Under the pieces are notes generated by a model, which ran no database searches, had not been told where the DNA came from, and worked only from the letters and a program-made list of their open reading frames with translations. This document shows, in pieces, positions 1-64,000 of a stretch of 64,000 nt of DNA. Made by a program: the position numbers and the translations under genes. The stretch is from Microbacterium hydrocarbonoxydans. GTDB taxonomy: Bacteria; Actinomycetota; Actinomycetes; Actinomycetales; Microbacteriaceae. Location of the stretch: contig NZ_LR882982.1 in assembly GCF_904831005.1 (NCBI RefSeq), forward strand, positions 1,488,001 through 1,552,000. The letters are read 5' to 3'. Every line of letters begins with the position of its first letter. Within the stretch, counting starts at the first letter, position 1.

Positions 1-557
1 TCGGTCGCGCGCCCCGATTCATGGCCAAGGAGAGCCTGTTCTCGGTGCCCGTGCTCGGATCCATCCTGCGTGCCACCGGGATGATCCCGGTGGCACGTTC
101 CTCCTCCGCCTCCGCGGCGAAGCAGACGCTGAAGCAGTCCGCCGAGCTCGTCGAGCACGGACGTGGCGTGATCGTCTATCCGGAGGGCACGCTCACGCGC
201 GATCCCGACATGTGGCCCATGCGCGGCAAGTCCGGCGCCGTCCGGCTCGCTCTGGCCGACGACATTCCGCTGATCCCCATGGCGCATTGGGGAACCCAGG
301 AGATCATGGGGCGGTATCAGAAGGGACTGAGCCTGTGGCCGCTGCGCAAGCGCGTGGACGTCGTCATCGGTGATCCCGTCGACGTCTCAGACCTTCGAGG
401 TCGCGCCGGCGAGGCTGCGGCTCTCAATGAGGCCACCGACCGCCTGATGAAGGCGATCACGGCACTGCTCGAGGATCTGCGCGGAGAGAAGGCTCCCGCT
501 GAGCGCTGGAACCCTTCCGCACACGGACAGAAGGAGACGGGTCGTCTTGACTCCTAA
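1..557 (+). CDS. plsC: 1-acyl-sn-glycerol-3-phosphate acyltransferase, 3' part
   Basis: C-terminal part of a PlsC/LPLAT acyltransferase that acylates lysophosphatidic acid to phosphatidic acid at the membrane. The reading frame is open from base 3 to the TAA at 555-557, so the start and the HX4D motif lie outside the window. Visible are the block IFVYPEGT-like 'VIVYPEGTLTRD' (motif III, substrate binding) and 'DIPLIPMAHWG' (motif IV). Its end overlaps the gpsA start by 11 bases, so the two phospholipid genes are probably co-transcribed. Family is clear; the exact acyl specificity cannot be read. Confidence 0.9.
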   Translation, partial: GRAPRFMAKESLFSVPVLGSILRATGMIPVARSSSASAAKQTLKQSAELVEHGRGVIVYPEGTLTRDPDMWPMRGKSGAVRLALADDIPLIPMAHWGTQEIMGRYQKGLSLWPLRKRVDVVIGDPVDVSDLRGRAGEAAALNEATDRLMKAITALLEDLRGEKAPAERWNPSAHGQKETGRLDS

Positions 558-1686
558 GCGCAATGTTCCTGCCGGGCCTCGCGTCGCGGTCATCGGCGCG
601 GGGAGCTGGGGCACGACCTTCGGGAAGATCCTCGCCGACGGCGGAGCCCAGGTCACGATGTGGGCGCGTCGTGCCGAACTCGCGCACGAGATCGACGAGG
701 CCAAACGCAACTCCCGTTATCTGCCGGGCATCAACCTGCCACGGACCATGGCGGCGACGCACGAACTCGCGATCGCACTGCGAGATGTCGATCAGGTCTA
801 TCTGTCGGTTCCCAGCCAGTCGCTCAGGGAGAACCTGAAGGCGCTCCGTCCGCTGCTCGCCGACAACGACGCGAAGATCGTCAGCCTCATGAAGGGCGTC
901 GAGCGTACCAGCGGGCTGCGCATGAGCCAGGTGATCGAGCAGGAGCTGAGGTGCGATCCCGACCGGATCGCGGTTGCCTCGGGGCCGAACCTGGCGCTCG
1001 AGATCGCCCGCGAGCAGCCGACCGCCGCGGTGATCTCCTCGCGCAGTCGAGAGACGGCCGAAGAGGTCGCCCGTGCTGCGCGCAACAGCTACTTCCGGAC
1101 CTTCGTCAACACCGACGTGATCGGCACGGAGTTCGGGGGAGTTCTGAAGAACCTCATCGCGGTCGCGATCGGGATCGTCGACGGCGTCGGGTACGGCGAG
1201 AACACGAAAGCGTCGATCATCACCCGCGGGCTGGTCGAGATGACCGACTTCGCGGTGGCGAACGGCGCGCACCCCGAGACGCTGCAGGGACTGGCGGGAC
1301 TCGGCGACCTGATCGCCACGTGCCAGTCTCCGCTGAGCCGCAACAACACGGCCGGGCGCCTGCTCGGCCAGGGATACAGCTTCCAGGACGTCGTGAAGCA
1401 GATGCAGCAGACCGCCGAGGGCCTCGCGTCCGTGGCGCCCGTGCTGCAGCTCGCACGCGAGTCCGACGTGGACATGCCCATCGTCGAGCAGGTGAAGATG
1501 GTGCTAGACGGCAAGATGAACCCCCGCGACATCGCACCCCACCTGACGACGGATGACGACACCCCACAGGGTGAGAGGACCAACCATGGACAAGCAGACG
1601 GTGGTGGTGCTCTTCGGCGGGCGCTCCAGCGAGCATTCGATCAGTTCCGCAACGGCGGGAGGGGTGCTGGGAGCGATCGACCGTGA
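547..1686 (+). CDS. gpsA: glycerol-3-phosphate dehydrogenase [NAD(P)+]
   Basis: Reduces dihydroxyacetone phosphate to sn-glycerol-3-phosphate for phospholipid synthesis in the cytosol. The TTG start at 547 overlaps plsC. Residues 14-30 hold the dinucleotide-binding loop 'GAGSWGTTFGKILADGG'; 'ASGPNLALEIA' and 'GGVLKNLIAVAIGIVDG' with the catalytic Lys follow, then 'NTKASIITRGL'. The conserved family ends near residue 340; a Gly/Arg-rich tail of about 34 residues then runs 101 bases into ddl in another frame before meeting a stop. The tail is unlike normal GpsA ends (see findings). Followed directly by ddl. Confidence 0.93.
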   Translation: MTPKRNVPAGPRVAVIGAGSWGTTFGKILADGGAQVTMWARRAELAHEIDEAKRNSRYLPGINLPRTMAATHELAIALRDVDQVYLSVPSQSLRENLKALRPLLADNDAKIVSLMKGVERTSGLRMSQVIEQELRCDPDRIAVASGPNLALEIAREQPTAAVISSRSRETAEEVARAARNSYFRTFVNTDVIGTEFGGVLKNLIAVAIGIVDGVGYGENTKASIITRGLVEMTDFAVANGAHPETLQGLAGLGDLIATCQSPLSRNNTAGRLLGQGYSFQDVVKQMQQTAEGLASVAPVLQLARESDVDMPIVEQVKMVLDGKMNPRDIAPHLTTDDDTPQGERTNHGQADGGGALRRALQRAFDQFRNGGRGAGSDRP

Positions 1687-2674
1687 CCGCTACGACGTGA
1701 TCCCCGTCGGGATCACGCGAGACGGCGCCTTCGTGCTCGAAGACGATGACCCGGCGAAATTCCCGCTCGACGCCGCTCATCTGCCGGAGGTCGTCGACAA
1801 CGGCACGCGTGTGCTGTGGCCGGAGCCCGGGGGAGACCGCAGGCTGCGCGTCGTCCGTTCCGACGGCACGACCGAGGGTCTCGCCGAAGTCGACGTGGTG
1901 CTGCCCCTGCTGCACGGCCTGCACGGAGAAGACGGCGCCATCCAGGGCTTCTTCGAGGTCATCGACATGCCCTACGCAGGATGCGGCATTCTGGACTCGG
2001 CCGTGTCACTCGACAAGCACTTCACCAAGCTGGCACTCACCGCCGCGGGTATCTCCGTCTCGCCCGGGATCACGGTGCGCCGAAACGAGTGGACGACCGA
2101 TGCCGCCGGTGTGCGTGAGCGCATCGCGGCACTGGGAGACACTGTGTTCGTGAAGCCGGCCAGCGCCGGCTCCAGCGTCGGCGTGTCGCGCGTCGACGAC
2201 GGCGACGGTCTCGACGCAGCGATGGAGATCGCTTTCGCCGAGGATTCGAAGGTCCTCGTCGAGTCCCAGGTGGTGGGGCGAGAGATCGAGGTCGGTGTGC
2301 TCGCGGGGCGTCCCGGAGAGCGCGCACGCGCCTCTCTGCCCGGCGAGGTCGTTCTCACCTCGCGGAGCTTCTACGATTTCGAGGGCAAGTACCTCGGGGG
2401 CGATGGCGTCGAGATCGTGTGCCCCGCTGACGTCGATGATGCGTTGATCGAGCGGCTTCGTGAGACGGCCGTCAGGGTCTTCGAGGCCGTCGACGGCAAG
2501 GGCCTCGCCCGCGTCGACTTCTTCGTGACGCCCGCCGGCGAGTTGGTGGTGAACGAGCTGAACACGATGCCGGGATTCACTCCGATCTCGATGTTCCCGA
2601 AGTGCTGGGTCGCATCGGGACTCGGCTACGGCGATCTGATCTCGGAGCTGATCGAGGGCGGCCTGCGCCGCTGA
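1586..2674 (+). CDS. ddl: D-alanine--D-alanine ligase
   Basis: ATP-grasp enzyme joining two D-Ala for peptidoglycan precursor synthesis, 362 residues. I use the ATG at 1586 because 'VVVLFGGRSSEHSISS' begins right after it and GAGAGG lies 8 bases upstream; an in-frame upstream ATG at 1553 would add 11 residues lying inside gpsA. Other landmarks: 'LLHGLHGEDGAIQG' , the ATP-grasp block 'VFVKPASAGSSVGVSRV' and the C-terminal 'NELNTMPGFTPISMFPK'. Lies head-to-tail with gpsA and convergent with the DUF3515 gene. Confidence 0.95.
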   Translation: MDKQTVVVLFGGRSSEHSISSATAGGVLGAIDRDRYDVIPVGITRDGAFVLEDDDPAKFPLDAAHLPEVVDNGTRVLWPEPGGDRRLRVVRSDGTTEGLAEVDVVLPLLHGLHGEDGAIQGFFEVIDMPYAGCGILDSAVSLDKHFTKLALTAAGISVSPGITVRRNEWTTDAAGVRERIAALGDTVFVKPASAGSSVGVSRVDDGDGLDAAMEIAFAEDSKVLVESQVVGREIEVGVLAGRPGERARASLPGEVVLTSRSFYDFEGKYLGGDGVEIVCPADVDDALIERLRETAVRVFEAVDGKGLARVDFFVTPAGELVVNELNTMPGFTPISMFPKCWVASGLGYGDLISELIEGGLRR

Positions 2675-2693
2675 CGGCCGTCGAGCCGGCCGG

Positions 2694-3188
2694 TCAGCCC
2701 GCTTCCCCGCCGTCGGTGGTGGGAATGCGGTCGGTGCACCGTGCGGTCGCGGGCGCGAGGCCCGACTGGATGCTGGTCGAGAGGCTCTCGACCACGGTGC
2801 GGAAGTCGACGGACTCTCCGCGGCGGATGATGACTTCGATCGCGGGATCACGGCCATACGTCACGAGCCGCTGTCGCTCCTCCTCCTGGTCGAGCACGAG
2901 CCAGTCGACGCTTCCGATCGTCGTGCAGACGTCGGTCGACGGTGCGGGGGGTTCGACACCGCACCTGAGCACGACGGTCGGGTCGCCCCAGGCCCCGGTC
3001 GCCTGGGCGTCGGTCCAGACGCGGTCCAGCTCGCCGACCGCATCGGGAAGAAGTACCGACACCTCGGCGCAGGCGGGATCGTTCGCGTGGTCAGCGGGCT
3101 CGAGGTGGATCGTGGTCGAGCATCCGGAGAGCACGGCGATGAGTGCCACTCCGCCGGCGACGAGGGCGAGACGGCGGGAACGGGGCAT
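2694..3188 (-). CDS. DUF3515 family lipoprotein
   Basis: 164-residue secreted protein of the actinobacterial DUF3515 family; function unknown. Residues 1-23 form a lipoprotein signal: basic 'MPRSRRLA', a hydrophobic core and the lipobox 'LSGC' with Cys23. The mature part has four further Cys, which could form disulfides outside the cell. DUF3515 genes commonly sit between ddl and thiL in actinobacteria, as here, suggesting an envelope role, but none is proven. No Shine-Dalgarno; TAGCCT lies six bases before the ATG, so the message is probably leaderless. Confidence 0.8.
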   Translation of the reverse strand: MPRSRRLALVAGGVALIAVLSGCSTTIHLEPADHANDPACAEVSVLLPDAVGELDRVWTDAQATGAWGDPTVVLRCGVEPPAPSTDVCTTIGSVDWLVLDQEEERQRLVTYGRDPAIEVIIRRGESVDFRTVVESLSTSIQSGLAPATARCTDRIPTTDGGEAG

Positions 3189-3194
3189 GCATCC

Positions 3195-3204
3195 AGGCTA
3201 CCTT
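3195..3204. promoter_or_regulatory. overlapping divergent -10 boxes for DUF3515 gene and thiL
   Basis: On the minus strand TAGCCT (3200-3195) lies six bases before the DUF3515 ATG at 3188. On the plus strand TACCTT (3199-3204) lies seven bases before the thiL ATG at 3212. The boxes share bases 3199-3200. Both imply transcripts starting at or next to the start codon. Inference from spacing; no good -35 is visible on either side. Confidence 0.55.
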
Positions 3205-3211
3205 TGACTGC

Positions 3212-4207
3212 ATGCCCTCCCGACCCGACGATGACGACCCGCGCCTGGGAGAACTCTCCGAAGGGGAGATCCTGCGCGCGATCCTCGCCCGGACCGCACC
3301 CGGGTCGCACACGCTCCTGGGGCCGGGCGACGACGCTGCCGTGATAGCCGCACCGTCGGGCAGCGTGGTGGCGACCACCGACACCCTGGTGCATGGGCCG
3401 GACTTCCGTCTCGCCTGGTCGAGCGGCTACGACCTCGGCTGGAAGGCCGCAGCGGTGAACCTCGCCGACGTCGCCGCGATGGGTGCCCGTCCGACCGCGC
3501 TGCTCGTGGCCCTGGCCGTCCCTCGTGACCTGCGCCTCTCGTTCGTCACCGCGCTCGCAGATGGCCTCCGCGAGTGCTGTCAGGCGCTGGCGCCCGGCTG
3601 TGCCGTGGTGGGGGGAGATCTGACCGTGTCCGACGTCCTCACGGTGGCCGTGACGGCCTTGGGCGATCTCGAAGGGCGGCCCCCCGTCACCCGCTCAGGA
3701 GCGCGAGTCGGCGATGTCGTCGCCGTGGCGGGGGAATTGGGCCACGCCGCCCACGGGCTCTCGGTCCTCTTCGGTCGATTCCGGGACGGCGACCAGCCTG
3801 TTTCGGTCGACCCGCGCCGACTGGGCGCAGGGGAGAGTGCTGCCCTGACCGCGCAGCTGCGTCCATCGCCTCCGATCGGTCTCGGTCCCGTCGCCGCAGT
3901 GAGCGGCGCGACGGCGATGATGGACGTCTCCGACGGTCTCGCGCTCGACGCGCGTCGTCTGGCATCGGCATCCGAGGTGACCCTGTCACTCGACGCCGCA
4001 GCTCTGGGGACGCACCCGGAGCGCGCTCTGGCAGGGGGCGAGGACCATGCGCTTCTCGCGACGTTCCCGGCAGGGCAGCTGCCCCCGGGGTTCCGTGTCA
4101 TCGGTTCAGTGATTCCGCAGGGCGAGGAGGGAGTCCTGCTCGATGGAGCGCCGGTCGATGCGACGGGTTGGGATCCCTACCGCGACTGGGACTCCACCTC
4201 GGGCTGA
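3212..4207 (+). CDS. thiL: thiamine-monophosphate kinase
   Basis: Phosphorylates thiamine monophosphate to thiamine pyrophosphate with ATP in the cytosol; 331 residues of the AIR synthase-like fold. Visible are 'GPGDDAAVIA', 'TTDTLVHGPDF', 'NLADVAAMGARP', 'VVGGDLT', 'VSDGLALDARRLA' and 'GGEDHALLATF'. ATG 3212 chosen because the family block 'LGELSEGEILRAIL' follows it and a -10 box ends seven bases before it; an in-frame upstream ATG at 3143 lies within the divergent gene. The 3' end overlaps rsmD by 31 bases tail to tail. Confidence 0.93.
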   Translation: MPSRPDDDDPRLGELSEGEILRAILARTAPGSHTLLGPGDDAAVIAAPSGSVVATTDTLVHGPDFRLAWSSGYDLGWKAAAVNLADVAAMGARPTALLVALAVPRDLRLSFVTALADGLRECCQALAPGCAVVGGDLTVSDVLTVAVTALGDLEGRPPVTRSGARVGDVVAVAGELGHAAHGLSVLFGRFRDGDQPVSVDPRRLGAGESAALTAQLRPSPPIGLGPVAAVSGATAMMDVSDGLALDARRLASASEVTLSLDAAALGTHPERALAGGEDHALLATFPAGQLPPGFRVIGSVIPQGEEGVLLDGAPVDATGWDPYRDWDSTSG

Positions 4208-4770
4208 GCAGCGGCCGGCTCCGCCCACCAGAGGGTCGTGTCGCCATAGGACTTCTCCCGCACGAGGTCGAGTCCTGCCGCGGCGAGATCCGGCGGCGTC
4301 GACCGACGTGCACGCTCGATGATCACGAGGGCGTCGGGCGACAGCAGAGGAGCGAGCGCGACGAGGTCGGCGGTCATCGCGTCGTCGGCGAGATCGTACG
4401 GAGGGTCGGAGAACACGAGATCGTAGGGGCCGGCTGCTCGCTGGAGGAACGACCGGACAGCGCTCTCGTGCACCCGCGCGATCGGCAGGCCGCCGGCCTT
4501 CGCGACGATCGCCGCGTTGCGCCGCACCACGGCGGCGGCGGGACGTCCCTGTTCCACGAGGTCGGCCGAGGCGGCGCCGCGACTGAGTGATTCCAGACCC
4601 AGTGCTCCGGACCCTGCGTACAGGTCGAGCACCCGTGCGCCCTCGAAGGCGTCCACCGACGCCAGCGCGCCGAACAGCGACTCCCTGACCCTGTCGCTCG
4701 TGGGTCGGGTCCCCGCAGGGGGGACACCCAAGCGGGCTCCGCGTGCCTTGCCGGCGATGATCCTCGTCAC
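4177..4770 (-). CDS. rsmD: 16S rRNA (guanine(966)-N(2))-methyltransferase
   Basis: Methylates G966 of 16S rRNA using S-adenosylmethionine. 197 residues, normal length. Starts 'MTRIIAGKARGARL', as in the family; SAM-binding motif 'VLDLYAGSGALGLESLSRG' at about residues 45-63 and catalytic 'DLVFSDPPYDL' (D/N-PPY type). GTG start at 4770 has TATCGT six bases upstream and no Shine-Dalgarno. Divergent from recG, convergent with thiL. In most bacteria rsmD sits next to coaD; here recG lies between them. Confidence 0.93.
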   Translation of the reverse strand: MTRIIAGKARGARLGVPPAGTRPTSDRVRESLFGALASVDAFEGARVLDLYAGSGALGLESLSRGAASADLVEQGRPAAAVVRRNAAIVAKAGGLPIARVHESAVRSFLQRAAGPYDLVFSDPPYDLADDAMTADLVALAPLLSPDALVIIERARRSTPPDLAAAGLDLVREKSYGDTTLWWAEPAAAQPEVESQSR

Positions 4771-4776
4771 CCGTTC

Positions 4777-4782
4777 ACGATA
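4777..4782 (-). promoter_or_regulatory. leaderless -10 box of rsmD
   Basis: TATCGT on the minus strand, exactly six bases before the GTG start at 4770. Places the transcription start on or beside the start codon. Confidence 0.5.
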
Positions 4783-4819
4783 CGACAGCGTCAGCGCCTC
4801 GGGTGTCGGCGCCGCCTTC

Positions 4820-4825
4820 TAGACT
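4820..4825 (+). promoter_or_regulatory. leaderless -10 box of recG
   Basis: TAGACT exactly six bases before the recG ATG at 4832; no Shine-Dalgarno. Same arrangement as in coaD, ftsY, mnmA and ligA in this window. Confidence 0.5.
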
Positions 4826-4831
4826 CGGAGC

Positions 4832-7021
4832 ATGTCGCTCACGCTCGATTCATCCCTGGAGGAGGCACTAGGGGCCACCCCGGCGAAGACGCTCGACAGG
4901 GCCTTCGGAATGAAGTCGGTCGGCGACCTGCTCTCGCACTATCCGCGGCGCTACGCCGATCCGGGCGAGCTGACTCCGATCCGCGAGCTGCCGCTCGGCG
5001 AGACCGTCACGATCGTCGCCGAGGTCCTGTCCTCGAGCGCGCGGGCCATGCGCAACAGACGCGGCGCGATGGCCGACGTGGTCATCGGCGACGGCATCGG
5101 CAAGATGTCGCTGACGTTCTTCGCGAAGAACCTGGGCGCGGCGAAGTGGCGCTCGGAAGAGCTCGCGGTCGGCCGTCGCGGTGTCTTCTCCGGCAAGGTG
5201 GGCGAGTTCAACGGCGTCACGCAGTTCGCGCACCCCGAGTACGAGCTGTTCGACGACGAGGACGCAGCGCGGCGTCGAGCGGATGCGCGAGCCGCGATCC
5301 TCATCCCGATCTACCCCGCCACGGCGAGCGTGCAGACCTGGCAGATCGCGAAGTTCGTCGGACGTGTGCTGGACGCCGTCGACGACGTGCCCGAGCCACT
5401 CGCCGCCGACGTGCGCGCACGGGAAGAGCTCCTCACGGCGCGCGAGGCTCTCGAGCAGATACATCGTCCGAAGACCCGCAACGACATCGATCCCGCGGTG
5501 CGAACCCTCCGCATGCATGAGGCATTGACCCTGCAGACGGCGCTGCTTCAGCAGCGTGCGGCCGTGCGGTCTCTGACGGCGACGATGCGGCCGTCGAAGC
5601 CCGGAGGATTGCTCGAGCGCTTCGACGCCGGTCTGCCGTACTCCCTGACCCCCGATCAGCAGACCGTGGGAGAGCAGGTCGCGACCGACCTGATCGGGTC
5701 CTGGCCGATGAATCGCCTGGTGCAGGGTGAAGTCGGCTCGGGAAAGACCCTGGTGGCGCTGCGCGCGATGCTCCAGGTGGCGGAGTCGGGCGGGCAGTCC
5801 GCGCTGATCGCCCCGACCGAGGTCCTCGCCGGCCAGCACCTGCGCTCGATAGCGAAGATGCTCGGCCCGCAGCTCGCACCGCTGGTGATGCCGACCCTGT
5901 TGACCGGACAGATGCCCGCGGCAGAACGTCGAAAGGCGGCGCTCCGCGTGGCCTCCGGGCAGGCGCTCATCGTCGTGGGGACGCACGCGCTCCTCGGCGA
6001 GAAGACGACCTTCGCCGACCTCGGCCTCGTGGTCGTCGACGAGCAGCACCGATTCGGCGTGGAGCAGCGCGAGGCACTTCGCGCCAAGGGGTCCAGCCCG
6101 CATGCACTCGTGCTGACCGCGACTCCGATCCCGCGGACAGTGGCGATGACCGTCTTCGGCGACCTCGACACATCTGTGATCCGCACCATGCCGAAGGGCC
6201 GAGCGGGGATCGAGACGTTCGTGGCACCGCTCGCCGAGCATCCGGGTTGGTTCAACCGCGTCTGGGAGCGAGCCGCAGAGGAGATCGCTCAGGGGCGACA
6301 GGTCTTCGCGGTCTGCGCGGCGATCGATACGACCAAGAAGACTGCTGAGGCAGGGGAGCAGCCGGCACCGCCGCCGGAGGGAGCCTCATCGGAGGGCGCC
6401 TCGGGTCCACGATGGGGCGTGGTGCAGCTCGATGAAGCCCTCGCGACGCACCCGACCCTGGGTGGGCTGCGACGTGCGGTGCTGCATGGGCGGATGCCGT
6501 CGGAGGAGAAGGATGCCGTCATGCAGGCGTTCGCGCGCGGCGAGATCGATCTCCTGCTGGCCACGACGGTGATCGAGGTCGGCGTCGACGTGCCGAACGC
6601 CTCGACCATGATCGTCCTCGATGCCGACAGATTCGGTGTGTCACAGCTGCACCAGCTACGCGGTCGAGTCGGCCGAGGAGGAGTGCCTGGCCTGTGCCTC
6701 CTCGTCACGGAGGCGGAAGAGGGCTCCATCGCGCGTGAGCGTGTCGACGCTGTCGCCGCGACCCTCGACGGATTCGCGCTTGCCGAAGTCGATCTGGAGC
6801 TGCGCGGAGAAGGAGACGTGCTCGGCGCTGCGCAGGCGGGAGTGCGCTCGTCGCTCAAGCTGCTCCGCGTCGTCAAGGACTCGCACCTGATCGTCCGAGC
6901 TCGCGAGCTGGCAGAGGTCATCCTGAGTGAAGACCCCGACCTCGAGACCAATGACGGACTGAGATCCGCCATCGCACGACGAGTCAGCGATGAGGACCGT
7001 GCCGCGCTCGCCAAGAACTGA
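4832..7021 (+). CDS. recG: ATP-dependent DNA helicase RecG
   Basis: Superfamily 2 helicase that regresses stalled replication forks and processes recombination intermediates; 729 residues. N-terminal wedge/OB domain at about 1-190; helicase motifs 'VQGEVGSGKTLVALRAML' (Walker A), 'LVVVDEQHRFGVEQREAL' (DEQH box), 'VLTATPIPRT', 'ATTVIEVGVDVPNAS' and 'QLRGRVGRGG'. A Pro/Glu-rich insert 'EQPAPPPEGASSEGAS' at about 505-525 separates motif III and the second RecA lobe, a loop often longer in actinobacteria. Ends 30 bases before coaD. Confidence 0.95.
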   Translation: MSLTLDSSLEEALGATPAKTLDRAFGMKSVGDLLSHYPRRYADPGELTPIRELPLGETVTIVAEVLSSSARAMRNRRGAMADVVIGDGIGKMSLTFFAKNLGAAKWRSEELAVGRRGVFSGKVGEFNGVTQFAHPEYELFDDEDAARRRADARAAILIPIYPATASVQTWQIAKFVGRVLDAVDDVPEPLAADVRAREELLTAREALEQIHRPKTRNDIDPAVRTLRMHEALTLQTALLQQRAAVRSLTATMRPSKPGGLLERFDAGLPYSLTPDQQTVGEQVATDLIGSWPMNRLVQGEVGSGKTLVALRAMLQVAESGGQSALIAPTEVLAGQHLRSIAKMLGPQLAPLVMPTLLTGQMPAAERRKAALRVASGQALIVVGTHALLGEKTTFADLGLVVVDEQHRFGVEQREALRAKGSSPHALVLTATPIPRTVAMTVFGDLDTSVIRTMPKGRAGIETFVAPLAEHPGWFNRVWERAAEEIAQGRQVFAVCAAIDTTKKTAEAGEQPAPPPEGASSEGASGPRWGVVQLDEALATHPTLGGLRRAVLHGRMPSEEKDAVMQAFARGEIDLLLATTVIEVGVDVPNASTMIVLDADRFGVSQLHQLRGRVGRGGVPGLCLLVTEAEEGSIARERVDAVAATLDGFALAEVDLELRGEGDVLGAAQAGVRSSLKLLRVVKDSHLIVRARELAEVILSEDPDLETNDGLRSAIARRVSDEDRAALAKN

Positions 7022-7039
7022 GCCGCCCCGCGCGTGCTT

Positions 7040-7045
7040 TAGGCT
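7040..7045 (+). promoter_or_regulatory. leaderless -10 box of coaD
   Basis: TAGGCT six bases before the coaD ATG at 7052, located in the 30-base recG-coaD gap. Suggests coaD has its own start besides any read-through from recG. Confidence 0.5.
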
Positions 7046-7051
7046 GTTCGC

Positions 7052-7549
7052 ATGAGCAGTCGGATCGCCGTCGTCCCGGGTTCGTTCGATCCGCCGACCC
7101 TGGGTCACCTCGACGTGATCCGTCGCGCGGCCAAGCTGTACGACGAGCTTCACGTGCTGGTCGTGCACAACCCCGGCAAAGAGGCGATGCTTCCGATCGC
7201 GCAGCGCATGACGCTGCTCGAGCAGTCCATCGCCGAAGAAGGCATGGACGGCAATGTCGTGATCGGATCGTGGAGCATGGGACTCCTCGTCGATTACGCA
7301 CGCGATGTCGGAGCCGGTGTGCTGGTCAAGGGAATCCGATCGCAGATCGACGTCGCGTATGAGTCCCCGATGGCCATCGTGAACCGTCATCTCGCCGATA
7401 TCGAGACGGTTTTTCTGCTGCCCGACCCCGCGCACGCGCTCGTCTCGAGCTCTCTCGTGCGCCAGGTCGCCGGCCTGGGTGGCGATATCTCGCCGTTCGT
7501 GCCGCGTGCCGTGGCAGCCTTCCTCGACACCGGCTCTCGCGGGCTCTGA
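7052..7549 (+). CDS. coaD: pantetheine-phosphate adenylyltransferase
   Basis: Transfers AMP to 4'-phosphopantetheine to make dephospho-CoA. 165 residues, typical. Nucleotidyltransferase motif '[15 protein letters not shown]' (T/HxGH) at residues 9-23 and the C-terminal '[20 protein letters not shown]' block. Followed by a 69-base gap and the DUF177-rpmF-rnc-mutM series. Confidence 0.95.
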
Positions 7550-7606
7550 GCACACTCTCGCCTGTCGCGCTCAGCTCGGAACCAGCCCCGGAGGCCCGAG
7601 AGCCGG

Positions 7607-7612
7607 TACCAT
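7607..7612 (+). promoter_or_regulatory. leaderless -10 box of the DUF177-rpmF operon
   Basis: TACCAT six bases before the GTG at 7619; supports that GTG as the start and a leaderless transcript. Confidence 0.5.
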
Positions 7613-7618
7613 TGCGAG

Positions 7619-8179
7619 GTGCGTTCCCGACTCAATGGCCCCTTCGTCCTCCCCGTCCGTGACATCGTCCGCAAGCCGGGCGAGATGCGCGAGCATGAGT
7701 TCACGGTGACGCTGCCCGAGGCCTGGGGCGAGGGGATCGTGTCCTACGAAGCCGGGTCCGAGCTCGATCTCGATGTGCGGCTGGAGTCCGTGCACGAGGG
7801 CATTCTCGTGTCGGGAAATGTCGACGCCGAGTACTCCGGCGTCTGCGGAAGATGCCTGACCGACATCGCTCGGCCGGTCGAAGTCGAGTTCCAGGAGCTT
7901 TTCGCGTATCCTGGTGAGGAAGAAACTGACTTCGAGGTTCAAGACGACCACGTGGATCTTGAAACTCTTGTCAGGGATGCGGCCGTATTGTCGCTTCCAT
8001 TTCAGCCGGTGTGTCAGCCGGATTGCCTCGGGCTCGACCCGGTTACAGGCGAACGGCTGACCGAGAGCACCGGAACGGAGCAGGCCGCTCCCATCGATCC
8101 TCGGTGGAGTGCGCTGCAGCAGATCACAGACCAAGACGGCAAGGCAGAGAGCCGCGCCGCCGAGAAAGAAGAGAGCTAG
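7619..8179 (+). CDS. DUF177 (YceD) family protein
   Basis: 186-residue protein of the YceD/DUF177 family, which is found next to rpmF across bacteria and is linked to 23S rRNA/large-subunit maturation. Two cysteine pairs are visible, 'CGRCLTDIARPVEVEF' near residue 78 and 'CQPDCLGLDP' near residue 132, likely a metal or structural site. Start GTG at 7619 is set by the -10 box six bases upstream. Two bases separate its stop from rpmF, so the two are translationally close. Confidence 0.85.
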   Translation: MRSRLNGPFVLPVRDIVRKPGEMREHEFTVTLPEAWGEGIVSYEAGSELDLDVRLESVHEGILVSGNVDAEYSGVCGRCLTDIARPVEVEFQELFAYPGEEETDFEVQDDHVDLETLVRDAAVLSLPFQPVCQPDCLGLDPVTGERLTESTGTEQAAPIDPRWSALQQITDQDGKAESRAAEKEES

Positions 8180-8181
8180 TC

Positions 8182-8391
8182 ATGGCTGGTAACCCCCCGA
8201 AGCGCAAGGTCTCCCGTTCGAACACCCGCTCGCGCCGCGCGCAGTGGAAGGCCGAAGCCCCCGCGCTCGTCAAGACCATCGAGAACGGCAAGGTCGTCTA
8301 CAGCCGTCCGCACCAGGCGAAGGTCGTCACCGACTCGCAGGGCACCGAGCTGTTCCTCGAGTACAAGGGCCGCAAGGTCGCCGACGTCTGA
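8182..8391 (+). CDS. rpmF: 50S ribosomal protein L32
   Basis: 69-residue basic ribosomal protein; begins '[19 protein letters not shown]'. It has no Cys, so it is the zinc-free form of L32. The ATG lies two bases after the DUF177 stop; the ribosome-binding sequence AGAAAGAAGAGAG is inside the preceding gene. Followed 17 bases later by rnc. Confidence 0.95.
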
Positions 8392-8408
8392 GTCGCGACA
8401 TCACTGTT

Positions 8409-9101
8409 GTGACCGAGGCCGACGGATCGTCGAGACCTCTCGCCGAGAAGCTCCGCGTCGATATCGACGCGGAGCTTCTCGAGTTGGCACTCACGCATCG
8501 TTCCTACGCGTACGAGCACGGAGCGATCCCTCACAACGAGCGTCTCGAGTTCCTCGGCGACTCCGTCCTCGGGCAAGCGGTGACGGTCATGCTGTTCACC
8601 ACCAACCCTGACCTCGACGAGGGTTCGCTGGCCAAGCGGCGCGCGAGCGTCGTCTCCACGGTGGCACTCGCCGAGGTCGCTCGCGGCATCGGCCTCGGGC
8701 GTCACCTCCGACTCGGACGAGGCGAAGAGCAGACCGGCGGTCGCGACAAGGACTCGATCCTCGCCGACACGATGGAGGCGGTGATCGGCGCCACTTACCT
8801 CTCGGCGGGTCCCGAGGCCGCGACCGAGCTGGTGCTCCGTCTGACGGCGCCGCTGCTCGCAGATCCGGAGCGGTACGGAGCCGCCATGGATCCGAAGACG
8901 AGTCTGCAGGAGCTGGCCGCGAAGATGGGGGCCACGCCGCCGCAGTACTCGGTCGAAGCGAGCGGACCCGATCACGATCGCCGCTTCACGGCGACAGTGG
9001 TGGTCGGCGATCTCGCCATGACGGGCAAGGGCAGCAGCAAGAAGACCGCGGAGATGGCGGCCGCGCTCAGCGCGTGGCGCTATCTCGACGAACGTGCCTG
9101 A
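8409..9101 (+). CDS. rnc: ribonuclease III
   Basis: Double-strand-specific endoribonuclease for rRNA and mRNA processing; 230 residues. The RNase III signature '[13 protein letters not shown]' is at about residues 41-53, with Glu/Asp metal ligands ('DTMEAVIGA'), and a dsRNA-binding domain from about 155 ('[14 protein letters not shown]', '[12 protein letters not shown]'). GTG 8409 is used because it follows rpmF and gives the family N-terminus; the open frame continues back through rpmF without a likely start. Codons 12-25 contain a perfect 38-base palindrome (see findings). Overlaps mutM by 8 bases. Confidence 0.94.
8444..8481. repeat. perfect 38-base palindrome within rnc
   Basis: Nineteen consecutive complementary pairs around the centre 8462/8463, with no mismatch. 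The left arm runs 8444-8462 and the right arm 8463-8481. In RNA it would fold to a stem of about 17 base pairs with a small loop, beginning 36 bases after the rnc start codon. It encodes residues [14 protein letters not shown]. Confidence 0.97.
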
Positions 9102-9957
9102 GCTCCCAGAGGTCGAGGTCGTACGGGCAGGGCTGGCCCCGGCGACGACGGGGGCGGTCATCACGGCCGTCAGCGTGTTCGATGAACGTGCCCTCACTCG
9201 GCACGTCGCCGGAGCAGAGGATTTCGCCGCCCGACTCGAGGGCCGCACTTTCGTCGAGGCGATGCGTCGTGGCAAGTTCCTCTGGCTGCCGCTCGACGAT
9301 GAGAGCTCCGCTCTCATCGCGCACCTCGGGATGAGCGGGCAGATGCTGCTCCGTCGCCCGGATGCCGCGGCTGAGCGCCATGAGCGGATCCGGTTGAACA
9401 TCGAGCATCCGGTGCACGGGGAACTCGCCGTCGTGTTCGCCGATCAGCGGACATTCGGCTCGCTCGCCGTGGATCGCCTCATGATGGATGGTCCGTCGCG
9501 GATCCCGACGCAGGTCGCGCATATCGCGCGCGACCCGCTGGACCCGTTCTTCGACGACACCGCATTCCGGCGCTCGCTGCGCCGACGCAACAGCGCGATC
9601 AAGCGCGTGCTGCTCGACCAGCAGATCATCAGCGGCGTGGGCAACATCTACGCCGACGAGTCGCTCTGGGCCTCCCGGGTCCATCCCGAGACGCCGGCGA
9701 GTGCGCTCTCGACCCAGGCCGTCACGAGGCTGCTCACCGAGATCCGCTCTGTCCTCGCGAAGGCTCTCGCCGAAGGCGGCACCAGCTTCGACGCGCAGTA
9801 CGTGAACGTGAACGGTCAAGCCGGATATTTCGCGCACTCGCTCAATGCGTACGGGCGAGGCGGTCAACCCTGCCCTCGCTGCGGGACTCTGATCCGCCGC
9901 GAGGCGTTCATGAATCGCTCGAGCCACTTCTGCCCACGCTGTCAACGGCGTCGGTGA
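9094..9957 (+). CDS. mutM: formamidopyrimidine-DNA glycosylase (Fpg)
   Basis: Bifunctional glycosylase/AP lyase that removes 8-oxoguanine and formamidopyrimidines. 287 residues. N-terminal '[13 protein letters not shown]' supplies the catalytic Pro after Met removal and Glu; '[14 protein letters not shown]' is the helix-two-turn-helix; the C-terminal zinc finger reads '[10 protein letters not shown]' and 'CPRCQRRR'. GTG start overlaps the rnc end by 8 bases, a usual actinobacterial pairing. Convergent with the ABC permease gene seven bases downstream. Confidence 0.95.
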
Positions 9958-9964
9958 CACGACT

Positions 9965-11287
9965 TCACACGTCGCGGAATGCCCGGGCGAGCACCGGTCT
10001 GGTCGTCTGAGTGCTCGCCCAGACGACGCCGATGCCGATCACGAGCACGACGGCGATCGTGAACAGTGATGCGGGCGCCACGATCGCCGCGAGTCCGAGG
10101 AGTGGGAACACCAGGATGCCCGCGCAGACCGCCGACCCGAGGGAGACGGTCAGGAGCGGCGACATGATCGCCCGTCGGCGCGCTCGGTCCACGGTCTCGA
10201 GGGGCGTTCCGAGTCGGTGAAGACTCGTGTGCAGCTCGCGCTGGTCGAGCACAGCAGCCGCCTGATTGACCCCTACGGATGCCGCGACCATCAGGAACGA
10301 TGCGCTGAGCGTGATGATGAGGCCCGTGCGGATGTCGGTGGCGAGGGCCGCGTCGGCGGCGTTCACCCCGTCCTCCGACATCACGGAGAGGAGGGACACT
10401 CCGGTTCCCGCGAACACCGCGATGAAACTCGTCATGGCGATGCCGCTCACCTGGCGCCACGCGGCCTTCGGCGAGTCGAGGACGATGCGCGCGGCGAGAA
10501 GCCCGGTCGGCCTCGCCGCGCGGCGCAGCTGACGGGTCGCCCCGATCTTCAGGACCCAGGGACCGATGACGTTGAGCACGGCGAGGGCGATCCCGAACGA
10601 TGAGGCGAGCACGACGATCGTCACGGTGAGTCCGGCGACCGACGGGAAGACGGCGATGATCGCGAAGATGCACGCGAGGGCGGCGCCCCCCACGAGCGCT
10701 CGCATCCCACGCACGGGTGCGGCTTCGCTCCGCAGACGCACGCCGAGCGGAGACACGATCACCCGGCGCAGGCCGAGTGCTGCGCTGAGTGCCGAGACGA
10801 GAAGGATGACCAGCACGACGACGGCGCCGTTCAGCGGCGAGAGTAGGACGGAATCGAGACCGAGTGCAGCACCGCGGAAGGGGATCATCCCGATCAGCGG
10901 CGAGATCATCAGGTAGGCGACCACTCCGACGATGGCACCGGAGGTCGCGACCAGAACGGATTCGGTGACGGTCACGATGCTGACCCCGACGGGGGTGACT
11001 CCCAGCAGGCGCAGTGTCGAGAGCAACTCATCGCGACGGCGCGCGGAGAGACGCGCCGCCGCTCCGCCCAGATTCACCAGCGGCACGACCAGAAGTACGA
11101 GTGCGATGGCGGCCAGCGCCTGGTAGATCGGCGCCTCAGGATCCGACCAGGACCAGAACGCCTGGGCTCCGCCGACCACAGTCAGCACGAGAGCGGTCAC
11201 AGCGGCGAAAGCCGTGACGGGCAGTGCCAGCACCGTGCTTCGGCTCTTCGCCGGTCGAAGGAGCAGCGCAAGAGTCTGAGGGTTCAT
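9965..11287 (-). CDS. ABC transporter permease, FtsX/MacB-like
   Basis: 440-residue polytopic membrane protein with about eight to ten hydrophobic segments in two bundles, the first at roughly 20-45, 60-80, 110-135 and 155-175, the second from 200 on. The 'LARRRDEL..LRLLGVTP' type cytoplasmic segment between helices ('ARRRDELLSTLRLLGVTP') is typical of FtsX-domain permeases. It overlaps the ATPase gene by four bases (ATGA), so the pair forms one exporter. Substrate unknown; drug, peptide or lipid export are all possible. Confidence 0.8.
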   Translation of the reverse strand: MNPQTLALLLRPAKSRSTVLALPVTAFAAVTALVLTVVGGAQAFWSWSDPEAPIYQALAAIALVLLVVPLVNLGGAAARLSARRRDELLSTLRLLGVTPVGVSIVTVTESVLVATSGAIVGVVAYLMISPLIGMIPFRGAALGLDSVLLSPLNGAVVVLVILLVSALSAALGLRRVIVSPLGVRLRSEAAPVRGMRALVGGAALACIFAIIAVFPSVAGLTVTIVVLASSFGIALAVLNVIGPWVLKIGATRQLRRAARPTGLLAARIVLDSPKAAWRQVSGIAMTSFIAVFAGTGVSLLSVMSEDGVNAADAALATDIRTGLIITLSASFLMVAASVGVNQAAAVLDQRELHTSLHRLGTPLETVDRARRRAIMSPLLTVSLGSAVCAGILVFPLLGLAAIVAPASLFTIAVVLVIGIGVVWASTQTTRPVLARAFRDV

Positions 11288-11979
11288 GCGGAGACCTCGT
11301 TCGTGTCGACCCGACCGTCACGAACGGCCACGACACGGGAGCATCGTGAAGCCACATCGGGATCATGCGTGACGACGAGCAGCGTGCGTCCTTGAGCGGT
11401 CGTGGACCAGAGAAGGGCGTCCATCACCTCGTGCGAGGTCCGAGAGTCGAGAGCTCCGGTCGGCTCGTCCGCGAACACGAGCTCGGCACCCGTGACCTGC
11501 GCCCGTGCGATCGCGACGCGCTGAGCCTGGCCACCGGACAGCTCGCCGATTCGGCGCCCCTCCAGGCCGCCGAGCCCGAGCGCGGTCATCCAGGACGTCG
11601 CGTGCGCCACGGCCTCCGCTCGCGCCACCCCGTTGATCATCGAGGCGAGTGCGACGTTCTCGACGGCGGTGAGCTCGGGAATCAGCAGGCCCTGCTGAAA
11701 GACGAATCCGAATCGTTCCCGGCGCAGCCTCGATCGAGGCCCTTCGGCGAGTCCCGTGACGTCGACAGGGTCACCCGATGAGGGCCGAAAGCTCACGCTG
11801 CCGGAATCCGGTCGGACGATGCCTGCGAGCACGTGCAGCAGGGTGGTCTTCCCCGAGCCTGAGGCGCCCATGATCGCCACCGACTCGCCGCGTTCGACGG
11901 TCAGATCGACCGCGGCGAGTGCGCAGGTGGTTCCGTAGGACTTGGTGAGGGATCGGGCATCGATCACGGGTGCGTTCAT
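11284..11979 (-). CDS. ABC transporter ATP-binding protein, MacB/LolD family
   Basis: 231-residue ATPase: Walker A 'GASGSGKTTLL' , Q-loop region, signature 'LSGGQAQRVAIARA', Walker B 'LVFADEPTGALD' and switch His in 'LLVVTHDPDVA'. The 'PTGALDS' form is typical of the LolD/MacB group. ATG 11979 gives the family start 'VIDARSLTKSYG'; an in-frame ATG at 12015 would add 12 residues. First gene of the exporter pair; 87 bases separate it from the acetyltransferase stop upstream, so it may be read by the same transcript or have its own promoter. Confidence 0.88.
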   Translation of the reverse strand: MNAPVIDARSLTKSYGTTCALAAVDLTVERGESVAIMGASGSGKTTLLHVLAGIVRPDSGSVSFRPSSGDPVDVTGLAEGPRSRLRRERFGFVFQQGLLIPELTAVENVALASMINGVARAEAVAHATSWMTALGLGGLEGRRIGELSGGQAQRVAIARAQVTGAELVFADEPTGALDSRTSHEVMDALLWSTTAQGRTLLVVTHDPDVASRCSRVVAVRDGRVDTNEVSA

Positions 11980-12066
11980 GAACCCAGCCTCGCTGTGCAG
12001 ACCGGATCCGCGCATCGCTCGGACGTATGATCCGGCGTCGGCGCTCTACATCCGACGGATGATCCG

Positions 12067-13146
12067 TCAGAGACGCTTCTGCCACGCTCCCGCATACGAC
12101 ACGGGCACGAATCCCACCGCTTCGTTGATGTCGAGCATCGGACGATTCTCCTCCGCGTTGAAGGTCGACACCGCAGGGGACAGGGGCATCAGTTCTCTCC
12201 AGTGCAGGAGATTCGTGCACTTGACGATGATGCCGAGGCGATGCCCACGGTGGTCGCTCGCGACGAGGGTGCCCAGCTGGTGGGTGATGCTCGAACGGTC
12301 GGCACCGATGAGCAGCTCGTTGTAGGCCACTATCGTTCCGCTCGGAAGATGCTCCACCGCGACGATCGAGAGCGCTTGGCCTGCACTCGTGAGTCGGCGT
12401 TCGCGTCGGACCACCCGGTCGGCATCCCAGACCTCCGCGACGAAATCCATCTCCCCACTCGGCGCGTCTGTCGACAGCCGGGCCAGGATCGCGGCGTAGC
12501 CGTCGCGCCGACTCGCTGGAATCGGAGCCATCCACTGCATGACCTGATAGTCGGGTCCTGCTGCGGCCTTCGCATCGTTCAGTGCCGCATGCAGGGGCTC
12601 CGGATCCGCGCGCAGGTCGAACTCGCTGTTCCGCTCGACCTGCTCGAACTCGTAGCCGCGAGCCGCGACGGCGTTCGACAGCGCCGTCGCAGGCACGCGG
12701 CCCCATCCCGTTCTCGGGGTGATCATGTGCTCGGTCTCGAGGGGACGATGCAGCGTCCAGGTCTGCACGAGCGAGCGACCATACGCGCGCGCCTCCGACT
12801 CGGCGAGGGCGAGCAGGGCGTCCTCGACGCCGCGCCCCCAGTGCCGCCTCGGCACCATCAGATCGATCTCCGCTGCCTGCGCATCCTGCTCCTGCGGATA
12901 GGCGATCGTGATCATGCCCACGATCTCGCCGCCGTCCTTCGCCACGTACCCGACGCACAGTGTGTCGGTCGGGTCCTGCCATGAGGCGAGCAGCTGGGCT
13001 GTGCTCGGTGCGATGTCAGGCAGGCCGACCGCTTCGTCGCAGATGAGCCGGTTCAGGTCTCCGTAGGCGCGGAAGTCCGTCGCATCATCGTCGTCGAGCG
13101 AAGTCGGGACGAGAAGCGGGGTGATCGTCGGCTCGATCGTCGTCAT
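12067..13146 (-). CDS. double-GNAT acetyltransferase, second copy
   Basis: 359-residue protein with two GNAT folds, as in mycothiol synthase-like proteins; substrate unknown. The N-terminal acetyl-CoA loop 'RRHWGRGVEDALL' has Glu where the second small residue of R/QxxGxG/A normally sits, so that half may be weak. The C-terminal loop 'DHRGHRLGIIVK' is intact and ends in 'NAEENRPMLDINEAVGF'. Starts at ATG 13146, overlapping the upstream paralogue's TGA by four bases. Clear tandem paralogue of the next gene. Confidence 0.83.
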   Translation of the reverse strand: MTTIEPTITPLLVPTSLDDDDATDFRAYGDLNRLICDEAVGLPDIAPSTAQLLASWQDPTDTLCVGYVAKDGGEIVGMITIAYPQEQDAQAAEIDLMVPRRHWGRGVEDALLALAESEARAYGRSLVQTWTLHRPLETEHMITPRTGWGRVPATALSNAVAARGYEFEQVERNSEFDLRADPEPLHAALNDAKAAAGPDYQVMQWMAPIPASRRDGYAAILARLSTDAPSGEMDFVAEVWDADRVVRRERRLTSAGQALSIVAVEHLPSGTIVAYNELLIGADRSSITHQLGTLVASDHRGHRLGIIVKCTNLLHWRELMPLSPAVSTFNAEENRPMLDINEAVGFVPVSYAGAWQKRL

Positions 13147-14231
13147 GACAGGACCTTCTTCCAGGCGCCCTCGTACGCGATGGCGGTGAAGCCCATGGCT
13201 TCGTTGATCGAGAGCATCGGCCGGTTCTCCTCGGCGTTGTAGGTGATGACCGCGGCTGATGCGGGAACCACCTCGGTCCATGACAGCAGCGCCGCGCTCT
13301 TCACGAGCTGTCCCAATCGGTGCCCGCGGTGCTCTTTCAAGACGAGGGTGTCGTGCTGATGCGTCGTCCCGGTCGGATCGGGCCCGATGCCGAGCTCTGT
13401 GAAAGCGGTGAGTTCGGAGGTTCCGACGTGCTGCGCGACCGTGACCTGCATCGTCTGACCCATTTCCTGGATTCGCTTCTCCGAGGCGATCAGTCGCTCT
13501 GCATCCCAGACTTCCTCGTCGCTCTCCATGTCTGCCGAGGGCGCATCGGTGGACATACGTGACTTGAGCCAGGCGTAGCCCTCGACATGCTCCGAGGGCG
13601 TCGGCAGCATCCAGTTGAGCACCCGGTACCCGTCGGAGAACCCGAGTGCATCGGTGCGCAGTGCCGCGACGCGCTCGAGGGTCGAGGGGGAGACTTCGAG
13701 GCGACTCACGCGGTAGACCTGTTCGAGGCTGAATCCATGGCGGATGAGGAATCGCGCGACGTGGTCGTCGGGTACGCTGCCGAAGCCGGTTCGCGCCTCC
13801 AGCCTCGGTCCGTCGCTGGCCGGTTGCTCCGCCCAGTTCTGTATGACCGAGCGGCCGTGCAGCCTGGCGAAGGACTCGACATGGGGCAGGATCGCGGTCC
13901 CGATTCCCCGTCCCCATACACGCGGGTGGATCTCGATCGAGGCGATCGCCACACGCGATCCCTCTTCGTGGGGGATGTCGATGACGGTGCGGCCGACGAT
14001 GTCGTCGGCTACCCGCACCGCCCACACCGCGGTCGTGCGCTCCTTTCGGGAGCGCACGATCGCGAGCAGCGCCTCGGGTGTCAGATCCTGTTCGGTCCGC
14101 CCTGTGAGTTCTCGATAGACCTCGTTGCGAACCCGGGTGAGCTCGCGGAACTCGGCGGCGTCCGCTGCATCCGCCCGTGCCGGAAGCACGAGCGGGTGCA
14201 GCGACGCCTCTGCGGTGAGAGGAATGCTCAT
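13143..14231 (-). CDS. double-GNAT acetyltransferase, first copy
   Basis: 362-residue protein with N-terminal GNAT loop 'HPRVWGRGIGTAILP' at about residue 105 and C-terminal loop 'EHRGHRLGQLVK' at about 305, followed by 'NAEENRPMLSINEAMGF'. Both acetyl-CoA loops look intact, unlike the paralogue. GGAG lies seven bases before the ATG. It follows the 92-residue protein by 13 bases. The whole set is preceded by a long leader with an upstream ORF. Acylation of a small molecule such as an antibiotic or thiol is possible but not shown. Confidence 0.83.
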   Translation of the reverse strand: MSIPLTAEASLHPLVLPARADAADAAEFRELTRVRNEVYRELTGRTEQDLTPEALLAIVRSRKERTTAVWAVRVADDIVGRTVIDIPHEEGSRVAIASIEIHPRVWGRGIGTAILPHVESFARLHGRSVIQNWAEQPASDGPRLEARTGFGSVPDDHVARFLIRHGFSLEQVYRVSRLEVSPSTLERVAALRTDALGFSDGYRVLNWMLPTPSEHVEGYAWLKSRMSTDAPSADMESDEEVWDAERLIASEKRIQEMGQTMQVTVAQHVGTSELTAFTELGIGPDPTGTTHQHDTLVLKEHRGHRLGQLVKSAALLSWTEVVPASAAVITYNAEENRPMLSINEAMGFTAIAYEGAWKKVLS

Positions 14232-14244
14232 GGCGATCTCCAGA

Positions 14245-14523
14245 TCAGCGCAGCTGACGCTGCAGGTCGTAGGTGAGCAGAGCCCGCTCCTCGAGGGGCG
14301 AGCGATTCCGCCCGTAGAGATGCAGGGCGTCCGCCTCGAGGGCGGCGGCCCGGTACCTGCGACGGGGACGCTGTGCTCTCTGAAGCAGCCAGAGGCCGAT
14401 CCTGAGTGAGATGCGATCGGCCAGGGCGAGGCGCCGGAGTTCTTCGGGGGCGGGGATGTGGAGGACCTGCTGGTCCTCGGTATCGGGAGGGTGAGTGGTG
14501 CTGTGGTGCAGCGTGGTGTTCAC
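14245..14523 (-). CDS. small protein of unknown function
   Basis: 92 residues. I do not recognise a named domain. The middle contains an amphipathic stretch 'LADRISLRIGLWLLQRAQ' flanked by Arg-rich segments 'RPRRRYR', so a membrane-associated or nucleic-acid-binding role are both conceivable. GTG start at 14523 with AAGGA six bases upstream. First full gene of the acetyltransferase operon, 13 bases before the next ATG, and therefore likely functionally linked to it. Confidence 0.6.
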   Translation of the reverse strand: MNTTLHHSTTHPPDTEDQQVLHIPAPEELRRLALADRISLRIGLWLLQRAQRPRRRYRAAALEADALHLYGRNRSPLEERALLTYDLQRQLR

Positions 14524-14767
14524 GATGAGTCCTTCGAGATGAGACTGGTGGGTGGTGCGGAGAGCGCTGCCGTGCGGCGCCGCGAAGGCAGCCGTCGGAG
14601 AGCGGCGGAGTCGAGAGCCCGGGCACCGAAGGGTGATCGCCGGGGTCGGCGGATATCCGTGATCCGGAGAGGATCAGGAGGGGGCGCGCGCAGAAGGGCG
14701 AACGAGAGAGCCCGTCACAGGTCGTGGACCGGTGGGTGGTGCGGGGCAGAGTTCTCGGGCTGCGGTT
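14524..14767 (-). promoter_or_regulatory. long transcript leader with repeats and hairpins
   Basis: Untranslated stretch between the 34-codon ORF and the 92-residue gene. It holds a 14-base direct repeat (14547-14560 and 14731-14744, GGTGGGTGGTGCGG on the plus strand) and a GC-rich hairpin (14566-14571 with 14587-14592, around the 10-base palindrome 14574-14583) ending about 40 bases before the GTG. No open frame of coding character seen here. Attenuation is a possible role. Confidence 0.4.
14547..14744. repeat. 14-base direct repeat in leader
   Basis: Copies at 14547-14560 and 14731-14744 are identical, with 184 bases between their starts. One copy sits just upstream of the 92-residue gene, the other just after the upstream ORF stop. 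Confidence 0.8.
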
Positions 14768-14872
14768 CTACGAGAGAGCGCTTCGACGGACGCCGGCGGT
14801 TACCGAGTGCGCAAGGCGCGGCGCGAATGGCGCGGCGAGGCCAGTGGCCTGAGCAGTGAGCTGAGTGATCAT
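14768..14872 (-). CDS. 34-codon upstream ORF (candidate leader peptide)
   Basis: ATG at 14872 preceded by AAAGGAGG with six bases in between, the best Shine-Dalgarno in this block; stop TAG at 14770-14768. The peptide begins MITQLTAQATGLAAPFAP and ends RRSALS. It starts about 28 bases after the predicted transcription start. It resembles no protein I know. The gap to the next gene (244 bases) fits a leader peptide controlling the acetyltransferase operon, but it could equally be a small protein in its own right. Confidence 0.5.
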   Translation of the reverse strand: MITQLTAQATGLAAPFAPRLAHSVTAGVRRSALS

Positions 14873-14874
14873 CG

Positions 14875-14908
14875 GTAACCTCCTTTCGTGTGGCGATCCG
14901 GAGGTTAC
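14875..14908. promoter_or_regulatory. inverted repeat covering the Shine-Dalgarno of the upstream ORF
   Basis: GTAACCTCC (14875-14883) and GGAGGTTAC (14900-14908) are perfectly complementary 9-base arms, 16 bases apart. On the minus strand one arm is the Shine-Dalgarno itself, the other abuts the -10 box. Either an operator for a dimeric protein or, if transcription starts a few bases early, an RNA stem that masks the ribosome site. Confidence 0.5.
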
Positions 14909-14936
14909 GGTAGCGAATCCCGGGCGTGTCCGTCAA
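14907..14936 (-). promoter_or_regulatory. sigma-A type promoter of the acetyltransferase operon
   Basis: On the minus strand TTGACG (14936-14931), an 18-base spacer and TACCGT (14912-14907). This is the most consensus-like promoter in the window. Predicted start near 14900. Confidence 0.65.
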
Positions 14937-15064
14937 GCACCGTCGGCGTGGATCGGCGTGTCGCGCCGCATTCCCGTTCGCTCCGAACCCGCGCGGGATG
15001 CCGGTTCTGAGCCGCCATTCCGGTAGCGTATGGGCGTGATTCACCCCCGAAATGCGGCACGCGC
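14937..15064. other. divergent intergenic region before smc
   Basis: Between the acetyltransferase promoter and the smc ATG. I see no open frame. TAGCGT at about 15026-15031 could be an smc -10 box giving a leader of about 30 bases; there is no good Shine-Dalgarno before smc. Confidence 0.3.
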
Positions 15065-18000
15065 ATGCATCTGAAGAGCCTGACCCTCAAGGGGTTCAAG
15101 TCCTTCGCGCAGCCGACTAGCTTCGTCTTCGAGCCGGGCGTCACATGCATCGTCGGCCCCAACGGATCGGGCAAGTCCAACGTCGTCGACGCCCTTGCCT
15201 GGGTCATGGGGGAACAGGGGGCCAAGACTCTCCGCGGCGGCAAGATGGAGGACGTCATCTTCGCGGGCACCTCGACCCGCGGCCCGCTCGGACGCGCTGA
15301 GGTGCAGCTGACGATCGACAACAGCGACGGCGCGTTGCCCATCGACTATGCAGAGGTCACGATCAGCAGGACTCTCTTCCGCAGCGGCTCCAGCGAGTAC
15401 GCGATCAACGGCGAGAACTGCCGTCTGCTGGACGTGCAGGAGCTGCTGAGCGACTCGGGCCTCGGTCGTGAGATGCACGTGATCGTGGGGCAGGGGCGTC
15501 TCGATACCGTGCTGCAGGCATCCCCTGAGGACCGCCGCGGTTTCATCGAAGAGGCCGCGGGGATCCTGAAGCATCGCCGACGCAAAGAGAAGACCCTTCG
15601 CAAGCTCGACGCGATGGAGACCAACCTCACTCGACTGAGCGATCTCGCCGGCGAGATCCGGCGTCAGCTGAAGCCCCTGGGCAGGCAGGCTGAGATCGCA
15701 CGAGAGGCGCAGACCATCGCGGCGGTCGTTCGCGACGCCAAGGCGCGCATCTTCGCCGACGACGTCGTGGCTCTGCGAACAGCGTTGGCCGATCACACGC
15801 GCACCGAGCATGAGCGGCACACCGAGCGCCTGGTCCTGAGCGATCAAGCCGAGGCGGTGCGAGCCGACATCGCCCGTCTGGAGCAGGACCAGAACTCCGT
15901 CGCGGTGGATCAGGCACGCGGTGTCGCCTTCGGTCTCGAGCAGGTGCAGGAGCGCATGCGCGGGCTCTACACCCTGGCGAACCAGCGACTCGCTCTCCTC
16001 GGCTCCGAAGAAGACGATGCCGCCGTCGCGGCGGTCACCGTGACGCAGAGCGCGATCGACGAGGCGAAGGATCAGATCACCGAGATCTCCGCAGGACTCG
16101 GCGATGCGCAGGATGCCGCGAGCGTGGCGAGCCGTGAGGTCGTCCATGCACGGGCCGAGCTCGACACGCTCGACGTCGACATCGCTGAGCAGAGTGCGCT
16201 GGTGTCGGAGTACGACATGCGGCTCAGTTCGCTTCGCGGCGCCGCTGATGCCGCAGCATCGGCTCTCGCCGCAGTGCGCGGCGCGGTGCTGCGACAGGAG
16301 AATGCGCTCGAGGCGGCGAACATCCGCCGGCGTGAGGCGGCCGATGCGCTCGAAGCGATGGACGACGCCGAAGCACCCGAGGGAACGGCGGCTGAGCACT
16401 CCGCCGCGTACGAGAGCGCACAACGAGCGGCGACTGCGGCCGAGTCCGAGCGCGAGACGCTCAGGGAGCGCCTGCACGCGGCCGAGCGAGAGGTCGACTC
16501 GCTCATTGCGAAGTCGGCCGCCCTCGGCAGTGCCCTCGCGGTGTCCGGAGGCGCGGCCGAGATCGTCGAGACCGGCGGCGACGGCATCCGTGGTCTCGTC
16601 GGTGATGCGGTGCAGGTGCGGGCGGGCTTCGAGGCGGCGATAGCCGCGGTGCTCGGGACTCTGGCTGAAGGGGTGCTCGTCGAGCGTTCCTCCGTCGCTT
16701 TCGATCTTGCCTCGGAAGCTGCCGAGCATCGTCGTGGCGTCGTGGATTTCGTCGTCGCCGACGGCATGCGCGGAAGCGCCGATGTGCCGAGTCTCGACGG
16801 GGTCACCGCCGCCGTCGACACGGTCACGGCGCCCGAGGGCGTGCTCGCCATCCTGTCGCATGTCCTGATCGCGGAGAGCCTCGATGCGGCCCGTGCCGCG
16901 CGGGCTGCACTCGATACCGCTGAGGATGTCACGACGACGCTCGTGACCCTGAGCGGTGACGTGATCACCGCTCAGACGCTGCGGACCGGCTCGGGCGGAG
17001 AACGCTCGCGTCTCGAGCTCGCCGCCGAACGAGACGCCGCCGACGAGCGCCTCGCCGAGGTGCAGGTGATCGTGGATTCGTTGCGGGAAGCCCGCGATGA
17101 GGCGAACGAGACCGTCGAGACCTCGCGCCGACACGCGAAGGACATGCTCCGCGCGCTGCGAGAGCACGACGCGGCGCTGGCCAGTCGCGCGGAGCGCGTC
17201 AACCGCATCACCGTCACTCACGAATCGGCTGTCGCCGAGTGCGAGAGGCTGGAGAGCGGGCTCGCGCAGGCCCAGGCAGCGGTGGTCGACGCCGAGGAGA
17301 AGGCGGCGATGGCGAAGGACGAGCTGGAGCGCGCGGTGTCCTCACCGCGGCCGGTGCTGGACGCCTCGGCGCGCGACGGCCTTCTGGAGGCGCTCGAGTC
17401 GGCTCGAGAGAACGAGATCCGTGCGCGTCTCGAGATCGAGACCCTGCGCGAGAGGGTGCGCGCGGCGCAGGCCCGCGTGGTCAGCCTCGAGCGGCAGCGA
17501 GAGCACGAACGTGATGCCGCGGCCGAGGCGGCTCGGCGCGCCGTGATCCGCCGTGCTCAGCGTGAAGCGGCTGGAGCGGTCGCCGACGAGCTGCCGCGCA
17601 TTCTCGACTCGATCGATCGATCGGTCACCGAGGCGAGGGTGGCGTTGGCGGAGGCCGAAGCGGCGCGGTCGGCTCAGAACCAGGAGCTCGTGGCACTGCG
17701 GGCACAGGAGAGCTCGCTGCGCGACAGGCTGGCAGGCCTCACCGAGAGCGTGCACGGACTCGAGCTGCAGATCCACGAGAAGAAGCTCCATCTGCACAGC
17801 CTGCTGGAGCGAGTGGCATCGGAGCTGGCTCTCGACGAAGATATTCTCGTTGCGGAATATGGTCCTGAGCAGCTCGTGCCGCGTGATCCCGGCGCGGGAG
17901 TCGCCGACGACGAGCACGCCGACGACACCGCCATCCCTTTCGACAGGCGCATTCAGCAAAGGCGCCTCGCCGACGCCGAGCGCAAGCTCGCTCAACTGGG

Positions 18001-18610
18001 CAGAGTGAACCCCCTGGCGCTCGAGGAGTTCGCCGCACTCGAGCAGCGGCACGCATTCCTCACCGAACAGCTCGCCGACCTCACACAGACGCGTCAGGAC
18101 CTTCTGACGATCATCGCCGACCTCGACGAGCGGATGCAGACGATCTTCGCGAGCGCCTTCGAAGACACGAGAGCTGCTTTCGGTGAGGTGTTCCCGTTGC
18201 TGTTCCCGGGTGGATCGGGGAGCATCTCGCTCACTGATCCCGAGAACATGCTCACCACCGGCATCGAGGTCTCGGTGCGCCCGGTCGGCAAGAAGATCGA
18301 GCGGCTGTCGCTCCTGTCCGGTGGAGAGCGTTCGCTCGCGGCGGTCGCGCTCCTCGTGGCGATCTTCAAGGCGCGTCCCAGTCCGTTCTACATCCTCGAC
18401 GAGGTCGAGGCGGCACTCGACGACGCGAACCTCGGGCGTCTGCTCACCGTGTTCGAGCAGCTCCGGGAGAGTTCTCAGCTGCTGGTCATCACTCATCAGA
18501 AGCGCACGATGGAGATCGCGGACGCTCTCTACGGCGTCTCGATGCGCCAGGACGGCGTCTCGGCCGTGGTCGGTCAGCGAGTGGGCGACAGGGCGGCGGC
18601 CGCGAGCTGA
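15065..18610 (+). CDS. smc: chromosome segregation protein SMC
   Basis: Condensin ATPase, 1181 residues, full length. N-terminal Walker A 'GPNGSGKSNVVDALAWVMG' at about 32-50; long coiled coils at about 170-500 and 660-1000; hinge between about 500 and 640 ('GIRGLVGDAVQV'); C-terminal signature 'LSLLSGGERSLAAVALL' and Walker B 'FYILDEVEAALDD'. ATG 15065 gives the standard 'MHLKSLTLKGFKSFA' start. Followed by ftsY after 425 bases, the usual actinobacterial order. Very large open frames on the opposite strand here are only shadows of its codon bias. Confidence 0.97.
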   Translation: MHLKSLTLKGFKSFAQPTSFVFEPGVTCIVGPNGSGKSNVVDALAWVMGEQGAKTLRGGKMEDVIFAGTSTRGPLGRAEVQLTIDNSDGALPIDYAEVTISRTLFRSGSSEYAINGENCRLLDVQELLSDSGLGREMHVIVGQGRLDTVLQASPEDRRGFIEEAAGILKHRRRKEKTLRKLDAMETNLTRLSDLAGEIRRQLKPLGRQAEIAREAQTIAAVVRDAKARIFADDVVALRTALADHTRTEHERHTERLVLSDQAEAVRADIARLEQDQNSVAVDQARGVAFGLEQVQERMRGLYTLANQRLALLGSEEDDAAVAAVTVTQSAIDEAKDQITEISAGLGDAQDAASVASREVVHARAELDTLDVDIAEQSALVSEYDMRLSSLRGAADAAASALAAVRGAVLRQENALEAANIRRREAADALEAMDDAEAPEGTAAEHSAAYESAQRAATAAESERETLRERLHAAEREVDSLIAKSAALGSALAVSGGAAEIVETGGDGIRGLVGDAVQVRAGFEAAIAAVLGTLAEGVLVERSSVAFDLASEAAEHRRGVVDFVVADGMRGSADVPSLDGVTAAVDTVTAPEGVLAILSHVLIAESLDAARAARAALDTAEDVTTTLVTLSGDVITAQTLRTGSGGERSRLELAAERDAADERLAEVQVIVDSLREARDEANETVETSRRHAKDMLRALREHDAALASRAERVNRITVTHESAVAECERLESGLAQAQAAVVDAEEKAAMAKDELERAVSSPRPVLDASARDGLLEALESARENEIRARLEIETLRERVRAAQARVVSLERQREHERDAAAEAARRAVIRRAQREAAGAVADELPRILDSIDRSVTEARVALAEAEAARSAQNQELVALRAQESSLRDRLAGLTESVHGLELQIHEKKLHLHSLLERVASELALDEDILVAEYGPEQLVPRDPGAGVADDEHADDTAIPFDRRIQQRRLADAERKLAQLGRVNPLALEEFAALEQRHAFLTEQLADLTQTRQDLLTIIADLDERMQTIFASAFEDTRAAFGEVFPLLFPGGSGSISLTDPENMLTTGIEVSVRPVGKKIERLSLLSGGERSLAAVALLVAIFKARPSPFYILDEVEAALDDANLGRLLTVFEQLRESSQLLVITHQKRTMEIADALYGVSMRQDGVSAVVGQRVGDRAAAAS

Positions 18611-18630
18611 CGGTGCATGAGCGTGCACCG
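18611..18630 (+). terminator. hairpin directly after smc
   Basis: CGGTGCA (18611-18617) and TGCACCG (18624-18630) pair perfectly around a six-base loop, starting at the base after the smc stop. No T tract follows, so termination is uncertain. Confidence 0.4.
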
Positions 18631-18824
18631 CCGGAACGACTCGGTTGCATCTCGGACGAAGCTGCTCGGGAGCCGTTCCGTCGCCACGATCAGGGCCACG
18701 GAACGCTGATCAGCGATTCCGCGCCCGAGGCGACGCCGATCCAGGACTTCGTCGCCCGAGTCTGAGGCGCGGCGCCCCCCCCGGACCCGCCGGACACCCG
18801 CCCCCGCCCACGCGCCCGCCTCAG

Positions 18825-18893
18825 ATCCGGTCAACCGCGCCGAACGCGGACAGAATCCACACCTGCATCCGCACCCGGAGCGGTTCACCGGAT
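18825..18893. other. imperfect long stem-loop, possible structured RNA
   Basis: Arms 18825-18838 and 18880-18893 pair at 13 of 14 positions with one C-C mismatch. The 41-base loop has a nested 5-base stem (18846-18850 with 18868-18872). It does not show the conserved SRP RNA apical loop. Strand unknown. Confidence 0.35.
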
Positions 18894-19023
18894 TCTGCGC
18901 GGGCCGAGGCGACCGCATCGCGCGCAGACACCCGGGGCTTCACGGCCCCGATCCCCGGGGCGAGGCAGGGTCTGTCGCGGACGGCCGAGCACGTGTCCGC
19001 GTCGGATCCCAGGATGCTACCCG

Positions 19024-19029
19024 TAGGCT
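19024..19029 (+). promoter_or_regulatory. leaderless -10 box of ftsY
   Basis: TAGGCT six bases before the ftsY ATG at 19036. The six intervening bases GGAGGC look like a Shine-Dalgarno, but they are too close to the ATG to work as one. Confidence 0.5.
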
Positions 19030-19035
19030 GGAGGC

Positions 19036-19908
19036 ATGGCGGAGAAGTCCTGGTCCCTCACCCGTGCTCTGCGCGGGATGTTCGTCAAGCCCACGATCGA
19101 TGAGACGACCTGGGAGGACCTCGAGACGGCGCTCATCACGGCCGACTTCGGTCCCGACATCAGCGAGCGAGTCGTGGACGAGCTGAAAGGGAAGGTCGAG
19201 CGCTACCGCACGACAGATCCTCAGGATCTCCAGCGGATGCTTCGCGAGACCCTCGAAGAGCATTTCGCGAGGTTCGACACGACGCTCAAGCTCACCGAAC
19301 GTCCGGCGGTGGTTCTCGTCGTCGGCGTGAACGGCGTGGGAAAGACCACGACGATCGGCAAGTTCACCAAGTTCCTCCGCGGATACCAGCGCAGCGTCGT
19401 GGTCGGGGCAGCCGACACCTTCCGCGCGGCTGCGGTCGACCAGCTCGCGACCTGGGCCCAGCGCGGGGGAGCGGCAATCGTGCGCCCTCAGCAGGAGGGT
19501 CAGGATCCGGCATCCGTCGCGTACCAGACGGTCGAGTACGCGCAGCGGGAGGGTATCGAGATCGCGATCATCGACACCGCCGGTCGACTGCACACCAAGG
19601 GCGGGCTCATGGATGAGCTCTCGAAGATCCGTCGAGTCATCGAGAAGCAGGCGCCGATCAGCGAGGTCCTGCTCGTGCTCGACGCGACGACCGGCCAGAA
19701 CGGCGTGATGCAGGCTGAGGCCTTCCTGCAGCACGCCGGAGTCACCGGCCTGGTCCTCACCAAGCTGGACGGATCAGCGAAAGGCGGATTCGTGCTCGCG
19801 GTCCAAGAACGCACGGGGATCCCCGTGAAGCTCCTGGGGCAGGGCGAGGGCATCGACGACCTCACCGGATTCACCCCGCATGTCTTCGTCCGGTCGATGG
19901 TCGGCTGA
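19036..19908 (+). CDS. ftsY: signal recognition particle receptor FtsY
   Basis: GTPase that docks SRP-ribosome complexes at the membrane. 290 residues, essentially the NG domain alone; the acidic A domain of enterobacterial FtsY is absent, common in actinobacteria. G1 'GVNGVGKTTTIGKF' at about 96-109, 'DTAGRLHTKGGLMDEL' (G3), 'TKLDGSAKGG' (G4) and the closing 'GQGEGIDDLTGFTPHVFV'. Partner Ffh is encoded about 3 kb downstream. Confidence 0.96.
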   Translation: MAEKSWSLTRALRGMFVKPTIDETTWEDLETALITADFGPDISERVVDELKGKVERYRTTDPQDLQRMLRETLEEHFARFDTTLKLTERPAVVLVVGVNGVGKTTTIGKFTKFLRGYQRSVVVGAADTFRAAAVDQLATWAQRGGAAIVRPQQEGQDPASVAYQTVEYAQREGIEIAIIDTAGRLHTKGGLMDELSKIRRVIEKQAPISEVLLVLDATTGQNGVMQAEAFLQHAGVTGLVLTKLDGSAKGGFVLAVQERTGIPVKLLGQGEGIDDLTGFTPHVFVRSMVG

Positions 19909-19951
19909 CACAGGACTACCGTCACGAGCACGAGGCTGGTTTCATAGCGTT

Positions 19952-20452
19952 ATGGCGATCGAACACGACTACTTCGGACTCCTGTCCTCAGGGCCCGACG
20001 GCTCGATCTTCTGGTCCGAGACCGTCGAGCTCGGTGACCAGAGTGTCACCGTCGATCTCACCGCCCCGGATCAGGACGACGTGTCTGCGGACGCGCTCGA
20101 CATCGCTGCCTCGCTGATCGCCGGTCTCGAGAGCGTCGACGGGACCGCCAGGCGCGGAATGCTCGCAGAGGTGGACGACCGCACCAGCGAAGTGACCGAG
20201 TACATCCTGCAGCAGCAGGAGGCCTACGGGGATGAGCTCGAAGACGTCCTCGTCGACGTGAGCGGCGACGCCGCGGTCGACATCATCCGTTCGCTCAGGC
20301 TCATGAGCATGACGATCCTGGCTGATGAGCACGGAGGCTCCGAACCCTTCGCAGTGCTCGAGTACGCGCTCGACGAGGGTACGACCGACGACGTGCTGCT
20401 CGTCAACCTCGGATCCGACGGCACTGTGCAGTCGGTGATGAGCGCCGACTGA
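19952..20452 (+). CDS. hypothetical acidic protein, DUF2004-like
   Basis: 166-residue very acidic cytosolic protein; starts 'MAIEHDYFGLLSSGPDGS'. It resembles the DUF2004 group from memory of that N-terminal pattern (Asp-Tyr-Phe-Gly ... Trp-Ser-Glu); function unknown. No signal or membrane segment. ATG 19952 chosen because conserved-looking sequence begins there; an in-frame upstream ATG at 19880 lies inside ftsY. Convergent with lipA 28 bases downstream. Confidence 0.65.
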   Translation: MAIEHDYFGLLSSGPDGSIFWSETVELGDQSVTVDLTAPDQDDVSADALDIAASLIAGLESVDGTARRGMLAEVDDRTSEVTEYILQQQEAYGDELEDVLVDVSGDAAVDIIRSLRLMSMTILADEHGGSEPFAVLEYALDEGTTDDVLLVNLGSDGTVQSVMSAD

Positions 20453-20480
20453 CGCGCGTCCTCGTCCTCCGGTTCGCTGC

Positions 20481-21470
20481 TCAGACCGCTTGGGCGAACC
20501 CCAGATCCGCGCTCTCTGCGATGTGCGCGAGGTGCGGCGGGATCTCCCGTCCCTTCGACACCATGGACTGAGCCCACAGTCGGCCTGCGCGGTACGACGA
20601 ACGCACGAGGGGTCCGGCGAGCACTCCGAGAAAGCCGATCCGCTCTGCCTCCTCCTTGAACTCGACGAACTCCGCCGGCTTGACCCAGCGCGACACCGGG
20701 AGGTGGCGAGGAGACGGGCGCAGGTACTGGGTGATCGTGATGATGTCGCAGCCCGCATCGTGCAGGTCGTTCAGCGCCTGGATGACCTCTTCCGGCTCTT
20801 CGCCCATTCCGAGGATCAGGTTCGATTTCGTGATCAGCCCGGCGTTCCGTGCCTGGGTGATCACGTCGAGCGAGCGCTCGTAGCGGAATGCCGGCCTGAT
20901 GCGCTTGAAGATGCGGGGAACAGTCTCGACGTTGTGGGCGAAGACCTCGGGGCGCGCGTCGAAGATCTGACCGAGGAAGGCCGGATCCGCGTTGTGCTCG
21001 TTGGCGAGCAGTTCGACACCGGTGTTCGGGTTGAGTTCGTGGATGCGCCGAACCGTCTCGGCGTTGAGCCACGCGCCCGTGTCGGGAAGGTCATCGCGGG
21101 CGACGCTCGTGACGGTCGCGTACCGCAGGTTCATCCGCGCGACGCTCTCGGCCACGCGTCGCGGCTCGTCCGTGTCATACGCGTCGGGCTTGCCGGTGTC
21201 GATCTGACAGAAGTCGCAGCGGCGTGTGCACTGCGAACCACCGATGAGGAAGGTCGCCTCGCGGTCCTCCCAGCATTCGAAGATGTTCGGACACCCTGCT
21301 TCCTGGCACACCGTATGCAGGTCTTCGCTCTTCACCAGCGAGTGGAGCGCCGTGTATTCGGGACCCATCTTCGCCTTCGTCTTGATCCACTCGGGCTTGC
21401 GCTCGATGGGCGTCTCGGCGTTGCGGATCTCTAGGCGAAGGAGCTTGCGCCCCTCGGGTGCAGCGGTCAT
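20481..21470 (-). CDS. lipA: lipoyl synthase
   Basis: Radical-SAM enzyme inserting two sulfurs into octanoyl groups on lipoyl domains. 329 residues. Auxiliary cluster Cys in '[13 protein letters not shown]', radical-SAM CX3CX2C in '[15 protein letters not shown]' and a C-terminal Ser in 'RSSYRAG' matching the auxiliary cluster ligand. ATG 21470 overlaps the lipB stop by four bases (ATGA). The open frame runs further upstream through lipB but the family N-terminus starts at '[19 protein letters not shown]'. Confidence 0.96.
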
Positions 21471-22120
21471 GCGGGAACTCCTGCGTGGTCGGCGGGCGAG
21501 TATTCGGCGAGGAAGGCGGCGGAGACGGAATCGACGATGTCGGCGGGGGAGATGTCCGCCCCGACGATCTCGCTCACCGTCGTCACGCCGGCGTCGGTGA
21601 TCCCGCAGGGGATGATGCCGCGGAATCCGGAGAGGCTGTTGTCGCAGTTGATGGCGAACCCGTGCATGGTGACCCCCTGCTGCACACGCACTCCGATGGC
21701 TGCGACCTTGTCTTCGGACAGCGGCCGACGTACCCACACGCCGCTCCGTCCCTCGACCTGATAGCCCTCGACCCCCACGGGGCGGAGAACCTCGATGAGC
21801 AGACGCTCGAGCCGTCGGACGTGTGCGACGACGTCCATGGGCTCGGGAAGTCGCACGATCGGGTAGCCGACCAGCTGTCCGGGCCCGTGCCAGGTGATCT
21901 TGCCGCCGCGATCCACGTCGATCACGGGGGTGCCGTCCTGCGGTCTCTCCTGCGGTTCGGTGCGCTTGCCGGCGGTGTACACCGCCTCGTGCTCGAGAAG
22001 GATGAGGGTGTCAGGGTGCGTGCCGTCGACCACGCCCGCGTGGGTGCGCCGCTGCAGGTCCCATCCGTCGGCGTATGGGACGTAGGCCGGAGCCAGCCCT
22101 GGGGTCACGATCTCGAGCAT
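21467..22120 (-). CDS. lipB: lipoyl(octanoyl) transferase
   Basis: Transfers octanoate from acyl carrier protein to lipoyl domains. 217 residues. Active-site Lys lies in '[19 protein letters not shown]' and Cys in '[14 protein letters not shown]'. First gene of lipB-lipA, divergent from a TetR regulator 95 bases away. No Shine-Dalgarno evident. Confidence 0.95.
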
Positions 22121-22203
22121 CTCGCGTCGCTCTCACTAGATTGATGGATCGCGTCTAACAATACTCCTCTCGAGGATCTGCGGCGCGTGCTGACGTCGCG
22201 CGG

Positions 22204-22209
22204 TAGCGT
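22204..22209 (+). promoter_or_regulatory. leaderless -10 box of the TetR gene
   Basis: TAGCGT six bases before ATG 22216; this favours ATG 22216 over the GTG two codons upstream. Confidence 0.5.
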
Positions 22210-22215
22210 GTGAGC

Positions 22216-22812
22216 ATGAGCAGCACGAGCCGAGCAGGACGCCCCAAGGCGTCTTCGCGTGAGACCCTCGCCGAGGCTGCCTGCGAGCTCTTCCTCGAGC
22301 GCGGGTACGACGCGACGTCCGTCGCCGACATCACGCAGCGCGCAGGTGTGAGCCGCTCGAGCTTCTTCAACTACTTCTCATCCAAGAGCGACGTGCTGTG
22401 GTCCGGCCTCGACGAGAGGATCGATGCCGCGATCGGAGACATCGTCGCCGTCTCGGACGACCGCGAAGGGGTGGCTGTCAGGCGGATCCTGACAGATCTC
22501 GTCGACGGCTTCGCTCCCGACAGCCTCGCTCTGGCGATGACCAACTCCTCGGCCATGGGGCTCGACGACGAGCTCGAGCAGGATGCCGCTCTGCGCCAGG
22601 CGCGTCTTGCCGCAGCGCTCGCAGATCTCGCCCGGCGATCCGGCGTCGCGTCGCTTCCGGCAGACATCGTGGCCGCCACCTGGTCGGCGGCCGTTCTCGC
22701 CGCCGTACGGGCGTGGGCGGAGGGAGGCGCTGGACGCGGATCGGTCGGCGACAGGTTCGCCGACGCCGTGCGCCTGATCGAGCGGCTGCCCTGGGGTTCC
22801 CCTTCGGCCTGA
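22216..22812 (+). CDS. TetR/AcrR family transcriptional regulator
   Basis: 198-residue regulator. N-terminal HTH: 'AACELFLERGYDATSVADI' and 'AGVSRSSFFNYFSSKSDVL' at about residues 18-60 are the TetR helix set; the remaining Ala-rich helices form a ligand domain with no recognisable specificity. Located between lipB (divergent) and ffh (80 bases downstream, same strand). The nearest structural target is unclear; autoregulation is likely in this family. Confidence 0.88.
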   Translation: MSSTSRAGRPKASSRETLAEAACELFLERGYDATSVADITQRAGVSRSSFFNYFSSKSDVLWSGLDERIDAAIGDIVAVSDDREGVAVRRILTDLVDGFAPDSLALAMTNSSAMGLDDELEQDAALRQARLAAALADLARRSGVASLPADIVAATWSAAVLAAVRAWAEGGAGRGSVGDRFADAVRLIERLPWGSPSA

Positions 22813-22891
22813 GTGGCGCCGCGTCCGAAACCGTCCCAGTGCACGCGATCGCGGAAAAAGCAGGTCGGAGTCGCGTAAACTCGGTGTCACC

Positions 22892-24445
22892 ATGGCTACC
22901 TTTGGCACGCTCTCCGATCGGCTCACCGAGACCTTCCGCAACCTGCGCACGAAGGGAAAGCTCACCGCGGCCGATGTCGACGGCACGGTGCGCGAGATCC
23001 GTCGTGCACTGCTCGACGCCGATGTCGCGCTCACCGTCGTCAAGGAGTTCACCGCCAAGGTGCGCGAACGCGCACTGGGCGATGAGGTCAACAAGGCGCT
23101 GAATCCGGCGCAGCAGGTCGTGCAGATCGTCAACGAGGAGCTGATCCAGATCCTCGGCGGCGAACAGCGCCGTCTGCAGTTCGCCAAGACCGCGCCGACC
23201 GTCATCATGCTGGCGGGCCTTCAGGGTTCGGGAAAGACGACGTTCGCGGGCAAGCTGGCGAAGCAGCTCGAGGGAGAGGGCCACACGCCGCTCCTCGTCG
23301 CCGCCGACCTCCAGCGACCCAACGCCGTCAACCAGCTCCAGGTCGTCGCGGAGCAAGCCGGAGCGACCGTCTACGCACCCGAGCCCGGCAATGGCGTCGG
23401 CGACCCGGTCAAGGTCTCCCGTGACGGCGTCGAGTACGCGCGTCGCCAGCAGCACGACGTCGTCATCATCGACACTGCAGGTCGTCTGGGTGTGGACGCC
23501 GAACTGATGAAGCAGGCCTCGGACATCCGCAAGGCCACCGACCCCGACGAGGTCCTGTTCGTCATCGACGCCATGATCGGTCAGGACGCGGTCAACACCG
23601 CGCGCGCCTTCCAGGAGGGCGTCGACTTCACCGGTGTCGTCCTGTCGAAGCTCGATGGCGATGCGCGAGGCGGTGCTGCACTGTCGGTCGCGTCTGTGAC
23701 CGGTCGCCCCATCATCTTCGCGTCGACCGGAGAACGTCTCGAAGACCTCGAGCCCTTCTACCCCGACCGCATGGCCAGCCGTATCCTCGACCTCGGCGAC
23801 ATCCTGACCCTCATCGAGCAGGCCCAGCAGGCCTTCGATGAGGAAGAGGCCATCAAGATGGCCGAGAAGCTCGCCACCGAGCAGTTCACGCTCGAGGACT
23901 TCCTCGACCAGCTTCAGCAGATGAAGAAGATGGGGTCGATGAAGAAGATGCTGGGGATGCTCCCCGGCATGGGGCAGATGAAGCAGCAGCTCGAAGACTT
24001 CGATGAACGAGAGATCGATCGCACCGAGGCCATCATCCGCTCCATGACGCCGGGTGAGCGCCGCAATCCGAAGGTCCTGAACGGCTCGCGCCGTCTGCGG
24101 ATCGCTCGTGGTTCGGGAATGACCGTCACCGACGTGAACCAGCTGGTGCAGCGCTTCGACCAGGCCGCGAAGATGATGAAGACGGTCGCACGCGGCGGCA
24201 CCCCGAACATCCCAGGCATGGGCGCGATGCCCGGAATGGGAAAGCCGGGAGCGTCGTCGAAGCGCGGCAAGAAGGGGAAGTCGTCGGGCGGCTCACGTTC
24301 GGGCAACCCCGCCAAGCGCGCGGCGGAGAACGCGGGGCTCGCGAGCGCATCAACCCCCACCGGATCCGGATTCGGCCTGGGAGGCGCCAAGGCTCCGAGC
24401 GAGGCCGACCTCGCCGAGATCCAGAAGCTCTTCGGCAAGAACTGA
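22892..24445 (+). CDS. ffh: signal recognition particle protein Ffh (SRP54)
   Basis: GTPase that binds signal sequences with SRP RNA. 517 residues. N domain, then G domain with 'GLQGSGKTTFAGKLAKQL' at about 107, 'DTAGRLGVDAELM', 'LSKLDGDARGGAALS'. The M domain is Met-rich ('MKKMGSMKKMLGMLPGMG') with the RNA-binding 'LNGSRRLRIARGSG'. C-terminal tail of about 70 residues is Gly/Lys/Ser-rich ('SSKRGKKGKSSGGSRSG'). TAAACT at 22876-22881 may be its -10 box, leaving a leader of about 4 bases. Confidence 0.97.
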   Translation: MATFGTLSDRLTETFRNLRTKGKLTAADVDGTVREIRRALLDADVALTVVKEFTAKVRERALGDEVNKALNPAQQVVQIVNEELIQILGGEQRRLQFAKTAPTVIMLAGLQGSGKTTFAGKLAKQLEGEGHTPLLVAADLQRPNAVNQLQVVAEQAGATVYAPEPGNGVGDPVKVSRDGVEYARRQQHDVVIIDTAGRLGVDAELMKQASDIRKATDPDEVLFVIDAMIGQDAVNTARAFQEGVDFTGVVLSKLDGDARGGAALSVASVTGRPIIFASTGERLEDLEPFYPDRMASRILDLGDILTLIEQAQQAFDEEEAIKMAEKLATEQFTLEDFLDQLQQMKKMGSMKKMLGMLPGMGQMKQQLEDFDEREIDRTEAIIRSMTPGERRNPKVLNGSRRLRIARGSGMTVTDVNQLVQRFDQAAKMMKTVARGGTPNIPGMGAMPGMGKPGASSKRGKKGKSSGGSRSGNPAKRAAENAGLASASTPTGSGFGLGGAKAPSEADLAEIQKLFGKN

Positions 24446-24447
24446 GT

Positions 24448-24491
24448 CGGTCACGGCCGGAAAGCGGTCACGGCCGGAAGGCGGTGACCGC
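24448..24491. repeat. tandem 15-base repeat and hairpin between ffh and the DMT exporter
   Basis: CGGTCACGGCCGGAA occurs at 24448-24462 and again at 24465-24479. The second copy continues into arms 24464-24471 and 24484-24491 that pair perfectly across 12 bases. Placed at two convergent gene ends, so it may act as a weak two-way terminator; it also encodes the last residues of the exporter. Confidence 0.45.
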
Positions 24492-25379
24492 TGGCGTCTG
24501 CGGCGTCCCCGACGAGGCAGGCGGCGTCCTCAGCACTGACAGCTGGCCACCGATGAGCGCGACGAGGACCAGCGCGATCCCGAGCGCCTGAATCCGCGTG
24601 AACGTCTCCCCAGCCACGATGGTCCCCAGCAGCGTCGCGACGACTGGTGAGAGCAGTGCGAGCAGTCCGGGAGCGATCACGGGGAGCTGCTGGATCCCTC
24701 GGAACCACAGCGTGTAGGCGAGCAGGCCGCCGACAGATCCCAGCCAGACATATCCGAGCACAGCTCCACCGTCGACGGCGGCCGGCATTCCTTCGAAGAG
24801 CAGGGTGACCGGCAGGAGGACGAGACCGCCGGCCGTCAGCTGCCACCCCGCATATGCCACGGGCCCGATGCCCGCAGGTCGCCCCCACCGCTTGGTGAGG
24901 ACCATGCCGAGCGCCGTCGCGGTCACGCCACCGAGCGCTGCGAAGAAACCCACGGCATCGAGCTGTGCGGCGGGTCCCAGTACGACGAGGGCCACGCCGC
25001 CGGCGCCCAGCACGGCGGCGGCAGCCGTGAGCGGTCGGATCCGATCTCGGAGCACGAGCGCGCTCATGCCGAGGATGATCAACGGCTGCACGCCCGCGAC
25101 GGCCGCCGCGACTCCGCCGGGCAGCCGCTCGGCGGCGAGGAAGAGCAGGGGGAAGAACGCCCCGATGTTCAGGGTGCCGAGAACGAGGGACTTCAGCATC
25201 CAGCCCCGCGGCGGCAGGGAGCGACCGATCGCCAGGGCGATGATCCCCGCGGGCAGCGCACGGAGAAGGGCGGCCAGGAACGGATGTCCCTCGGGGAGCA
25301 ACTCCGTCGTCACGAGGTACGTGGTGCCCCACGAGAGCGGAGCCAGCGCGGTGAGGAAAAGGAGCAGTGCGCGTGTCAT
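24468..25379 (-). CDS. EamA/DMT family transporter
   Basis: 303-residue membrane protein with ten hydrophobic helices in two EamA halves; 'WGTTYLVTTELLPEGHP' in the first helix and 'GQLSVLRTPPASSGTP' after the last. DMT members usually export amino acids or other metabolites. ATG 25379 begins at the first helix. Divergent from a LysR regulator 78 bases away, the classical arrangement for a regulator controlling an exporter. Confidence 0.88.
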   Translation of the reverse strand: MTRALLLFLTALAPLSWGTTYLVTTELLPEGHPFLAALLRALPAGIIALAIGRSLPPRGWMLKSLVLGTLNIGAFFPLLFLAAERLPGGVAAAVAGVQPLIILGMSALVLRDRIRPLTAAAAVLGAGGVALVVLGPAAQLDAVGFFAALGGVTATALGMVLTKRWGRPAGIGPVAYAGWQLTAGGLVLLPVTLLFEGMPAAVDGGAVLGYVWLGSVGGLLAYTLWFRGIQQLPVIAPGLLALLSPVVATLLGTIVAGETFTRIQALGIALVLVALIGGQLSVLRTPPASSGTPQTPAVTAFRP

Positions 25380-25404
25380 GTCACCAGCTTGAGCGCGCTG
25401 GCCA

Positions 25405-25421
25405 CATGCGTCCAACGCATG
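25405..25421. promoter_or_regulatory. candidate LysR-type operator
   Basis: CATGCG and CGCATG, separated by five bases, form an inverted repeat of 17 bases in the 78-base region between the exporter and lysR starts. Position and symmetry fit a LysR binding site. Confidence 0.45.
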
Positions 25422-25457
25422 GTTGTCACACCGTCCATGAAGAGTGATCATTGATGG

Positions 25458-26327
25458 ATGGACCTGCAGCAGTTGAGGTACGTCGTCGAGGTCGCCTCCG
25501 CGTCGAGCTTCACGCGCGCCGCCGAACGATGCTTCGTCACACAGTCCGCCCTCAGCCACCAGATCGCCGCCCTGGAGCGCGAGCTCGGACAACGGCTCTT
25601 CGTCCGGTCGAGTCGCAGCGTGCGCACCACGGAGGCGGGGGAGGCCTTCCTGATCCACGCGAGGAAGGCGGTGCTCGCGGCCGACGACGCTCGAGAGGCC
25701 GCTGCTGCGGCAGCCGACCGGGTAGTGGGCACTCTGCGTCTCGGGGTGATTCCCACAGCCAGTGCGATATCGGTGCCGCAGGCCATAGCCCGCTTCCGAG
25801 CGGCGCATCCTGACGCTCGGGTCGAGCTTTCCGCGGGCAACAGCGACGCCCTCGCCGATGCGGTGCGGAGGGACGAGATCGATGTGGCCCTGCTCGGCCT
25901 GCATGCAGATGCCGTGCTGCGGGGAATCGGCGCGCGGGAGCTCGGTCGCGAACGCCTGGTGGCCGCCGTGCCACCGGGACATCGGCTCTCGGACCGGACC
26001 GATGTCGGGCTGGCGGACCTCGCCACGGAGGTCTTCGCGGACTTTCCTGCCGGCACGTCGGGCCGTGCGCAGGGAGACACGGCGTTCGCTGCCTCCGGTC
26101 TCTCGCGCGATGTCGCGTTCGAAGCCGACTCCTCGGAGCTCATTCTCGGACTCGTCGCCGAGGGCCTGGCCGTCGCCCTTCTCGCTCCGGGCGTGATCGC
26201 CGCCTCGTCCACGGGGGCGGTCGCCGTCGAGGTGACCGACGGTCCCGTGCGCGTCCAGTACGTCGTATGGGACGAGCGTGCACCCCGCAGTGTCGCGTCC
26301 GCCTTCCTCCGCGTCATCGGGGCCTGA
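25458..26327 (+). CDS. LysR family transcriptional regulator
   Basis: 289 residues. N-terminal winged HTH 'MDLQQLRYVVEVASASSFTR' then 'CFVTQSALSHQIAALERELG'; C-terminal effector domain from about residue 90 ('GTLRLGVIPTASAISVPQAI'). Probably regulates the divergent DMT exporter and itself. Effector unknown. Confidence 0.9.
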   Translation: MDLQQLRYVVEVASASSFTRAAERCFVTQSALSHQIAALERELGQRLFVRSSRSVRTTEAGEAFLIHARKAVLAADDAREAAAAAADRVVGTLRLGVIPTASAISVPQAIARFRAAHPDARVELSAGNSDALADAVRRDEIDVALLGLHADAVLRGIGARELGRERLVAAVPPGHRLSDRTDVGLADLATEVFADFPAGTSGRAQGDTAFAASGLSRDVAFEADSSELILGLVAEGLAVALLAPGVIAASSTGAVAVEVTDGPVRVQYVVWDERAPRSVASAFLRVIGA

Positions 26328-26345
26328 GCGCTCTCAGAAGACGAA

Positions 26346-26374
26346 ACGGGCCCGGAGGAATCCTCCGGGCCCGT
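26346..26374. terminator. bidirectional terminator between lysR and glpK
   Basis: Arms 26346-26359 and 26361-26374 are perfect 14-base complements around one central base. On the minus strand the stem follows glpK by 19 bases; on the plus strand it follows lysR by 18 bases. Confidence 0.8.
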
Positions 26375-26392
26375 CTCCTCAGAACTCCGAGG

Positions 26393-27907
26393 TCACTTCA
26401 CGTCTTCGTCGACCCAGTCCATCGACTTGCTGACGGCCTTGCGCCACAGTCGCAGCTGGCGGTCGCGCTCGGCGTCCTCCATCGAGGGCTCCCAGCGGCG
26501 GTCCTCCTGCCAGTTGGCCGACAGGTCATCCAGACCGTTCCAGAAGCCGACCGCCAGACCGGCTGCGTAGGCAGCGCCCAGTGCGGTGGTCTCGGCGACC
26601 ACGGGGCGAACAACAGGGACCCCCAGGACGTCGGCCTGGAACTGCATCAGCGCGTCGTTCGCGACCATTCCGCCGTCGACCTTGAGCTCGGTCAGGTCGA
26701 CGCCTGCATCGGCGTTGACGGCGTCGAGGACGTCGCGGGTCTGGAATGCGACGGCCTCGAGCGCTGCGCGAGCGATGTGGTTCTTGTTCGCGTAGCGGGT
26801 GAGGCCCACGATGGCGCCGCGAGCGTCAGGACGCCAGTAGGGCGCGAACAGACCGGAGAACGCGGGGACGATGTACACGCCGCCGTTGTCGTCGACCTGC
26901 TTGGCGAGCTCTTCGACCTCCGGCGCGGAGCCGATGATGCCGAGCTGATCACGGAGCCACTGGATCAGGGATCCGGTGACGGCGATCGAGCCCTCGAGCG
27001 CATAGTGCGTGGGTCCGTCGCCGAGCTTGTAGCCGACCGTGGTGAGCAGCCCGTTCTTCGAGTGGACGATCTCTTCGCCCGTGTTGAAGATGAGGAAGCA
27101 CCCGGTTCCGTAGGTGTTCTTGCTCTCGCCCGTGTTGAAGGCGGCCTGGCCGAAGGTCGCCGCCTGCTGGTCGCCCAGGATGCCGGCGATCGGCGTCTCA
27201 CGCAGCAGCGACGAGTCCTCGGCTGCGCCGTAGACCTCTGAGGAAGAACGGATCTCGGGCATCATCGAACGCGGCACGCCGAACGCCTCGAGGATGTCGT
27301 CACGCCACTCGAGCGTCTCGAGGTCCATGAACATCGTGCGTGACGCGTTGGTGACGTCGGTCACATGCACGCCGCCGTCGACGCCGCCCGTGAGGTTCCA
27401 GAGCACCCAGCTGTCCGTCGTGCCGAAGACGAGGTCGCCGGCGTCGGCCTTCTCGCGTGCGCCCTCGACGTTCTCGAGGATCCATGCGATCTTGGTGCCG
27501 GAGAAGTAGGTGGCGAGGGGCAGGCCCACGACAGGCTTGAACCGCTCGACGCCGCCGTCTGCCGCAAGCCGGTCGACGATCTCCTGCGTGCGGGTGTCCT
27601 GCCAGACGATGGCGTTGTAGACGGCCTTGCCGGTCGTCTTGTCCCAGACCACGGCGGTCTCACGCTGGTTGGTGATTCCGACGGCGGCGATGTCGTGACG
27701 CGTCAGGTCGGCACGGCTCAGTGCGAGTCCGATGACCTCCTGCACATTGCGCCAGATCTCGGCCGGGTCGTGCTCGACCCAGCCCGCCTTCGGGAGGATC
27801 TGCTCGTGCTCCTTCTGGCCGGTGGCGACGATGCTGCCTTTCTTGTCGAAGATGATCGCGCGGCTGGAAGTGGTGCCCTGATCGATGGCGATGATGTAGT
27901 CGGCCAT
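26393..27907 (-). CDS. glpK: glycerol kinase
   Basis: Phosphorylates glycerol to glycerol-3-phosphate. 504 residues, typical. FGGY-family start '[19 protein letters not shown]', '[14 protein letters not shown]' and '[19 protein letters not shown]'. ATG 27907 has AAAGGAG seven bases upstream. Third gene after glpD and glpF on the same strand; 29 bases after glpF. Supplies the substrate for GlpD. Confidence 0.96.
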
Positions 27908-27936
27908 TGTGTTCTCCTTTGAAGTCAGGTTCGGGT

Positions 27937-28689
27937 TCAGGCGAGGTTGAGCAGCACCGGCGCTGCGAGGGCGGCGAGGACACCACCGATGAGCGGACCG
28001 ACGACCGGGACCCACGAGTAGGACCAGTCGCTGGAACCCTTGCCCTTGATCGGGAGGATGGCGTGAGCGATGCGCGGTCCGAGGTCACGGGCAGGGTTGA
28101 TGGCGTAGCCGGTCGGCCCACCGAGGGACGCACCGATGGCGACCACGACGAGTGCGACGGGGAGCGCGCTGAGGGGTCCGAGGCCTCCCGGGACGCCGAT
28201 GTCGGCGACGCCGTAGTCAGCGAAGGCGAACACCGCGAACACGAGGACGAAGGTGCCGATGATCTCGGTCACGAGGTTCCACCCGTACGAGCGGATCGCG
28301 GGGCCCGTCGAGAAGACGCCGAGCTTGTTCGCGGGCTCGGGCTCCTCGTCGAAGTGCTGCTTGTACGCGAGCCAGGTGAGGACCGCACCGACGATCGCGC
28401 CGAGGAGCTCCGCGCCGGTCGCCACGGCGAACTGCGAGAAGTCGATCTTTTCTCCGACGAGGAGACCGATGCCGACGGCGGGGTTGAGGATCGCTCCCGA
28501 GTACGCGGAGGCGAGGACACCCACGAAGACCGCGAGACCCCATCCCCAGTTGACCATCAGGAAGCCGCCGCCGAACCCCTTGTTCTTCGCGAGGGCGACG
28601 TTGGCGACGACACCACAACCCAGGAGGATCAGCATCGCTGTGCCGACGAACTCCGACAGGAAGTAGAGACCGAGATTCACATCAGTCAT
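27937..28689 (-). CDS. glpF: glycerol uptake facilitator (aquaglyceroporin)
   Basis: 250-residue MIP-family channel with six membrane helices. Both pore motifs are present: 'NPAVGIGL' near residue 65 and 'NPARDLGPR' near residue 200; the Asp after the second NPAR is the glycerol-channel mark. Start ATG 28689 preceded by GAAAGG. Lies between glpD and glpK; a strong hairpin separates it from glpD. Confidence 0.94.
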
Positions 28690-28709
28690 GTCTTCATTGA
28701 CCTTTCTCG

Positions 28710-28737
28710 AGTGCCAGGGCCCCTTAGCCCTGGCACT
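28710..28737. terminator. hairpin between glpD and glpF
   Basis: Arms 28710-28720 and 28727-28737 are perfect 11-base complements around a six-base loop. On the minus strand it follows glpD by 44 bases and ends 20 bases before the glpF ATG. No T tract, so it could be a partial terminator, an mRNA-stability stem or an operator. Confidence 0.6.
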
Positions 28738-28781
28738 TGTTGGGAATTACGCCGCGTGGAGGGCGGCGTTCGGATCTCTCG

Positions 28782-30491
28782 TCAGCCGCGTGCGCGGGAC
28801 GAGATCTGGAGTCCATGTCGTTCGTTGAGCAGCAGACGCGTCTGCTCGAGCTCGGCATCGTGCCGCGCACGATCCCAGTCGAGCAGAGGAGCCAGGGCGT
28901 CGGCAAGCTCTTCGAGCACATCCGCGTCAGCATGCCCGACGAATGCGATACTCGTGCGGCGCAGGATGACATCCTGCAGCCGTGCCACCATCTCGTTCTC
29001 GACCATCCAGGCCAGTTCGCGCGTCGAGAGATCGCCGCCTGCGAGGGGAGTGTCGTCGCCCCGCTCGATGAACTCCCACACTTGCGCGGCGCGCGTGCCG
29101 TAGCGGGCGAGCAGTCGCTCTGCTCTGTCGCCTGCTCCGGGGAGGTTCTCCTGGATCCAGATGCGGCGGGCCTTCTCCGTGCGGGGGAAGTCGCGTCCGC
29201 CGCCGATCGCGCGTCCGACGGTCGACACCGTACGGGTGCGCCCGATCAGACCGAGTACGACATCCGACAGCGATTCGCCGAGTGCGCGGAAGGTGGTCCA
29301 CTTCCCTCCGACAAGGCTCACGAGCGGTGCCGGGCCCTTCTCATCGACTTCGATGCGATAGTCGCGAGACACGAATCCGGGAGCCGTGTCCTCATGGCGC
29401 GGCAGCGGACGGATCCCCGAGAAGTTGTAGACGATCTGCTCACGCGTCACGTCGATCTCCGGGAACACGTGGTGGATGAGCTCGAAGAAGTAGTCGATCT
29501 CCTCCTCCGTGCACACCGGAACCTCGCGCGGATCGGCATCGATGTCGGTCGTCCCGACGAGAACGCGGCCCTTCAGCGGGTAGATCAAGACGATGCGTCC
29601 ATCGGAGTGCTCGAAGAAGATCTCGCGTCCGCGTGTGGCCTCGAGGAGTTCGGGGTGGTCCAGCACGATGTGCGACCCCTTCGTTCCGCCCATGAACGTC
29701 GTGTCGGTGCCGAGCGAGTCGTTCGTGAGGTCGGTCCACGGGCCAGAGGCGTTGACCACGACGTCCGCGGTCACGGCGAATTCCGTCCCGCTCTCGCGAT
29801 CGCGGAGCAGCACGTCGGCACCGTCGCGGCCGATCGCCTCGACGTAGTTCAGAGCGACCGCGCCCGGGTGGGCGGCGCGTCCGTCCTGAAGGACATCGAG
29901 CGCGAGACGCTCGGGGTCGTGCATCGACGCGTCGTAGTACGTCGCGGTGTACTTGATGTTCGGGTCGAGCGAGGGGAGCTCTGCGAGAGAGCGCCTGCGT
30001 CCGAGGAACCGGTGACGGGGGACCGTGCCGCCATCGCGGGAGAACGTGTCGTAGATCGTGAGTCCGACCTTGATGAGGAACGCGCCGCGCTCCTGGGGCT
30101 TGCCGCTCTTGTGGGTGAGGAAGCGCAGCGGGGCGGAGAGGATGCCGGAGAAGGTCGAGTAGATCGGGATCGTCGTCTGCAGCGGCTTCACGTAGTGAGG
30201 TGCGATCTTCAGCAGACCGTTGCGCTCCTCGACGGATTCGCGCACGAGACGGAACTCGCCGTTCTCCAGATAGCGGATGCCGCCGTGGATCATGTGGCTG
30301 GAGGCTGCTGATGCGCCGGAGGCGAAATCTCCGCGTTCGACGAGCAGCACGTCCACGCCCTGGAGCGCGAGGTCACGGAACGTGGAGATCCCGTTGATTC
30401 CTGCTCCGATGACGACGACGCTGGTGCGTCCGGACTCACGTACGGCGCGGACGTCCGCGCGTTCGGGTGATGAGTGTGTCGACTCGATCAT
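28782..30491 (-). CDS. glpD: aerobic glycerol-3-phosphate dehydrogenase
   Basis: FAD-dependent membrane-associated enzyme oxidising glycerol-3-phosphate to dihydroxyacetone phosphate and passing electrons to quinone. 569 residues. FAD-binding 'VVVIGAGINGISTFRDLAL' at about 26-44 and 'HGGIRYLENGEFRLV'. ATG 30491 with GAAGGG upstream. Divergent from the SorC-type regulator with a palindromic operator candidate between. Confidence 0.95.
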   Translation of the reverse strand: MIESTHSSPERADVRAVRESGRTSVVVIGAGINGISTFRDLALQGVDVLLVERGDFASGASAASSHMIHGGIRYLENGEFRLVRESVEERNGLLKIAPHYVKPLQTTIPIYSTFSGILSAPLRFLTHKSGKPQERGAFLIKVGLTIYDTFSRDGGTVPRHRFLGRRRSLAELPSLDPNIKYTATYYDASMHDPERLALDVLQDGRAAHPGAVALNYVEAIGRDGADVLLRDRESGTEFAVTADVVVNASGPWTDLTNDSLGTDTTFMGGTKGSHIVLDHPELLEATRGREIFFEHSDGRIVLIYPLKGRVLVGTTDIDADPREVPVCTEEEIDYFFELIHHVFPEIDVTREQIVYNFSGIRPLPRHEDTAPGFVSRDYRIEVDEKGPAPLVSLVGGKWTTFRALGESLSDVVLGLIGRTRTVSTVGRAIGGGRDFPRTEKARRIWIQENLPGAGDRAERLLARYGTRAAQVWEFIERGDDTPLAGGDLSTRELAWMVENEMVARLQDVILRRTSIAFVGHADADVLEELADALAPLLDWDRARHDAELEQTRLLLNERHGLQISSRARG

Positions 30492-30554
30492 CTTCGACCC
30501 TTCTCTCTGCGTGCTCCCAGCTTCGACCCGTGCGCCCACTGTGCGCAAGCCCGC

Positions 30555-30568
30555 TGCACATATGTGCA
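30555..30568. promoter_or_regulatory. palindromic operator candidate between glpD and the SorC-type regulator
   Basis: TGCACATATGTGCA, a perfect 14-base palindrome, lies 64 bases before glpD and 25 before the regulator ATG. The nearby TGTGCGCAAG at about 30540-30549 resembles its right half, so a second half-site is likely. Confidence 0.55.
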
Positions 30569-30592
30569 AGGATCGATGTCCAGGAGGTCGAC

Positions 30593-31564
30593 ATGGCGCA
30601 GCCAAGCGCAGAATCCCGGGATGCAAAGCTGATCGCCGCGCTCACCGCGGCTCAGCTCTACTACATGCAGGACAAGACCATGGAGGTGATCGCGAAGGAG
30701 CTGCACACCTCGCGGTCCTCCGTGTCGCGCCTTCTGAGCTACGCACGCGAGAGCGGGCTCGTCGACATCCGCATCAACTCACCGCTCGAACGACTGGGCA
30801 TGCTCGAACAGCGCATCCGTGATCGACATCGAGTGGTCGCGCATGTCGTGCCGATCCCGGAGATCGTCAGCGAGGTCGAGCGGCTCGAGCGGGTGGCGCT
30901 GACGGCGGGTCGCATGCTGTCGCAGTTCGTCGACTCCAACATGATCGTCGGCGTCGCCTGGGGATCGACGATCAGCGCCGTGAGCCGGGGTCTCACGCAG
31001 AAGGAGACCCACAACACGACGTTCGTGCAGCTCAACGGTGCGGGAAACACGCAGACGAGTGGTGTCGAGTACTCCAGCGACATCCTGCAGCGCTTCGGAA
31101 GTGCGTTCGGAGCGCAGGTTCAGCAGTTCCCCGTTCCCGCGTTCTTCGATGACCCGTCGACCCGAGAGGCGATGTGGCGCGAACGGAGCACGCGGCGCGT
31201 GCTCGATCTCCAGTCGAAGATGGACATCGCCGTGTTCAGCCTCGGGTCGCCGGCCGCCGAGGTCCCGAGCCGGGTCTACGTCGGGGGATACCTGAGCAGG
31301 GATGACTATCGGAGCCTGCGCGAGGATCATGCCATCGGTGACGTCGCGACGGTGTTCTTCCGTGCCGACGGGTCGTGGCGCGACATCCGGGTGAATGCGC
31401 GAGCTACCGGCCCCGGTCTCGATCGGCTGCGTCGAGTGCCGCGTCGCGTGTGCGTGGTGTCAGGGGTTCCCAAGCTCGTGAGTCTCAGAGCAGCGATCGC
31501 CGCAGACCTCGTCACCGACGTCGTGCTCGATGAAGGCCTGGCTCGGATGCTCGTCGAGGACTGA
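30593..31564 (+). CDS. SorC/DeoR-type sugar-binding transcriptional regulator
   Basis: 323 residues. HTH at about 20-50 ('LYYMQDKTMEVIAKELHTSR', 'SSVSRLLSYARESGLVDI') and a C-terminal sugar-phosphate isomerase-like effector domain with 'VDSNMIVGVAWGSTISAV'. Likely controls the divergent glycerol genes and senses a phosphorylated metabolite such as glycerol-3-phosphate or DHAP (inference from position). ATG 30593 has AGGAGG 6 bases upstream; an upstream in-frame ATG exists but precedes the operator. Confidence 0.87.
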   Translation: MAQPSAESRDAKLIAALTAAQLYYMQDKTMEVIAKELHTSRSSVSRLLSYARESGLVDIRINSPLERLGMLEQRIRDRHRVVAHVVPIPEIVSEVERLERVALTAGRMLSQFVDSNMIVGVAWGSTISAVSRGLTQKETHNTTFVQLNGAGNTQTSGVEYSSDILQRFGSAFGAQVQQFPVPAFFDDPSTREAMWRERSTRRVLDLQSKMDIAVFSLGSPAAEVPSRVYVGGYLSRDDYRSLREDHAIGDVATVFFRADGSWRDIRVNARATGPGLDRLRRVPRRVCVVSGVPKLVSLRAAIAADLVTDVVLDEGLARMLVED

Positions 31565-31566
31565 AC

Positions 31567-32718
31567 TCACGGTCCGTCGGTCGACGACTCGGGGCCGGAA
31601 CGGAACTCGCGTATGAGGTGCTGCACGACCGCCCCGAGGTCTCCTCCTGTGGCGTTGGCGATCGTCAGCTGCCGCTCGTAGCTGGCGCCGTCGCTCAGGA
31701 TCGACCCGATGCTGCCGAATTCGCGCACGCAGCCGAGCTCGACTGCGACCGGGGCGAGGTCTTCGATGATCTCGGCCAGGTGATCGCGCACGGGGCGCTG
31801 AGTGCCGGCGGCGTCGACGATCACTCGGGCATCGAGCCCGTAACGGGCGGCGCGCCACTTGTTCTCGCGGTGGAACCAGGCCGGCATCGTCGCAAGGTCG
31901 CGACCCTCGTCGAGCTGGCGCGAGAGATGCTCGACGAGTACCTGCACCAGGGCGGCCATCGCAGCGAGTTCGGGAAGTGTCGACAGGCCGTCGCACGCGC
32001 GCACCTCGATCGTTCCCCATCGAGGTGCGGGACGGATGTCCCAGCGAACCTCGGTCGCATCGGCCATGACGCCGGTCCTGACCATGTCCTCGAGGTAGGA
32101 CTCGTACTGCGACCAGTCGGTCAGCGGCCAGGGGAGTCCTGCGGTCGGCAGCTGCTGGAACACGAGCGCTCTGTTCGACGCGTATCCGGTGCGCTCGCCC
32201 GCCCAGAACGGGCTGGATGCTGCCAGAGACTGCAGATGCGGGAGGTAGGCGGCCAGCGCGTTGATGATCGGGATCACCTTTCGCTGATCCTCCACTCCGA
32301 TGTGGACGTGGATCCCCCAGATCATCATGTTCCGACCCCACCACTGGGTGCGCTCGATGAGTGTGTGGTAGCGGGTCTTGTCCGTGACTTCCTGGTCGTA
32401 CCACTGCGCGAACGGATGGCTTCCGGCCGACAGCAGTTCGATACCGGCGGGGTCCGTGGCGGTTCGCACGGCGGCGATGGCGTTGGCGATGTCGTCCACC
32501 GCGTGAGCGACGGAATCGCCGATGCCACTGGTGACCTCGATCGTGTTCGTGAGCAGTTCGCCCGTCACCGTGTGGCGCTCGTCGGCGCTCTCCGCCTCGA
32601 GCGCCGCCAAGAGCTCGGGCGCGCGACCGACGAGATCGCCGCTCGCCGGATCAGCGAGCATGATCTCCCACTCCAGGCCGACGGTGGACCGCGCGGACGG
32701 CGCGAAATCGAGCTTCAC
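31567..32718 (-). CDS. YbdK-type carboxylate-amine ligase (glutamate-cysteine ligase 2 family)
   Basis: 383 residues of the GCS2 fold. Landmarks 'TVGLEWEIMLADP', 'WGIHVHIGVED' and 'SSPFWAGERTGYASNRALV'. In vitro such proteins show weak gamma-glutamylcysteine synthesis, but actinobacteria make mycothiol rather than glutathione, so the true substrate is open. GTG 32718 is preferred over the ATG at 32745 because CAGACT lies six bases upstream of it. Stop is two bases from the convergent SorC gene. Confidence 0.85.
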   Translation of the reverse strand: MKLDFAPSARSTVGLEWEIMLADPASGDLVGRAPELLAALEAESADERHTVTGELLTNTIEVTSGIGDSVAHAVDDIANAIAAVRTATDPAGIELLSAGSHPFAQWYDQEVTDKTRYHTLIERTQWWGRNMMIWGIHVHIGVEDQRKVIPIINALAAYLPHLQSLAASSPFWAGERTGYASNRALVFQQLPTAGLPWPLTDWSQYESYLEDMVRTGVMADATEVRWDIRPAPRWGTIEVRACDGLSTLPELAAMAALVQVLVEHLSRQLDEGRDLATMPAWFHRENKWRAARYGLDARVIVDAAGTQRPVRDHLAEIIEDLAPVAVELGCVREFGSIGSILSDGASYERQLTIANATGGDLGAVVQHLIREFRSGPESSTDGP

Positions 32719-32724
32719 GAGCTC

Positions 32725-32730
32725 AGTCTG
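32725..32730 (-). promoter_or_regulatory. leaderless -10-like box of the YbdK gene
   Basis: CAGACT on the minus strand, six bases before GTG 32718. Confidence 0.35.
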
Positions 32731-32927
32731 ACACGCTGTGCGCATGACACTGCAACCGCCGTGTCGCTCCGTTTCGCTCCTGGCGCGCGCATCTGGCAGA
32801 ATAGAAGGTCGGACGACGTGCTCGACCCTCTATCCAGCACTCGTCCACCTCATTTGAGCTTCCGCCGGGTGTGCACCCCACTCTCCAGGCGACCGGTTCG
32901 TTTCCTTCCACACAATTCAGGAGAATC

Positions 32928-33362
32928 GTGGCTGTCAAGATTCGTCTCAAGCGCCTGGGCAAGATCCGCGCGCCGTACTACCGCATCGTCGTCGCCGACT
33001 CGCGCACCAAGCGCGATGGTCGAGTGATCGAGGAGATCGGCAAGTACCACCCCACCGAGGAGCCCTCGTTCATCGAGGTCGACTCCGACCGTGCTCAGTA
33101 CTGGCTCTCCGTCGGCGCGCAGCCGACCGAGCAGGTCACCGCCCTTCTCAAGATCACGGGCGACTGGGGCAAGTTCAAGGGCGACAAGGACGCGAAGTCC
33201 ACGCTCAAGGTCGCAGAGCCCAAGGCTCCGTTCGAGATCGACGCCGCGAAGAAGTCGGTCGTCAAGCCCAAGGCGGAGAAGAAGGTGGAGACTCCTGCTG
33301 AGGAGGCTCCCGCCGCTGCCGACGCGGAGGCCGCTGAGGCTCCCGCCGCCGACGCGGAGTAA
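32928..33362 (+). CDS. rpsP: 30S ribosomal protein S16
   Basis: 144 residues; the S16 core '[20 protein letters not shown]' takes up the first 80 or so, then a Lys-rich linker and an Ala/Glu-rich tail ('[19 protein letters not shown]') not found in short S16 proteins. GTG 32928 with CAGGAG upstream. First gene of rpsP-KH-rimM-trmD. Its transcript probably starts near 32820 after CAGAAT at about 32796-32801, giving a long leader. Confidence 0.95.
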
Positions 33363-33368
33363 TTCGTC

Positions 33369-33599
33369 GTGCTCGCCGCCGCGCTCGAACACATCGTCAA
33401 GGGGATCGTCGATCACCCGGAGGATGTGCGTATCGACTCGTCCACCTCGCCGCGAGGCGATCTCCTCGAGGTGCGTGTGCATCCCGATGATCGTGGACGC
33501 GTGATCGGGCGCGGCGGCCGCACCGCCAAGGCACTGCGTACGCTCATCTCCGCTCTTGCGGACGGGCGTCGCGTCCGCGTCGATGTCGCGGATGACTGA
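33369..33599 (+). CDS. khpA: KH-domain RNA-binding protein KhpA
   Basis: 76-residue single KH domain with 'HPDDRGRVIGRGGRTAKALR' (GXXG loop in GRGG). KhpA proteins bind RNA broadly and in Gram-positives pair with KhpB; in some species they affect cell elongation. GTG start six bases after rpsP; overlaps the rimM start by 8 bases. Conserved position between rpsP and rimM. Confidence 0.92.
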   Translation: MLAAALEHIVKGIVDHPEDVRIDSSTSPRGDLLEVRVHPDDRGRVIGRGGRTAKALRTLISALADGRRVRVDVADD

Positions 33600-34200
33600 C
33601 GTGGTGTCGAAAGACCGCAACCAGGGCAAGAACCAGCTGCGAGTGGGGCGCCTCGTCAAGGCCCACGGCCTCAAGGGCGCCCTCAAGCTCGAGCTGTACA
33701 CCGACAATCCGGAGAGACGGTTCACCACCGGGGCCGAGTTCACGTTGCAGGTGCCCGAGGCATCTCCGTGGCATGGCAAGACCGTGGTCGTGCGCGAGTA
33801 TCGCGTGATGAACGGCAACCCCGTCGTCTTCCTGCAGGACGTCGACGATCGCGATGCGGCTGAGACCCTCGTCCGTGCGATCCTCTGGATCGATCAGGAT
33901 TCCGACGAGGTCGAGGACGACGCGTGGTTCGATCACCAGCTCGTCGGTCTCGACGTCGTACGCGATGACGTCGTCGTCGGGAAGGTCGCACGAGTCGACC
34001 ACTTCCCGGCGCAGGATCTTCTCATCGTCCGCGCGGGCGACAGCGAGATCCTCGTGCCGTTCGTCAAGGCGATCGTGCCGACAGTGGATGTGAATGCCGG
34101 GCGCGTCGTCGTGACCCCGCCTCCGGGACTCTTCGAAGAGCTGCCGGACACCTCGGACGGCACCGACGCGGAGTCCTCGGACTCAGACGTCTCCGAGTGA
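33592..34200 (+). CDS. rimM: 16S rRNA processing protein RimM
   Basis: Assists 30S head assembly by binding S19. About 202 residues. N-terminal barrel '[20 protein letters not shown]', PRC-barrel with '[15 protein letters not shown]' and '[19 protein letters not shown]'. A Ser/Asp-rich tail '[12 protein letters not shown]' extends beyond the family end. ATG 33592 inside khpA is used; GTG 33601 is also possible. Ends GTGA-overlapping trmD. Confidence 0.9.
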
Positions 34201-34919
34201 CCGCAGGGTCGGTCTCCGTGCGTATCGACGTCCTCTCGATCTTCCCGTCGTACTTCGACGGGTTGGCGCTCTCCCTGCTCGGGAAGGCGCAGAGCTCCGG
34301 CATCCTCGATCTGTCGGTCCACGATCTTCGCGGATGGACCTTCGACCGTCACCGCACCGTCGACGACACGCCCTACGGCGGCGGCGCCGGAATGGTGATG
34401 AAGCCGGAGCCCTGGGGCCTCGCTCTCGACGAACTCGCATCGCGCCCGCCGGCGGAGCCCTCGACCATCATCTTCCCCTCGCCTGCGGGCGAGGTCTTCA
34501 CACAGGCCACGGCACGGGAGCTGAGCACGCGCGAGCATCTCATCTTCGGCTGCGGCCGCTACGAGGGCATCGACGAGCGCGTGTTCGAGTACGGGGCCTC
34601 GCTGGGCGAGGTGCGGCTCATCAGCCTCGGCGATTACGTGCTCAACGGCGGAGAGGTCGCGACCATGGCGATGATCGAGGCCATCGGCCGACTCATCCCG
34701 GGAGTGGTAGGGAACCCCGAGAGTCTTGTCGAGGAATCGCACGAAGACGGCCTGCTCGAGTATCCGTCGTACACGAAGCCGTCGTCGTGGCGCGACCGCA
34801 CGGTTCCAGACGTCCTGCTCAGCGGCAACCACGGAGCGATCGCTACCTGGCGCCGGGAACAGCAGATCGCGCGCACCCGCAGCCGTCGCCCGGATCTTCT
34901 GTCCGAGGACGAATCCTAG
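34197..34919 (+). CDS. trmD: tRNA (guanine(37)-N(1))-methyltransferase
   Basis: SPOUT-class enzyme methylating G37 of tRNAs to prevent frameshifting. 240 residues: '[17 protein letters not shown]', '[16 protein letters not shown]' and the knot '[20 protein letters not shown]'. GTG 34197 overlaps the rimM stop by four bases; GTG 34218 is an alternative that would begin at '[12 protein letters not shown]'. Last gene of its operon. Confidence 0.95.
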
Positions 34920-34929
34920 AGAGCCGTCC

Positions 34930-34963
34930 GCGTCCTCATGGCCGATGCGGACCACGAGGACGC
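34930..34963. terminator. candidate terminator between trmD and map
   Basis: Arms GCGTCCTC (34930-34937) and GAGGACGC (34956-34963) pair perfectly and can extend inward across one mismatch. Located between two convergent genes. No T tract. Confidence 0.45.
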
Positions 34964-34970
34964 TCGCGGG

Positions 34971-35753
34971 TCAGCGGACGCCGAGGAACGACCTGTCGGT
35001 GAGGATGATCGGTCCGTCGGCCGTCACCGCGACCGTGTGCTCCGAATGAGCGCCCCGTGATCCGTCGACACTGCGAAGGGTCCAGCCGTCCGGGTCGGTG
35101 ATGAGCTCGTCCGTGGTCTGGAGGAGCCACGGTTCCAGAGCGAAGACGAGTCCTTCGCGCAGGGGGAAACCGCGTCCGGGGCGACCGTCGTTGGGAACGT
35201 GCGGGTCGCCGTGCATGATGCGTCCGACGCCATGACCGCCGAAGTCCGTGTTGATCGAGTACCCCTCGCCGTGCGACACGGCTGCGATCGCGGACGAGAT
35301 GTCGCCGATCCTGTTGCCGACGACAGCTGCGGCGATCGCGGCATCGAGAGCGCGCTCGGTCGTCTCGATGATCCGCAGATCCTCCTCGCGCGGAGTGCCG
35401 ACCACGAACGACACGGCGGAGTCCGCCACCCACCCGTCGACCGATACTGCGAAATCGAGCGACACGAGATCTCCGTCGCGCAGTTCGTAGTCGTGGGGAA
35501 GCCCATGCAGGACCGCGTCATTGATCGACGTGCAGATCACCTTGCCGAACGGACTCGCCCCGAACGACGGGTGGTAGTCGATGTAGCAGGACTCTGCGCC
35601 TGCTTTGCGGATCATGTCGTGTGCTCTGCGGTCGATGGACAGCAGGTTCGTTCCGACCTTGGTCTCATCGCGCAGGGTGGCCAGCGCCTCGGCCACGAAT
35701 CGACCTGCGGCACGCATCTCGTCGATCTCGGCAGGGGTGCGCAGTTCGATCAT
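34971..35753 (-). CDS. map: methionine aminopeptidase, type I
   Basis: Removes initiator Met. 260 residues. Metal-site motifs 'GLVFALEP', 'LDFAVSVDGWVADSAVSF' (two Asp), 'GHGVGRIMHGDPHVPN' (His) are visible. ATG 35753 starts the family sequence 'MIELRTPAEIDEMRAAGRFV'; AGAGG lies upstream. Often a second map is near the ribosomal S10 region, so this may be one of two copies. Confidence 0.95.
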   Translation of the reverse strand: MIELRTPAEIDEMRAAGRFVAEALATLRDETKVGTNLLSIDRRAHDMIRKAGAESCYIDYHPSFGASPFGKVICTSINDAVLHGLPHDYELRDGDLVSLDFAVSVDGWVADSAVSFVVGTPREEDLRIIETTERALDAAIAAAVVGNRIGDISSAIAAVSHGEGYSINTDFGGHGVGRIMHGDPHVPNDGRPGRGFPLREGLVFALEPWLLQTTDELITDPDGWTLRSVDGSRGAHSEHTVAVTADGPIILTDRSFLGVR

Positions 35754-35850
35754 CGGGTGTCCTCTCGTCTCTTCCATTCTCCCCGATATGCCGATAGCGC
35801 GCGTCCACGCGCTCACAGCGAACACCGGGACAGGAGCAGTCGGGTCGTCG

Positions 35851-35856
35851 TACGAT
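35851..35856 (+). promoter_or_regulatory. leaderless -10 box of the 165-residue membrane protein
   Basis: TACGAT six bases before ATG 35863. Confidence 0.45.
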
Positions 35857-35862
35857 TCAGAC

Positions 35863-36360
35863 ATGTGGTTGCGTCAGGCGTTCTTCCGCTGGCTGATTCC
35901 GGCGGCGTTCCTGCTGCCACTGTGGCTGTTCATCGGCTGGGGTGTCTTTCAGGGAGGGTGGGCGATCCTCTGGGTGCTGTTCATCGCCGTCCCATCAGTG
36001 TTCATCGGGCAGTTGGTGTTGACGTTGCTCACCCGGTCCCGACCGTCGGTGCGCGCCGAGCGCGCGGTGTCCTGGTGGGATGTCGCCGGATTCACCCTCT
36101 GGCACGGCCTGACGATCGCAGTGGGATGCTTCATCGACGGAGCGTTCGGCTGGCTCCTGGCTGCCGCGGTCGTCGTGGGTATCGGCATGTTCTGGCTGCA
36201 GTTCTGGCAGCTCTGGTCGGAGGCGAAGGCGAATGGCGCGGGCTTCCGTCAGACCGTGTCGTGGTCGATGACGGAAGGCGTGGGCACCACCGGTTCGTCG
36301 CGTCGTTCCGCGAGCGCTCCCGAGGTCATCGTCGTGCGGGAAGCCGACTCCCGCGACTGA
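35863..36360 (+). CDS. small integral membrane protein, unknown function
   Basis: 165 residues with three or four hydrophobic segments at about 8-28, 34-56, 76-92 and 98-118, the last ones Trp-rich ('FWLQFWQLWSEAKANGAG'). C-terminal 40 residues are hydrophilic and cytosolic in the likely topology. I recognise no family with certainty; such proteins are sometimes labelled MFS-like, but it is far too short for a transporter. Divergent from map, upstream of rplS. Confidence 0.65.
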   Translation: MWLRQAFFRWLIPAAFLLPLWLFIGWGVFQGGWAILWVLFIAVPSVFIGQLVLTLLTRSRPSVRAERAVSWWDVAGFTLWHGLTIAVGCFIDGAFGWLLAAAVVVGIGMFWLQFWQLWSEAKANGAGFRQTVSWSMTEGVGTTGSSRRSASAPEVIVVREADSRD

Positions 36361-36376
36361 ACGCGATCGTCGCGTT

Positions 36377-36405
36377 TTGGTTGCGGAGTGCTCCCGTGGC
36401 AGAAT
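36377..36405 (+). promoter_or_regulatory. promoter of rplS
   Basis: TTGGTT (36377-36382), 17-base spacer, CAGAAT (36400-36405). Gives an rplS leader of about 125 bases. Confidence 0.5.
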
Positions 36406-36430
36406 GGATGATTGTGCCGTGACCGGCCCT

Positions 36431-36516
36431 GCCTCAGGGGAGCCCGCGGACGCTTCGGCGCCGTACGACACGAACCCGTTCTTATTCCTTCCTAACATCA
36501 TGCATCCGACCTGAGG
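36431..36516 (+). promoter_or_regulatory. rplS leader with alternative pairing
   Basis: GCCTCAGG (36431-36438) is perfectly complementary to CCTGAGGC (36509-36516), 22 bases before the rplS ATG. The first segment can instead form a small local hairpin with the CCCT at 36427-36430. Two exclusive folds in a ribosomal protein leader hint at autoregulation. Confidence 0.35.
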
Positions 36517-36537
36517 CGAGTGCAGAGAGAGACGATC

Positions 36538-36885
36538 ATGCAGATCCTCGACGCCGTCGACGCAGCTTCGCTGCGCTCCGACATCCCCGTCTTCCACCCC
36601 GGTGACACCGTCAACGTGCACGTCAACATCACCGAGGGCACTCGCTCGCGTATCCAGGTCTTCAAGGGCGTCGTCATCGGCCGCCAGGGCGACGGTGTGC
36701 GCGAGACCTTCACCGTTCGCAAGATCAGCTTCCAGGTGGGCGTCGAGCGTACCTTCCCGGTCCACTCCCCGGTGATCGACCACATCGAGGTCGTCACTCG
36801 CGGTGACGTGCGTCGCGCGAAGCTCTACTACCTCCGCCAGCTGCGCGGCAAGAAGGCGAAGATCAAGGAGAAGCGCGACAACTGA
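36538..36885 (+). CDS. rplS: 50S ribosomal protein L19
   Basis: 115 residues at the subunit interface; '[20 protein letters not shown]' and '[18 protein letters not shown]' are standard. ATG 36538 gives the family start '[17 protein letters not shown]'. Monocistronic or read together with lepB past a strong terminator. Confidence 0.95.
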
Positions 36886-36899
36886 CGTTCGCGCACTCC

Positions 36900-36940
36900 A
36901 CAGCACCCCGGGACACGATGTCCCGGGGTGCTGTGTTTTC
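36900..36940 (+). terminator. strong terminator after rplS
   Basis: A 16-base perfect stem (36900-36915 with 36919-36934), three-base loop, followed by GTGTTTTC. Fifteen bases after the rplS stop. Confidence 0.9.
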
Positions 36941-37003
36941 AGCGAGGTGTGCGACCCTTGGTACTGCCGTCTCCGAGCGGTGCGAGACTGTGAAGGATTC
37001 CAG

Positions 37004-37738
37004 ATGACGACTGACTCAGCGGCTGCGTCCACGCCTCGGACCAGGCGTCCTCGTGGGTTCCTGATCTTCCTGCGTGATGTGCTGGTGATCATCGTGATCG
37101 CCGCGCTCGTGTCGTTCGTGGTCAAGACCTTCGTGGTGCGCTCGTTCTACATCCCGTCGGCCTCCATGGAACGCACCCTCATGGTGAAGGACCGGATACT
37201 CGTGGACGAGCTCACTCCGCGCTGGACCTCCTACGAACGAGGAGACGTCGTCGTCTTCAAGGATCCGGGTGGATGGCTGGATGGAGTCCCGCAGACTCCT
37301 GCCCAACCACCGCTGATCGAGGCGGTGGACTGGGTGCTCAACGTGGTCGGGATCTCGGCGACGGATTCCCAGGACCACCTCGTCAAGCGCGTGATCGGGC
37401 TGCCGGGGGATCACGTCGTCTGCTGCAATGCGCTCGGGCAGATCACGATCAACGGTGCTCCGATCGACGAGCTGGAGTATCTGAATCTCCCCGACGGCGA
37501 CACCGCGGCCTCGAACGAAGCGTTCGACGTCACGGTACCCGAGGGATCGCTCTGGCTGCTCGGCGACAACCGCGATCGCTCGCGTGACTCACGCGCCCAC
37601 CAGGAACTCCCGAGCGGCGGATTCGTCCCGCTCGACAACGTCGTCGGAAAGGCGTTCCTCACGACCTGGCCGCTCGACAGACTGGGGACGATCGACGGCC
37701 ATCACGGCAGCTTCAACGGAGTCCCGGACCCGGAATGA
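37004..37738 (+). CDS. lepB: signal peptidase I
   Basis: Membrane serine protease removing signal peptides. 244 residues. One N-terminal helix 'VLVIIVIAALVSFVVKTFVV' at about 26-46, catalytic Ser in 'FYIPSASMERTL', Lys in 'HLVKRVIGLPGD' and box E 'GDNRDRSRDSR'. ATG 37004 with GAAGG upstream. Overlaps rnhB by four bases. Confidence 0.95.
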   Translation: MTTDSAAASTPRTRRPRGFLIFLRDVLVIIVIAALVSFVVKTFVVRSFYIPSASMERTLMVKDRILVDELTPRWTSYERGDVVVFKDPGGWLDGVPQTPAQPPLIEAVDWVLNVVGISATDSQDHLVKRVIGLPGDHVVCCNALGQITINGAPIDELEYLNLPDGDTAASNEAFDVTVPEGSLWLLGDNRDRSRDSRAHQELPSGGFVPLDNVVGKAFLTTWPLDRLGTIDGHHGSFNGVPDPE

Positions 37739-38394
37739 CAGTTGCCGTGCCGACGCTCACGCTGGAGCGGAGACTGCTCAAGGAGTGCGAGCTCGTGATC
37801 TCGCTCGACGAGGTGGGACGAGGCGCTCTCGCCGGACCGGTCGCCGTGGGCGCGGCGATGATGGATGCCGCCGGAGCCCGCAGACGAGTTCCGGATGGAC
37901 TCCGCGACTCGAAGCTCGTCACAGAGCAACGCCGGCCCGACGTGGCTCTGCGCGCGGCTGCGTGGGTGCAAGCCTCCGGCGTGGGATGGGCCAGTTCGAC
38001 GGAAGTCGATGAGCTCGGAATCATGCGCGCACTCGGACTCGCGGCCTCGCGGGCGGTGCAGAGCATCGTCGACCAGGGGGTCGTGCTCGCAGACGCTCTT
38101 GTTCTTCTCGACGGCAACCACGACTACGTCTCGGCAATGCACCCGACCCCTCTCCGTGTGCGCCCGGTGATCAAGGCGGATCGGGATTGCGCCTCCGTGT
38201 CTGCGGCATCGGTCATCGCCAAGGTCGCGAGGGACACGCACATGGCGCGCCTGCACGATGATCACCCCGAGTATCACTGGCACCGCAACAAGGGGTATGC
38301 GAGCGCTGACCATCGTCTGGCGATACGCGAGCTCGGGCTGTCGCCGCACCATCGTTCATCGTGGGCGATCACTGACGCACCGACGCTGTTCTGA
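37735..38394 (+). CDS. rnhB: ribonuclease HII
   Basis: Cleaves RNA in RNA-DNA hybrids and single embedded ribonucleotides. 219 residues. Active-site acids in 'ISLDEVGRGALAGPVAVGA', 'LLDGNHDYV' and 'KADRDCASVSAASVIAK'. ATG within the lepB stop (ATGA). Conserved lepB-rnhB-DUF2469 order. Confidence 0.95.
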   Translation: MTVAVPTLTLERRLLKECELVISLDEVGRGALAGPVAVGAAMMDAAGARRRVPDGLRDSKLVTEQRRPDVALRAAAWVQASGVGWASSTEVDELGIMRALGLAASRAVQSIVDQGVVLADALVLLDGNHDYVSAMHPTPLRVRPVIKADRDCASVSAASVIAKVARDTHMARLHDDHPEYHWHRNKGYASADHRLAIRELGLSPHHRSSWAITDAPTLF

Positions 38395-38441
38395 GATCCC
38401 GTGCGACTCGCTCGTGCCGTCGACTCTAGGATGGAGTGATC

Positions 38442-38768
38442 ATGGATGAGGAAGCCTTCGACGACTACGACCGCGAGCTCGAGCTCGCTCTGTTCCGCGA
38501 GTACCGGGATGTCGTGGCCCAGTTCCAGTACGTCGTCGAGACCGAGCGGCGTTTCTATCTCGCCAACGAGGTCAATGTCGTCCGACGCGATACCGAGCAC
38601 GACTTCTACTTCGAGATCTCGATGACCGACGTCTGGGTCTGGGACATCTATCGGGCCGATCGATTCGTGAAGGCGGTCCGTGTGCTCACGTTCAAGGACG
38701 TGAACGTCGAGGAGCTCCAGCGGCGGGAGTTCGAGATTCCGCAGGAGCTCTCGCTCGACGGCGAGTGA
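38442..38768 (+). CDS. DUF2469 family protein
   Basis: 108-residue acidic protein of the actinobacterial DUF2469 family, found between rnhB and yraN; unknown function. Contains 'DVWVWDIYRADRFVKAVRV'. TAGGAT at about 38427-38432 and GGAG five bases before the ATG give a very short leader with a Shine-Dalgarno. Confidence 0.88.
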   Translation: MDEEAFDDYDRELELALFREYRDVVAQFQYVVETERRFYLANEVNVVRRDTEHDFYFEISMTDVWVWDIYRADRFVKAVRVLTFKDVNVEELQRREFEIPQELSLDGE

Positions 38769-38859
38769 TCCGCTCTGCACATACGGCGGCAGGACCGGGG
38801 GTATCCACGGAACCCGGTGTCGACCGGCTCTCGCCTTCCACGGCGGATGCGCTCTTCGA

Positions 38860-38865
38860 CAGTCT
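38860..38865 (+). promoter_or_regulatory. leaderless -10-like box of yraN
   Basis: CAGTCT six bases before ATG 38872. Confidence 0.35.
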
Positions 38866-38871
38866 GTCCGT

Positions 38872-39234
38872 ATGGCAGCGAAAGACGACCTCGGCAGAGC
38901 CGGTGAAGAGCGTGCGGTCCGATATCTGAGCGCGATCGGCTATCGCGTTCTCGACAGGAACTGGCGATGCGACCAGGGCGAGGTCGACATCGTCGCTCGA
39001 GTCGACACCCGCCTGGCCATCGTCGAGGTGAAGACGCGGAAGACGGAGTCGTACGGTCACCCGTTCGAGGCCGTGGATCACCGGAAGCGCCGGCGTCTCT
39101 GGCGATTGGCCCATGCGTGGGTCGCAGCGCATCCCCGCGAGGCCCTCGGGCTCGACATCGCTGTGGAAGCCATCGGGATCGTGGGCGCTGACCCGGCCAC
39201 AGGTGAGCTCGAGCACCTTCTGGACCTCTCATGA
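38872..39234 (+). CDS. YraN/UPF0102 family endonuclease-like protein
   Basis: 120 residues with a Holliday-junction-resolvase-like fold. Restriction-nuclease-type core 'GEVDIVARVDTRLAIVEVKTR' (D-x(n)-E-V-K) is intact. Role unknown; the gene precedes comM and dprA, suggesting DNA processing. Overlaps comM by four bases. Confidence 0.9.
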   Translation: MAAKDDLGRAGEERAVRYLSAIGYRVLDRNWRCDQGEVDIVARVDTRLAIVEVKTRKTESYGHPFEAVDHRKRRRLWRLAHAWVAAHPREALGLDIAVEAIGIVGADPATGELEHLLDLS

Positions 39235-40760
39235 CGACCGCGAGGACATGGGCGGTGGCGCTCACGGGCGTCGTCGGGCACATGGTCGAGGTCGAAGCGG
39301 ACCTCTCCAACCAGACTCCGGAGTTCAAGATCATCGGCTTGCCCGACAAGTCGCTGGGAGAAGCGGTTCAACGCGTACACAATGCGTGCAAGAACGTGGG
39401 TCTGTCTCTCCCTCGTCGCCGGTTGACGGTGAATCTCTCTCCGGCGAGCCTGCCCAAGCAGGGCTCAGCCTTCGACCTGAGCATCGCGGTAGCCGCCTTG
39501 GCGTCGGGCGGTGCGATTCGGGCACGTTCGATAGCCAGGACCGTGCATCTGGGGGAGCTCGGTCTTGACGGGCGTCTTCGGCCTGTGCCCGGGGTGCTCC
39601 CTGCCGTCTTCGCCGCCGCTCGAGCAGGCTTCGAGACCGTGATCGTGCCGCACTCGAACGAGGCCGAGGCGCAGCTCGTGCCCGGAATCGATGTACGGGC
39701 CGCCACCACGCTCGCTCAGGTGGCGGCCTGGCATGGTGCCGAAGTCGAGGTGGCGGAACTCGATGCGGTTGATCTCCCCATCATCGCCACCGACGAATCA
39801 GACGCTCTGGATCTCGCGGACATCGTCGGTCAGGAGGCCGCGGTCGAGGCGTTGATCGTGGCCGCCGCCGGAGGCCACCACATGCTTCTGAGCGGCCCGC
39901 CCGGTGCCGGAAAGACCATGCTGGCCCGAAGGCTCCCCGGAATCCTGCCGAGGCTCAGCGACGACGAGGCGCTCGAGGTCGCATCCATCCGTTCGCTCAC
40001 GGGCGAGTCGGTGCGCAGTCTCGATTTCACCCCACCTATCCAGGCGCCGCATCACAGCGCGTCGGTCGCAGCGCTGGTCGGCGGCGGTTCCCGCGCGGCG
40101 CGGCCCGGCGCGATCGTCCGAGCCCATCGAGGCGTGCTCTTTCTCGACGAGGCGGCAGAGTTCTCCCGTGTCGCCCTCGATTCGCTTCGGCAACCGCTCG
40201 AAGCGGGGACCATCGAGGTGAGCCGTGCCGGATTCACGGCCAGCTATCCGGCACGTTTCCAACTCGTACTGGCGATGAACCCGTGCCCTTGCGGCAACTA
40301 CGGAGTCCGAGGATCGGAGTGCGTCTGCCCGTCGCTGGCGATCAGGCGCTACTCGACTCGTCTGTCCGGACCGCTTCGTGACCGGATAGACATCGAGCTC
40401 CAACTGGCGCGCGTGGGTGCCGTCCATGCGATGAGCGGCGATCAGACCACGCTCACCTCGGCCGCCGCCGGCGATCGGGTCCGTGAGGCGAGAGACCGTG
40501 CAGCAGCGAGGTGGCGCGGCACGCCGTGGCGACGGAACGCGGAGATCCCCGGAGCCCGCCTGCGGCAGATCGATATCCGGATCGGGTCTGCAGCCCGCTC
40601 TCCACTGGACAGGGCACTGGAGCGCGGAGCGCTCACGCTGCGCGGATACGATCGCGTCCTTCGAGTCGCGTGGACTCTGGCAGACCTGGCAGGGATCGAC
40701 AGGCCAGGCCGCGATGAGATCGGTGGCGCACTGTTCCTCAAGAGAGGGATCGTCTCATGA
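39231..40760 (+). CDS. comM: ComM/YifB family Mg-chelatase-like AAA ATPase
   Basis: 509 residues. N-terminal Lon-protease-like domain (to about 180), AAA domain with 'LLSGPPGAGKTMLARRLPG' at about 222 and 'GVLFLDEAAEF', then the Mg-chelatase C-terminal part. In Gram-negatives ComM is a branch-migration helicase for natural transformation. Translationally coupled to yraN and dprA. Confidence 0.92.
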   Translation: MTTARTWAVALTGVVGHMVEVEADLSNQTPEFKIIGLPDKSLGEAVQRVHNACKNVGLSLPRRRLTVNLSPASLPKQGSAFDLSIAVAALASGGAIRARSIARTVHLGELGLDGRLRPVPGVLPAVFAAARAGFETVIVPHSNEAEAQLVPGIDVRAATTLAQVAAWHGAEVEVAELDAVDLPIIATDESDALDLADIVGQEAAVEALIVAAAGGHHMLLSGPPGAGKTMLARRLPGILPRLSDDEALEVASIRSLTGESVRSLDFTPPIQAPHHSASVAALVGGGSRAARPGAIVRAHRGVLFLDEAAEFSRVALDSLRQPLEAGTIEVSRAGFTASYPARFQLVLAMNPCPCGNYGVRGSECVCPSLAIRRYSTRLSGPLRDRIDIELQLARVGAVHAMSGDQTTLTSAAAGDRVREARDRAAARWRGTPWRRNAEIPGARLRQIDIRIGSAARSPLDRALERGALTLRGYDRVLRVAWTLADLAGIDRPGRDEIGGALFLKRGIVS

Positions 40761-41947
40761 TCGACGCGCTCCTCTCCGACGCTGCTCTTCTGGCGGCGAT
40801 CCACGGGGTGCATGGGGGCGGCGATGCTGCCGAGGCAGTCGCTCGCATCACGTGGTCCGTGCTTGCCGAACCAGGTGACGGCGTGGCGGGCGCACTCATC
40901 CGTGAGCTCGGCGCGACCGAGGCCCTGCGCGTCGTCCTCGGCAGCGGTCGGAGGCTTGTGGCACCCGGCACGTTGGGCGGTCCCGTCGCCGAGGGCATCG
41001 CCCGATGGTCCGTGCGGGCCGATCCGCAGAGGGTGAGATGCGCCGTCACCGGCGCCCGTGACGTGGGAGCCCGTCTCATCGTTCCGGGAGACCCGGAATG
41101 GCCGCTTGCATTGAACGATCTCGGCGTTCACGCGCCCGTCGTCCTCTGGGTGCGCGGCGACCGGTCGCTGCTCGTCCGCGAACCGCGTGTCGCTGTCGTC
41201 GGCGCCAGGGCCGCTAGCGCGTATGGCGACTCCGTGGCTGCGGAACTCGCCGGCGACCTGGCGATCGGGGGAGCGGTCATCGTGTCAGGCGGCGCATACG
41301 GCATCGACGGTGCAGCACATCGCGCCGCACTCGCGGTCGGCGGCGCCACCGTGGCGTTCCTCGCCGGGGGCGTCGACCGCGCCTACCCGCAGGGGCATCA
41401 GGAGCTGCTGCGTCGAATCGTCGAGACGGGGGCGGTCATCAGCGAGGTTCCGTGCGGGATGGCGCCGACGAAATGGCGCTTCTTGTCGAGGAACCGGCTC
41501 ATCGCTGCCGCCAGTCAGGCGACGGTCGTGGTCGAAGCCGGATGGCGCAGCGGATCGCTCAATACGGCCGGCCACGCCGCCTCGCTGGGCAGACCGCTCG
41601 GTGCAGTACCGGGGCCGGTGACGTCGGCCTCTTCGGCAGGGTGCCACCGCCTGCTGCGCGAGTACGACGCGCGGTGCGTCACGAGTGCCGGCGAGGTCCG
41701 CGAGTTGTGGGGGAGCACGACGTCTGCTGCGGCAGGCGTGCCGGAGGAACGGATCGATGCGGAGCAGCGTCGGCTGCTCGACGCCGTCGGCGCACGCACC
41801 TGGGTGACCGCGACCGAGATCGCCGGCCGCGCCGGGCTCGCCCCCGGGCGCGTGACAGCTCTCCTGGGGGTGATGGATCTCGAGGGTCTCGTGGAACGGT
41901 CGGAGGCCGGGTGGAGGCGCAAGCGTGAGACGGGGCGGCGAGGCTGA
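40757..41947 (+). CDS. dprA: DNA processing protein DprA
   Basis: 396 residues. Rossmann-like core 'VAVVGARAASAYGDSVAAEL' , 'IVSGGAYGIDGAAHRAAL', 'FLAGGVDRAYPQGHQELL' and 'SLNTAGHAASLGRPLGAVPG'. The N-terminal extension is helical and the C-terminus carries a winged-helix 'EERIDAEQRRLLDAVG'. Loads RecA on incoming single-stranded DNA. ATGA overlap with comM. Confidence 0.93.
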   Translation: MIDALLSDAALLAAIHGVHGGGDAAEAVARITWSVLAEPGDGVAGALIRELGATEALRVVLGSGRRLVAPGTLGGPVAEGIARWSVRADPQRVRCAVTGARDVGARLIVPGDPEWPLALNDLGVHAPVVLWVRGDRSLLVREPRVAVVGARAASAYGDSVAAELAGDLAIGGAVIVSGGAYGIDGAAHRAALAVGGATVAFLAGGVDRAYPQGHQELLRRIVETGAVISEVPCGMAPTKWRFLSRNRLIAAASQATVVVEAGWRSGSLNTAGHAASLGRPLGAVPGPVTSASSAGCHRLLREYDARCVTSAGEVRELWGSTTSAAAGVPEERIDAEQRRLLDAVGARTWVTATEIAGRAGLAPGRVTALLGVMDLEGLVERSEAGWRRKRETGRRG

Positions 41948-41970
41948 CCCCGCGCGGCGCCCCGGTCGTG

Positions 41971-41976
41971 CAAGCT
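41971..41976 (+). promoter_or_regulatory. leaderless -10-like box of xerC
   Basis: CAAGCT six bases before GTG 41983. Confidence 0.3.
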
Positions 41977-41982
41977 GGCTCC

Positions 41983-42885
41983 GTGGAGTTCTCGGTCGCG
42001 GCTGCTGCGTTCACTGACCACCTTTCGAAGGTGCGCCGGCTGTCCGCCGCCACAGTGCGCGCGTATCGCTCGGATCTGCGTGATCTGGGTTCCGGCCTCG
42101 GCGACGGGGCTCTCGAAGCCATCGACCTGGACGTGCTGCGCGACTGGTTGTGGCGGGCGACGCAGCGAGGCGATGCCCGCTCGACCTTGGCGCGTCGCAC
42201 GGCGGCGGCTCGTTCCTTCTTCGGGTGGGCACACGAGCAGGGGCTCATCGAGGTCGATCCGAGTCTGCGGCTCATCAGCCCGAAGAAGGGCCGTACCCTG
42301 CCCACTGTCGCATCGCAGGACGCGATGCAGAATCTGCTCGATGCCCAGCGCATCGCCGCTGAGGCAGGCGAGCCGATCTCGGTCCGAGACCGCGCGATAC
42401 TCGAGCTTCTCTACGGAGCGGGTATTCGCGTGTCCGAGCTCTGCGGAATCGATGTCGACGATCTCGATCTCGATCGCCGCACCGTCCGCGTGCTCGGCAA
42501 GGGGGCGAAGGAGCGTGTGGTGCCGTTCGGGGCACCTGCGCGGGCCGCTGTGGGCGACTATCTCACCCGGGCGCGTCCGGTTCTTCTCGCGAGATCGTCG
42601 ACCTCCGCTGCGGCGCTCTTTCTCGGAAGCCGCGGCAGTCGCATCGGAACCAGGGCGGTCTATGGTCTCGTCGCAGATGTCCTGTCCCCGTACGTCGGCG
42701 CGGAGACGGTGGGGCCCCACGCGCTCCGCCACACCGCGGCGACACATCTTCTCGACGGAGGTGCAGATCTCAGGGCGGTGCAGGAGATCCTCGGGCATGC
42801 GAGCCTCGGTACGACCCAGATCTATACGCACGTGTCGGCGGAGCGCCTCACTGCCGCATATCGGCTCGCACACCCCCGCGCCTGA
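41983..42885 (+). CDS. xerC: tyrosine recombinase XerC
   Basis: Site-specific recombinase resolving chromosome dimers. About 300 residues. N-terminal core-binding domain; catalytic Arg in 'LLYGAGIRVSELCG', Lys in 'GKGAKERVVPFG', His-x-x-Arg in 'GPHALRHTAATHLL', His and Tyr in 'LGHASLGTTQIYTHV'. GTG 41983 begins 'MEFSVAAAAFTDHL'; GTG 41968 is five codons upstream. Conserved position after dprA, so chromosomal XerC rather than an integrase. Confidence 0.92.
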   Translation: MEFSVAAAAFTDHLSKVRRLSAATVRAYRSDLRDLGSGLGDGALEAIDLDVLRDWLWRATQRGDARSTLARRTAAARSFFGWAHEQGLIEVDPSLRLISPKKGRTLPTVASQDAMQNLLDAQRIAAEAGEPISVRDRAILELLYGAGIRVSELCGIDVDDLDLDRRTVRVLGKGAKERVVPFGAPARAAVGDYLTRARPVLLARSSTSAAALFLGSRGSRIGTRAVYGLVADVLSPYVGAETVGPHALRHTAATHLLDGGADLRAVQEILGHASLGTTQIYTHVSAERLTAAYRLAHPRA

Positions 42886-42931
42886 ACTCATGCCGCGCGC
42901 GGGCACCCCCCGGCACGCCTGACGGCGTCGA

Positions 42932-43468
42932 TCACACGGGAGCGCAGCAGGGGAGCAGCACGGCGCGCGCCACCGGGCCGAAGAGTAGAAGAGGATTCAG
43001 GTAGACCCCGTCCAGACGCACGCCGATGTGCAGAGTTCCTGCGGCTGCGTGTCCGCCCTGCCCGACGGTGCCGAGCACGTCACCCCTCGACACGGTCTCG
43101 CCCGGTGACAGCTCCGAGAGCAGCGGTTCGAAGGTCGAGACGTAGCCGCCCGGATGCTCGACGGTGAGGAGCGGACGATCGACGACGGTGCCTCGGAACG
43201 CCACCACCCCGTCGTCCGGCGCCCGCACGATCCCGCTTCCGGGGCTCACATCGATGCCGCGATGCCCCGCCGCGTAGTCATGGGCCGGTGCACGGTATGG
43301 GGTCACGATGTCCTGAGGACCGTCCAGCGGCCAGTCCCAGACGGGTCGCGACGAGTCGAGGCGAGCCGCCTCCGCGGGAGTCGCGTTCGCTCCCGACGCG
43401 GGGCAGATGGTGATCACCAGCACGACCATCGCAAGAAGGCGCAGGGGGCGTGCTCGACGGCTGTGCAT
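42932..43468 (-). CDS. secreted M23/LytM-fold protein, probably inactive
   Basis: 178 residues. Signal peptide at 1-29 ('[21 protein letters not shown]'-type core). LytM domain with '[15 protein letters not shown]' (metal His and Asp kept) and '[19 protein letters not shown]'. The HxH motif is T-L-H, so the metal His remains but the catalytic His is Thr, and the usual YAHL His is replaced in '[10 protein letters not shown]'. Probably a peptidoglycan-binding or regulatory LytM protein. Convergent with xerC, divergent from rpsB. GTG 43486 is an alternative start. Confidence 0.8.
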
Positions 43469-43486
43469 CGACCGATCTTCGGACAC

Positions 43487-43774
43487 TCGCGCATCGCGGG
43501 GTGCGCGGTGCAGCCGTCACGTCCGGCGTCGGTGAGGTCCTCCACGATCCGGCGAACGGTGCAGAGACAGTCGCGGGCGAGGATCCTGTATGATGAACGA
43601 GCACCTCGATCTCGAGGTGACTACGCGTGCCCAGAGCGACTTCGGTCGTGGCATCCACTCCCACAGGTCCTTGCTTCATGCGGGCGGGAGTGCGCCGGGC
43701 ACCAGGAAGTTCGATCGTCCGATCGACTTGACAACCTCAATGGCGCAGAATCGCGCCGGAACAAGGAGACGACC
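43487..43774 (+). promoter_or_regulatory. rpsB promoter and leader
   Basis: TATGAT (43589-43594) is a good -10 box with a poor -35. The leader of about 170 bases begins with a perfect stem CACCTCGA/TCGAGGTG (43602-43609 with 43612-43619). S2 often controls its own operon through its leader in bacteria; this stem is a candidate part. No gene seen. Confidence 0.45.
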
Positions 43775-44719
43775 ATGGCTGTGGTCACCATCCGCCAGCT
43801 GCTCGACAGCGGCGTTCACTTCGGACACCAGACCCGTCGGTGGAACCCGAAGGTCAAGCGCTTCATCCTCACCGAGCGCAGCGGCATCCACATCATCGAC
43901 CTCCAGCAGTCGCTCGGCTACATCGACAAGGCCTACGACTTCGTCAAGGAGACCGTCGCGCACGGCGGCACCATCCTCTTCGTCGGTACGAAGAAGCAGG
44001 CGCAGGAGATCCTCGCCGAGCAGGCCACGCGCGTCGGTCAGCCCTACGTCAACCAGCGCTGGCTCGGTGGACTCCTCACCAACTTCCAGACCATCGCGAA
44101 GCGTCTCGCCCGCATGAAGGAGCTCGAGGAGCTCGACTACGAGAACCCGGCCGCCTCCGGCTTCACCAAGAAGGAGCTCCTTCTCAAGAAGCGCGAGCTG
44201 GACAAGCTCCACAAGTCCCTCGGTGGTATCCGCAACCTCACCAAGACGCCGTCCGCCCTCTGGGTCGTCGACGCCAAGCGTGAGCACCTCGCCATCGACG
44301 AGGCCAAGAAGCTGGGCATCCCGGTGATCGGCATCCTCGACACCAACGCCGACCCGGACGACTTCCAGTACCCGATCCCCGGCAACGACGACGCGATCCG
44401 CTCGGTCTCGCTGCTCACCCGCATCATCGCGGATGCAGCCGCAGAGGGCCTGCAGCAGAAGCACAACCCTGAGACGGGCGACGCTGAGCCGCTCGCCGAC
44501 TGGGAGAAGGAGCTCCTCGAAGCTCCCGTCCAGGAGTCGGCTGACGCCGCAGAGGTCGATGACGCCGCCGCCGACGAGGCTGCAGCCGTCGAGACGCCTG
44601 CTGCTGACGAGACCGCTGCCGACGAGGCCGGCGCTGAGGCTCACGACGAGGCCATCGCTGCCGCGTCCGGTGAGGAGACCGCTGAGGTCGCCGCCGCCGA
44701 GGCAGCAGACGCCAAGTAA
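43775..44719 (+). CDS. rpsB: 30S ribosomal protein S2
   Basis: 314 residues; the S2 core ('[20 protein letters not shown]', '[16 protein letters not shown]') ends near 245 and is followed by about 65 Ala/Glu/Asp residues. AAGGAG lies before ATG 43775. Operon with tsf. Confidence 0.97.
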
Positions 44720-44763
44720 TTCCGCGACCACCACACACATCACGAAGCAAGGAGCCACCACAC

Positions 44764-45591
44764 ATGGCCAACTTCACCATCGCCGACCTCAAGGCGCTGC
44801 GTGAGCAGCTCGGCACGGGAATGGTCGACACCAAGAAGGCGCTCGAGGAGGCTGACGGAGACGTCGAGAAGGCCACCGAGATCCTGCGTCTCAAGGGTGC
44901 CAAGGGCAACGCGAAGCGCGCTGACCGTTCCACCAGCGAGGGCCTCATCGTCGCTCGCGAGCAGGACGGCGCTGTGACGCTGATCGAGCTCGCATGCGAG
45001 ACGGACTTCGTCGCGAAGAACGAGCGCTTCATCGCGCTGGCCGACAAGGTCGCAGACGCCGTGGCAGCCGTCAAGGCAGACTCGGTCGAGGCTGCTCTCG
45101 CCGCCCAGGCGGGCGACAAGAGCGTCGAGCAGGTCATCTCCGAAGAGGCCGCGATCATCGGCGAGAAGGTCGAACTGCGCCGTGCGCGCACGATCTCCGG
45201 CGACAAGGTCGAGGTCTACCTGCACCGCACGAGCAAGGATCTGCCTCCGCAGATCGGCGTCGTCGTCGCCTACTCGGGTGACGATGCCGAGACCGCTCGC
45301 AGCATCGCGCAGCACATCTCGTTCGCGAACCCGTCGTACCTGTCCCGTGAGGACGTCCCGGCTGACGCCGTGGAGAAGGAGCGCGAGATCGTGACCGAGA
45401 TCTCCCGCAACGAGGGCAAGCCGGAAGCGGCGCTGCCCAAGATCGTCGAGGGCCGTGTCTCCGCGTTCATCAAGCAGGTCGCTCTGCTCGAGCAGGACTA
45501 CGCGAAGGACAACAAGCTCTCTGTCGCCCAGGTGGCGAAGGACGCCGGTATCACCGTGACGGACTTCGCGCGCTTCAAGGTCGGCGCGTAA
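44764..45591 (+). CDS. tsf: translation elongation factor Ts
   Basis: Nucleotide exchange factor of EF-Tu. 275 residues; '[20 protein letters not shown]' and '[15 protein letters not shown]' are the two signatures. AAGGAG upstream. Follows rpsB by 44 bases and ends at a strong terminator. Confidence 0.97.
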
Positions 45592-45599
45592 CATCGTCG

Positions 45600-45632
45600 A
45601 AGGGGTTCGGATCAACGCGATCCGGACCCCTT
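45600..45632 (+). terminator. terminator after tsf
   Basis: Arms 45600-45613 and 45619-45632 pair over 14 positions with one G-T, loop of five, then CTTC. Separates rpsB-tsf from pyrH. Confidence 0.85.
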
Positions 45633-45682
45633 CTTCATGCCCAGAAGGCACTATCTTGAATCGGGACGAGAGGATCACCCCC

Positions 45683-46399
45683 ATGACCGACCGCACAGGA
45701 CGCCGCCGCGTTCTTCTCAAGCTCTCCGGCGAGGCGTTCGGCGCCGGCCAGCTCGGCGTCAACCCCGACGTCGTCAGTCAGATCGCGCGTGACATCGCGG
45801 CCGCGGTCGATCGCGTCGAGATCGCCATCGTCGTCGGTGGCGGCAACTTCTTCCGTGGCGCCGAGCTCAGTCAGCGCGGCATGGACCGCGGACGCGCCGA
45901 CTACATGGGCATGCTCGGTACCGTGATGAACGCGTTGGCGCTGCAGGACTTCCTCGAACAGGCCGGCGCACCCACGCGCGTCCAGTCCGCCATCTCGATG
46001 ACCCAGGTCGCGGAGCCGTACATCCCGCTGCGTGCCGAGCGCCACATGGAGAAGGGCCGGGTGGTCATCTTCGGCGCAGGCGCAGGCCTCCCATACTTCT
46101 CCACCGACACCGTCGCCGCTCAGCGTGCGCTCGAGATCGGTGCACAGGAGGTTCTCGTGGCCAAGAACGGCGTCGACGCGATCTACACGGCCGACCCGAA
46201 CAAGCATGCGGATGCTGAGCGCATCGAACGCGTCACCTACCGGGATGCTCTCCAACAGGGTCTCAAGGTCGTCGATTCGACCGCGTTCAGCCTGTGCATG
46301 GACAACAACATGGATATGCGCGTGTTCGGCATGGAACCCGCCGGCAATGTCACCCGGGCACTTCTCGGCGAGCCCATCGGAACTCTCGTCACCGCCTGA
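45683..46399 (+). CDS. pyrH: UMP kinase
   Basis: Phosphorylates UMP. 238 residues, hexameric amino-acid-kinase fold: '[13 protein letters not shown]', '[13 protein letters not shown]', '[11 protein letters not shown]'. ATG 45683 has GAGAGG upstream; a TTG at 45656 is less likely. TATCTT at about 45652-45657 may be its -10 box. Confidence 0.96.
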
Positions 46400-46465
46400 G
46401 TGCCTGACTGGGCTCGCGGGCCCGGGCCGATAGAATTGCTTCACACCCCGACGATAGGAGTCACC

Positions 46466-47020
46466 GTGATCGCGGATGTCCTCGCAGAAACCACTTCTCG
46501 TATGGCCCGAGCGGTCGATGCAGCCAAGGAGGACTTCTCCACTGTGCGCACAGGACGGGCGAATCCGCAGCTGTTCCAGAAGCTGCTCGTCGACTACTAC
46601 GGGACGCCCACCCCTCTGGCGCAGCTCGCCTCGCTCGCGAACCCCGAGGCTCGTTCGCTGCTGATCACGCCATACGACAAGTCCGCGCTCAAGGCGATCG
46701 AGCAGGCCGTTCGCGACATGCCGAACCTCGGCGCGAACCCGACGAACGACGGCAACATCGTTCGTGTCACGATGCCCGAGCTCACCGCGGACCGCCGCAA
46801 GGAGTACGTCAAGCTCGTCAAGTCGAAGGGCGAAGACGCGAAGGTCCACGTCCGCGGCATCCGCCGCAAGGCGAAGGACGAACTCGACGCACTCAAGAAC
46901 GAGGTCGGCGAGGACGAGATCGCCCGTGGCGAGAAGGAACTCGACGCCCTCACGCGCCAGCACGTCGACCTGATCGACGACGCACTCAAGCGCAAAGAGG
47001 CCGAACTGCTCGAGGTGTAG
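46466..47020 (+). CDS. frr: ribosome recycling factor
   Basis: 184 residues; '[20 protein letters not shown]' and '[20 protein letters not shown]' are standard. GTG 46466 with TAGGAG upstream. Five bases precede cdsA. Confidence 0.96.
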
Positions 47021-47025
47021 GCGGG

Positions 47026-48165
47026 ATGTCAGACGATTCCACCGGTGCCGGCGACGATCAGCCGAACACGCGCCGCGAGGCGCGCGACTCATCGGCGTCG
47101 ACCGGCGGTGTCACCGGCGGCGACGGAACAGTCCCTGTCTTCGACATCGGAGATGCTCCGCCCCGTCCGCCGCTGCCTCGCGGCGACGCGCCCGTAACGG
47201 CATCGGTACTGGATACTGCCGAACACAAAGTCATCAGAGATCAATGGCGCATGGCCCGGGATGAGCTCGGCACCCATGTCTCGAACGCGCGTGACCAGTT
47301 CGACCAGGCGAACGAGAGGATCAAGGAGCGCACCGGACGCGACCTGGTGCTCGCGATCTTGATCGGTCTCGCCTTCGGCGGCGCTCTTCTCGCCTCGTTG
47401 CTGTTCATCAAGGTGCTGTTCGTGCCGTTCGCCCTCGCCGCAGCCCTGCTCGGGGTGTACGAGCTGGCGCTGGCACTGCGCACCGCCGGTCGGCGGGTCG
47501 ACATCGCGCCGCAGCTCGGTGCCGCCGCTCTGGTCGTGCTCACCGCATTCTTCGTCGACGTGTGGCTGGTCTGGGTCATGCTGTTCATCGCGGTGGCCGT
47601 CGTGATCGTCTGGCGACTCGTCGCGCAGATGATGACGAAGGACGGTCGTACCTACGGCGACGTGCTGACGGATGCTGTCGTCGCCGGTTTCGTCCAGATC
47701 TACGTGCCGTTCCTCGCGGCGGTCGCGCTGATCCTGCTGAAGCAGGACGGCGGGCAGTGGTGGGTCTTGAGTTTCATCGCGATCGCCGTCGTCGCCGACA
47801 CGGGCGCGTACGCTGCGGGACTGGCGTTCGGCCGTCATCCGATGGCGCCGAGGATCAGCCCCAAGAAGACCTGGGAGGGCTTCGGCGGTGCCGTGGTCGG
47901 GTCGATCACAGCCGGTGTCCTGCTGGCGATCTTCCTGCTCGGTCTGCCCTGGTGGTTCGGCGTCATCTTCGGAGTCGCCATCCTGCTGTCCGCGACATTG
48001 GGCGACCTCGGGGAATCCATGCTCAAGCGCGATCTCGGAATCAAGGACATGAGTTCGTGGCTTCCCGGGCACGGGGGTCTGCTGGATCGCTTGGACAGCA
48101 TTCTGCCGTCGACGGTCCCGGCGCTCTGCCTCTACTTCCTCTTCTCCTCCTGGACGGTGCTGTGA
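47026..48165 (+). CDS. cdsA: phosphatidate cytidylyltransferase (CDP-DAG synthase)
   Basis: Makes CDP-diacylglycerol from phosphatidate and CTP in the membrane. 379 residues, with a 105-residue hydrophilic N-terminal extension containing a Gln/Arg helix ('DQFDQANERIKERTGRDL') before eight helices. Signature 'SPKKTWEGFGGAVVGS ... GDLGESMLKRDLGIKD' with the catalytic Asp residues is present, closing in 'LPGHGGLLDRLDS'. Overlaps the next ATG by one base. Confidence 0.95.
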   Translation: MSDDSTGAGDDQPNTRREARDSSASTGGVTGGDGTVPVFDIGDAPPRPPLPRGDAPVTASVLDTAEHKVIRDQWRMARDELGTHVSNARDQFDQANERIKERTGRDLVLAILIGLAFGGALLASLLFIKVLFVPFALAAALLGVYELALALRTAGRRVDIAPQLGAAALVVLTAFFVDVWLVWVMLFIAVAVVIVWRLVAQMMTKDGRTYGDVLTDAVVAGFVQIYVPFLAAVALILLKQDGGQWWVLSFIAIAVVADTGAYAAGLAFGRHPMAPRISPKKTWEGFGGAVVGSITAGVLLAIFLLGLPWWFGVIFGVAILLSATLGDLGESMLKRDLGIKDMSSWLPGHGGLLDRLDSILPSTVPALCLYFLFSSWTVL

Positions 48166-48749
48166 TGACTTCCGATGACGTGTCGATCCGTGAGGGCGGG
48201 ACCCGCACGGCCCCGGCGTTCTCTCTGACCACCGGACGTGACAGGGGATACCACCGGGCGGCCGTCGACACCTTCCTGGCCGCGGCGCGCGCCGCGTTCG
48301 AGAACTCGAACGGCGAGCTCACCGCCGCCGACGTCAGAGTCGCGTCGTTCCCGCTGGTGAAGGAAGGCTATGACGTGGCCGAAGTCGATGCTGCTCTCGG
48401 CCGGGTGGAGGACGCGCTGGCAGCCCGAGAGCGCGACCAGGCTGTGCGGTCGCGCGGAGCCGGAGTGTGGGTCGATCAGGCTCGTGGCGACGCGCAGGTC
48501 ATCCTCGACCACCTCGCTCGTCCGGCGCGTCACCGGTTCGCCCGCACCAACGTTCTCACCTTCGGCTATCGCGTCGACGAGGTCGATCACGTCGCCGGTC
48601 GCATCGTCAGGTACCTTCGCGACGGCGAGGCGCTCACTGCCGAGCAGCTCCGTTCGGCGGCATTCCGCATGCAGCGCGGCGGTTATCGCGAAGAGCAGGT
48701 CGACGCTCTGCTCGACGCGACCGTCGATGTGATCCTGGCGGTTCGCTGA
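48165..48749 (+). CDS. DivIVA-motif repeat protein
   Basis: 194 residues containing four copies of a motif G-Y-x3-x-V-D-x-hydrophobic: 'GYHRAAVDTFL', 'GYDVAEVDAALG', 'GYRVDEVDHVAG' and 'GYREEQVDALLD', at about 24, 63, 119 and 164. This is the DivIVA-domain signature (GYxxxEVDxF). No coiled-coil tail, so it is not a full DivIVA/Wag31; it might associate with the pole or septum. ATG overlaps the cdsA stop. Confidence 0.8.
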   Translation: MTSDDVSIREGGTRTAPAFSLTTGRDRGYHRAAVDTFLAAARAAFENSNGELTAADVRVASFPLVKEGYDVAEVDAALGRVEDALAARERDQAVRSRGAGVWVDQARGDAQVILDHLARPARHRFARTNVLTFGYRVDEVDHVAGRIVRYLRDGEALTAEQLRSAAFRMQRGGYREEQVDALLDATVDVILAVR

Positions 48750-48798
48750 ACGTTCACCGTGGTCGAGCGGCTGACCACCGGGTAGACTCCCTCATATC

Positions 48799-49479
48799 GT
48801 GAACCCCCGAGACGACATGATCCTGAAGCGCGAAGATGAGACGCCGGTGCGTGCAACACCGGCGCTTTCTGTGCGCAAGGGATCACGAAAGCACACCGTC
48901 GCAGGTATCGTGAGCGCACTCGCGGTCATCGGATTCGCCGGAGCCATGGTCGCACCCACCGGGGTGGCGCTCGCACAGCAGCCCGCGGAAGCGGCTCCCG
49001 AGTCGGCATACTCCCTCGCACTCGCGGACACGCAGAATCTCACCGTCACGTCTGACGGCGCGGCGATCGCGCCGGTGCAGCGCGGGACGTTCACCGTCTA
49101 CGTGACGCCCACGCCGACTCCCACCCCCACGCCGACGGAGAAGGCTCCGTCGCCCTCATCGCCCGGCGGCGGCGGCGGCGGACCGCTGTTCTACACGGGT
49201 GGAGGCGCTCCCGCTGAGTGGATGGCGGCTGCCGGTATCGCGGAGGGCGATTGGGGATACGTCGACTACATCGTGTCTCGAGAGAGTGGCTGGAACCCCA
49301 ACGCCACCAACAAGTCCTCCGGCGCATGCGGACTGGTCCAAGCACTGCCGTGCAGCAAGGTGCCCGGCAACGGTTACGATCCGATCGACAACCTGAGGTG
49401 GGCGACGGGCTACGCGACCGGGCGGTACGGCAGCTGGGCCGGCGCGCACGCCTTCTGGACGAAGAACCACTGGTGGTGA
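48799..49479 (+). CDS. secreted lytic transglycosylase-like protein
   Basis: 226 residues. Basic N-terminus, one hydrophobic helix with 'AMVAPTGVALAQQPAEAAPE' (likely signal cleavage after ALA), a Pro-Thr linker 'VTPTPTPTPTPTEKAPSPS' and a C-terminal lysozyme/SLT-like domain with Glu in 'IVSRESGWNPNATNKSSGAC', 'NLRWATGYATGRYGSWAGAH' and 'HNHWW'-like 'TKNHWW'. Acts on peptidoglycan outside the cell. GTG start; TAGACT lies ten bases upstream. A GC hairpin (48842-48864) lies in codons 15-22. Confidence 0.83.
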   Translation: MNPRDDMILKREDETPVRATPALSVRKGSRKHTVAGIVSALAVIGFAGAMVAPTGVALAQQPAEAAPESAYSLALADTQNLTVTSDGAAIAPVQRGTFTVYVTPTPTPTPTPTEKAPSPSSPGGGGGGPLFYTGGGAPAEWMAAAGIAEGDWGYVDYIVSRESGWNPNATNKSSGACGLVQALPCSKVPGNGYDPIDNLRWATGYATGRYGSWAGAHAFWTKNHWW

Positions 49480-49488
49480 GCGGCGGTC

Positions 49489-49776
49489 ATGCCCCGCTCA
49501 CATCGCCGCCGTCAGACGCGCCCGGAGTCTGACGATTCTCTCGATCGTCTGCTCGCATCGTGGAAGCGCACCGAGGTGCGTCGAGGCGCGGAATGGACCG
49601 TGCAACCGGTCTCGGCCGTGCAGGCGCAGAAGGAATACAGCTGCCCGGGATGCAGCCGCATGATCGAACCGGGAACCGCTCATCTCGTCGCGTGGCGCGC
49701 CGACGGGGTGCTCGGCGATGCTGCCGATCTGGCGGCGCGCAGACATTGGCACACGCACTGCTGGAGGTTGGCATGA
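49489..49776 (+). CDS. small putative zinc-binding protein
   Basis: 95 residues. 'YSCPGCSRMIEPG' (CxxC) and 'RRHWHTHCWRLA' (H, H and C at the end) could form a zinc ribbon, related to ATP/GTP-binding-labelled small actinobacterial proteins; function unknown. Very basic N-terminus 'MPRSHRRRQTRP' suggests nucleic-acid or ribosome contact. Overlaps the hydrolase start by four bases. Confidence 0.65.
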   Translation: MPRSHRRRQTRPESDDSLDRLLASWKRTEVRRGAEWTVQPVSAVQAQKEYSCPGCSRMIEPGTAHLVAWRADGVLGDAADLAARRHWHTHCWRLA

Positions 49777-50492
49777 GCATCGAGATCCGTGGACCCATCG
49801 AGTTGCCGGCGAGACGCGAGGCCATCGAGCTCACCACGGCAGACGAGCTCACCCTCGTCGGAGAGCTCGCTGTGCCGGAGTCGACCGCTCCCGTCGCGAC
49901 ACTCGTCACCCTGCACCCGCTGCCCACGGCCGGGGGCTTCATGGACTCCCACATCCTTCGCAAGGCCGCGGCGCGGCTTCCCGCCACGGCGGACCTCGCT
50001 GTGCTGAGGTTCAACACGCGCGGCACGAGCTCACCACGCGGCACGAGCGAGGGGCGCTTCGACGGCGGCGGCGCCGAACAGTTCGACGTCGCTGCGGCGA
50101 TGGACTTCGTCCGCGATCGAGCGCTTCCGCGCCCCTGGCTCCTCGGGTGGTCGTTCGGTACGGAGCTCGCTCTGAAGTACGGGCGCGACCACGATGTCGA
50201 GGGCATCATCCTTCTCTCCCCGCCGCTGCACCGGGCGACGGATGACGAGGTCGCCGCGTGGGCCGAGTCGGGGGTCGACGTGATCATTCTCGTGCCGGAG
50301 TTCGATGACTACCTCCGGCCCGATGAAGCTCGCGAGCGCTTCGCATCGATCCCGCACGCGACGTTGATCGCGGTGGAGGGCGGAAAGCACCTGTGGGTGG
50401 GGGAGACCCAGACGCGTCGCGTCCTCACCGAGATCGTCGCCGCCGTGTATCCCGCTGCGCTCCCGCTGCCGACGACGTGGCCGAGCGACTAG
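49773..50492 (+). CDS. alpha/beta hydrolase
   Basis: 239 residues. Nucleophile elbow 'LLGWSFGTELAL' (GWSFG), Asp in 'PEFDDYLRPDEAR', His in 'VEGGKHLWVG'. 'LVTLHPLPTAGGFMDSHIL' is the oxyanion loop (HPxPxxGG). Substrate unknown. Translationally coupled to the zinc protein. Confidence 0.88.
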   Translation: MSIEIRGPIELPARREAIELTTADELTLVGELAVPESTAPVATLVTLHPLPTAGGFMDSHILRKAAARLPATADLAVLRFNTRGTSSPRGTSEGRFDGGGAEQFDVAAAMDFVRDRALPRPWLLGWSFGTELALKYGRDHDVEGIILLSPPLHRATDDEVAAWAESGVDVIILVPEFDDYLRPDEARERFASIPHATLIAVEGGKHLWVGETQTRRVLTEIVAAVYPAALPLPTTWPSD

Positions 50493-51550
50493 AGCTCGTT
50501 CATCCGCGGTATCAGGACCTGACGGTAGATGATCAGGATGCTCGCCGCGACCGGGATGGCGATCAGCGCACCGAGGAGTCCGAGCAGACTGCCGCCTGCC
50601 AGAGCGGCGACCACGACGACCGCTCCGGGTACGGACACCGCGCGGCTCATGATCCTCGGGGAGATGACGTACGCCTCGATCTGCATGTAGATCAGGTAGT
50701 AGATGGCCGCCGCGATCGCGGTCCCGGGGGAGCCGAGTCCGGGAATGAGGCAGACGAGCACGATGATCGTCGATCCGGTGAGGGTGCCGACGAGCGGGAT
50801 GAGTGAGAAGAAGAACGCGATCACCGCGAGCACAGCAGGGAACGGGGCGTCGATGATGGTGAGGAAGATCATGCTCAGCACGCCGTTGATGACCCCCTGC
50901 GACACCTGCCCCATGACGTAGTACCCGACCGAGTCGGTGATCTGCTCGGCCAGATCGATGAACCGCTCGCGCTTCGAGGCAGGGGCGAGCTGGTAGACGG
51001 CCCTCTTCAGCGAGGGCGTGGACGCCGTGAGATAGATCGTCAGGATCAGCACGATGAAGGCGCCGAACAACCCGCCGACGACGGCGCCGCTGACCGCGAG
51101 CACTCCCTGGCCGATCGAGCCGCCGATCTGCGCCACATTCGTCTCGAGCCAGTTGGCGACGTACGCGAAGACCTCGTCGACCTTGAGGTTCGGGAAGGTG
51201 TCGACCATCCATTCGCGCAGGTCGTCGAGGAACGTGCCACGCTGCACGATGGCCGTGATCTGCGCGATGAGCTGCGAGATCTGGTCCACGAGAACAGGCA
51301 GCACGATCAGCACCACACCGGCGAACACGCCGAGCACGGCGACGATGGTGATGAGGACGGCCAGCCAGCGCGCGAGACGCCGGCGCTCGAGGAAGGTCAC
51401 GAGAGGGTCGAGTCCGAGGCTGAGGAACAGAGCCGTGCCGACGTAGAGAAGAACAGTAGACAGGCTCTCGACGCTCCCGATGAGCAGAATACCCAGACCG
51501 ACGCCGAGGGTCGCCACCAGCGCGGTGCGGAACGGGTTGTGGATCTTCAT
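50489..51550 (-). CDS. AI-2E family transporter
   Basis: 353-residue membrane protein of the AI-2 exporter superfamily with seven or eight helices: 'ALVATLGVGLGILLIGSV' at the start, 'VFAGVVLIVLPVLVDQIS', 'GSLLGLLGALIAIPVAASIL' near the end. Substrate not predictable. ATG 51550; GGAG upstream. Its TAG stop overlaps the hydrolase TAG in a CTAG palindrome at 50489-50492. Confidence 0.88.
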   Translation of the reverse strand: MKIHNPFRTALVATLGVGLGILLIGSVESLSTVLLYVGTALFLSLGLDPLVTFLERRRLARWLAVLITIVAVLGVFAGVVLIVLPVLVDQISQLIAQITAIVQRGTFLDDLREWMVDTFPNLKVDEVFAYVANWLETNVAQIGGSIGQGVLAVSGAVVGGLFGAFIVLILTIYLTASTPSLKRAVYQLAPASKRERFIDLAEQITDSVGYYVMGQVSQGVINGVLSMIFLTIIDAPFPAVLAVIAFFFSLIPLVGTLTGSTIIVLVCLIPGLGSPGTAIAAAIYYLIYMQIEAYVISPRIMSRAVSVPGAVVVVAALAGGSLLGLLGALIAIPVAASILIIYRQVLIPRMNEL

Positions 51551-51733
51551 CTCACGGCTCCTCGGGAAAAGCGGATGCTGCAAGGGTATCCACCGGGCGG
51601 GCTGTGATCGTCCACGACGTGCCGCGGTATGCCGGAGGCGGACCTCGTGGGCAACACACAGGTGATTTCGCTAGTCTGAAATGTCGAGTGTTGCGACTCG
51701 GGCGAGCGTCCGGGCCGCGTGAGGAGACTATTC

Positions 51734-53704
51734 GTGCGTTTCGTATGGGCCGTGGTGGCCTTCGTGCTGGCCGCGGGACTGATCGGTGCAGGCATCGCCC
51801 AGCGAACCATTTTCCAAGGGCCGTCGACCCAGAAGGTCGCGGTCGACGTCGCTGAACCGGCGCCGTTCGTGCTGATGGACGGCGAGGTGCTGAGGGAGAA
51901 CCCCGGCGCACAGACCCTCCTGATCCGCGGCGAGGGCGACATCTTCGCGGCGTACGGCCGCACGGCCGACATGGAGGCGTGGCTCTCGGACACCGAGTAC
52001 AACCACGTGACAGCCGGCGCTGACGGCGAACTCGACGTCGAGTTCGTGGAGGCGTCAGCCGATGCGGCTGCGACCGAACCAGCACCGGGGGAGGCGCCCG
52101 TCGAGGGTGCGACAGGTGAGACCGCCGAAGAGGGCGAGACCTCCGCCGAGCCGGCGGGTCGCAACCCGTCAGGATCGGACCTGTGGCTCGACTCGTTCAC
52201 GGAGACGGACTCGCTGATCACCGATCTGCAGCTGCCCGAAGGTGTCAGCGTCCTCATCGCCTATGACGGCACGCAGGACGCGCCGGATGACATCGTCCTG
52301 TCGTGGCCGCTCGACAACTCGACCCCTCTCGCAGGACCCCTGATGGCCGCGGGAGCAGCTGTGCTCGTGGTCGGCCTCATCCTCTACATCCTCGGCATCC
52401 GCCATCAGCGTCGCGGTCGCGGTCCGCGCCGAAAGGGACCTGGACCGCTTCCGGTGACCGAGCCGATCGATCTGGCGCAGTTGCCGCCGTCTGAGCGCGC
52501 AGCGATTGAGGGGCCCGGTTCATCGGCCGCCTCTGATCCGGCGGAGGACGAACAGGCAGATCCGCAGACCGAGACCGACGACGAGAGTCGTTCAGGCAGC
52601 GCAGGGCGGTCGGCGGAGATGCGCGGAAACGCACCTTCTCGACGACGGCGCCTCTTCGCGGTCCCCGCGATCGCGCTCACGGCGCTCCTCGCCACCGGGT
52701 GCTCCGCCGATTCCTGGCCGCAGATCGGCGAGGGCACGCCCTCACCGACGCCCACCGAGACTGTGATCGCCCCCGACAACCAGAAGCCCCCGGCAGTCAC
52801 CGAGGCACAGGCGAAGAAGATCCTGCAGAGCACGGCCGCAACCATCAGCGAAGCGGATGCCGCGATGGATCTCGACCTCGTGGGAACCCGCCTTGACGGG
52901 CCGGCGCTGACGGCGCGCACGACCGAGTACGCCTTGCGGACCGCGCTTCCTGAGACGACGCCGCCCGCGGCGATCCCGACCGACGACGTCGAGGTCGTGC
53001 TGCCCGAGGCGACGGACCGCTGGCCGCGCACGGTGCTCATGCTGTCGAAGAGCGAAGGGGATGACACGGTTCCTCCTGTGATCCTGACTATGACGCAGCA
53101 GGATCCGTGGTCCAACTACCGGATCACGAACATGGCCGAGATGTCGGCCGATGCGGTGTTCCCCGACGTCGCCGCCACCTGGCTCGGTACGTCACTCGTA
53201 CCGGATGACTCGGCGTTCCTCAGCATCCCGCCTGGCGAACTCGCAGAGACGTACGCCGACGTGGTCGACGCCGGCGAGCAGAGCGCGGCATACGGTCTCT
53301 TCGACGATCTGGCGCTCAACCTCGCGAAGTCGATTCGCGACAGCCGCCAGGCCGTGGTCCAGAACCTCGCCGACAATGGCGCTGCCGAGACCTCGCAGAC
53401 CGCTTTCGACATCGCTCCCGCCGACTCGGCGCCTGTCTCGATGGCTACGCTCGGGAGCGGAGCGATCGTGGCGGTGTCGCTCATCGACAATGAGACGGTG
53501 ACCCCGACATCCGCTGATGCCGTGATCCGCTTCGGGGAGAATGCTCAGGTCAAGGCGCTGACCGGCGTCAGCGAGTCGGCCAAGGGCGTGACCACCCGTT
53601 ACGAGTTCCAGCTGTTCTTCTCCGTTCCCGCTCAAGGATCGACCGAACAGATCCGCCTCCTGGCCGTCCGCCAGGACCTTCTTTCTGCCGAGGTGCTCAA
53701 GTGA
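51734..53704 (+). CDS. large membrane protein with internal lipoprotein-like segment
   Basis: 656 residues, no recognised enzyme family. GTG 51734 with GAGGAG seven bases upstream. Helix 1 at about 5-24; extracellular Glu/Ala-rich stretch to about 200; helix 2 'LMAAGAAVLVVGLILYILGI'; basic/Glu cytosolic linker; then 'RRRRLFAVPAIALTALLATG' followed by Cys, a lipobox in mid-protein; C-terminal 340 residues with conserved 'TMTQQDPWSNYRITNMAEMS'. Likely an envelope protein; could be two fused genes. Coupled to the thioredoxin-TPR gene. Confidence 0.7.
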   Translation: MRFVWAVVAFVLAAGLIGAGIAQRTIFQGPSTQKVAVDVAEPAPFVLMDGEVLRENPGAQTLLIRGEGDIFAAYGRTADMEAWLSDTEYNHVTAGADGELDVEFVEASADAAATEPAPGEAPVEGATGETAEEGETSAEPAGRNPSGSDLWLDSFTETDSLITDLQLPEGVSVLIAYDGTQDAPDDIVLSWPLDNSTPLAGPLMAAGAAVLVVGLILYILGIRHQRRGRGPRRKGPGPLPVTEPIDLAQLPPSERAAIEGPGSSAASDPAEDEQADPQTETDDESRSGSAGRSAEMRGNAPSRRRRLFAVPAIALTALLATGCSADSWPQIGEGTPSPTPTETVIAPDNQKPPAVTEAQAKKILQSTAATISEADAAMDLDLVGTRLDGPALTARTTEYALRTALPETTPPAAIPTDDVEVVLPEATDRWPRTVLMLSKSEGDDTVPPVILTMTQQDPWSNYRITNMAEMSADAVFPDVAATWLGTSLVPDDSAFLSIPPGELAETYADVVDAGEQSAAYGLFDDLALNLAKSIRDSRQAVVQNLADNGAAETSQTAFDIAPADSAPVSMATLGSGAIVAVSLIDNETVTPTSADAVIRFGENAQVKALTGVSESAKGVTTRYEFQLFFSVPAQGSTEQIRLLAVRQDLLSAEVLK

Positions 53705-54627
53705 CCGATATCTCTCCTTCCGCCCTCCGAGGCGCCGTCGACCTCTCGACGCTCCGCAACCGGCCGGCAGCACCGCCTGCAGGACCTCAGACCGCGGCCG
53801 GTGCAGTCGATGTCGTGGTCGATGCCACTGATGAGTCGTTCGGGGAGATCCTCGAGATCTCACGAAATGTCCCGGTCGTCGTCGACCTGTGGGCGGAGTG
53901 GTGCGGTCCCTGCAAGCAGCTGAGCCCGATCATCGAGAAGGTGACGCGCGAGCTCAACGGCAAGGTGCTCCTTGCCAAGGTCGATGTCGATGCCAACCCG
54001 CAGTTGGCCCAGGGGTTCCGTGCACAGTCCATCCCGATGGTCGTGGCGCTCATCGCCGGTCAGCCGGTCCCGATGTTCACGGGTGCGGTGCCGGAGCAGC
54101 AGGTCAGGGAGGTCTTCGCACAGCTGCTTCAGCTCGCGGCGCAGAACGGTGTGACGGGCACGCTGAACGTCGGCGAGCCGCCCGCGGGCGAGCAGACGCC
54201 GGAAGAGCCGCCGATGCCTCCGCTGCACGCAGAAGCCTTCGCGGCCATCGAGAACGGCGACTACGCAACGGCGATCGTCGCGTATGAGAAGGCGCTCGCA
54301 GAGAACCCTCGCGACGAGGATGCGATCGCAGGTCTGGGGCAGGTTCGACTGCTCGACCGCGTCCAGAAGCTCGACCTGCAGGAGGCTCGGGCCGCGGCGG
54401 CCGCCGGCCCCCTCGACATCAAGGCGCAGTTCGACGTCGCCGACCTCGACCTCGCCGGAGGCCACGTCGACGACGCGTTCGGGAGACTGCTCGACCTGTT
54501 CGCCCAGCTGCCCTCTGACGAGCGGACGCCGGTGAGAGAACGCCTTCTCGAGCTCTTCGGTCTGATCGGCGTCTCGGATCCACGCGTCATCTCTGCGCGC
54601 AACCGGCTGTCTTCTCTGCTTTTCTGA
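53701..54627 (+). CDS. thioredoxin-TPR co-chaperone, CnoX/YbbN-like
   Basis: 308 residues. Thioredoxin domain at about 38-145 with active-site 'LWAEWCGPCKQLSPIIEKVT'; a Pro/Glu linker; then TPR-like helices 'HAEAFAAIENGDYATAIVAY' to the end. In proteobacteria CnoX protects substrates with GroEL after oxidative damage; many CnoX lack one Cys, but here both are kept, so it may be redox-active. GTG overlaps the previous stop by four bases. Confidence 0.88.
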   Translation: MTDISPSALRGAVDLSTLRNRPAAPPAGPQTAAGAVDVVVDATDESFGEILEISRNVPVVVDLWAEWCGPCKQLSPIIEKVTRELNGKVLLAKVDVDANPQLAQGFRAQSIPMVVALIAGQPVPMFTGAVPEQQVREVFAQLLQLAAQNGVTGTLNVGEPPAGEQTPEEPPMPPLHAEAFAAIENGDYATAIVAYEKALAENPRDEDAIAGLGQVRLLDRVQKLDLQEARAAAAAGPLDIKAQFDVADLDLAGGHVDDAFGRLLDLFAQLPSDERTPVRERLLELFGLIGVSDPRVISARNRLSSLLF

Positions 54628-54641
54628 ACGGACACGCAGAC

Positions 54642-54673
54642 ACGCAGCCCCGGCTGGATGGCCGGGGCTGCGT
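54642..54673. terminator. bidirectional terminator between thioredoxin gene and glgB
   Basis: Arms 54642-54654 and 54661-54673 are perfect 13-base complements around a six-base loop, between two convergent genes. Confidence 0.8.
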
Positions 54674-54692
54674 CGTCGATCGACTGAGGGCG

Positions 54693-56897
54693 TCAGCCGT
54701 GGCTGATCGTGGGAACGTGCGGGTCGTTCTCGTGGCGCAGCCAGATGGTCGACAGCGCCGGGATCGTGATCGTCGCGGTAGCCGGTCCATCGTCCTCCGA
54801 GTGCGCGACGACCATGCCCAGGTTGCCGGATCCGCGACCGCCGTACTCCGCAGCATCGGTGTTGAGGATCTCGTGCCACACTCCGGCGACCGGCAGCGCG
54901 AGGCGGTGACCGCTGCGCTCGACACCGGCGAAGTTGCTGATCACCACAAGACGGCCCCCATGCGCGTCGCGGCGCTCGAAGGCGATCACGTTGGGGTCCC
55001 AGCTGGGAGCCCCCAGGCGTGAGAACGAGGATCCGTCGTTGTCCCGCTCCCAGAGCGGAGCCTGGGCGCGGTAGGTGCGGTTGAGCTGTCCGACGAAGCC
55101 CTGCAGCTGCGCATGCGAAGGCTGGTCGAGAAGCCACCAGTCGAGCTCGCGGGATTCCGACCACTCAGCGAGCTGGCCGAACTCCTGTCCCATGAAGAGG
55201 AGCTTCTTGCCGGGGTGACCCCACATGTACCCCAGGTACGCGCGCACGTTGGCGAGCTTGTGCCAGTGATCGCCGGGCATCTTGGCGAGGAGGCTGCCCT
55301 TGCCGTGCACGACCTCGTCGTGACTGATCGGAAGCAGGTAGTTCTCGCCGAACGCGTAGACGAAGGAGAACGTCATCTCTCCCTCGTGGTGCGCACGGTA
55401 CATCGGGTCGCGTTCGATGTACTGGAGAGAGTCGTTCATCCAACCCATGTTCCACTTGAACCCGAACCCGAGTCCCGCGTGGTCGGTCGGTGCCGTCACG
55501 CCGGGGAAGCTGGTCGACTCCTCTGCGATCATCAGGACACCGGGGTGCAGGCGATACGCCGTCGCGTTGACCTCCTGCAGGAAGCGGATCGCCTCGAGGT
55601 TCTCCCGGCCGCCATGGATGTTCGGCTCCCACTCGCCCTCCTTGCGGGAGTAGTCGAGGTAGAGCATCGATGCGACGGCATCCACCCGCAGGCCGTCGAC
55701 ATGGAACTCGCTCAGCCAGAAGAGGGCGTTGGCGACCAGGAAGCCGCGCACCTCGGAGCGGCCGTAGTCGAAGATGAGCGTTCCCCAGTCCTGATGTTCA
55801 CCGCGCCGAGGGTCGGGGTGCTCGTACAGCGGCTGTCCGTCGAACTTCGCGAGGGCGAACGCGTCCTTGGGGAAGTGTCCGGGGACCCAGTCCATGATCA
55901 CGCCGATGCCGGCCTGGTGCAGCTGATCGATGAGGTAGCGCAGGTCATCCGGGCTGCCGAAACGACTGGTCGCCGCGTAGTACCCGCTGACCTGGTAGCC
56001 CCAGGAGCCGCCGAAAGGATGCTCCGCGAGCGGCATGAACTCGACGTGTGTGAAACCGGACTCGGTGACGTGTGCGATCAGCGGTTCCGCGGCATCACGG
56101 TAGCTCAGTCCTCCGCGCCACGAGCCGAGATGCACCTCGTAGACCGACAGCGGCTGAGCGACCGCGTGGGTCGCCGCCCGGCGGGTCATCCACGCGCCGT
56201 CCGACCAGGCGTAGTCCGACTGCGTGACCACCGACGCCGTCTCGGGCGGGAGCTGCGCGGCCTGGGCCATGGGGTCGGCCTTGTAGATCCACGAGCCTCC
56301 GCGGGTGCGGATCTGGTACTTGTAGGTCGTTCCGACGGCGAGATCCGGGATGAACAGCTCCCAGATGCCGCTCACGCCCATCGAGCGCATCGCGTGCGCT
56401 TCGCCGTTCCACCCGTTGTGGTCGCCGACGACGCGCACCGCGGTGGCGTTCGGCGCCCACACGGCGAACGCGACGCCCTCTTCGCCGTCCGCCACCCTCG
56501 CATGCGCACCCAGCACCTGCCAGAGCCGCTCATGCCGCCCTTCGGCGATCAGATGGAGATCGATGTCGCCGAGAGTAGGGAGGTGTCGGTACGGGTCGCC
56601 GGTGATCGTCTCGTCGTCGTCGCCGTATGCGGTGGCGATCCGATACGCCACCGGAGCGCCGTCGTGCTGGGCCTCCCAGATGCCGTGTGCGACGTGATCG
56701 AGCCGCAGTCGGCTTCCGTCCTCGAAGACGGCGGCGACCGAGGATGCGAGAGGGCGCCGCGCGCGGATGACGGTGACGGTGCGATCACTCGCATCCCTGA
56801 AGGGGTGGGAGCCGAGCACGGCGTGCGGATCGTGATGGGCACCGGCAGCGACAGCCGCCCAGTCTGGCGATGTAGCGGCATCTTCGACGTAGCTCAT
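54693..56897 (-). CDS. glgB: 1,4-alpha-glucan branching enzyme
   Basis: 734 residues, GH13. N-terminal CBM48 ('FAVWAPNATAVRVVGDHNGW'), barrel with nucleophile Asp in 'DGLRVDAVASMLYLDYSR', acid Glu in 'LMIAEESTSFPGVT', 'PISHDEVVHGKGSL'. ATG 56897 with AGGAG upstream; family N-terminal segment precedes CBM48. Overlaps glgE by four bases. Introduces alpha-1,6 branches. Confidence 0.95.
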   Translation of the reverse strand: MSYVEDAATSPDWAAVAAGAHHDPHAVLGSHPFRDASDRTVTVIRARRPLASSVAAVFEDGSRLRLDHVAHGIWEAQHDGAPVAYRIATAYGDDDETITGDPYRHLPTLGDIDLHLIAEGRHERLWQVLGAHARVADGEEGVAFAVWAPNATAVRVVGDHNGWNGEAHAMRSMGVSGIWELFIPDLAVGTTYKYQIRTRGGSWIYKADPMAQAAQLPPETASVVTQSDYAWSDGAWMTRRAATHAVAQPLSVYEVHLGSWRGGLSYRDAAEPLIAHVTESGFTHVEFMPLAEHPFGGSWGYQVSGYYAATSRFGSPDDLRYLIDQLHQAGIGVIMDWVPGHFPKDAFALAKFDGQPLYEHPDPRRGEHQDWGTLIFDYGRSEVRGFLVANALFWLSEFHVDGLRVDAVASMLYLDYSRKEGEWEPNIHGGRENLEAIRFLQEVNATAYRLHPGVLMIAEESTSFPGVTAPTDHAGLGFGFKWNMGWMNDSLQYIERDPMYRAHHEGEMTFSFVYAFGENYLLPISHDEVVHGKGSLLAKMPGDHWHKLANVRAYLGYMWGHPGKKLLFMGQEFGQLAEWSESRELDWWLLDQPSHAQLQGFVGQLNRTYRAQAPLWERDNDGSSFSRLGAPSWDPNVIAFERRDAHGGRLVVISNFAGVERSGHRLALPVAGVWHEILNTDAAEYGGRGSGNLGMVVAHSEDDGPATATITIPALSTIWLRHENDPHVPTISHG

Positions 56898-58957
56898 GCT
56901 CGTCTCCTCACCTTCAGGATGTGCACCGGCTCGGCGAAGGCGTCGAGGCGCACGTAGTTGTGATCGGCCCACGTCCACACCGCACCGGTCAGCAGGTCCT
57001 CCACCTCGAACGGCTCGCCGGGCGGCACTCCCCAGATCGTGGTGTCGAGGTGGACTGTGGTCTCGCGGACGGAGTGCGGATCGACGTTGGCGACCACGAG
57101 GACCGTATCCGCGTGACCGGTGCCGGTGAACTCCGCATCCAGGTGCTTGCTGTAGACGAGCACGGAATCGTCGTCGCTCCAATGCACGGAGAGATTGCGG
57201 AGCTGTCGAAGAGCCGGGTGCTCGCGGCGGATCTCGTTCAATCGTCGCAGGAGAGGAGCCAGCGAGTCGCCCGAAGCCTCCGCTCCCTCCCAGTCCCGGA
57301 ACTTGAACTCGTACTTCTCGTTGTCGATGTTCTCTTCGGAACCGGGGCGTGCGACATTCTCGAAGAGCTCGTAGCCGGCGTACACGCCGTACACCGGTGC
57401 TGCCGTGGCAGCGATGCACGCGCGGATCCGGTAGGCGGCACGCCCGCCGAACTGCAGATACTCCGTGAGGATGTCATGCGTGTTCACGAAGAGGTTCGGC
57501 CGCATGTAGTCGCTGGTCTCGTGCGCGACGGTCGTGAGGAACTCCTCGAGTTCCGCCTTGGTGTTGCGCCAGGTGAAGTAGCTGTAGCTCTGCTGGAACC
57601 CCACGGCTGCGAGCGCTCGCATGACGGCTGGGCGGGTGAACGCCTCGGCGAGGAAGATCACATCGGGGTCCTGGGCGTTCACCGTCGCGATGAGCCACTC
57701 CCAGAACTGCAGCGGCTTCGTGTGCGGATTGTCGACCCGGAAGATCTTGACGCCTTCGCGCACCCAGTGCTGCACGATGCGCAGCATCTCCTGATAGATG
57801 CCGGCCGGATCGTTGTCGAAGTTCAGGGGATAGATGTCCTGGTACTTCTTGGGAGGGTTCTCGGCGTATGCGATGGTGCCGTCGGGGAGTGTCGTGAACC
57901 ACTCGGGATGCTCGTCGACCCAGGGGTGGTCAGGCGACGCCTGCAGCGCGAGGTCGAGAGCGACTTCCAATCCCTCGTTCTTGGCCGCTCGGACGAAGGC
58001 GCGGAAGTCCGCGGGCTTCCCGAGCTCGGGGTGGATCGCATCATGCCCGCCTTCGGCGGATCCGATCGCATACGGTGACCCGGGGTCACCGGGCTCGGTC
58101 GTCAGAGTGTTGTTCCGACCCTTGCGGTTGGTGGTGCCGATCGGATGGATCGGTACGAGATAGATGACGTCGAAGCCCATGGCTGCGACGGCGGGCAGGC
58201 GCTTGGCCGCGGTCCTGAAGGTGCCGCTCTTGATCGAGCCGTCCTTGAGTCGCTTCGCGCCTTCGGACCGGGGGAAGAATTCATACCACGCGCCCACTCC
58301 TGCCGCGGTCCGCTCGACCAGCAGAGTGTGCGCGTCCGACGCGGAACGCTGTGTCATGAGCGGGCGGTCCCAGAAGAGACCGGCCAGCTCGGCGTCGGTC
58401 GAGACGGCGGTCGTGGTCGCCGCATCGCCGTCGGCCAGAGCCGCGGCGAGCTCGCCGAAGCGTCGGCGCTGAGCCGCAGGACGGTTCTTCTCGGCAGCTG
58501 CCCGCGTGAGGAGCCCTGCTCCGAGAGCGGCCATGACCGGCACGTCGACGCCAGCCGCGACTTTCACCTCGGCGGCGTGCGCCCAGGTCGCGAAGTCGTC
58601 GGAGAACGCCTCGAAGCGAAACGCCCATCGCCCCTGCAGATCGACAGCGATCTCGGTGCTCCAGCGATCGGTCCCGTCGAGGAGAGGAGTCAGACGGTGC
58701 AGAGATTCCTCGCCGTTCGGGGCGGTCAACCGCAGCTGCACCCCGATCAGGTCGTGCCCCTCGCGGAAGGCGACCACGCTGAACGGCACCACCTCGCCGA
58801 CGAATGCCTTGGGTGCGAAACCGCCGGGAACGGACGGTGTTCCGCCGACCAACGGGATGCGGGTCGCGACGAGTCCGTCGCCGTCTGAGACGGCTCCCAA
58901 CGGGCGCGACGGGATCTGTGCGGGGCTCCGGAGAGCCTTCGGACTGGTGCTGCTCAT
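56894..58957 (-). CDS. glgE: alpha-1,4-glucan:maltose-1-phosphate maltosyltransferase
   Basis: 687 residues, GH13_3. Uses maltose-1-phosphate to extend alpha-glucan. Nucleophile Asp in 'GVKIFRVDNPHTKPLQFWEW', acid/base Glu in 'DVIFLAEAFTRPAVMRAL', and the diagnostic 'VGFQQSYSYFTWRNTKAELE'. ATG 58957 begins at 'MSSTSPKALRSPAQ'. Operon glgX-glgE-glgB; the maltose-1-phosphate makers TreS/Pep2 or GlgM are not in the window. Confidence 0.95.
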   Translation of the reverse strand: MSSTSPKALRSPAQIPSRPLGAVSDGDGLVATRIPLVGGTPSVPGGFAPKAFVGEVVPFSVVAFREGHDLIGVQLRLTAPNGEESLHRLTPLLDGTDRWSTEIAVDLQGRWAFRFEAFSDDFATWAHAAEVKVAAGVDVPVMAALGAGLLTRAAAEKNRPAAQRRRFGELAAALADGDAATTTAVSTDAELAGLFWDRPLMTQRSASDAHTLLVERTAAGVGAWYEFFPRSEGAKRLKDGSIKSGTFRTAAKRLPAVAAMGFDVIYLVPIHPIGTTNRKGRNNTLTTEPGDPGSPYAIGSAEGGHDAIHPELGKPADFRAFVRAAKNEGLEVALDLALQASPDHPWVDEHPEWFTTLPDGTIAYAENPPKKYQDIYPLNFDNDPAGIYQEMLRIVQHWVREGVKIFRVDNPHTKPLQFWEWLIATVNAQDPDVIFLAEAFTRPAVMRALAAVGFQQSYSYFTWRNTKAELEEFLTTVAHETSDYMRPNLFVNTHDILTEYLQFGGRAAYRIRACIAATAAPVYGVYAGYELFENVARPGSEENIDNEKYEFKFRDWEGAEASGDSLAPLLRRLNEIRREHPALRQLRNLSVHWSDDDSVLVYSKHLDAEFTGTGHADTVLVVANVDPHSVRETTVHLDTTIWGVPPGEPFEVEDLLTGAVWTWADHNYVRLDAFAEPVHILKVRRRA

Positions 58958-59033
58958 GCGTGCGGCCACTCCCCGAATGTACCGCTCCCGACGTGGAGCG
59001 GGTAGCTCGCAGAGGGCACCGGCGCGCCGCCGT

Positions 59034-61106
59034 TCATTCCACGCGGAAGAGTCGCATGGAGGTGCCGGGGATGGGCAGGATGTCGCCGGGGGCGAACACC
59101 TCGCCGTGGTCATCCGGGCGGTCGTCGGCGCTGGACCACAGCGACACGAAACGCGTCGCGTCGTCGAGATCCTCGGGAAGTCGCACGTCGATCGGCGACT
59201 CCGTGCCGTGCACGATGAGGAGGATGCGGTTCGCCGACTCACGGTCGGGCGTGGATGCCGCGACGTACTGCAGCGTGCGGTTCCCCGGATCCGTCCATTG
59301 CTGGCTCTCCATCGTCTCGCCGTTCTGATCGAACCAGTCCATGACCGAGGCGTTGGGGATGTGCTCGCCGAGCCGGGCGTACCGGCTCGGGCGCAGGGCG
59401 GGGTTCTCCGATCGGAGCTGGATCAGTCGAGCGACGTGTGCGCGCAGGTCCTCCTGCCAGGGATCGGCATCCCAGCCGAGCCATGTCATCGACGAGTCCT
59501 GGGCGTAGGCGTTGTTGTTCCCGCGTTGCGTCCGTCCCACCTCGTCACCTGCCGTGAGCATCGGGATGCCTGCAGACAGCAGCAGCGTGCCGAGCAGGTT
59601 GCGCATCGCCTTGCGTCGGGCGCCGAGGATGGCCGGGTCGTCAGTCGGGCCTTCGATGCCGTGATTGAACGCCCGGTTCATGTCGGCGCCGTCGCGGTTC
59701 TGCTCGCCGTTCGCCTCATTGTGCTTGACGTCGTACGACACGAGGTCGTGCAGCGTGAACCCGTCGTGCGCCGTGACGAAGTTGATACTCGCGAGCGGAC
59801 CCCGCTCGTCGGCGAAGGTGTTCGAGGAGCCGGCGAGACGGGTGGCGAAGCCGCCGACGCCCACAGGTGCGGACGCACGACGCGCGTAGTCGATGTCGCT
59901 GAGCCAGAAGTTCCTCACGCGGTCGCGGTAGCGGTCGTTCCACTCCATCCAGCCGTTCGGGAAGTTGCCCGTCTGCCAGCCGCCCATGCCGACGTCCCAC
60001 GGCTCGGCGATGAGCTTGGTGTCACGGAGGACGGGGTCGTTCGCGATGGCGGTGAGCAGTGGGTGCTCGGGGGTGTATGTGTGAGATCCGTCGCGTGCGA
60101 TCGCCGCGGCGAGGTCGAAGCGGAATCCGTCGATCTGCATCTCCTGCGCCCAGTAGCGCAGCGAATCCAGGACGAGGCGAGCACCGGCATCCGTCGAGGT
60201 GTCCAGCGTGTTGCCGCAGCCGGTCGTGTCGATGTACGCGCCTGACGCGTCCTGTCGGTAGTAGCTGGCGTTGTCTATGCCGCGCAGACTCGAACGAGGA
60301 CCGCCGAGGCCCTCCTCCGAGGTGTGGTTGTACACGACGTCGAGGATGACCTCGAGTCCGGCCTCGTGGAGCAGCCGCACCATGCCCTTGAACTCGGCGA
60401 GCACGGCCTCGGGGCCGCCCTTGCGCGCTTCTTCGGTCGCATACGCGTTGTGCGGTGTGAAGAAGTTGAGTGTGTTGTATCCCCAGTAGTTCGTGAGACC
60501 GCGCTCGAGCAGTCGCGGCTCCGGAACGAACGCCTGGACGGGGAGCAGCTCGATCGATGTGATTCCGAGCGACCGGAAATACTCGATCATGGCCGGGTGG
60601 GCGAGCCCGGCGTACGTTCCGTGCAGAGCCGGCGGCACCGCGGGCTGACGCTTCGTCAGACCCTTGAGGTGGCCCTCGTAGATCACGGTCCGGTCGAGCG
60701 GGATCCGCGGCTTGACGGACTCGCCCCAGTCGAAGCCGTCGACGATCACGACCGACCTCCACTCCTCGTACCCGTCGCCCTGGGCGAGGCCGCGGGCATA
60801 GGGGTCGAGGAGGAGGGTCTCGGGATTGAACGTGTTTCCCGGCCCGTGCGGGCCTCCGACACGGATCGCGTACCGGGTGCCGGGCTGCAGCAGCTCGGTG
60901 GTCACTTCCCAGACACCGCCGGGAAGGCGAGCGAGATCGACCTGATCGATGACCCAGTCGAGGTCGGTCGCATCGAAGACGACGAGTTCGATGGATGACG
61001 CGTTCTGCGACCAGACGCGGAGGGTTCCGACGCCGTCGTGAAGGCGCACCCCGAGGTTGTCGAGTGCAGTACCGCCGGGCACGGTGATGTCTCGGATCGC
61101 GGGCAT
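59034..61106 (-). CDS. glgX: glycogen debranching enzyme
   Basis: 690 residues, GH13_11 isoamylase type. CBM48-like start 'MPAIRDITVPGGTALDNLGV', 'TNYWGYNTLNFFTPHNAYA', Asp in 'GFRFDLAAAIARDGSH', Glu in 'KLIAEPWDVGMGGWQTGNFP', 'VTAHDGFTLHDLVSYD'. First gene of the alpha-glucan operon with a leaderless -10 box. Confidence 0.94.
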   Translation of the reverse strand: MPAIRDITVPGGTALDNLGVRLHDGVGTLRVWSQNASSIELVVFDATDLDWVIDQVDLARLPGGVWEVTTELLQPGTRYAIRVGGPHGPGNTFNPETLLLDPYARGLAQGDGYEEWRSVVIVDGFDWGESVKPRIPLDRTVIYEGHLKGLTKRQPAVPPALHGTYAGLAHPAMIEYFRSLGITSIELLPVQAFVPEPRLLERGLTNYWGYNTLNFFTPHNAYATEEARKGGPEAVLAEFKGMVRLLHEAGLEVILDVVYNHTSEEGLGGPRSSLRGIDNASYYRQDASGAYIDTTGCGNTLDTSTDAGARLVLDSLRYWAQEMQIDGFRFDLAAAIARDGSHTYTPEHPLLTAIANDPVLRDTKLIAEPWDVGMGGWQTGNFPNGWMEWNDRYRDRVRNFWLSDIDYARRASAPVGVGGFATRLAGSSNTFADERGPLASINFVTAHDGFTLHDLVSYDVKHNEANGEQNRDGADMNRAFNHGIEGPTDDPAILGARRKAMRNLLGTLLLSAGIPMLTAGDEVGRTQRGNNNAYAQDSSMTWLGWDADPWQEDLRAHVARLIQLRSENPALRPSRYARLGEHIPNASVMDWFDQNGETMESQQWTDPGNRTLQYVAASTPDRESANRILLIVHGTESPIDVRLPEDLDDATRFVSLWSSADDRPDDHGEVFAPGDILPIPGTSMRLFRVE

Positions 61107-61112
61107 GAGTAC

Positions 61113-61118
61113 ACCATA
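61113..61118 (-). promoter_or_regulatory. leaderless -10 box of the glgX-glgE-glgB operon
   Basis: TATGGT on the minus strand six bases before the glgX ATG at 61106. Confidence 0.5.
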
Positions 61119-61201
61119 GAGGTCTGCGCCCGGGTCTCAGGACAGCGTGCACTCAGTTCCATGTGCACGCCGCGAGCGGGAAAATAGGGGAGAGTGGAGG
61201 G

Positions 61202-62377
61202 ATGCGGCACTATCTCGACCATGCGGCGACGACGCCCCTGCGCCCCGAGGCGCGGCAGGCGTGGCTCGAAGCCAGCGAGATGGTCGGCAATGCGTCGTCG
61301 ACGCACGGTGCCGGACAGGATGCGCGGCGTCTGCTCGAAGAGGCGCGGGAGCGCTCTGCAGCAGTGCTCGGCTGCGATCCGATCGAGGTCGTCTTCACCT
61401 CAGGCGGCACGGAATCGATCAACCTCGCATTGCAGGGACTGTGGCAGGCGCGGCAGCCGGGGACAGAGGCCATCGTGATGCCGGACGCCGAGCATCACGC
61501 GACCGTGGACACGGTGGAGGCTCTGGTCGCGGCCGGCGCGACGCTACGCGCTGTTCCGGTATATCGCACGGCGGGGATCGATGTCGGCGCGTTCGCGGCG
61601 CAGCTGCCAGGGGCGGCCTTGGCCACCGCGCTGGTCGCCAACAACGAGGCAGGCACGACGAACGACGTCGCCGCGCTCACTGCCTCGGCCGCGGAGGCGC
61701 GCGTTCCACTGCATCTCGACGCGGTGGCGGCGCTCGGTCACCTTCCGCTCTCGTTCCGCACGCTGAGAGGAGATGCCCCTGACGCGGTCGGTCTGGTCGC
61801 GATGAGCGTCGCGGGACACAAGATCGGCGCGCCGGTCGGTGTCGGCGCGCTGGTCATCGCTCGCACAGCGCGGATCTCCGCGCTGCTGCGCGGTGGCGCA
61901 CAGCAGCGCGGACTCCGCGCCGGAACCCAGGACGTGGCGGGTGCTGCGGCGTTCGCCACAGCGCTGGAGCTCTCGGAGGCGGGACGTCAGGCGGAGACCG
62001 CGCGGCTCTCGGCGATGCGCGATCGACTGATCAGCGGCATCCTGTCGCGAGTGCCCCAGGCCGAGCTGCTCGGTGACGCCACGCGTCGGCTGCCGGGCAA
62101 CGCGCACGTGCTGTTCCCCGGGGCGGTGGGGGAGAGCCTTCTGTTCCTCCTCGACATGGCGGGCATCGCCGCGTCGACCGGTTCGGCCTGCCAGGCCGGG
62201 GTGGCAGAGCCGTCGCATGTCGTGATAGCCATGGGGCGCAGCGAGCAGGACGCGCGCAGCGTGCTCCGGTTCACGCTCGGACGCACGTCGACGGACGCCG
62301 ACGTGGATGCTGTGCTCGCGACCATCGCCGACGCGTATCTGAGGGCTTCCGGCTCCGGCTCAGCCGCACGATCGTAG
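61202..62377 (+). CDS. cysteine desulfurase
   Basis: 391 residues, NifS/IscS-like class V aminotransferase. Start 'MRHYLDHAATTPLRPEA'; PLP Lys in 'SVAGHKIGAPVGVGAL'; active Cys in 'STGSACQAGVAEPSHVV'. Releases sulfur from Cys; adjacent mnmA suggests it feeds tRNA thiolation. ATG 61202; a GGAGG sits too close to be a normal Shine-Dalgarno. The stop TAG is also the first half of the mnmA -10 box. Confidence 0.93.
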   Translation: MRHYLDHAATTPLRPEARQAWLEASEMVGNASSTHGAGQDARRLLEEARERSAAVLGCDPIEVVFTSGGTESINLALQGLWQARQPGTEAIVMPDAEHHATVDTVEALVAAGATLRAVPVYRTAGIDVGAFAAQLPGAALATALVANNEAGTTNDVAALTASAAEARVPLHLDAVAALGHLPLSFRTLRGDAPDAVGLVAMSVAGHKIGAPVGVGALVIARTARISALLRGGAQQRGLRAGTQDVAGAAAFATALELSEAGRQAETARLSAMRDRLISGILSRVPQAELLGDATRRLPGNAHVLFPGAVGESLLFLLDMAGIAASTGSACQAGVAEPSHVVIAMGRSEQDARSVLRFTLGRTSTDADVDAVLATIADAYLRASGSGSAARS

Positions 62378-62380
62378 ACT
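62375..62380 (+). promoter_or_regulatory. mnmA -10 box overlapping the cysteine desulfurase stop
   Basis: TAGACT six bases before the mnmA ATG at 62387. Its first three bases are the stop codon of the preceding gene. Confidence 0.5.
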
Positions 62381-62386
62381 GGTCCC

Positions 62387-63484
62387 ATGAGGATTCTTGC
62401 GGCCATGAGTGGCGGAGTGGACTCCGCAGTCGCGGCCGCACGAGCCGTGGAAGCGGGCCACGACGTCGTCGGGGTGCATCTCGCGCTCTCCCGGGCTGGG
62501 GGAACGCTGCGTACCGGAAGCCGCGGATGCTGCACCATCGAGGATGCGCTCGACGCGCGCCGTGCCGCCGATCTCCTGGGCATACCCTTCTACGTCTGGG
62601 ACTTCTCGGAGCGATTCCGCGACGACGTGATCGCAGACTTCGTATCGGAGTACCAGGCGGGACGCACGCCCAATCCCTGCATGCGCTGCAACGAGAAGAT
62701 CAAGTTCGCAGCGCTTCTCGAGCGCGCGATCGAACTCGGTTTCGATGCGGTCTGCACCGGGCACTACGCGACGCTGATCCCGACCGATGCCGGCCTCGAG
62801 CTGCACCGGGCCGCCGACAACGCGAAGGATCAGTCCTATGTGCTGGGCGTCCTGACGGCGGAGCAGCTCGCACACACCTACTTCCCGCTGGGGACGACGC
62901 CGTCGAAGGCGGTCGTGCGTGCCGAGGCGGAGGAGCGCGGACTGAGCGTCGCGCAGAAGCCCGACAGCCACGACATCTGCTTCATCCCCGACGGCGACAC
63001 CAGGGGCTGGCTCGCCGAGAAGGTCGGTACCGCGACCGGAGAGATCGTCGACCGCACAGGCTCGGTGGTGGGCTCTCACGAGGGCGCGCACGCCTTCACC
63101 GTCGGTCAGCGCCGCGGTCTGAAGCTCGGTGTGCCGGCGGCCGACGGCAAGCCGCGGTTCGTGCTCGAGGTGCGGCCGGTGTCGAACACCGTCGTCGTCG
63201 GTCCGAAAGAGGCTCTCGCGACTCGTGAGATCTCGGGTGATCGTTTCAGCTGGGCGGGTGCCGCCCCCGTCGAGTCCGAGTTCGACTGCGAAGTGCAGAT
63301 CCGCGCGCATGCGGAGCCCGAAGCGGCCCGGGCCTTCGTCTCGTCCGACGGTGTTCGCGTGGTTCCTCAGCAGCCTCTCAACGGAGTCGCGCCCGGCCAG
63401 ACGGCGGTGCTCTACGTCGGCACTCGCGTGCTCGGGCAGTTCACGATCGACCGCACGGTGTCCGCCGTACCGGTCGACGCGTAG
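62387..63484 (+). CDS. mnmA: tRNA-specific 2-thiouridylase
   Basis: Thiolates U34 of Lys, Glu and Gln tRNAs. 365 residues. PP-loop '[17 protein letters not shown]' at 5-21; catalytic Cys pair in '[14 protein letters not shown]' and '[12 protein letters not shown]'. Takes sulfur from a cysteine desulfurase, here the gene just upstream. Confidence 0.95.
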
Positions 63485-63514
63485 CGCCTGCCTCGAGATG
63501 TCGGCACCCGCTCG

Positions 63515-64000
<486 letters not shown>

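Follow-up and report, generated by a model that had tools for sequence, protein, structure and literature searches.

Organization of the rnc locus

The window, a 64,000-nucleotide stretch of the Microbacterium hydrocarbonoxydans genome, carries the gene order recG, coaD, yceD, rpmF, rnc, and mutM, the last four genes being matched by Pfam and the first two presumably corresponding to the two open reading frames (ORFs) upstream of yceD. The rnc gene, which encodes RNase III, starts with GTG at 8409-8411 and stops at 9099-9101. The genes and the elements inside rnc that are discussed here are as follows.

7619-8179, plus strand: yceD/DUF177-type gene, upstream of rnc in an apparent operon (ORF; Pfam PF02620)
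8182-8391, plus strand: rpmF, ribosomal protein L32, upstream of rnc in the apparent operon (Pfam PF01783)
8409-9101, plus strand: rnc, RNase III with an RNase III domain and a double-stranded-RNA-binding domain (Pfam PF14622, PF00636, and PF00035)
8444-8481, plus strand: perfect 38-base palindrome, predicted as RNA to form a 17-bp stem with a 4-nucleotide AUAU loop (sequence and folding)
8448-8461, plus strand: 5' arm of the conserved core, AAGCTC NNN GTCGA (105 genus-level sequences)
8454-8456, plus strand: codon 16 (CGC, Arg), covarying with codon 21 (codon counts, covariation, and tree)
8464-8477, plus strand: 3' arm of the conserved core, with the rare Leu codon CTT at 8475-8477 (genus comparison)
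8469-8471, plus strand: codon 21 (GCG, Ala), covarying with codon 16 (codon counts, covariation, and tree)
9094-9957, plus strand: mutM, overlapping the 3' end of rnc (ORF; Pfam PF01149, PF06831, and PF06827)

The initial annotation had placed a perfect 38-base palindrome within the first codons of rnc, and a check of the sequence found it exact at 8444-8481, with 19 + 19 bases and no mismatch, 36 bases after the GTG. It spans +36 to +73 of the gene, that is, codons 13 to 24 plus one base on each side, and its center lies between codon 18 (GAT) and codon 19 (ATC). A search of both strands of the 3.72-Mb single-contig genome with a 181-base query, taken from around the palindrome, returned this single place and no second copy of the region. 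Both strands do encode the same 12-residue peptide, in register and visible as an antisense ORF, as had been pointed out, which is no more than a consequence of the sequence being palindromic.

Predicted fold and chance expectation

Folded as RNA, the palindrome gives a 17-bp stem closed by an AUAU loop; of the 19 uninterrupted pairs originally described for the RNA, the two central ones cannot form. The 171 bases around the palindrome fold at -84.2 kcal/mol, compared with a mean of -61.8 kcal/mol for shuffled sequences (z, -5.2), and none of 200 shuffles was as low. From base composition alone, 1.1e-4 palindromes of this kind are expected per 3.72 Mb. Under a codon null, in which the amino acids were held fixed and codons were sampled from the remainder of rnc, all 19 pairs arise with a probability of 1.9e-4 and the 14 inner pairs in this genome with one of 1.3e-3. 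The earlier view that a chance palindrome is very unlikely agrees with both the base-composition and the 19-pair estimates, and chance was rejected as its source.

Good RNase III substrates usually have about two helical turns. The stem has 17 bp in this genome, and the 13 RNA pairs that are conserved fall short of that usual length. Palindrome, folding, and covariation agree in predicting a double-stranded stem in the rnc message, as an RNase III site would have. No Rfam family was found above its gathering threshold at 8000-9300; the four matches with E values up to 5 were all to microRNA models, at 16.9 to 20.4 bits against gathering thresholds of at least 80. Elsewhere in the window, 36899-36935 holds another 17-bp stem, with a 3-nucleotide loop and followed by TTTT, that resembles an ordinary intrinsic terminator.

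Conservation of pairing within the genus

The rnc gene was found in 362 of 366 genomes of the genus, and the loci read were 30 from this search and 80 from titled records, with a few more added later. The genus set, consisting of the loci up to L112 plus L113, L125, and L182, comprises 106 sequences distinct over a 220-nucleotide stretch; one sequence containing an N was dropped, leaving 105 for the codon-null and pair-by-pair counts, the latter made on all 105 rows with no prefilter for at least 14 of 19 pairs. Included are three loci with vague titles (L067, L085, and L103) and L091, from a contig labelled Stenotrophomonas maltophilia that encodes a Microbacterium-like rnc and is probably mislabelled or part of a mixed assembly.

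The 14 inner pairs (8448-8461 with 8464-8477) had a mean of 13.62 Watson-Crick pairs among the 105 sequences, whereas the codon null for the same proteins had a mean of 10.15 and reached at most 10.59 in 2,000 null sets. All 14 pairs were present in 82 of the 105 (78%), versus 0.08% in the codon null, and at least 13 were present in 97. Pairing at genus level is hence kept beyond the constraints of protein and codon usage, and the check that the initial annotation had suggested, whether synonymous sites in relatives keep pairing, came out positive, with compensatory changes (see below). The counterexample that it had named, a relative with the same amino acids but no pairing, is absent from the genus: among 21 distinct sequences with the same 12 amino acids as the window, 19 keep all 14 inner pairs and 2 keep 13. 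Codon 23, which lies opposite codon 14, is the rare Leu codon CTT in 97 of 106 sequences, although CTT makes up 3.8% of the Leu codons elsewhere in rnc.

Counted singly, pairs 5 to 18 were each Watson-Crick in 95 to 105 of the 105 sequences. Outside them, pair 3 was kept in 93 sequences, pair 4 in 59, pair 2 in 22, and pair 1 in 19, and the central pair 19 was kept in 49. This pattern of kept and loose pairs is what would be expected if the hairpin ended in a loop and its base were soft. Because pairs 1, 2, 4, and 19 are poorly kept in the genus, the perfection over all 19 pairs is partly luck in this genome; "perfect 38-base" is exact for M. hydrocarbonoxydans, but the conserved part is smaller, with 13 RNA pairs and one kept outer pair.

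Compensatory change at codons 16 and 21

The variable middle of the stem pairs codon 16 with codon 21. Their joint forms among the 105 sequences were CGC-GCG (44), GGG-CCC (35), GGC-GCC (9), AGG-CCT (5), GGA-CCC (5), CGT-GCG (4), and three others found once each. The first four of these forms, 93 of the 105, are complementary at all three bases, and they exchange Arg/Gly and Ala/Pro jointly, so that two amino acids are altered (R/A, G/P, G/A, and R/P).

For covariation, we aligned 73 distinct sequences, 62 from the genus and 11 from other genera that had been picked for having a hairpin. Paired cells amounted to 88.3%, compared with 81.3% after shuffling; 9 pairs had changed on both sides, versus 5.1. 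Cells with double changes numbered 99 versus 44.8, and the covariation score was 0.197 versus 0.083, values reached in neither case by any of 500 shuffles. For one of the five measures, the count of further pair types, 23 of 500 shuffles came up to the observed value. When the partner was slid by 1 to 3 columns, pairing dropped to 36 to 45% and the score to 0.019 to 0.094, with a slide of +2 retaining 66 double-change cells. Departures within the 12 consensus pairs were G-U in 14 cases and A-C in 11, with no clear preference for the plus strand.

On a tree of 116 rows built from rnc DNA with the hairpin codons left out, in which 52 of the 113 inner branches were weak, parsimony required 17 changes of the joint codon-16/21 state, compared with 14 and 11 for the two codons alone. 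Eight or nine of the 17 alter both codons, and 3 to 7, depending on the reconstruction, lead from one perfect form to another; joint parsimony counts a two-codon change as one step, without intermediates. Taken with the codon null, these results give selection on RNA pairing in the genus as much support as can be had from sequence by itself. The base pairing also seems to choose amino acids in RNase III, which would make this a case of RNA structure dictating residues of a conserved enzyme.

Singularity of the site in the locus and genome

Perfect stems of at least 12 bp with a loop of 3 to 8 nucleotides occurred at the site in 88 of the 106 genus loci and nowhere else in rnc in this set. The 383 kb of genus loci contained five others, all of them near the 3' end of mutM, 1.45 to 1.57 kb downstream; when the threshold was lowered to 10 bp, three other perfect stems were found in or near rnc. 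A covariance model of the hairpin scored 76 bits at the site in the M. hydrocarbonoxydans genome, 50.8 bits on the opposite strand of the same place, and 26.7 bits at the next separate place. There were 24 matches with E values up to 10, among them no second strong copy; the matches elsewhere were weak, two of them lying below an E value of 1e-3. In the family, 128 of 150 genomes matched the model at an E value of 0.1, many of them away from rnc. Matches at 1e-9 or better came from 23 of the 150 genomes, in 14 genera, and 22 of these coincided with the rnc places given by the rnc searches; the remaining one is in G466. A match with an E value of 1.5e-8 at G371:C1:201700-201751, weaker on the other strand, lies away from the rnc of its genome.

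Interpretation of the hairpin

We consider that an RNA hairpin lies in the rnc frame, is kept by selection at the RNA level, and is most likely a target of RNase III for negative feedback, a reading to which we give a probability of roughly two in three. One alternative is that the hairpin is a by-product of the protein: the motif LGV..DPEL written in favored codons (CTC GGG GTC .. GAC CCC GAG) is inherently close to palindromic, and the codon null alone already yields 10.1 of 14 pairs. The observed mean of 13.6 lies well above the highest of 2,000 null means (10.6), the rare CTT is kept in 97 of 106 sequences, and the amino acids themselves change in pairing-preserving combinations (R/A, G/P, G/A, and R/P). 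On the codon null, the rare codon, and the paired changes, codon bias acting on a protein motif was rejected as the source, and such an origin is highly improbable. An intrinsic terminator or attenuator inside rnc would account for a strong, G+C-rich stem and is the least credible of the alternatives, since no T run follows the stem and the terminator scan did not report the site; the terminator was rejected for these reasons.

Scarcely more probable than a protein by-product is a feature of the DNA: the site might be bound by a dimeric protein, or template-switch mutation might have made the palindrome perfect with no selection involved. One template-switching event can yield paired changes. 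The symmetry of the DNA is perfect in this genome, the AAGCTC and GTCGA parts are nearly invariant, and G-U and A-C departures are about equally frequent. Against this, breaks are tolerated at the central pair and at most outer pairs while covariation persists in the middle, and a binding site needs no self-complementary variable middle; a palindromic operator would be recognized by fixed half-sites and not by covarying pairs, and the pairs here covary, though the parts of the core on either side of them hardly vary. Selection is suggested by the genus-wide rare codon and by the hairpins that other families encode at these codons with different sequences. The most serious competitor, still rather unlikely, is a selected RNA hairpin with another job, such as slowing early elongation, influencing how other RNases degrade the rpmF-rnc message, or binding another protein. 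The footprint of an initiating ribosome leaves +36 to +73 outside, and this segment lies in the path of the elongating ribosome. Structure in the coding sequence that slows elongation has been suggested for rnc of Staphylococcus aureus (PMC3386247), and evolutionary data cannot tell which factor reads a hairpin. What favors RNase III over another reader is that the element sits in the gene of a nuclease specific for double-stranded RNA, that its model score far exceeds that of any other place in the genome (76 versus 26.7 bits), and that cleavage of rnc by its own product is documented in a species of the same class.

Under the RNase III feedback reading, excess enzyme would cut the stem in those rnc messages that ribosomes have not unwound. 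Moving ribosomes would open the stem, so that idle or surplus messages would be cut first. The cut would separate the start codon from the remaining part of rnc and so inactivate it, and would leave the upstream yceD-rpmF part of the message whole. We infer that the hairpin forms in the cell, is cleaved, and exerts feedback; autoregulatory cutting at this place would fit the precedents of Streptomyces coelicolor and S. aureus.

Comparison with known RNase III autoregulation

In Escherichia coli, RNase III regulates itself through rncO, a hairpin in the message that encodes it, and autocleavage of the S. coelicolor absB (rnc) message was reportedly described by Xu et al. in 2008. The rncO element is a 5'-terminal stem-loop (PMC3386247), in contrast to the Microbacterium hairpin, which lies inside the coding sequence. 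A close parallel is S. coelicolor absB: it is the same gene, and it shares an operon with the genes for a hypothetical protein and L32 (PMC10126417, PMC2936110, and PMC5775266). There, RNase III cuts the polycistronic transcript that encodes it at two stem-loops, of which one lies within the rnc cistron (PMC10126417), and a mutant has raised levels of rnc mRNA (PMC2936110). The Streptomyces-like genomes compared here likewise show a hairpin at the same codons as Microbacterium. Unlike that gene arrangement, the stem sequences differ between the two, and the likeness is one of location in rnc and not of a mapped cut. When RNase J is absent from Streptomyces venezuelae, the 3' half of rnc builds up, which fits internal cleavage (PMC12096830). 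The S. aureus hairpin also lies within its own coding sequence and is cut by RNase III at U+296; that position is located in a long, irregular, bulged helix, whereas the Microbacterium stem is short and regular at +36 to +73 (for S. aureus, PMC3386247).

An autoregulatory RNase III site within the coding sequence is a mechanism already known from S. coelicolor and S. aureus, and the present hairpin is probably a new and unusually clean example of it. A literature search by title or abstract, with subscription papers mostly outside its scope, returned no description of the hairpin in Microbacterium or Actinobacteria. The comparison provides an evolutionary test of an RNase III feedback site at the level of base pairs that shows selection on RNA without experiment, and the site it points to is short and open to testing.

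Occurrence outside the genus

Folding was scanned in 45-base windows along rnc against synonymous shuffles within each gene, for a random 60 of the 106 genus loci, 68 other loci of the family (drawn from 196 genomes with a match), and 83 loci of other families of the class Actinomycetes (from 150 matching genomes outside the family). In all three sets the lowest mean z lay over the hairpin codons, at -3.2 in the genus (n = 60), -1.2 at the other family loci (n = 68), and -1.0 in other families (n = 83). The family minimum depends on 11 rows having a hairpin; without them, the family value was -0.73, and four other windows were lower, down to -0.92. The class value without the 8 Streptomyces-like rows was -0.77 and still the lowest, with -0.66 at codons 36 to 50. 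Averaged by family (33 families), the site had -0.85, the lowest of 98 windows; codons of about 34 to 56 had -0.77 by family mean, with an equally strong t value, and were more even across families. The single lowest window of the gene fell at the site, taken as the best of four windows among about 98, in 10 of the 83 class loci and 16 of the 68 family loci. The set from other classes, 41 loci from 119 genomes (10 of which belong to our class), was reduced to 40 by removal of L287, a locus of our own class, and did not support conservation across the phylum: the site had -0.44 in these 40 loci, and other windows had -0.55 and -0.45.

The spread over the class is patchy. Six of the 33 other families (f2, f15, f20, f25, f26, and f28, of which f2 and f15 are one genome each) have a strong hairpin, with z below about -1.9 in both windows; f6 and f18 are weaker, with z between -1.2 and -1.8; and 8 of the 33 have z above zero in both windows. 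Stem sequences at the same codons are spelled differently between families, and a few class loci have a strong hairpin displaced by 3 to 90 bases. Family f20, which we take from its rnc sequence to be Streptomyces-like, has a predicted 27-pair structure there in its 8 loci, with most pairs invariant and a variable loop. These comparisons show a strong hairpin in the genus and in certain other class lineages, whether inherited or arisen more than once. A bolder reading, which we hold tentatively and regard as somewhat less probable than its negation, is that of an old RNA element of Actinomycetes rnc whose fold is kept while its bases are rewritten; it would dictate the amino acids of the enzyme at codons 16 and 21 (the pairs Arg/Ala, Gly/Pro, and Gly/Ala), with target and N terminus dual-coded and its position shifting in some genera. 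If the hairpin corresponds to the S. coelicolor cut site, feedback at codons 13 to 24 would be ancient in several families of Actinomycetes.

Three further observations concern individual loci. The 5' region of the Streptomyces-like rnc (L191, L193, L194, L195, L201, L202, L204, and L207) is nearly invariant over 92 aligned bases, including its synonymous sites, with variation mostly in the loop and near the ends of the stretch. Strong perfect hairpins of 11 to 13 bp are shifted by 3 to 71 bases from the Microbacterium site in the class loci L181, L172, L169, L161, L226, and L189, as if the element moves. In the unnamed genus g49, L126 has a Microbacterium-type hairpin and L120 and L127 are without it, a difference that might reflect transfer of the 5' end of rnc or a loosely defined genus.
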